Assembly (NCBI RefSeq): GCF_000711695.1
Contig: NW_013546878.1
Coordinates: 1 to 33,161, forward strand
DNA: 33,161 nt
DNA from: Tilletiaria anomala UBC 951
Taxonomy: Eukaryota; Basidiomycota; Exobasidiomycetes; Georgefischeriales; Tilletiariaceae
Direction of reading: 5' to 3'
The notes under the pieces were generated by a model. It ran no database searches, had not been told where the DNA came from, and saw only the letters and a list, made by a program, of their open reading frames with translations. Made by a program: the position numbers and the translations under genes. Positions 1 through 33,161 of this stretch are shown piece after piece. Position 1 is the first letter of the stretch; every line of letters begins with the position of its first letter.

Positions 1-883
1 CATGGTAGACTATGGTGCTCAGACTTGCATGAACCTCGCCCTTATCTCTGCCTGCCTTTGCACAGGGCATTTGCACCTCGCCACATTCGTCTACTCGCAC
101 CACTGACGCTGGGACCAGACCCAGCACGAAAGGTAACAAGCAATACAATATGAAAAGTGAGACAGGGTATCGTTACGTATGTAAATAATTTCGCAGATCA
201 CTTTTCCTTGCTCCGCCGGCGGCGCGTGGACAGTGTGTGGAGAGACGTGCGCACGTTCGGCCGGGCACAGGGCAAGTAGTCAGAGTTGCAGGCACTGTCT
301 ACCGCTGCACAAAACTTTCTTGCGCTCCCACAGCAGAAGCACAATAATGTCGTTACCACAATCTCAGCGCTCTGCCGCACATTCATTGGACCCGACATGC
401 TCCGCCCCCGAGGACGCGTGGACGCGCCTGTGTGTGCGCCTGTCTGCCTGCCGAGACTAAGAGTGAGGGTGAGACTAAGGGTTGGCGGTGACATTGTACG
501 GTTCCTGGCAGGCGGCGATATGTGCGCAAGTTGCGGCCATCACCCTCTGTGTCTGTCCAGTGCTGCGCTGCTCGCCACCTGGGTTAAGAACCACGTAGCG
601 AGGAAGAGCATGCATGTCGAGACACATGCCCAATGTGGCTCACTACGCTCCAATCTCATTCGCTGGGCAGCAGCTACCTACCTACCACTCTACAGCTTTA
701 AAAAGAGAAGCAGGCTTTCGCTTCGTCCACCAGCTCGAGCCCGCCCTGCTTGCATGCATCGCCAGGGCGCTTCTCCCCATCAGGCAGCGGACCACATGTG
801 TTCGCGCTTACACACCCACCCAAGCAAGCCGCCGTCCGATTTCTCTTCTTGTCGCACAGCCAGAACAGCAGGCCGCCGGAAGG
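1..883. other. Left-edge gene-less stretch, upstream region of the first gene
   Basis: No gene was recognised here. Overlapping open frames exist on both strands, but none has recognisable domains, and their composition (Arg, Cys and His rich) looks like chance reading of GC-rich DNA. The stretch presumably carries the promoter and 5' leader of the gene starting at 884. An A/T-rich TTTAAAAA at about 697-704 lies roughly 185 bp before that start and could be a weak core promoter element; this is inference only. Confidence 0.5.
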
Positions 884-2802
884 ATGAGTCGCAACAAGTA
901 CGCCAAGAAGCCCTTTTTCGTCTCCACTGTTGGCAGCCTCGATCTCGACTACCATGAGCCATTTGGTGACTGGGACGTCGCCTCCGACACGGGTGCCAGC
1001 GCATGGCACAACGCCCCCATTGTGTCGACCACCACCCTGTCGCCGCACCTGCTATCGTCGAAACTCACCAATGGCGCACACCATAACAGGGCAGCCTCCG
1101 CCCCGGGGCAGTCGACGGGTGCTCACAGCAAGATCTTGACCAACGGCGCCAGCGGCCGCAGCCGCGGCGGGACGGCGATGAGAACTTCGCCTTCGTACGA
1201 CAACAGCGGTATCGACTGGCAGGAAGAGCTGGCCGACGACCGCGAACGCAGCCAGGCGACCTCCTCGCGCGTCTGCCTGCATCCGAAAGAGATGATGGAG
1301 GCTGCGCGGGACGACGCGAGTGTCATCGAAGGCGGCGCCGGCGGTACCAGTGGCACCCGCAAGCGGAGCCGGATGAGCTACATTGCTTCCTCCATGACCA
1401 GCGCCAGCGGCTTCCTCGGGTCGACCACGCCTCGCGAGGGCAAGAGCAGCAGCGGCGTAGTGGACGGTTTTGAGCGCATGTTGCTGCTGCGCGGAAGCGA
1501 GCACAGCGCCTCCACCTTCACCTCCAGTCTCGGACCCACACCGTCCAGCAGCTGGCTTGCTCAAATTCCTCCCTTCTCACCACCGCCATCGCCGCAGCCG
1601 CATCTACTTCCGAAGCGCGGTAGTGGCGCAGGCACAAGCTTAGGCGGAGGCAAGGGCAGCAAGGCGCTCGCATCCTCCACTTCCGTCGGCAGCGTGCGCA
1701 GCATCGCAGCTCCTGCCGATGCTCTTGCTGATGCCGTGTCGGCCCAGCCTGCCCAGGAGCCGTCTCAACCCGCCCCCCGCGAGCGGCAGCCCTCTTCTTC
1801 CGGCGGCGCAGCAAGCGCAGGGAGAGAGGCCACCGCTCCACTTGTCCCTTATTCTTCTCATTTTCCTTCTCCGTCTCCTACGGATGCGACGGCATGCGAG
1901 ATCGCCGCGCTCCGCGAACAGGTCGAGCAGCTTCAGATGGCCCTACGGCGCAAGCAGGCCAGCAAATGGCAGCCGTACCGCCAAGAGCTGCCGCAACTGC
2001 AGCGCATGCCGATCGCCGACGCCCCCCGCACACCATTCGACCTGTCCGACTCGCACAACATCACGACGCCCCCGTCCCAGGACACCGGCCAGGACGAGAC
2101 GGCGCACACGCCGCTGGTGTCACGTGACGAAACCAAGTACGAGGACCTTGCAAGGAAGATCGGTGAGCATGCGCGTTGTAGAGGGTGCACCGGCGCTTCG
2201 TTTCTTCTCTGTGCACCCCCATGCTGACGGCGACGGCGTCCTCGTCCCTCTCCTCCCCGACAGATGCCTTGGAATCGCTCTTCAAGCTTGCGGGCGTCGC
2301 ACAGCTGCAACAAGGCCCGCAACAGCACGCATCGCCCGTCTCCATCGCCTCGAAGTCACTGCCACCGGTCGAGACGCGCTCCGCTAGTCCAGCCAGCGGC
2401 GTCCTTGTCGGCACGACTGCCTCTTTGCACCTGCGCTCGGACACGCCGCCGCCGCCGAGCGCTGTCGCGTCGCCCATGTCCTCTACCGCTGCCGCTGCCC
2501 GGCAGCGGCACAACATTCACTGCGCGCGTTCCCTTGGCTCCTTGTCTGACTGGCAGAGCGATGCACGCAACCCAACCGTCAGTATGGCAACGAAGTCGTC
2601 ATCAAGCGCCGTCTTCACCGTATCGTCCGGCGACGAGCGAGAACGCGACACAAAGATCAGCGTCAAGAAACTATTCAAGTTCACCATCTCGGCGCGCCGC
2701 AAGGGCGAGCCATCGCCGCTGCCGGCTGCGGATGCGTCCGCCGCAAAGATCAAGCTCAAACAGGGGCCAGGTCGCGGTCGGATGTACATCAAGCCGGGCT
2801 GA
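884..2802 (+). CDS. Hypothetical Ser-rich protein with coiled coil, 2 exons
   Basis: I do not recognise this gene. The proposed exons are 884-2162 and 2264-2802, joined over a 101-bp GTGAGC...CAG intron in matching phase, giving about 605 residues. The join reads KYEDLARKI-DALESLFKL, which continues a helical stretch across the splice. The start at 884 is preferred because the earlier in-frame region (from 614) is Cys/Arg-rich and not protein-like. The protein begins MSRNKYAKKPFF and is mostly low-complexity Ser, Ala, Gly and Pro. One predicted coiled coil is seen before the splice (EIAALREQVEQLQMALRRKQ, about residues 338-357), followed by the helical DLARKIDALESLF block. The C-terminus is basic and ends GRGRMYIKPG. 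A cytoskeletal or scaffold role is possible but unsupported. It converges with the next gene, 242 bp apart. Confidence 0.7.
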
Positions 2803-3044
2803 CGAACCTGCCCGTCGGTCGGTCGTCGCAGGCATGGCGTCTCCTCCAAATTGTATCTATTGTATCATAAAATCGTTCATCGTGCCACACTGCACCGCAT
2901 CTAGATGGTTTATATGTCGATTCGATCGATTGCACGTCTCACGAATGGCTGACTACTTGGATCAAGTGGGAAAGACTAAATGCAAAGAAAAATGATGGTG
3001 AATGCTTGGCTGGGTTGAGGGGAAACAAGAAAGGCTCTCGGCAC
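2803..3044. other. Convergent 3' intergenic spacer
   Basis: A 242-bp A/T-richer spacer between two tail-to-tail genes. It should hold both polyadenylation regions. TTGTATC and TATTGTATCATAAAATC at about 2851-2876 fit the A/T-rich 3' UTR character, but no defined signal is claimed. Confidence 0.5.
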
Positions 3045-5366
3045 TCAGCGCTTGAGTGGTCGCTTAGTGGGGGATGCCAGTGCCGGGAGAGCAGCATGTG
3101 CAACGTGGTCGCGAAGAGCCAAGGAGACGCCTGTGCGCCGCAACGACCTGGACTGTGCGACGACAGATGTGGGGGACTCGTTCGAGCTGTGGCGCGTGCG
3201 GCGCGGCGGTGTCGCTTGTCCTTTCATCCCAAGCTTAACTGGCTCCGCGACTGACGACGTCCTCACAGCTTTGTGCGGTTGCGAAGACTTGCTGAATGGG
3301 GAGTCCGGCGTGCCGACAAGGGCGCGTCGCGTTCGCTTGCTGCTGTCCAAGACGGTGTTGGTCTGCTCGGCGAGAACAGAGCCTTGTGAGCTGATGCTGG
3401 CTGCATCTTGTGCAGGCCTCGCGGCGGGCGATCGGCGCGCCTTTTGCCGCGTTGCAGAAGAAGAAAATCGTCTCTCTGCAGCGGGTAGCGGCGTGTCGCC
3501 TCCGGCAGCGTCGAGAACGTCGCTGATATGCGACATTACGCTGCGCGAGTGCTCCAACGAGAGCGGCTCGAATTCCGCGCCGACCAGTGGCAGCGTTTGC
3601 GGCGAGTCCGTGCCGCTGGGAGTGGTGATGGTTAGCACAGGCGCAGCCATTGCAGCAGGCGTGATCGAGCCTGCGCTGCTTGATGGTGTGAGGCCGCTTG
3701 TGCTCGCGTGTGCCTGCGCTTGTGCGGTCGAGGTAGACGCAATTCGCGATCCCGGCGAGTCGCCTTGCAACGCCGCTCGGAGCACCTCAATGCTGTATGC
3801 TTTACGGAGGCTCGCTGGCCGCAAGCATCCGGCATTGCGCGGTGCCACTGCAACTTCAGATGAGAGGAGAGGCTGTGCGGGCGCCGAGACCAGAAGCGCG
3901 GGAACCGCGGCCTCTTGGACGGGAGGATCAAGAGACTGCCCGCTTGCTCTGGACAGTGAAGAGAGACTGTTACGCCATCCCTCGGGACTCGCCTCGCCCG
4001 ATGATATGTCCGCGGCAACCGACATTGACTCGCGCATAGTCGGCTGCGCCTGCCCAAAGGCATCGATCGAACTGCGCCTCTGAATGGGCGCGCCGGACAG
4101 AAGCCTTGCAGACAATGTCGTAGATGCCATCTCTGCACTGCCAATGCCGACCTGAACGATGGACCGCGACAGCAAAGATTTGCTGCTGCATGCTGTTCCA
4201 CTCGCGTCACGCAACGCTAGACTTGCTTGCCAGAGGTCATTCTTGCTCCTTCGCTTTCGCAGCAGCGGCCGCTTGGAAGTTGCAAGAGAGGGGCTGAGCC
4301 GTATCGCGCCACCGTCATCGTTGGTTGTTTGGGCTGTGATTGTCGCTGAAAACCCTTCAGCTGCAGAAGTGAGGACAATCGACGGTAGGATCGATTCCGC
4401 TCGCTCCGTAGCAGCAGCATGCGTGATGGTGCTCTTGCTCTTGCGGAGGTGCCTCTTGGGCGATGGCCTCTCGATGCGTATTGGTGCAACGGCTTCTATC
4501 GCCGCCTGATCGTCATCGCCATGTGGAAATCTCACCAGCCAATCGCTGCTGGTCGTCCCGCCAGGTTGGTCCGCGCTGGGAGGCCAAAGTGCCGTCACAC
4601 TCGAAATCCAGCTTGCGGCGCTCCCGACAGGAGACATCAGTGCTGCCTCTTCGGCTTCCACTTGCTTTGTCGCCCTGCCGGTGCCCATCCAGTTCCAGAT
4701 GGAGGTAGAGCTCGCAGCGCTGGAGGCTGACCAAGAGCCGGGTATCGGTCCTCGAGCAGCTCCCTCCGCGGCACTTCGTCCGCTGAAGCTGCCTTGGCGT
4801 CGCTGTTCCATGGCGGTTAGAGCGTGTATCGCCTCGTCCTCCTCACGTCTGCCGCGCGCTGCCAGTTCAGCGGCGAGCCTTTTCTGATCAGGGGTGATGA
4901 CACGCGTTTCCCTGTAGCCAGCTCGCTCTAGAAGCTCCTGGAGACTGTCAAAGGTGGTTTCTTTGATATGAGCTTGCCGAGGATGTCGTTGAGACAGCGA
5001 TGCTGTTGGTAATCGTGGAGGTCGCGCAGGTGGGGTGGGGAGAGCGTCGACTTCTGGAGGCGATGCTGATTTCTGTGTGGTAGAGCGCAGAAGCTCGGCC
5101 GTCCTCCTTCGCGCAGCGATGCCGCTTTTTGACTGCGTGAGATGGGACGATCCCTTCAATGTGACAATCTCAGCCGAGGATACTGTGCGGCGGGCCTTCG
5201 GAGTTGAAGCTTTGCGACCATTTGCAGCGATGAGGGTGGATTTGTTGGACTTTTGATTTAATACACATGATGTGGTCAGTCCGTCTCCAGAAAGCTGCAC
5301 GCTCTGAAGGGGTGTTGTACAGACTGGTGGGTGGCTCTGTCGGCCTTCCCGCGTTAACGTAGCCAT
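3045..5366 (-). CDS. Hypothetical Ser-rich protein with one ordered helical block
   Basis: This is a single uninterrupted 773-codon frame starting MATLTREGRQ, with no introns needed. Its length and sustained frame support a real gene. The sequence is largely disordered (Ser, Ala, Arg, Thr), with many RRxS and SP sites that would suit kinase regulation (inference). The only ordered-looking part is at about residues 133-180: KETTFDSLQELLERAGYRET followed by RVITPDQKRLAAELAARGRR and an acidic helix. This looks like a short conserved fungal motif, but I cannot name the family. Further Trp-containing blocks (STSIWNWMGTG and SAASWISSVTALWPPS) lie at about 220-265. The C-terminus is basic (SPTKRPLKR). 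No membrane segments or catalytic motifs are visible. Confidence 0.7.
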   Translation of the reverse strand: MATLTREGRQSHPPVCTTPLQSVQLSGDGLTTSCVLNQKSNKSTLIAANGRKASTPKARRTVSSAEIVTLKGSSHLTQSKSGIAARRRTAELLRSTTQKSASPPEVDALPTPPARPPRLPTASLSQRHPRQAHIKETTFDSLQELLERAGYRETRVITPDQKRLAAELAARGRREEDEAIHALTAMEQRRQGSFSGRSAAEGAARGPIPGSWSASSAASSTSIWNWMGTGRATKQVEAEEAALMSPVGSAASWISSVTALWPPSADQPGGTTSSDWLVRFPHGDDDQAAIEAVAPIRIERPSPKRHLRKSKSTITHAAATERAESILPSIVLTSAAEGFSATITAQTTNDDGGAIRLSPSLATSKRPLLRKRRSKNDLWQASLALRDASGTACSSKSLLSRSIVQVGIGSAEMASTTLSARLLSGAPIQRRSSIDAFGQAQPTMRESMSVAADISSGEASPEGWRNSLSSLSRASGQSLDPPVQEAAVPALLVSAPAQPLLSSEVAVAPRNAGCLRPASLRKAYSIEVLRAALQGDSPGSRIASTSTAQAQAHASTSGLTPSSSAGSITPAAMAAPVLTITTPSGTDSPQTLPLVGAEFEPLSLEHSRSVMSHISDVLDAAGGDTPLPAAERRFSSSATRQKARRSPAARPAQDAASISSQGSVLAEQTNTVLDSSKRTRRALVGTPDSPFSKSSQPHKAVRTSSVAEPVKLGMKGQATPPRRTRHSSNESPTSVVAQSRSLRRTGVSLALRDHVAHAALPALASPTKRPLKR

Positions 5367-6408
5367 TGTAAAAAAAAATCCAGCAGCTGGTCGTGTGACC
5401 TATGCCGTTCCATGTGGCGGCGATAGCTTTAGCTATGACGTTTCTGTCGTGACGAAGAAGGCAGGAGGGTACAATTATTGCTAGCACTGGTAGTCCTTCA
5501 GCAGGAAAGCATCTGGCCTTGTATGTGACTGTGCGATCTTGAGTTGGGGACGCATTCGTTGATCTGTGTGGATGAACGTCCCAACGGACCGAAAGGTAGC
5601 ACTCTAAAGGAGAAGACCAGAGTGAGCGGTGAACAGCACATGCACATGCACGAATTTAAGCAGGTACAAGCAAGAGCGGATGCAGGAGCATCGTTCCGTG
5701 TTCCCTCCAGGTGCCAGCTCGCCAATGCTCGACTCACCTAGCCGTCATGCTACCCAATGCTGTCCATGTCAAAAGGTACCCGAGGCGAGGACGGGCAGGT
5801 CCAACGTTATCCTCGGCGACGCTGACGAGAACTACTTGACAACAGCTGGTCGCAATGTGGTCATCTGTCTCTCATCAACGGCTCCGACTACGGCCCGAAG
5901 CCCGAAGGGGAAGGGTAACTTTCAGCAAACAAATTTGGGGAATGTATTGCTGAGAGTCCTACTGAGGCGACACCCTGTACATGGCCATCACCCCCTGAGT
6001 TCTGATCGAAGACGCTGCTCGAGCTCGCTACAGCTGCCGACGAAAAGGCACTGAGCATGTTTTCGCTGACTGCAGCCCTACATGCAAGGCCGCTGTTGTC
6101 GGCACGTCGCCGCTCAACAGCGAAAATCAGGTTACAGGCGCGTCACGTGATGCAATATTCTTAACCCGACGGCGACCACCCAGCAGGGCCAACTTGAGCT
6201 CAGTCCAGTCAACTCCAGAAACTTCAGTTGGCCTCCCAGATGAAGACAAGCCCCAATATACCCAGGCTTCAATACCTCAAGGCTCGACACGAGCATTCCA
6301 GCACTCTTGTACGAATGCGGGTGTTTGACAGCATGGAGAATCGTATGAGCACAGCCGCGGAAAGCGTGTGTATGATACAAAGCACAGCGTGCCGGGCGCG
6401 AGGCGCGC
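5367..6408. other. Gene-less stretch between two minus-strand genes
   Basis: About 1.0 kb holding the upstream region of the minus-strand gene starting at 5366 and the 3' region of the desaturase ending at 6409. A short A-tract follows directly upstream of the former's start (about 5369-5377). A palindromic TCACGTGA lies at about 6144-6151, a CACGTG E-box type site. Small open frames here have no recognisable features. Nothing else is supported. Confidence 0.5.
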
Positions 6409-7774
6409 TTACTCTGCGCTGATGCTGACGTCCTCCTTGGACGACTTGCGCTTGATCCTCGCGAACAGACCGCTGTCCGTGCCAAAGATGAACTGCAGCG
6501 TGACGAGCGGCCAGGACCTGTGCGAGGGCAGGCAGTCGTAGAACTCGGGAGCCATCTTGCGAAGCGCTGGGAGCCGCGTCCATGGGACCGATGGAAAGTC
6601 GTGGTGCTCGTTGTGGTAGCCGACCTGTGCGTGAGCGAAGGGGGGGGTGTTAGGTCGAGTGTCTCGATGAGATGGGCTACCACGCGCAATATGCACTCAC
6701 ATTGTAGCAGAGAATGTTGAGCGGACCATAGTAGGACCACGTCTCCTGCTGAATCCCCCCAAAAAGGTAATGCTCGGCGATAAAGTGGGCAGCGCAAGGG
6801 TGTAGGCTGCCCGCAAAAAAGCTGGATTCGAGGAGGTAAAACATGGGGTACCATCCGAATGCTTGGACCAGCAGATAGTCAAAAGAGATTTGTACACAAA
6901 TATTGAGGATGTGCCATGCCGTCAGCTTCTGCGCCCGGATCAAACCGGGGCGAAGGGCGTAGAAGAAGATCTGGAAGGTGGCGAAGAAGGCCTTGCCGAG
7001 GACGTTCTTGAGGCACATCAGTTCCAGCTTTGTCGGCAGGTCCGTGTCGATGCCATCCTCGCCCAGGTACTTGTGATGCTCGATGTGGTAGCGCTTGAAC
7101 ATCATGGCGTATGGCACACCGATCGGTAAGTTGGTAAAGATGGCCCATGCTTTATTCTCCTTGATGCCTTTGAATGCGAGATTGTGTGTGATTTCGTGGA
7201 TAGCGAGAAAGACGTTCTGATTCGCTGCACCCCCGATAGCATACGCAGTCAAGAGGAACTTCCAGTTGAGAGGATGGACACCAAAATGCGCGAATAGCGT
7301 AGCAATGCTGAGCTGCAGAAAGACGACCGAGAGTGAGACCCATTTTGTGAGCGGCTCGTGCCCCATTAGTCGTTTGACCTCCGGGTGTGCCTTCATAATC
7401 GCCTGCCGTCTCGTTCGGTGCGGCTCCTCTGTAAGCAGCCAAAGAAAGTCTGACTCGTCCTGCGGTACCTGAACATTTGGGATCCAACTGGCGCCTGCAG
7501 GCTCCTTTGCCAACGATGCCTCCGCTGCTGCCGTATTTGTTCGCTGCCTGAGTTTGCTCGCGGTCTTTTCGGAGAGAGAGAGATCGACCTCGTCGTCAGA
7601 AGTCGCGGGCGTACTCGCCTCGGCTGGAGAGAGGCTGACGCGGGACGACGACGACAACGACGCGTGGCCAGTGGAGGCGGAAGATGGGATGCGCTGCATC
7701 GAAGGAGGAAGTTCTTCCGCGCCGCCATAGTAGGACCAGTCTACGCTGGCTGGCTTGTCGTTGAAGCCGAACAT
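6409..7774 (-). CDS. DES1: Sphingolipid (dihydroceramide) delta-4 desaturase, 2 exons
   Basis: ER-membrane di-iron enzyme that introduces the 4,5-trans double bond into the sphingoid base of dihydroceramide. In fungi this feeds glucosylceramide synthesis. The exons are 6701-7774 and 6409-6624, with a 76-bp GTGAGT...CAG intron in phase 0, giving 429 residues. The family-typical N-terminal block DFLWLLTEEPHRTRRQAIMK (about 110-129) precedes hydrophobic segments. All three histidine boxes are present: HEITH (193-197), HIEHH (230-234), and HNEHH (about 362-366), the last encoded just after the splice (VGYHNEHHDFP), which confirms the join. The first roughly 100 residues are a Ser-rich extension longer than in the human enzyme (about 323 aa). 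The C-terminus KRKSSKEDVSISAE is lysine-containing and could matter for ER retention (inference). It is divergent from the snurportin gene, with a 1.05-kb shared upstream region. Confidence 0.93.
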
Positions 7775-8822
7775 GCTGGTGGAACCGCACCAGCTACGCG
7801 GTTGGTGGCTTATGCGCAGTGCTCACACCTCTTGATGCAAGATGCTGGCGGAGGGCATCTGCTATTCCTCCGGCAGAGATGCTTTCAGATGGGTCAGCTG
7901 CGCAGGGAAGTCCCAAGTGCGGTAATCCATACACGACTCGCATCTGACGTCTTCAGGGCTCGGGTGGAAAAGATGAGCTGATCCAAGAGTGCAACTGTTG
8001 CATACGGATGGCAGTGTGGCTGGCGTCTTGAGACAGTAACATTTAATTAGTCTTTAGCGGTCCCGCTGCTGGAGGAGAGCTGAGAGGGCCTATGCCAGAC
8101 CGTCCATATTCTGTTTCTGTTGTGGGCTTGACCTTTTTAGTCCTTTCAAAACCGCGAGCTTACACCCTTAGTTCCCTCCAGGAACAGAATGTTGGTTCGA
8201 TGAGAGGCTGGACGAGACTCGCTTGCCAGCCTGCCTTCCCCTTGCCTAGTTGACAGCAAGTAGCACACGCTAATGCTCTCGGCCTGGTGAAGACCTTGGG
8301 GGTGAGGCCAGGGTTGGAATGGATTGCTGTTACATAATTCCTGCGAAACCCAAAAAGTAAACAATTCCCTTCTTAGTGCACGTCACCGTAATTAAGGACC
8401 ATATTGCCGTTTCGCCGACATTTCGACGATCCACGGACCACGATCAAGAAGGGTTGTCTGTGGGTGGTGCTCCCCCATTGACTGTGTGCGGCAACTAAAG
8501 CACAACGCGCACTGCAATCAGTCAGCTTACAGCTGATGCTGTCAGACACATGACCTGAAGAACTGTGCCACGTCCCCCAGGGTCAAGAGCCATATATTCA
8601 TCAATCGCTGATGGCCAAGGAACGAGAAGACCCGTCGACACACGAGCACGTGGGGATGGGAGCTTCTTGGAACGAGACGTGGCCGAGCTGATGCTATCAG
8701 CAGCTGAAAAAGGCGAACTACATCCAGAGCGCCCTGAGCATGCGCAGCAGCTCCCAGCAACAAAGAAAGGGTGCGAGAGGGCAAGAGTTGTCGGTAGGAA
8801 CACTCGTAGCATCTTGCCAAGG
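7775..8822. other. Divergent intergenic region, desaturase / snurportin
   Basis: About 1.05 kb between divergent starts, presumably holding both promoters. An in-frame open stretch runs into the snurportin start from 8565 and contains an alternative ATG at 8691, so part of this region could be coding or 5' leader. No RNA gene or repeat was seen. Confidence 0.45.
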
Positions 8823-10262
8823 ATGACATCCAACCACGACCGCCTGTCTTTCTTCAAGCGCGGTCCTCCCGCCAACCACACGCAGTCGCAGGTAAAGAGA
8901 AGGGAGGCGGCGCTGGCTCACCAAGAGCAGGTGCGGTCAAACATCTGCACAGTGCCTATCTTTAATCCCAGCTGACCGATCTGCCGCCCGCCGATCTTTG
9001 TCCTGACGCGCGCGCAGCGCAGACGCTTCAGCGTACAGCGCGCTCGTAACGAAATCGATGCTGGCGATGCCCAAGCCTCGTTACTCGCAAACTCAGACTT
9101 GTCGGAACATGCAGAGTCTCCAGGTGCAGCAACAAGACTATCAATTGCGCCGTTAAGTTCGCTTCCCTCTCTGTCCCACCGGGGACACACGTCGGTTAGA
9201 GAAGCTGCAAGCAGGCCGTATGCAGACAGGCTTATGCATGCCGAGCTGGTCAATCCCGACGAGGGCCTCCCATTCGACGTCGGCACTGAATGGTGCGCAG
9301 TTGGACCGCTGCCAAAGGGAAAGCGGTGTCTCGCAGTCGTCAACCCTTCTCGCGCGCCGGGCAAGGCAACGATGACACTCTATAGTCGCGTCGGCGGCAA
9401 GCCGATCGCGATCTACCCATCACACGGTCCGTCCCAAGTCGCAGCAACCCTTGCACGACGAGATGCAACTGGTAAGGACGAAGACATGGAGGAGGATACA
9501 GGAGGTGAGCAAGATAACGGTTCTACGTCTCGGGATCGGCGTATTCGCTTCCCAGCACCAGAGGGTGTACCACCTGGCACGCAACTCGACTGCATCCTTC
9601 TTGCTCACCACTCTGCGCCTGCGGGGGGCACAGATCCATCGCCATATGAGGATCGAGGCACGGGCATGCTCTACGTCCTCGACCTCCTCTGCTGGGGCAC
9701 GCGCAGTTTTGAGGATTGCGATACAGAGTTCCGGCTATACTGGCGCAACGCCCGGCTGCGCGAATTGCCAGCATATCACGTGCCGCGCGAGGCGAGGTTG
9801 TCGCCGACATCCTCCTCCTCGCTCGAGCAAGCACGAGCGCACTGGAGCGTCGAGCGCGCGCCATATCCGTTCGTGCTCGTGCCGCTCCCATCGGCAGCGG
9901 CGCCGCTTGCGAAACACGCGGACATATGGTTCGCGCTGCAGGAGGCTGGCGCGCAGCAAAAGCAGATGCGCATTTTCCTGCGGCGCGCTGCGGCGCCTGC
10001 GCTGATTGAAGCGGGGACGCACAGCGCTGTAGGTGCATCGCATACTGCGGAGGAGATGCTGTGCGAGGGCAAGCGCGAGCTCGAGGCCGAGGTCGCGGTG
10101 CGTGCACAGCCTTCGCGCGCTGTCCTCATCGCATGGGAAGCCGACGACGCTGCGGATCAGTCCAAGGGGGTGCAAGGCGACGGCCTCCTGCTGTACCATC
10201 GACAGGCATGCTATGAGCGAGGGTCGACGCCGCTTGCCCTGTGGCTACCACCTGAAATGTGA
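8823..10262 (+). CDS. SNUPN: Snurportin-1 homologue (snRNP nuclear import adaptor), 2 exons
   Basis: Adaptor that binds the trimethylguanosine cap of spliceosomal snRNAs and links snRNPs to importin-beta. The exons are 8823-8930 and 9018-10262 (87-bp GTGCGG...CAG intron, phase 0), giving 450 residues. The importin-beta-binding region is split by the intron. RLSFFKRG (7-14), then KRREAALAHQEQ in exon 1 and RRRFSVQRARNEI in exon 2, follow the human pattern RLSQYK...RRRRLLELQKSKRLDYVNHAR, and the Q-to-AR spacing across the splice matches, which validates it. The cap-binding domain shows GTEWCAVGPLPKGKRCLAVV (Trp about 128), YVLDLLCWGTRSFEDCDTEF, and DGLLLYHRQACYERGSTPLA followed by LWLPPEM. The last Trp (about 445) falls where human Trp276, the cap-stacking residue, lies (family knowledge). 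The start at 8823 is preferred by analogy; 8691 is an in-frame alternative adding 44 residues. The first ATG choice decides whether an N-terminal CRM1-binding segment exists. Confidence 0.9.
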
Positions 10263-11678
10263 CTTGTCACGCTTGGGCGGGAGCCAACAGGAGAGGGCTG
10301 GCTTCTGCTATGTGTAGCATGTGTAGCCTTCGGACAAGGTCGAGTGCATGTGCTTGCTATGATGTTATCGAGGGATCACACGCATCGCCGGCAAGCACAA
10401 CTGTCCAGTCTTTGATTCGTGAGGTGGTCCTTGGCAATGGCAATACATGATGTGGCATAAATCGATACATTGAATGTCAAAAGGTAGTCCAGTCGCATAT
10501 GGACGCAGGGGATAACTTGAAAGCACAAACGATGAGATTTGGTGCGCGTAACTCTTTCTCCATACTGGTTTGACGGTGAGAGGTTCGTTCGACACGAGAG
10601 CGATGGGCACACTTTCCTGGGTTGAGTGCCAGTTTGCGTGTGCACAAGACCCAACGCTCCGCGTCTGCGCCCAAAAGGTGGAAAACGAAGGTGCGATGTC
10701 AATTTGGGGGCTCTACTCTCATTTGCGTCAGTTGAAGCAGGTTCCACCTCCAGGTCTCCAGCATTTTCCTTTATGCCAATTCCACTCTCGGTCCACGCCC
10801 CTGACAGGAGGCGGTCAGTGCTGCCAAAATTTCATAGAGGACCCGAGCGGGGGCTCAACAGTCAGTATAGTAGTTTGAAGTTGGCGCAGCGTCGTCTGGG
10901 CTCCTGCTTCTCTATCAGCCATGGGCCATCAAGGCGCCGGCAGGCTTTTCACCTGGCCCTCTGCGATAAAACAAAAACGAACCTGGGGCCCATGTTGTGC
11001 GCACAATAGCGCACGTGTTTTGTATGCGAGCGGATATGTAGCTCTGCAAATTGGTCAGCTGTAGTGGTGGCGGTGGCTGAGGCTGGGTCTTGACTCTGCT
11101 GATTGTGGTTCCGCCCGTCTCCAGAAGCATGATGACTATATGGTGGGGAGTGCCGCGGCGCCGCTCTCCCAAAAGAAAACCAAAAAAAAACTTGTCCACT
11201 GTTGCTGCGCCCCTGCCGAGTGCTGGGGGTCAGGACGCGAGGGCGGAACCGGAATAGAGCATGGCTGCTGTAATGGCCACGCGCTGTTCCCAACTTGTCC
11301 CAACTGAAACTCATCGCCGAGGCACACACTGCACAGACCATCCATTTCCACTCCATCTGGTCTTCCCTTCTGGTTCTTGGTGGTCCCTCGCTGTTCAGTA
11401 CATGACTGGACTGCCTCAAGCTTGTCCCCTTTGTCGTCTCGTCCGTCCATTGGCCACTACATATACACACACCTCCTCCACCACCACCATCTTCGTTTCT
11501 CACACCCCACCGTCCCCCCCCCTCGTCCAAGGACAAAATAAATAAATACAAAGAGGGCCACCATCCTGCACCAGGCGTGATCGAGATCTTCGCATCTTCT
11601 TTCCAGCCCGTGTGCCTCGCCTCGACCCATCACTCCCTGGTTGTTCCTTTCTAGTCTCTTGCTGCTGCATTCGTCAGC
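10263..11678. other. Gene-less stretch upstream of ATP-citrate lyase
   Basis: About 1.4 kb without a supportable gene. It should carry the 3' region of the snurportin gene and the ATP-citrate lyase promoter and leader. The last 220 bp is pyrimidine- and CA/CCA-rich (for example CACACACCTCCTCCACCACC near 11465-11485), a common look for highly expressed fungal promoters and leaders. Open frames on the minus strand here are Gly runs opposite the CCA tract and are not believable genes. Confidence 0.5.
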
Positions 11679-14600
11679 ATGTCGTCCAAAGGTACGTGGG
11701 CCACATGGAGCGGCTAGGCTAGTGTCCCACTCGCCCCGATCAACCGAGAGACTCACTGACCGAACCCCAACCAAACTCCCTGCTTTCACAGCCATTCGCG
11801 AGTTTGACGCCAAGCTGCTGGTTAACTACTGGCTTCCGCGCTCCCCGCTTGTACACGAGAACGCAGCCGTATCAACATCCTTTGTCGCGCCGCAGCCCAA
11901 GGTAGCGCAGATCTCATGGGACCCCGAGACCGGCGCACTCACCGCAGAGCAGACCCTCCCCAGCTGGGTCTTCAACACCAAGCTCGTCGCCAAGCCGGAC
12001 CAGCTGATCAAGCGTCGTGGCAAGGCCGGCCTGCTCAAGCTTAACTGCGACTGGCCAGAGGCAAAGCAATGGATCCAGGAGCGGGCAGGCAAGCCGCAGA
12101 AGGTGTGTGACCGCAAATACATTTTTGGTCCCTCTCCACATGTCCGCTAAAAGCATTCTTCTGGTCGTCGGACAGGTCGAGACAGTGACCGGCACGCTGA
12201 ACAATTTCATCGTCGAACCACTGTTCCCACATGCGGCCGACACAGAGTACTACGTGTGCATCAACTCGGCGCGTGAGGGCGACTACATTCTCTTCACCCA
12301 CGAGGGTGGTGTCGACGTCGGTGATGTCGACGCGAAAGCGCTCAAGCTGTTGATTCCCGCCGATCCGACGCAGCCGTTCCCAAGCCGCGCACAGTGGACC
12401 TCCACGCTGCTCCCCGGCGTGCCGGCTGCCAAGAAGGAGATCCTCACCGACTTTTTGATCCGCCTCTACTCGGTGTACGCCGACTTGCACTTTGCCTACC
12501 TCGAGATCAACCCACTCGTCGTCACCGATGATGGCACCATCGCCTACCTTGACATGGCTGCCAAGCTCGACCAGACCGCCGAGTTCATCTGCGGGCCCAA
12601 GTGGGCCGTCGCGCGCGACCCGTCCGTCTACAACGACAAGGCCGTCAGCACAGCCGCCAAGGGCGAGGAGCGCGGCCCGCCCATGTACTGGCCTGCGCCG
12701 TTCGGCCGCGACCTGACCAAGGAGGAGGCATACATTGCCAAGCTTGACTCGGGCACCGGTGCATCGCTCAAGCTCACCGTCCTCAACGCCAAGGGCCGCA
12801 TCTGGACCATGGTCGCAGGCGGTGGTGCCTCGGTCGTCTACTCTGACGCGATCGCCGCCCACGGCTTTGCGCACGAGCTTGCCAACTATGGCGAGTACTC
12901 GGGCGCCCCCTCCGAGGGTCAGACGTTCGAGTACGCCAAGACGCTGCTCGACCTCATGACACGCGGAGATCCGCACCCTGAGGGCAAGCTGCTGATCATC
13001 GGCGGTGGTATTGCCAACTTTACCAACGTCGCAGCGACGTTCAAGGGCATCATCCGTGCACTCAAGGAGTACAAGCAGGCGCTCATCAAGCACAACGTCC
13101 GCATCTTTGTCCGTCGCGGCGGCCCCAACTACCAGGAGGGCCTAAAGGCGATGCGCCTGCTCGGCGAGGACCTCGGTGTAGACATCCACGTCTTTGGACC
13201 CGACACGCACATCACCGACATTGTCCCTCTCGCGCTCGGCGTCAAGCAGCTCTCGGACGTCCAGCTTGGTATCCAGCCGGCAACGTCGCACGACATTGCT
13301 GCGCCCACCAGTGGCGCCGCGACTCCGAACCCACAGGTTAACGGCTCGGCCGCCAACAAGCAGCCCGATGGCCTCGTCGGCCAGGTCGACTACCAGACCG
13401 GCCAGCGCACACAGCTGCAGGACCAGATCGTCACGTTCGACTCGGCCACCGGTGCCCTTACCCGCCCGGACTACCGCCCCTTTGACGAGCACACGCGCTC
13501 GCTCATCTACGGCCTCCAGCCACGCGCGATCCAGGGCATGCTCGACTTTGACTACGCCTGCGGCCGCAGCACACCATCGGTCGCGGCGATGATCTACCCC
13601 TTCGGCGGGCACCACATCCAGAAGTTCTACTGGGGCACCAAGGAGACGCTCCTGCCCGTCTACACATCCGTCGCCGAGGCGTGCAAGAAGCACCCGGACG
13701 CCGACGTCGTCGTCAACTTCGCCTCCAGTCGCTCCGTGTACAGCTCTTCGCTCGAGGTGCTGTCGCACCCGCAGATCCGCGCGCTCGCGCTCATCGCTGA
13801 GGGCGTGCCCGAACGTCATGCACGTGAGATTCTCTGGCGCGCCAAGCAGGCCAACGTGCTGATCATCGGCCCCGCCACCGTCGGCGGAATCAAGCCCGGC
13901 TGCTTCCGCATCGGCAACTCGGGCGGCATGATGGATAACATCATCTCCTCCAAGCTCTACCGCGCCGGCTCTGTCGGCTACGTGTCCAAGTCCGGCGGCA
14001 TGTCCAACGAGCTAAATAACATCCTCTCCCTTACCACCAACGGCACCTATGAGGGCATCGCCATCGGAGGCGACCGCTACCCCGCCACGACGTTCATCGA
14101 CCACCTGCTGCGCTACGAGAAAGATCCTGCCTGCAAACTTCTCGTCCTTCTCGGCGAGGTTGGCGGTGTCGAGGAGTACCGCGTCATCGACGCGGTCAAG
14201 CAGGGTATCATCACCAAGCCTATCGTCGCCTGGGCCATCGGCACATGCGCAAAGATGTTCACAACCGAGGTCCAGTTCGGCCACGCCGGTTCGATGGCCA
14301 ACTCGGACATGGAGACCGCCTCGGCCAAGAACCTTGCGATGAAGCAGGCCGGTTTCATCGTCCCCGACACGTTTGAAGACCTCCCCGTCGTCCTGCGTCA
14401 GGTGTACGAGAAGATGGTCGCCAACGGCGACATCTCCCCGCGGCCCGAGCGCCCGCCCCCTACGATCCCCGTCGACTACAACTGGGCCCGCGAGCTCGGT
14501 ATGGTCCGCAAACCCGCTGCGTTCATCTCGACTATTTCCGATGAGCGCGGCGCCGAGCTGATCTACTCGGGCGTCACTATCTCCGAGGTGTTCGCGTCCA

Positions 14601-15507
14601 ACATGGGCATCGGCGGCGTCATCTCTCTGCTCTGGTTCAAGCGCCGTCTGCCCGAGTACTGCACCAAGCTCATCGAGATGGCGCTCTGCCTCTGCGCCGA
14701 CCACGGCCCAGCGGTTTCCGGCGCGATGACGTCTATCATCACCACGCGTGCCGGCAAGGACCTTGTCAGCTCGCTCTGCGCCGGTCTGCTCACCATCGGC
14801 TCGCGCTTCGGCGGCGCGCTCGACGATGCTGCGATCGAGTTCTCTGCCGCATATGACAAGGGGCTGACGCCAAGAGAGTTCGTCGATTCGATGCGCAAGC
14901 AGTCGCGTCTTATCCCCGGTATCGGCCACAAGATCAAGTCGCTGCGCAACCCGGACCAGCGGGTCGTGCTCGTCGTTGACTACGTCAAGAAGACATTCCC
15001 GTCGCACCCTCTGCTCGACTATGCTTTGAAGGTCCAGGCAGTAACGACAGCGAAGAAGGACACCCTGATTCTCAAGCAAGTATACAGTGTGGACCCCTGT
15101 TGAATGACAGGGAAACTAACACAAAATATTCGTACCCTTTTTCCCTCCTTGCAGTGTCGACGGTGCGCTCGCCATCGCCATGGTTGACATGCTCAGGAAC
15201 TGCTTCACTCCCGCTGAGGCAGCCGAGTACGTCGAACTCAAGTTCCTGAACGGACTCTTTGTGTGAGCAGCCCTGGCAAGGTTCGCCCGTTGACACAAGG
15301 AGACCAAGGTACTGACTTCATGCTCTTGCTGTGGCCTCTACCTTCTTCTTTTTGACCAGCGTTGCGCGCTCAATCGGCTTCATCGGTCACCACCTGGATC
15401 AGCGCCGCCTCAAGAGCAACCTGTACAGGCACCCAGCCGACGACTTCTACATCAACTGCCTCACTCCAGACCGTGTCCTCGTCAACCCGGCCAAGGCAAA
15501 CAAGTGA
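11679..15507 (+). CDS. ACL1: ATP-citrate lyase, fused single-chain form, 5 exons
   Basis: Cytosolic enzyme: citrate + CoA + ATP to acetyl-CoA + oxaloacetate + ADP + Pi, the main source of cytosolic acetyl-CoA for fatty acid and sterol synthesis. The exons are 11679-11691, 11792-12102, 12176-15075, 15155-15262 and 15360-15507, giving about 1159 residues. The first exon encodes only MSSK plus one base. The order is: ATP-grasp/citrate-binding half (about 1-430); a low-complexity linker ([19 protein letters not shown]); the CoA-ligase half with phospho-histidine motif [19 protein letters not shown] (His about 811, matching human His760); and a C-terminal citrate-synthase-like domain ([20 protein letters not shown] through [20 protein letters not shown]). 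The third intron appears to use a GC donor. The fused form is typical of animals and basidiomycetes, while ascomycetes split it. Human ACLY is 1101 aa, so the length fits. Splices 4 and 5 restore the conserved LILNVDG and LNGLFVVARSIGF. Confidence 0.95.
15076..15154 (+). other. Non-canonical GC-AG intron in ATP-citrate lyase
   Basis: The exon end reads ATTCTCAA followed by GCAAGTATAC, and the intron ends in CTCCTTGCAG. Using the GC donor gives CTC AAT GTC GAC (LNVD), exactly the conserved LILNVDG of the family. The nearby GT (in AAGTATAC, two or more bases on) leaves the wrong phase for the downstream exon. AA|GCAAGT is the usual strong consensus of GC donors. Confidence 0.85.
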
Positions 15508-15823
15508 GCAGGAAAGGCAGTTGCAGCTGCAGCATCAGGTCAGCACCGTCTCAACTAGGCGTCATCGCGCCGCACCGAACGGCCGAGCCCTTCTCTTACA
15601 TCTTAATCCATCCCAACGAAAGTACTCATATCGCATAGCATTTCGTTTTCCCCTATCTTCGTTTCTCCAAAATTTCTCATTGAGGTTCTCGCTTTGGTGC
15701 CGCCTTGCTCTTGGGTGTGTGTAGTAGTTCGTTCGATTCCAGAATCAAGCCAAAACAAAGATCGTCTCGTTGCGGCTGCCCGCTGCAGAATATACTCTGC
15801 TGAATCGCATCCTGTGCTATAAC
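15508..15823. other. ATP-citrate lyase 3' region
   Basis: About 316 bp after the lyase stop codon. It is T-rich in the middle (CGTTTTCCCCTATCTTCGTTT near 15645) and likely is the 3' UTR and spacer. No RNA gene is seen: a GTTCGATTCC at 15731 resembles a tRNA B box but has no stem partner. Confidence 0.45.
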
Positions 15824-16355
15824 ATGTCTGCGAGTATATCTGGACCTCGCATGGCGAGAATCAGAGATAACTACTTCCAGGGAGCCTACAGCATGTGCGG
15901 AGTGTTCGCTGCGGACGAAGCAAATGAGTACATGTACACCAATGGACAAGTCCTTGCATGGGACTCTTCGAACGCGGCATTTGGCTTTGTGGGTGAGCGC
16001 GGTGAGTGAGACACCTCGTTCCGTTCCGGCAACTTTTGGACCGCAGCCACGCCATTTGCGGCGGAGTCCATGATACCTGCAGTCTCCTCTCCATCTTTGG
16101 CCGGCGGCTGGATGCCAGCGTCCCTCCTCAAAGTTGCAGCATTGCTGGTGCTCAGTACCCCGCGCACCGTTCGAGTTTGTGGCACTGGGGGCCGGGCCTA
16201 ATCTGGATCCTAGTACGTATATGGTTCCATCAACCATTCGGGAGGGGAACTCTTCAGAAGGACCTAGAAATGGCAGTATCCCGAGCGCGTCGCAGGCAGT
16301 TGAGACAATGAAGCCTGACCTCTTCAAGCACATTCAAGGCGAGAGCGCTGGGTGA
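15824..16355 (+). CDS. Possible small hypothetical gene, 2 exons
   Basis: Low-confidence model. Exon 1 is 15824-16001 (MSASISGPRMARIRDNYFQG to AAFGFVGER) and ends at a strong GTGAGT donor. An alternative GTGAGC donor nine bases earlier has the same phase. Exon 2 is 16156-16355 after a GCTCAG acceptor and reads VPRAPFEFVALGAGPNLDP to LFKHIQGESAG. The phases agree, giving about 125 residues. No domain is recognised. The opposite strand also has a 218-codon open frame here, so coding on either strand is unproven. The 154-bp intron is longer than most neighbours'. Confidence 0.25.
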
Positions 16356-16726
16356 AGAAAGTTCGTGCGAGCTCCATTTCAATTGGTCCCACTAAGACTT
16401 CGCCAGATGATCGAGGGGAATCATCAGTCACCTCTGTGGTATGCAGGTACACAACCCTATATAATAAATGCTCCGTCGCCTACAAAGTAACGCCCGGGCC
16501 GAGACACATCCACCAGTCGTGAGACTTTAGTAGACAATATGGCCTCGCAGGTGACGCATATCGCAGCTCGCTTGAGTCTTGATGATGCTCTATAGACCCT
16601 GTGCATTCTTGGCTTGTTCACACGTTGGGCTCGCATTCGAGGTCCTTCGCTCCATGATTTCATGCAGTGTTTGGCAAGACTCGTAGCTTTCTTCCGGGTA
16701 CGAGAAGGTCTCAGAGCCCGTCCACG
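16356..16726. other. Upstream region of the two-helix membrane protein gene
   Basis: About 370 bp with no gene seen. It contains CTATATAATAAATG at about 16456-16469, a TATA-like element about 260 bp upstream of the ATG at 16727. A GTG-initiated extension of that gene's frame back to 16667 is open but lacks an in-frame ATG. Confidence 0.4.
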
Positions 16727-17973
16727 ATGAGCTACAACGCTGGCGCCGGCGACTCTAGCGCACCGACATGGAGCGACAATGGCCCGTACCAGTCCACCTT
16801 ACCTACAGGTCCTGCCAATCCTGAACCAGGGACACGCAAAGAAATCACGCGCATAGTCGGCTCCCGTGCTGCGTCACAATTGACGGAGAAGGAAGCAGAG
16901 GCGCTCAGCCGCCTCAAAAAAACCGCAAGCAATTTCAAGTTCGCGGGATACATTCTCGGCACTCTAGGCACCACCTTCTTCATGCGAAGACGCAAGCCGG
17001 ATATCAAGCACTTTTCTTTGCTAGCGTATTCGACAGCGGGAGGTCTTGGTGAGTAAAGAGTAGTTGACTATACTCTTGCCACCCCCTGTCTGGACTCGTG
17101 CAGTAGCTCACCCGCCACATGTTCTCGTCACACAGGCGCTGCGTTTCTCTTGGAGGATCTCGGCGTGATTGCTGGACAGCGATACCTCAAGGATGTCGAA
17201 GATCCGCAGCATCTAGCCATGGTACTCAAAGAGGCGAGAGCGGATCGGATCCAACGACAGCAAGGTACCGGGCCGCCTCCACCTCTACAGGCAACGCAAG
17301 ATGGTGTACGCCAACTTCCCGCTAGCATCTTCAACCCATATGACAGCAGCGAGGTTTCCCGAGATCAACCATATGTAGGCAACGGGAGCTGGAGCGCCAA
17401 TTCTGCCCCACTTGACGCATCTAATCCGTCTACAAGCGACGCGTATTTCGAAGGGCGAGAAGCAGGGTGGCAATCGCGGACGCAGTCGCCGCCCCCATCG
17501 CAACCACAGCAGGACCAGCTGCCTCCATCGCGCTGGGCGCAGCTCCGCGGCGAGCGCGGCGCGCAGGTGTCCCGCTGGGACGAGCTGCGACAGCAAAACG
17601 CTCGCGATGGGCTGAGTCAGACGCCAAGGCTTTTGCCTGGACAAGGACCGGTGCAACAGCCGCAGTCGCAGTGGCAAAGTCCAGGGCAAGGGCAAGGCGA
17701 TTTTGCTTCCACGGCTGCAAATGTCAACCCGAGAAGTGGAGCGATACTAGCTGTGAGTTCTTTTGTGCGTCCGCCGTGCATCCACGGCATGAGGACGAGT
17801 GAACCTTGAGCTAACAGACAGCTGAAACTTCACTTCCATGCGTCACCACGCAGGATCCGACATTCGGCAAGGGCACGCAGGAAGACCGTGCACGAGCGAG
17901 CAGGGAGTTCGAGGCGTCCATGGAAAGAGAGCGCCGAGGCATGGACAGCGCCGGTGATTCGTGGGCTCGATGA
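16727..17973 (+). CDS. Predicted two-helix membrane protein with Gln/Pro-rich tail, 3 exons
   Basis: The exons are 16727-17048, 17136-17752 and 17854-17973 with introns of 87 and 101 bp (GTGAGT donors, CAG acceptors, phases 1 and 0), giving 352 residues. The N-terminal part has a helix LTEKEAEALSRLKKTASNFK leading into a hydrophobic hairpin: FAGYILGTLGTTFFM (about 72-86), a basic loop RRRKPDIKHF, then SLLAYSTAGGLGAAFLLEDL built across the first splice. The geometry recalls small mitochondrial or ER hairpin proteins such as the OCIA-domain family, but I cannot assign it. The rest is Pro/Gln/Ser-rich with WAQLRGERG and SRWDELRQQN repeats of a W-x-x-LR type. The C-terminus is a charged helix (EDRARASREFEASMERERRG). 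No catalytic motif is visible. It converges with the nuclease gene, 242 bp apart. Confidence 0.75.
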
Positions 17974-18215
17974 CAATGATGATGAGGATGAAACAAAGTG
18001 TAGCTTACAGATACGTGAGACACAAGTACAAACATGCAAATGCAGTACGCAAGCTGAGAATGTGTCGAAGTCTTATTGGATACCTGTTCATGAAATACGA
18101 TTACGCATTAGCGTGTGCGACGATTTAGCGAGGGCCAGTGCAGAGAATGTCCTGACGTGTGTTTCGATGAAGTCGTGGCGTCAGTTGTGGCTTGAGATAG
18201 AACGAGGACGTGCTG
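17974..18215. other. Convergent 3' intergenic spacer
   Basis: 242 bp between the stop codons of two convergent genes. It begins with an ATGATGATGAGGATG-like run of ATG/GAT triplets right after the stop at 17973. No other feature is seen. Confidence 0.45.
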
Positions 18216-19658
18216 CTAGTGGCCAGCTTGTAGCGCTTCATCGAGCAGTAAGCTGTTAAGCAGCGCGCCCAATCGAACGCCCGCCTTTGCAAGCTGCATT
18301 TGCAGAATCTTGTCGTCATTGATGCGGCCAAAGTACTCTGGCACGTCAAGCTCCGCCAGCTCAGGCTGTGGTTGTGGGTGCTGCGGGTCCGGGTCCGACG
18401 GAGAGGAAGGAGGAGGGTAGGGTCGGGGCTGAGGGTGACGGCCCGGACCACGACGCCGCCGACGTCTTCTGCGCGCGAGCTCGGCTTTGGCGTTGAGATG
18501 CTCTATACTGAGCTCGGCGTCTTTCATCGTCCAAATGTCCGCCTCATCCTCGTCTTCTTCTAGATCCACAGGTGTCCTTGGGCCAGCACCTATCAGGAAC
18601 GCCGCATTGGGCTTGGACGGCGCAGGCACAGGAGCGGCGAACGCATACGAGCATACAAGCGGGTGCATCAACTTGGTCCAGGCCATGGCGCAAATGGTGC
18701 CTTCACCCGTGGCTAGCTGTCGTACTTTTTGCTGCCCCAGGACAAGTTGCGTGTTGTCGCTCTGGTCTGCCTCGCTGGTAGCTGGGCAGGTCAGCCAATC
18801 TTTCTGATCGGCTTCGGACCACCAAGTTGACGCAGGTGGGGCGGGGGAGGGCGCCGACAGGGTCGGCTGGCCCAAGCCCTCTTGCAGAAGCCATCGGATG
18901 TAGTTGTCCCAGATCCTGCCTTGCAAGGCCGACTCGATGCGTGCGCTAGGAAGAGGCGTTGTGTAGTTGGCGAGAGAGCGGATCTGCGCTTGCAGCATCA
19001 AACTGTCCCAGACCGTGTGCAACTTGCTTTTGCGCCCTTCGAAGCGGACCCATACGTCGTTCCCGCCTCGATCTCTTCCGGTCAGGTGCAGCGGCTGGCC
19101 CATATCGCCCATCAAGTGGACGACCATGCGCATGGCCATGTCACGCTCCCAGCCTTGCTCTGTTTGCAGACGAGATGTGTAATTGTACAGCGCGGTGACG
19201 AGATTGTCGGGCGATGCCCAGCCCTCCTCGCCGTATGTGCAGTGCAGCGGCGGGTCATCCTGCAGCGGGTTGATGTAGTGCAGCTTGGAGGACCAGGGGT
19301 AGCGCATGTGCTGTGCGTCAGGCCATGATGCCAGGGGTGCGAGGTGGCAGCTGTGATTGGAGCAAGGTTGGGCCAGGCCAGTTAGTGAAGATCAAAATAC
19401 GCCTTTGACGGCATTGACGCACTGTGTGTGAGGAGCACCCTGCCGAGGGTAGTAGCTCTGGTACGCGGTAAAGTCGGGGAGGATGGAACAGATGTGTGCG
19501 CGTACGGCAGGATGGAGCTGCGTCTGTGCGATTGTGGCGACGATGGCATGTCCGACCTGACCCCACGCTCGCACGGCCGGTGCTGCGACCAGGAGCAGGA
19601 CGAGGTAGACCGCCAAGTTCAGCGCGCCGGAGAGGGAACAAGGGGTCCGAAGAACCAT
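18216..19658 (-). CDS. Secreted S1/P1-type zinc nuclease with large insertion, 2 exons
   Basis: Extracellular or vacuolar single-strand-specific nuclease/3'-nucleotidase using three zinc ions. The exons are 19423-19658 and 18216-19350, with a 72-bp GTGCGT...CAG intron containing a CTAAC branch-like site, giving 456 residues. Start 19658 is the first ATG. Residues 1-31 form a signal peptide (LVLLLVAAPAVRA) and cleavage would expose Trp32, which is essential because P1 uses its N-terminal Trp as a zinc ligand. The ligand set is visible: WGQVGH, SWPD, KLHY, VVHLMGDMGQPLH, HTVWD. The family's true C-terminal helix (EYFGRINDDKILQMQLAKAG then VRLGALLN) is present, but before it lies about 100 extra residues: acidic (EEDEDEADIW), then eight arginines in a row, then a Pro-rich stretch. 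Usual mature length is about 270-290. An unrecognised intron in the insert is an alternative. Confidence 0.9.
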
Positions 19659-21234
19659 CTTTGCGAAGAAGCGGGGGTCCAATGTCGCTGCCGCTATATA
19701 GTCTTGCTCCGCGTATCCTAGATGTCTCGCGCGCCAGTGGTGACGGGGGTTCCAAGTTGGCGACCTTGGCGAAAATGGGGGTCTGCGATTGTCAACGTGC
19801 CGATGGACAACTCCTGCAGCTCAACGAGAGCTATGGTGTACAAACGCGCGCCTTGTCTCCATCAACGTCAGTGTCGAATACACTCTGCGGTTGTCTTGAT
19901 ACAATCCAATCCAATCCAATCTGGACTGACGATAACATGGCCTCCTATGGGGCCTCTATTAATAGAGCCACACCTTATCTCGATACAGAGCGAGGGCGTG
20001 CGGCGTGTACTCCGTGGTCGGTTTGTGTTTGTGCGCGACGCGTCCTCTCTCGACTGCCTCTCTCGGCCGAGTGTGGAAGGCAAACACATTACACAAGACC
20101 AAAAGTCCATGACCTTTCGTGGTTTCCGCTTTTGCCCCAACCTGAATTTCGAAGCTCACTGGCTGTTTTCTTTCGCGGGACTGTGCTGGAAGGAACTCCC
20201 AGACGACTGCGCAAATTTGCCGAGGCGTTCACGCGAAATTGCTCTGAGTCTGTTTATTCTCCCGAGATTCTGCGATCTTGGCCACGATGTATGTCGAGCA
20301 GCGCTTGGAGGAAGTGCTGCTCATAGGCGATCTTCGCACACTGTCCTCCCGCCTGCCAAACCTCCCGGCCGTGCGCACTGTGCCGAACGCCGATGATGGA
20401 GGGGTGGGGGCAGGGGGTCAGGTGCAGCTCTGTGCAAGACAGGGCCGCTATGCAGTGCCCAGGGAAAAAAAAGTCTAGCGCACGTACCTGCGACACAGCA
20501 GAGCAAGGCGCATTCCTCCACTGTTCATCGGTCCCTGACGCGCTGTGGCAGGTGGAACAGCACTACAGCACCATTGCCAGCCAGGCGGCGTCAGCCCACA
20601 ATTTTGGAAATGTCTGCTGATGCGGTGTGGTGCCTCTACACTTGACTCCCCAGTCGGCAAAAAAACAAATCAAATCAGAACATTTTCTCGAGGTTCCCTG
20701 TCAAAACGTCTGTGGGTGCAGTGATGGACTGCAGGCCAGGGAGAAAAAGCCAGAACAGCGCCCGCTTTCCATGCCATTTTATCATGGATTACCGGTGCCA
20801 GTGCTGGAGCACTGTCTCACACTCTATGAGTATGTGGACTGCAACACCACACCGCCTCACAACCAGACCCCCCATCTCATCTGGGTCCATCTTTGGTGGG
20901 CACAAGCTGATTGATTCTTCCTGACAGGCTCACAGCCCACCATCCTTCTACGCTTGCTGGCTATACACGGCTCGCCTCCGACGACGTACTCAACTTGCGT
21001 CCCGAGCGAGCTTGATTGCTGGTGCGTGCTGCAGCAGTCAGTGTCAAGTAGTCTTCTTACACGCAGCACGCTCGGAAGAGAATCAGCGGTCAGCGGGTAT
21101 GTCGCTGTAGCAGATTCCCACCTTTGCTTTGCCTCTCTTTCGCTTGCTTCAACGCCCAATCGCTTGCCCCGAGTCTACTTGTCCCACCCCCTCGAGCTTG
21201 CTTCCCTCACATAGTGGCGTGCAGACAGCACCAG
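19659..21234. other. Divergent intergenic region, nuclease / HMG-CoA reductase
   Basis: About 1.58 kb between divergent starts. It holds a tandem CCAAT cluster (separate entry). The last 200 bp before 21235 is pyrimidine-rich (CCTCTCTTTCGCTTGC). The open frame at about 20284-20478 (MYVEQRLEEVLLIGD start) is short and unsupported. No RNA gene is seen, and I could not identify a convincing sterol-response element by eye. Confidence 0.5.
19902..19921. repeat. Tandem CAATC repeat giving three CCAAT boxes
   Basis: Four perfect CAATC units create CCAAT at 19906-19910, 19911-19915 and 19916-19920. The array lies about 245 bp upstream of the nuclease ATG, where it reads ATTGG on the sense strand, and 1.3 kb from the HMG-CoA reductase start. 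CCAAT is the core site of the HAP/NF-Y complex; function here is inference. Confidence 0.7.
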
Positions 21235-24200
21235 ATGCTACCTAGAACCATGCTCCGCGGCCTCGCCTATCAAGCCTCCCAGCGGCCGATCGAGACGATC
21301 GTCAGCGTCTTCATCTTCGTCACCTTATCATACTTCAAGCTGCTACATGCCATCACGCATTCCAACTTCTTCGACTCGTTGGGCACAGATGTAATCGGAT
21401 TGGATCTCGCGTCTTCCGTAACGAGTTCAGCCAGCGGGGCCCATAATGCTTCATATGGAAAAAGCACGTGGGTCAAGGCACCATCGGCTGCCGGTATCGC
21501 CGACCTCTGGCAAGCGCGCACCCTGTCGCCAGAGGAGCAGGCCGCGCTCGGCACACAGCTGCTCTCGCTCAGGCCGATCCTTCTCGTCGACACCGATGCA
21601 TCCTCGCAAGACGGCAGCCGATCAGTCCTTCAGGCCGTCACGCGGGCCGTGAGCAATGCTCTGACCAGCGCGAGCGGAATCGTCTCCAAGCCCGTCTCGG
21701 TCGACGCGTCCGTCTCTACGTTTGCCGTCGCCTTCGAGGGCGCAAACACGGCGGAAGAGAAAGAGTTGCTCTTGCAGCTCAGCGAGGAGTCCTTCCTCAG
21801 CGGCATCATTAACTCCAGCCTCAACGCTAAACTCCCAAGCCGAAGCTCCGAGACGCACCAGTGGCAGCTCTTGCCCATCCTCTCCGCGCATAGCTTTGCA
21901 CAGGCCGGACGACCGATCCCTCGTGTCGCCCAGTCGCAGCATCCGACCGAGCAGATGCGTTCGTTCCGATGGATGGCGTATGCCAGTCGCTCGCTCGTAG
22001 AAAAATTCTGGGCGCTGCTCAAGGTGCGTCATTTCTCGGCTATTCCGCATCCCTTTGTACACTTTTTGTCTGCTTGTGCCTGTTCGTGGTCTCTGACACG
22101 TCGACTCCACTCCATTCACCCCTGTTGCATACTTGTCTGTCTCGTCACTTCCCGCTTCAACAGAAAGCAGACTCAGCAGACATTTTCGTCATGCTGTCCG
22201 CCTACGTCTTTATGCATGCATCATTTGTCAACCTCTTCCTCTCCATGCGCAAATTTGGCTCCAATTTTTGGCTAGGTGAGCACGCTGCAGACCCTGTGTT
22301 TGGATTTCATTCGTGGCTGACTCTCGACCTTTCTTCCCTGCTGCTTCGTAGGTACCTCGGTCCTCATCTCGAGCACATTCGCTTTCCTGCTTGCCCTTAC
22401 CACCGCCTACTACTGCGGCGTGACTGTCGACCCGATCTGCTTGTCTGAGGCTCTCCCGTTCTTTGTCGTGATTGTCGGGTTCGAGAAGCCCTACAATCTC
22501 ACACGTGCAGTCTTTACCCACCCCTCTTTTGCACCTTCCCACCCGAGTCCGAGCAAGGCGAAGCGCAACTTCCTTCTCGACGCTCTCAACGAGACGGAGC
22601 CAGCTTCGCAGGATGGCGCCGCGGATGTACCGCACACCGGAAGCATCTCGCGCGAGGAGTCTTTCGTGCGCGCTCTTACCGCCCGCCTCAGGGAGGAATC
22701 CGCCGCGCTCAGCTGGGACCTGCCGCAGCCACTTCCAGCTCGTGACATTATCCTCTCCGCCATCGACACCGAGGGCACGCGAATCGCGAAAGATTACATG
22801 ATCGAGATCGCCGTCTTGGCTGTCGGTGCGACCAGCGGCCTCAGTGGCCTTCGCGAGTTCTGTCAGCTGGGTGCGCTCATCCTTGCGTTCGACTGCGTTT
22901 TCCTCTTCTCCTTCTACGCCGGCATCCTCACCGTCATGGTCGAGGTACATCGCATCAAGATCCTCCGCGGCACTCGCAATGTCCAGCAGCTTGCCACCCC
23001 GCCTAACAATGACACCGATCAGGATGCGCTCGATGCAACGCGGTCCAGCGGCACGCCGACGCCGACTTCCCAGTCGTCGAACAGGGGGCTGAGCCCGAGC
23101 AGGGCGAACCGTCCGCTCTGGCACAAGGCCTTCAAGCTTGTCTTTGGCTACATTCCCTTTGAGAGGCGAAAGGGCACCGAGAATCCAGTTGCTAGGCTCA
23201 AGATCATGCTCTTGACCTCCTTCCTCATCCTCCACTCGCTCAACCTGGTCTCGACGCTGACGACGCAGTCAGCTTTCTCCCGACACCAGTCAACGCAGGT
23301 GCTCACGCCGCACGAGGCATTCCTCCAATTGACCGGCCTCACCAGTTGGACGCCGAATGCGCCAGCTTTGTCACCGCTACTCGCAGACCTGGCACGCCAG
23401 CACAAGGATAATCTCGTCGTGCAGGTCTCTGAGCCTGTCATCCTCGCGCTTGTCGACCCGCAGTCGCCGAACGCGCAGGCCAACACGCTCAGCGCCCTTG
23501 CTTTGAATATGTCTGCATTGAACAAGACGCTGAAGGCGCGCTCCATCTTTGTGACTCGTGAAGTCGGCCGGTCGTCCAGCTTTGACGTCCTAGACAGCCT
23601 CATGCTTGGCTGGACGAGCATCGTTGGCGACCCGGTCATCAGCAAATGGATGTCCATTGCGCTCGCTGTCAGCATCTTCCTCAACACGTACCTTCTCAAG
23701 GGGATTGCCACCGGCAATGCTGCAGTAGCGCAGGGCAATGCAGCAGGTGCAGCAGCTTTTGCGGCTGCGCGTATGCTTGGAGCTCACTTGAACCCCGAGC
23801 AGACCTTGAACGAGCGTCTGGACCATGTTCGTCGGCGTTGGAGCGACAAGGGGAGTGATCGCACGAAAGTCGATGCAACAGGCATCGACAGTTATCACAA
23901 GCGAATGGCGCGGATCTCGGCAGAGAAAGCTTCCTCCAAACTAGAGCTGCCTGGGCCGATGCCGAGCGCGTCGGTTCACAGCACTGGTGTACCAGCCGCT
24001 GCGATCAAGTCCGATGTGGGTGAGGCGCTGCGGAAGCTCAATGGCCATCGTGATTTGCCTACCACTTCCGACGGAGAAGGCGCGTTGGTTTCTCCCAGGG
24101 AGCGCGTCGTGTCTCTTAGCCTGCAGCCCACCACACAGATGTCCGCAAACCGCAATGTCGATGTTCGACCCTTCGACGAGCTGCTGGAGCTGTATGCAGG

Positions 24201-25712
24201 CGGGGCAGGCGTCTTTTTCCTCTCTGACGAGGAGATTATTGTCCTCTCGCAAAAAGGCAAGATTGCTGGGCATGCGCTCGAGAAGCTCCTCCAAGACCAC
24301 GACCGAGCTGTCAGGATCCGAAGGGCGCTCGTCTCCCGTGCCTCATTCAGCCGTTCGCTGGAGACTTCCCTTCTGCCGCACAGCAACTACAACTACGCTC
24401 AGGTCATGGGTGCATGTTGCGAAAATGTCGTAGGCTACATGCCCATCCCCGTCGGCATTGCTGGTCCGCTCAACATTGATGGTCAGACGATCCCGATTCC
24501 GATGGCCACGACCGAGGGCACGCTTGTCGCCTCGACGTCACGTGGCTGCAAGGCCCTCAATGCGGGCGGCGGTGTGACGACCGTCCTCACCCAGGACGCC
24601 ATGACGCGTGGTCCTGCGCTGGAATTTCCTTCGGTCATTCAGGCGGCCAAAGCGAAGCGATGGATTGACTCACAAGAAGGTGCAAGCACCATCAAAGCTG
24701 CCTTCGACTCGACCTCTCGCTTTGCAAGGCTGTCATCACTGCGCTGCGTGCTTGCCGGTCGTACTCTCTTTGTCCGCTTTGCTACGGCCACTGGTGACGC
24801 CATGGGCATGAACATGATCTCGAAGGGTGTGGAAAAGGCATTAGTAATGATGACTGAGGACCACTTCCCGGATATGAAGGTGCTGTCTTTATCCGGCAAC
24901 TATTGTACGGACAAGAAGCCTGCTGCGATCAACTGGATCGAGGGGCGAGGCAAGAGTGTTGTCGCAGAGGCCGTCGTACCGGGCAGCGTTGTCAAGACTG
25001 TGCTCAAGACGACCGTCGCTGACCTCGTCAACCTCAATATCAAGAAGAATCTCATCGGCAGTGCCATGGCTGGCTCCATTGGAGGATTCAACGCGCATGC
25101 CGCGAACATTTTGACTTCGATCTATCTGGCGACCGGGCAAGACCCCGCACAGAATGTCGAGAGCTCCAATTGCATGACTTTGATGGAGGCCACAAATGGC
25201 GGAGAAGACCTTCTGATCACTGTCTCTATGCCCTCGATTGAGGTCGGTACAGTCGGCGGTGGCACTGTGCTCTCGCCGCAACGCGCCATGCTGGAGATGA
25301 TCGGCGTCGCGGGTGCGCATCCGAGCAAGCCGGGTGCCAACGCGCAGCGCCTGGCATGCATTATCGCCGCCTCGGTCATGGCTGGCGAGTTGAGCCTAAT
25401 GTCTGCATTGGCTGCCGGACATCTGATCCAGGCACACATGAAGCATAACCGCAGTGTGCCATCTACGCCAGGCAACGTCACGCCGAACCGACCAGAGACG
25501 CCGAAACACTTTGCTGCACAAATGAGTGAGTATCGCATCACAAGTGGCTTGAAGGAACAACCTGACCGATCATAATCACGTATTTCTTGACAGCTCCGCT
25601 CGTGGCTATGTCCATCAACGGGAGCGCCGCCCCATCTCGAACATCGCCGACAACCTCGGAACCGACCACATCGCTACGGATCGATCACGCGCGAAGGGCC
25701 ACGCACCACTGA
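21235..25712 (+). CDS. HMG1: HMG-CoA reductase, 4 exons
   Basis: ER-membrane enzyme reducing HMG-CoA to mevalonate with two NADPH, the committed step of sterol and isoprenoid synthesis. The exons are 21235-22023, 22164-22275, 22352-25525 and 25594-25712, giving about 1397 residues. A hydrophobic anchor near the N-terminus ([18 protein letters not shown]) is followed by a lumenal domain and a sterol-sensing segment ([20 protein letters not shown] at 264, through [19 protein letters not shown]). A long Ser/Ala linker follows. The catalytic domain starts near [17 protein letters not shown] (about 991). Expected residues are seen: Glu in TTEGTLVAS (1022), Lys in DKKPAAINW (about 1155), Asp in GQDPAQNV (1231), His in AHMKHNRS (1329), plus the [11 protein letters not shown] motif. 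The Ser of HNRS (about 1335) matches the AMPK-regulated Ser872 of the human enzyme. The last exon adds a polar tail ending RRATHH; retaining the 68-bp intron would instead give a different short tail. Confidence 0.96.
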
Positions 25713-26238
25713 TCGTCTGTGCCACCAATCTCCTCGTACATCCAGCGATATCCAAGAACACATCCTGCCGATGCTAACGTGCCTTCTCTGCTTCATGGCG
25801 GAAGCCGCCATCCAACTATCCAACATCGCCATCAATACCGTGCATAGCCGACTATACTGTCCCTTCTCGATCAACATTCGCCGTTATCATCTGTAATGTA
25901 TGCAAACCGGCTTGGTGCGTTGGCAATAATCGGAGCACGAATAGACTTTGCTGGTGCATGTGCAGCGATTCCTTTGTTTTGCTTGCGGGGCGTATCCCCG
26001 TATAATACAATCTGATGCATGACTTTGAAGTAAATGTTTGCTGGTTGCTGATCTAGCGCTGCTGCGCTGCTGCTGATGATGATGATGATGATGAGAGTAG
26101 GAGAAGCGCCGCCCAAAAAGCCGTTCTGCCCGTTACAATTTGCGAACGTCAAGCCAAATCCCTAGAGTATCGATGTTTGACAGACCGTAACCATTTGGAG
26201 ATTTAATAAGATAGCAAGGGTGTGTGATGGGGCGGCGG
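25713..26238. other. Convergent spacer, HMG-CoA reductase / UBL3-like gene
   Basis: About 526 bp between the two stop codons, holding both 3' regions and a compound microsatellite (separate entry). Nothing else is supported. Confidence 0.5.
26057..26092. repeat. Compound (TGC)n(GAT)6 microsatellite
   Basis: An interrupted run of TGC/GCT triplets leads directly into six perfect GAT units (26075-26092). It is non-coding and lies in the convergent spacer, so it is likely length-variable between strains. Confidence 0.8.
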
Positions 26239-26956
26239 CTAGCAGATGATGCATCGGCATCCGCCGACGCCCGATGATCCTGCTGCGCTGCTCTTCAACA
26301 GCGACTCGTCTGTATAACACGGCCGGGAAGACACTGCATATCAGCTTGAAGTACCGTGTGCGTCATTACGGAATACACACCATCAGCACCATCCGTCGCA
26401 TTGGACCAGTTCGGCCGGATCACGAGATGGACGACCGTGGCGGCGACTTGTGTCGATGGGGATGACGAAAGTGTGGTCGCGACGTTGGGGACGTCATCTA
26501 AGGCAACTCGGTCATCAAGGAAATGACCGAGATGGAGTAGGCGCAGAGAGGCTGCGTGCGGCGGTCGTTCCGGCCATTCTTTGTAGAGAGGGCGGCGATG
26601 GTGGTGGTGGGGGGAGGGGAAAAGCCAGGCGATGAGCGAGTATCAGCAGTGCTCTGGCGAGAGTGGGGACGGCGTGCGCGCACAGTTGACATCAAACTCG
26701 GCTCACCTTGTCGCCACTCGTTAAAGATGATTTCCTTTACTGCCTTCACTGTGATGTTGGCGGGGAAGGTCCACGTATGCCGCTGCCCAGAGGTCGCGAG
26801 AAGTGTGTGTAGAGTCGCTATTCGAGCAGGGTTGGCGAGGTCCAGTGTGCGCTCCGTTTGCTGCTTCTGTTGTGCGTCGGGCACATCTGCTTGGCATAAA
26901 GGTTCGGCCTGGGGCTGTGACTGCAACTGCAAATGCGGTTGCTGCGATGGCATCAT
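26239..26956 (-). CDS. UBL3: UBL3/MUB-type membrane-anchored ubiquitin-fold protein, 3 exons
   Basis: The exons are 26707-26956, 26381-26578 and 26239-26333, with introns of 128 and 47 bp and all phases consistent, giving 180 residues. After a Gln-rich N-terminus, a ubiquitin-like fold runs from about residue 55: RHTWTFPANITVKAVKEIIF, NEWRQ-EWPERPPHAASLRLL (join of exons 1 and 2), HLGHFLDDRVAL, and TVVHLVIRP. This follows human UBL3 (phenylalanine-rich beta turn, NWP.DW, LRLIYQGRFL, TTVMHLVAR). The third exon ends GGCRCIIC, a CaaX box (CIIC) preceded by another Cys, like the CCVIL end of UBL3; farnesylation with possible palmitoylation would tether it to membranes (family knowledge). UBL3/MUB proteins act as membrane-targeted ubiquitin-fold modifiers or E2 recruiters. 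The 47-bp intron is the shortest in the window, and a donor nine bases upstream is an in-phase alternative. Confidence 0.85.
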
Positions 26957-28263
26957 GCTCCCATCTGAGAGAGCGATGGGCGATGCTGAGTGGAGTACAC
27001 TTGGGGATCAGGGGTATCACCGATGGCTGGCTGCGCGGCTGGCAAGACGGGGGCGTCTTTCACGGTGATATATACGCTAGTGGACTGGAGGAGATCTTGC
27101 CATAAGCGATGTCGGTAGGGTGGGCGACTTGTGCTGCTGTAATCGACTCCATCAAACTAAGCATGTATTCAATTACATGCATACAGCCGACATATGATGA
27201 ACGAAGCGAGCGCAGAGTCTAGGTGGCTGGCCGGTGTTAGTGATCGAGACTGCATAGAGAGTGGTGCAGTGCCCGCGCCCTGCCCCTCGCGTGTCATCGC
27301 GTGATGGCGCATGTAGCCACACGGGCCCGTAGGGGCGAGCGAGGTGGCAAATGATGACATGTTGCCTGATGGAGCGAGACCTCCTTTGTTTGCCTGGCTG
27401 TGGCTGCGACTATGAATAGGGAGCTTATGCGTGGACTTCTCGCTTCTCCATTACTGTATGAAGGTAGTGGATCCTCACTACGGTTTGATTTAATACCGGT
27501 GGCAGCAATGCATCTTTCGCACCTGCAAGTAGTCAGCAATGTATGAGGACATGTGGATTTGGGACAGACTCCTCTTTTCTCCGCCTTTGTAGCTGCATCG
27601 TGAAGCAATGACGAGCGGCGGGTCCCGTCAACAACATCTGACACCCGTGACAAGTAGCGCAGAAACACAGCTTCACACAGCTCGATCACGAACAGCAGAT
27701 AGCAGCCCTTTTAGCATTCGATGCCCAATACTCGACTTGCACCTTGAGAGCTTTCTCGTTTGCCCGCTGCGCAAAAAGCTCAATACACATGTGTTTTCGT
27801 CAGTGGTTCTCGTCTTTTCTTGATCTAAAGTTCAAGCTGTCATTCATGCCTCAAGCTTCCAAGCCTGTCCCGGTGCTTCTCTTTATCTCAGCAGCCGACG
27901 GCTCGTTGCCCCTCGAGTCTCTCACAGACACTCCCCAAACCCTTGCCTTAATGTACCACAGATGAGGCTGTCCCATTAGTTGGCAAGTTGCTGGCGCAGA
28001 CTGCCCAAGCGTACACCGATGTCGATTACGTAACACACATTTTCTGGTACATCAACATTCAGAACTCCCGCAGAGCAGAGCCGATCAGGCAGATGCCTAT
28101 CTCTAACTTTAGTGCTGGTTACAGCAAACCCCGCTTTTGAGATGGTCATGGCTATGTAAGACGGCAAGCACTTGGGTCCTGAGAACGGGGAGACGAGACC
28201 CTGATCCACAGATGATCACCCCTTGTGGTACGTTGTATACCGTTGCAAGCAAAGTCGTGCACG
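26957..28263. other. Divergent intergenic region, UBL3-like / ELP5
   Basis: About 1.3 kb with no gene I can support. Both promoters should be here. GTGATATATACGC at about 27065-27077 is TATA-like and lies 110-120 bp upstream of the minus-strand start at 26956. Small open frames at 27608-27823 and 27848-27964 show no domain. Confidence 0.5.
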
Positions 28264-30043
28264 ATGCCGGCGCAGGCTGGGCCTTCATCCGTCGCCCTTG
28301 ACGTGCTCAATCACTCTCGCCATCATGCCATCGGCGCCTCTTCCTCGTTCCACACACACGCGCACGCGCATGCGCTAGCACAAGCACCCTCCCTTTCCAT
28401 CCTAGGCGAGTCTCTGGCTCAGTCCAGCGTTCCATTTCAGCGCGAATTAGTCGCCAGGGCACTAGAGAGGTGAGAAATTGTGCGGCGACACTTGGCCTTT
28501 GTTCCGTTCCCTGCTGAGCAGGCCGTACCTGTCCTTCTTGCTCTAAGGGGAGAGCCGGTGCTGCTTGTCACGCTTTTACGGCACCCTTCTATATACTTGG
28601 ATGCCCTGCCACCTGACCTGGAGAAGCGCGCCCACGGAGGACTTGTGCACACTCTCGACATCTGCAGTTCAGATGCTTACAGCAATTCGGCGCCGCAGGC
28701 ACCGTCTTTCGATACCAAATCAATCCAAGACGCCATCGCTCGGGTGTACACTCAAGGTGCGTTTTGAGCATACAAAGGCCGCGACTGCATTCCTGTCCAT
28801 CTCCTGACTGCCCGGTAAATGTCGAATTGATTCTGATGACCGTCTCGAACAGCCCGCGGTCGTCTGTCTGTAATCATCGACTCTGTCGAGCCGCTCTTGA
28901 CCGAAACCGACAATGCCTCGGATGTTGTAGTCGACGTGGTACGAAGCGCGCTCGCTTCGTTGAGAGGTAAGCGTGGGATATTTTTCTCGCTGCTGGCGTG
29001 GGCTAGAGTTTTGCAGCCGACTGAGGCAAATGTTTCATGGCGCTTGAAACCCTCCCGGGCTTTCTGCAGATGGCAGCCGTTTGCTTGTCGGAGTTCCACT
29101 TGATAGCCTCTCGGAAGAAGCAGAAAGTCTGCTTCAACAGTTTGAAAACCCGCTACTCTGGGATCGCGGGTCCAGTACGCCATCCGGCACAGTGGCGCCA
29201 GGTACCTTCACTCGCCTCTCCATCCAACCAGCTGCTTTGGCAGCGTTTATTCGGAAAGAGTACGGTCTCGTCATGCCGCCGACACCTCCCGCCTTGCGAA
29301 GGCACCTGAGGAACATCGAGCATCAAAGATCAGATGATGAGAGCCAACGCGCCAGCCATGATGCCGGTGGCCACGCAGACGATGAAGATCAGCAGAGCGC
29401 TGATCCCAGACTGTGGGGAATTCTCGAGGCGGTGATCAGTAGAGGCCCTCTAGGATCTGGCACATCCAACGTAGGTTGGTGGAATGCGCATCAGCGGGAC
29501 GACCGGCCGCCGCTGGAAGCTCTCTCCAGCTCAGACTATCTGAGCCACCAGGCATCCAGCTTCCCTGGCACACAAAGGGCGAACGCTGCCAGACGCGCGA
29601 GCGAGCATCAGCAAGCGGCATATCAGGCTTGCATTTATGCAAGGCAGCGGCAAAGGAGTGGCAAATTCGCTCAGGAGGTGTTGCACTATCGCATTCATGA
29701 CGGTCGGCTGCATCTGCTGCCCATTTTGCCACATACTGCAGGTGACGCATCAGCAGTCCCGGCAGCATCTGGCGCTAAATACGGAGAGGGCGAGCACCAA
29801 AAAGGGAAAGCACAAAGCGCAGGACCGAGACTGTCTGACCAGTTTTCTTCAGATACAACGCATGCCGGCATGCTTTTTAAGCTACCTTTCAACCTCAATG
29901 AAACCGGCGATCAGCGGGCACGCAGAGAAGGTGTTGCGTTGCCTCACGCTCAGCTTGCCCAAGCCCCTGGCCGAGTGATCTTCCAGCCCGAGAGCGACGA
30001 TGATCCGGACGAGGATGATCCGGATGATGATGTCGAGCTGTGA
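28264..30043 (+). CDS. ELP5: Elongator complex subunit Elp5, 4 exons
   Basis: Subunit of the Elp4-Elp5-Elp6 RecA-like ring of Elongator, which supports wobble-uridine (cm5/mcm5) modification of tRNAs. The exons are 28264-28469, 28548-28756, 28853-28966 and 29070-30043 (introns of 78, 96 and 103 bp), giving 500 residues. The first join reads ELVARALE-RGEPVLLVTLL; it needs the TCTAAG acceptor at 28547, because the closer CAG at 28521 leaves the wrong phase. The RecA-like core shows GRLSVIIDSVEPLLTETDN and SRLLVGVPLDSLSEEAESL. The hallmark C-terminus is present: MLFKLPFNLNETGDQRARRE, then VALPHAQ, GRVIFQPESDDDPDEDDPDD. Walker motifs are absent, as is normal for Elp5. The middle (about 240-400) is a low-complexity insertion. 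It lies tail-to-tail with NOG2, 93 bp between stops. Confidence 0.88.
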
Positions 30044-30136
30044 AGCACTGGGCACTGTGCTCACACTGTAATGAGAACGCGATGGTCAGGGCCATTGCGA
30101 TATGCTAGATATAATACAACAAATGCATGTGACGAT

Positions 30137-32746
30137 CTAGCTGCGATGTTTGCTCTTCTTCGCTGTGCGTGCGGCTTTGCCATTGGCACCGATTCGCGAG
30201 CCGCGCGAATTGCGATTTTGAGCAGCGATGCTCGCACTGAGCTTTGCCTTGTTCCGGTTCTTGTTTTTGACGTTGGCATGCGTGTAGAAGTTCTCAGCCT
30301 TGCGCTTCGATGTGGCCATCCGCGGTGCTTTCGCATTTTTCCCTCTCGCCTGCTCATCATCTTCTGACAATTGCTCTGCACGGGCTTTGTCCTCTGCCTT
30401 GCTGTGATCGCCGTGCTCAGACTCTTCGCCCTCTTCATCGGTGAAGGATTCATCCTCTTCTGCTTCTGCACCGCCAAAGACGTCATCCCACCCTAATTGC
30501 TCAAGGCTGTCGGCCGAAGCATCTGAGCCGTCGTCGTCGTCGTCTTCATCCTCCTCTTCTTGGATATCCTTGTCGTCTTCATCCTCCTCTGCTTGGATAT
30601 CCTCGTCGTCAAATTCCTCCGTGGACACTACCTCGGTGGCTTCATCTTTGTCAACACCGAGAGCACTCCTCTGATCACCCTCGGTGGCTCCTTTGGCCTC
30701 GCGGTGGACAGGGTTGATGCCACGCAGCGGTTGCGTGACGCCTTTGACGGCACCAGCCCACTTCTCCTTACCCGTGGCGTTCGACTCGGCCGTCGGCGGT
30801 GCTACGAAGAAAGGCAGCTTCCCTCGAATCCAATCGTTGAGAACGCATTTGGCTGCGGTCTCCATGTCAGGCTCGCCACCTCTGAGCAATTTGCCCATCT
30901 TTTTGGCCAGTTGCGACAGAAAGTCATCCGCGTCCATCCACTTGTTCAGACCATACGTCTTTTGCAGGTGCTCCGCCTTGATGCGACCTAGCAAGGCGGG
31001 TATATGCTCCGCTGGGGTCTCGAGATTCTCGACACGGACAACACCTTTAAGCACTGTGCCCGTCTCCGAGTCATGGGCGGATATAGGAACAATGCCCGGA
31101 CAGTCGATGAGATAGATCCGTCGCATAAGAGCAATGTATTGCCAAACTTTGGTCTCGCCGGGAATTGGTGCTGTTTTGCATACCTTCTTCTTCTTAAGCG
31201 TGTTAATAATGCTGGATTTGCCCGTGTTCGGGTATCCGACGAAGCCGACACTGATCTGCTTCTTGTCGGAGTGCAGCACACTATACTGGCGAAGTAAGGA
31301 AATGAGGCTGCCTTTTCCGAATGAGTTGTTGACGCTGGCGTGGAAAGCCAGTGTAGGGGCGGTTTGAGACAAAATCTTGACCCATCGAGCCTAAAAGCAT
31401 TAACAGTGTACGCCTGTGTCAGTTTCCCGCGGGCCAAACAAGGCAAAAAAAACAAATCCGAGATAACTGCATTGTCCATTCCAGAACTACGAACCTGTCG
31501 ATGCCCAAAGGGTATAGCAGACAGGCTGCAAGCGACAGGCTCAACTCATCCAGAAAGTTGTCAAGAGCGGCCAAACCTCCACACAAAGTGCCCTTCAATG
31601 GCGGGAGAAGAGCTGACTCTGCGGGTCGACTGCGCTAGCAACCGACAAAGAGGCCGTCCAACCCTTGCCATTCCTCTTCCACAATCGTAACAGCGGCCGC
31701 GCCACGGAGAAAAACAGGCAGCGGAGCTTGACTTGATTGTGGGACTCTAACAAGAAAACACGCGAGAATTGTGAACCGGGACAAGCACTCACCGTAACCC
31801 AAGTAGGCACCAAGTCGACCTTGTTGAGAACAAAGACTAGATGCTTATGCGGTTTTTCTTCCTTGATGTGCTTCTCAACGCTGCGACATCGTGTCCCCTC
31901 AGGGTCGCGTACATCGAGGACGTGAATGACGACGTCTGATGAGTCAATAACCTTGTATAGTTCGCCCCAGATCCTGCGCGATTGACCTTTCGAATATATT
32001 GGCTCCGAGCGTCCTCGCTGTACGGGAATTTCGTAGGGGACTTCCGCTTGCACCGCACCTATCTCGGCGTCCTCTGGCACTAGACCGACGCCTCGGGCTT
32101 TGGCTTGGGCAGCTTCTGCGGCAGTTTCGGCGTCATCAATCGCCGTTGTGCCAGACTGAGCAAATTCTTCAAAGGACCCAATTGCCGTAGGATCCAGACG
32201 CGGACGCTTTCTTCGGGCCGAAGGACCAAAAGTGTCAGAGAAAGATTCGACGGCGGTTAGCTTGTTGCTCCCAATGCCGGCCGGGGACGATTTGGAAGAG
32301 GGCTCCTGGATAAGACTCATAGGGAGTTTGTTGCGGCGAAGTAAGACCGAGTATGGGTCGTCGACACGCGAAGACATGCTCTCGCGGAAGTGTGCAAGGG
32401 CATCCTGACTGATAACGCGCGTGTTGCCAAACCATCTTCGATCTGGCTGTACTCGACCCGGTTTCGCTTCGGAACTTTGGAACTCGGCGGCCTGGATGAT
32501 ATTCCCATCCTTGTCACGGATGGCCTTGGAAGCAATGCCATTCTTGGCTAGAAGCTTGACCCGCTTTGCTCCCTTGGCATCGCGATAGAAGTTTTCTCCC
32601 CTTGAGTAAAGACGACAGGTAAAGCAGAATCAGCAACAGCGATCCGGGTGATGTGCAACCATCAGCTTGGATCCAATGAGATCAACTCACTTGACCTTTT
32701 TGATGCCTGGTGCGGACGACTTGGACTTCCCAATGCTCGCCGGCAT
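30137..32746 (-). CDS. NOG2: Nucleolar/nuclear GTPase Nog2 (60S ribosome assembly), 3 exons
   Basis: Circularly permuted GTPase needed for late nuclear maturation and export competence of pre-60S particles. The exons are 32691-32746, 31793-32600 and 30137-31390, giving 705 residues. The joins restore [20 protein letters not shown] and [19 protein letters not shown], both as in yeast Nog2. Conserved N-terminal blocks are [18 protein letters not shown] and [16 protein letters not shown]. The G motifs are in permuted order: G4 NKVDL (about 278-282), G1 GYPNTGKSS (about 340-348), G2 region [10 protein letters not shown]3 DCPG (about 384-387). The C-terminal tail is a long acidic Glu/Asp run followed by a basic nucleolar-type end (TAKKSKHRS). 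Intron 1 is 90 bp; intron 2 is 402 bp, about three times longer than any other well-supported intron here, and contains the H/ACA snoRNA described separately. Confidence 0.96.
31391..31792 (-). other. Long snoRNA-hosting intron 2 of NOG2
   Basis: GTGAGT donor at 31792-31787 and TTTTAG acceptor ending at 31391; 402 bp, phase 0. About 50 nt lie between the donor and the snoRNA start, and about 80 nt between the snoRNA end and the acceptor. The latter includes a T-run (GTTTTTTTTGCC) and a CTGAC branch-like site (in AACTGACAC, about 31422-31418). This spacing leaves room for both splicing signals and the snoRNP. Confidence 0.9.
31470..31741 (-). ncRNA. snR191: Intronic H/ACA snoRNA, snR191/U19-like
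   Basis: Guide RNA for pseudouridylation, about 272 nt; the ends are estimated. In the 5' hairpin the lower stem ACAATC (31740-31735) pairs with GATTGT (31686-31681). The left guide is AGTCA (31733-31729) and the right guide is GTTAC (31691-31687), under an upper stem AGC.CCGC.GCC / GGC.GCGG.GCT. These guides pair with rRNA GUAAC-U-A-UGACU, the yeast U2258 context. The H box AGAGGA (31677-31672) starts 14 nt after the right guide begins. In the 3' hairpin the upper stem TGAGCCTGTCG pairs with CGACAGGTTCG. The left guide GAGT (31547-31544) and right guide TAGTT (31489-31485) pair with AACUA-U-G-ACUC, the U2260 context. ACA is at 31475-31473, again 14 nt after the right guide begins. An extra central hairpin (ATGGC/GCCAT) lies between. 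Yeast snR191 guides these two sites from the NOG2 intron (established knowledge). The sequence match here was made by eye. Confidence 0.88.
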
Positions 32747-33161
32747 CTTTGCACTCTGCCTTTGTGCACTGAGAGCGCAAGGCTCCGAGCAATGCAAAGT
32801 GACGCAGTCTCGACGCAGAGGATGGTGGGTGGGCTTGAAAAAAAGTAGGAGCTTGTGGGAGAAAAGAGAAGAATGGGACCGTGAAGAAATACTTCTTATG
32901 CGAAACGATTGGTAATAGGTATTCCAGAACTGAACAGCAGCGAAAATTTTGGGGCGGAACCGCCTTGTCAGTCAAAGCCACAGTTCTCAGTATAAAATCA
33001 TAGTCACGTGCAAGTATAACCATTGATAAATGGTGGACAGCTTCTAGAGTGGGACGGACAGTAAAGTGTTACGAAGGACGGAAAGGAGCACGTGACGCTG
33101 CATTCAGCCCTCGCACGGCAATGGGAGGCAGTATGGGCATGTGAAATTCTGGTCTCTGCCC
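32747..33161. other. Right-edge stretch upstream of NOG2
   Basis: About 415 bp; no gene seen. It should contain the NOG2 promoter. It also has CACGTG-type sites at 33004-33010 (TCACGTG) and 33089-33095 (CACGTGA), and a plus-strand TATAAAA at 32991-32997. The latter could belong to a rightward gene beyond the window. This is unproven. Confidence 0.45.

Follow-up and report, generated by a model that had tools for sequence, protein, structure and literature searches.

The question raised by this locus is what the long second intron of a NOG2 gene carries. The gene lies on the minus strand at 30137-32746 of the window, as we call the whole 33,161-nt stretch of Tilletiaria anomala DNA that was analysed, and has three exons (32746-32691, 32600-31793, and 31390-30137, stop included). 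Splicing of these exons gives an uninterrupted protein of 705 aa, Nucleolar GTP-binding protein 2, which matched PDB chain 3jct_m in phmmer with an E-value of 5e-172, as well as 8pv1_Cd (1.2e-153) and 6lss_1 (1.1e-144); we take these chains to be from yeast, Chaetomium (an ascomycete), and human, respectively. An acidic C-terminal tail of Nog2 (31252-30137, minus strand), past about residue 498, is not covered by the 3jct_m match, and the 8pv1_Cd and 6lss_1 matches extend to residues 631 and 634. Intron 2 (31792-31391, minus strand) is 402 nt long, as had been predicted, begins with GTGAGT and ends with TTTTAG, and interrupts the protein in phase 0 at VPTWVT|ARWVK. Because a stop codon is met inside the intron when the frame continues from exon 2, its retention would yield a truncated Nog2. 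The original prediction also set this length against 47-140 bp for other introns, a comparison that here covers NOG2 intron 1 alone (90 bp). Elsewhere in the window, a fused ATP-citrate lyase is encoded by a single open frame of 1028 aa (12017-15103, plus strand) and HMG-CoA reductase by one long frame (22420-25575, plus strand), and these uninterrupted frames suggest that the source genome is intron-poor. ATP-citrate lyase is split in Pezizomycotina, and the fused form seen here would be consistent with a basidiomycete.

Our answer, held with high confidence, is that the intron encodes the orthologue of yeast snR191, a box H/ACA guide for two uridines in helix 69 (H69) of the large-subunit rRNA. 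Box H/ACA snoRNAs have two hairpins, the first followed by an ANANNA box and the second by an ACA that precedes the 3' end by 3 nt; each bipartite guide occupies an internal loop, and about 14-16 nt separate it from its box. The candidate RNA is about 275 nt long (31470-31744, minus strand; ends placed by the match to the Rfam model RF01263), and all its elements are on the minus strand. In pocket 1, the left guide AGUCA (31729-31733) pairs with UGACU on the 3' side of U2258, and the right guide GUUAC (31687-31691) with GUAAC on its 5' side, so that GUAAC-UA-UGACU is bound by 5+5 Watson-Crick pairs. In pocket 2, GAGU (31544-31547) pairs with ACUC on the 3' side of U2260 and UAGUU (31485-31489) with AACUA on its 5' side, giving 4+5 Watson-Crick pairs with AACUA-UG-ACUC. 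Box H, AGAGGA (31672-31677), fits ANANNA, and box ACA (31473-31475) lies 3 nt before the predicted 3' end; each is 14 nt from the start of its right guide, exactly the spacing claimed originally. The target uridines are those that we take to correspond to yeast U2258 and U2260 in the numbering of LSU helix 69. The target sequence was an 84-nt 28S oligo containing H69, as given in an extract of PMC12180492, which deals with R2 elements in vertebrates; on this oligo each pocket has one clear best uridine among 19, the two sites are 2 bases apart, and the 5' pocket falls on the U2258 site and the 3' pocket on the U2260 site, in agreement with the predicted complementarity and with the arrangement of snR191-type RNAs. 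In yeast, Psi2258 and Psi2260 are both assigned to snR191 in a table of PMC8307265. The location in a NOG2 intron is likewise common, though not obligatory, among snR191-type RNAs.

The predicted folding agrees with this architecture. When the 275-nt RNA is folded without constraint (minimum free energy, MFE), the two guide hairpins form together with a third one inside, and AGUCA, GUUAC, AGAGGA, GAGU, ACAAUG, and UAGU are unpaired; thus both boxes are exposed and both pocket loops are open, save for the paired fifth base of UAGUU. The 5' hairpin (31679-31742) consists of an 8-bp lower stem, CCACAAUC/GAUUGUGG (31742-31735 with 31686-31679), the pocket, and an upper stem. The 3' hairpin has an upper stem-loop at 31491-31542 with 10 pairs in the MFE fold (GAGCCUGUCG/CGACAGGUUC) and, on our reading of the fold, a lower stem of 7 pairs including two G-U. 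The third hairpin (31560-31671) separates box H from the 3' hairpin, in a region where the structure line of RF01263 likewise has structure. The fold-energy z-scores were -2.27 for hairpin 1 (31744-31672), -2.08 for hairpin 2, and -1.35 for the middle hairpin, while the whole RNA was unremarkable at -0.76 and the opposite strand gave 0.0. The fold energies are weak evidence, and the whole-RNA energy is no evidence.

The covariance search proposed with the original prediction was fruitful in part, in that it produced a full-length match inside the intron, but a weak one. The snR191 family of Rfam, RF01263, matched the sense strand over model positions 1-273 of 273 with 18.3 bits (cmscan of 31380-31810), under the gathering score of 46 bits, and a search at the gathering score gave no match. 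By this curated cut-off the RNA is not an annotated member of RF01263, but the line is a curation limit, and we did not treat it as a biological definition. The E-value was 0.049 in the 431-nt stretch versus 3.7 over the whole window, where snR191 ranked between SMAD5-AS1_2 (2.1) and snoR30 (4.3). Because both neighbours are presumed chance matches, Rfam alone is not proof. Divided arithmetically by the 4227 families searched, these values correspond, for snR191 alone, to about 1e-5 in the stretch and to about 1e-3 when the whole window is scanned. The matches to snoR30, SMAD5-AS1_2, and MIR5286 were rejected as chance, lying on the opposite strand or at another place and far under the cut-off. 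For the family itself, a 2003 paper by Badis et al. is said to deal with snR191.

The strongest evidence for the snoRNA comes from a second NOG2 locus, which as a single relative is a small sample. When prokaryote genomes were scanned with a 199-aa stretch of Nog2, one of the 32 pattern matches encoded a relative (65% identical), at 64350-74946 of NYXK01000235.1, a contig titled Deltaproteobacteria bacterium CPC1 from a metagenome-assembled genome. It is apparently eukaryotic contamination of that assembly with a fungus-like NOG2; we read it as fungal because introns are present and because 8pv1_Cd is the top-scoring chain for its Nog2 (695 bits, versus 625 for 3jct_m and 491 for 6lss_1). Its NOG2 intron (4672-5000 of the locus, 329 nt) falls at VPTGVA|AAWVR, the same codon boundary and phase 0 as in the window, which argues against an independent re-establishment of the pairing. 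Within this intron, RF01263 matched at 4708-4950 with 43.0 bits (E 3.3e-7), also under the gathering score of 46, and when E-values up to 1 were admitted the model had a single match in the same genome, at this locus (5.3e-8); at the same loose limit, 4 of 14 prokaryote control genomes had matches, none above the cut-off. The words AGUCA, GUUAC, GAGU, and UAGU and both 14-nt spacings are shared with the window, whereas box H reads AGAUUG, which is not a strict ANANNA, and the right guide of pocket 2 is UAGUA; pairing to the H69 oligo extracted from PMC12180492 is 5+5 and 4+4.

The stems vary more than the guides. In a hand-placed comparison of two stems between the window and the CPC1 locus, 6 of 8 pairs of the hairpin-1 lower stem stand, with 2 changed on both sides, and all 9 aligned pairs of the hairpin-2 upper stem stand, with 5 changed on both sides (7 pairs altered on both sides in total). 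Folded singly, the CPC1 hairpins show the same open pockets as those in the window, while in the global fold hairpin 2 forms, hairpin 1 is absent, and the guides and box H are partly paired. Neither the strict nor the relaxed pocket-1 pattern matched in the CPC1 intron, and the relaxed one matched twice elsewhere in the locus. An exact H69 pattern had no match in the genome containing the locus. In viral contigs, two Nog2 queries had 2 and 43 pattern matches, but no relative was confirmed among them, and an exact LSU pattern had no match there. The ATP-citrate lyase of the window had one match in the CPC1 genome (32% identity, residues 546-786), which says nothing about where that fungus belongs. 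The identity, targets, boxes, and host put forward originally are backed by a weak but full-length Rfam match, the fold, and an independent NOG2 locus whose Rfam match is much stronger.

The intron, the pockets, the boxes and their spacing, the complementarity to the targets, and conservation at an identical intron position in another fungus are directly established, and a working model can be built on them. H/ACA snoRNAs are stable RNAs bound by Cbf5, Nhp2, Nop10, and Gar1. The snR191-like RNA would most likely be excised from the spliced NOG2 intron and be bound by these four proteins; its 5' pocket would then direct pseudouridylation of the U2258 equivalent and its 3' pocket that of the U2260 equivalent, presumably in the nucleolus. 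It is very unlikely, in our view, that the snoRNA is real but kept in NOG2 mainly for effects in cis, such as splicing, stability, or a stress-stable intron, and not for guiding. The guide words are kept between the window and the CPC1 locus while the stem letters vary. In addition, extracts of PMC10667330 report that yeast lacking the NOG2 intron grows poorly (on glycerol medium at 37 °C) with NOG2 mRNA and protein unchanged, and that returning the intron, either chromosomally or by plasmid, restores growth, so that a guide role in trans is favoured over a role in cis. The same results bear on the proposal that the arrangement couples a 60S GTPase to an rRNA modification guide: what stands of it is at most co-expression, since NOG2 levels in yeast are independent of the intron (PMC10667330, extract).

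It is highly improbable that the intron copy is a degenerate, non-working snR191 relic whose guide function is supplied by another locus. The window score far under the Rfam gathering threshold would fit such a relic, and so would the presence of snR191 outside NOG2 in other fungi: according to the passages at hand, it is a separate transcript in C. parapsilosis and C. orthopsilosis (PMC5033589), and in Kazachstania africana the NOG2 intron is lost and an snR191 copy lies elsewhere (PMC4202332), the same source listing snR191 as lost in Naumovozyma dairenensis. Against decay, guides, boxes, and spacings are intact, the two compared stems still pair despite their changes, and the pairing of pocket 2 is better in the window than in the CPC1 locus (9 versus 8 bp).

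The guide arrangement was also weighed against accident. The intron was dinucleotide-shuffled 100,000 times: the strict pattern for pocket 1 appeared in 4 shuffles, that for pocket 2 (which used TAGT instead of TAGTT) in 218, and both together in none; with relaxed patterns, the counts were 215, 582, and 1. These patterns were devised post hoc, with the sequence already known, and the window contains a second pocket 1 match, at 33002 on the plus strand. Among 3000 random 5.2-kb sequences, equally good Watson-Crick targets occurred in 8 for pocket 1 and 15 for pocket 2, rising to 142 and 1464 when G-U pairs were allowed. That a long intron simply holds guide-like words by accident has a negligible probability: the post hoc patterns, the extra pocket 1 match, and the whole-window Rfam E-value speak for it, but the shuffles, the agreement of the CPC1 locus in host intron, guide words, and spacing, and the published survey of NOG2 introns (PMC8476143, in part) contradict it, which bears out the original judgement that chance was unlikely.

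With the intron read as the source of a working snR191, its relation to the host protein can be considered. In a late nuclear pre-60S particle from yeast solved by cryo-EM, H69 "is disrupted by Nog2" according to an excerpt of PMC6393466, which also ties the lost H69 density in that particle to Rpf2 removal; the Rpf2 tail is positioned between Nog2 and H69-H71 in an excerpt of PMC7385084. On these accounts Nog2 acts at the very helix targeted by snR191, and the host protein works where its intronic RNA would modify the rRNA. One may speculate, although we consider it rather unlikely, that the NOG2-snR191 pairing has been kept because both products act on H69, as a modify-then-check unit conserved across Dikarya. 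If true, co-expression from a single transcript could keep the H69-modifying snoRNPs numerically in step with the GTPase by which this helix is later read or remodelled. In the literature searched, which included few subscription journals and used the spelling H69 only, snR191, NOG2, and H69 were not found together. Many snoRNA hosts are ribosome-biogenesis genes, so the shared helix could be a coincidence. The same is indicated by the species that have separated or lost the pair (extracts of PMC5033589 and PMC4202332). A term search of the available text of a mutational-scanning paper on Nog2 (PMC9851907) returned neither H69 nor pseudourid-, and the idea therefore gains no support from it.

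Compared with known systems, the RNA described here is closest to yeast snR191 in the intron of NOG2 (YNR053C), with which it shares the host gene, the two-pocket H/ACA design, structure between the pockets, and the 3' pocket word AUGAGUUGAG, as read from the RF01263 consensus. The window sequence differs in having diverged enough to fall under the Rfam gathering score, and since the two loci score 18.3 and 43.0 bits against 46, annotation at that score misses divergent copies. In vertebrates, U19/SNORA74 guides the equivalent animal H69 sites from a different host gene. The two targets, Psi2258 and Psi2260, are those of yeast snR191 (PMC8307265, table), and extracts of PMC4937481 list snR191 in Saccharomycotina from an earlier covariance search. 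In the sections available of Lim et al. 2021 (PMC8476143), H/ACA snoRNAs encoded in conserved NOG2 introns are described for taxa including Ustilago, Pseudozyma, Meira, and Malassezia, with stem-loop 2 and the antisense element of Meira given as low-confidence; the intron position is conserved in eight intron-poor species, of which four belong to the Ustilaginomycotina, and 72% of the fungi surveyed have it as well. The NOG2-snR191 gene-within-gene pairing is therefore real here but already described in fungi, smuts included. The proposal that it predates the ascomycete-basidiomycete split agrees with the CPC1 locus and had been published in 2021 (PMC8476143, in part). This work adds one further genome to the evidence for a long-standing carriage of an H69 pseudouridine guide by NOG2, with the same host gene and kind of snoRNA as in the smut and Malassezia introns of that survey.
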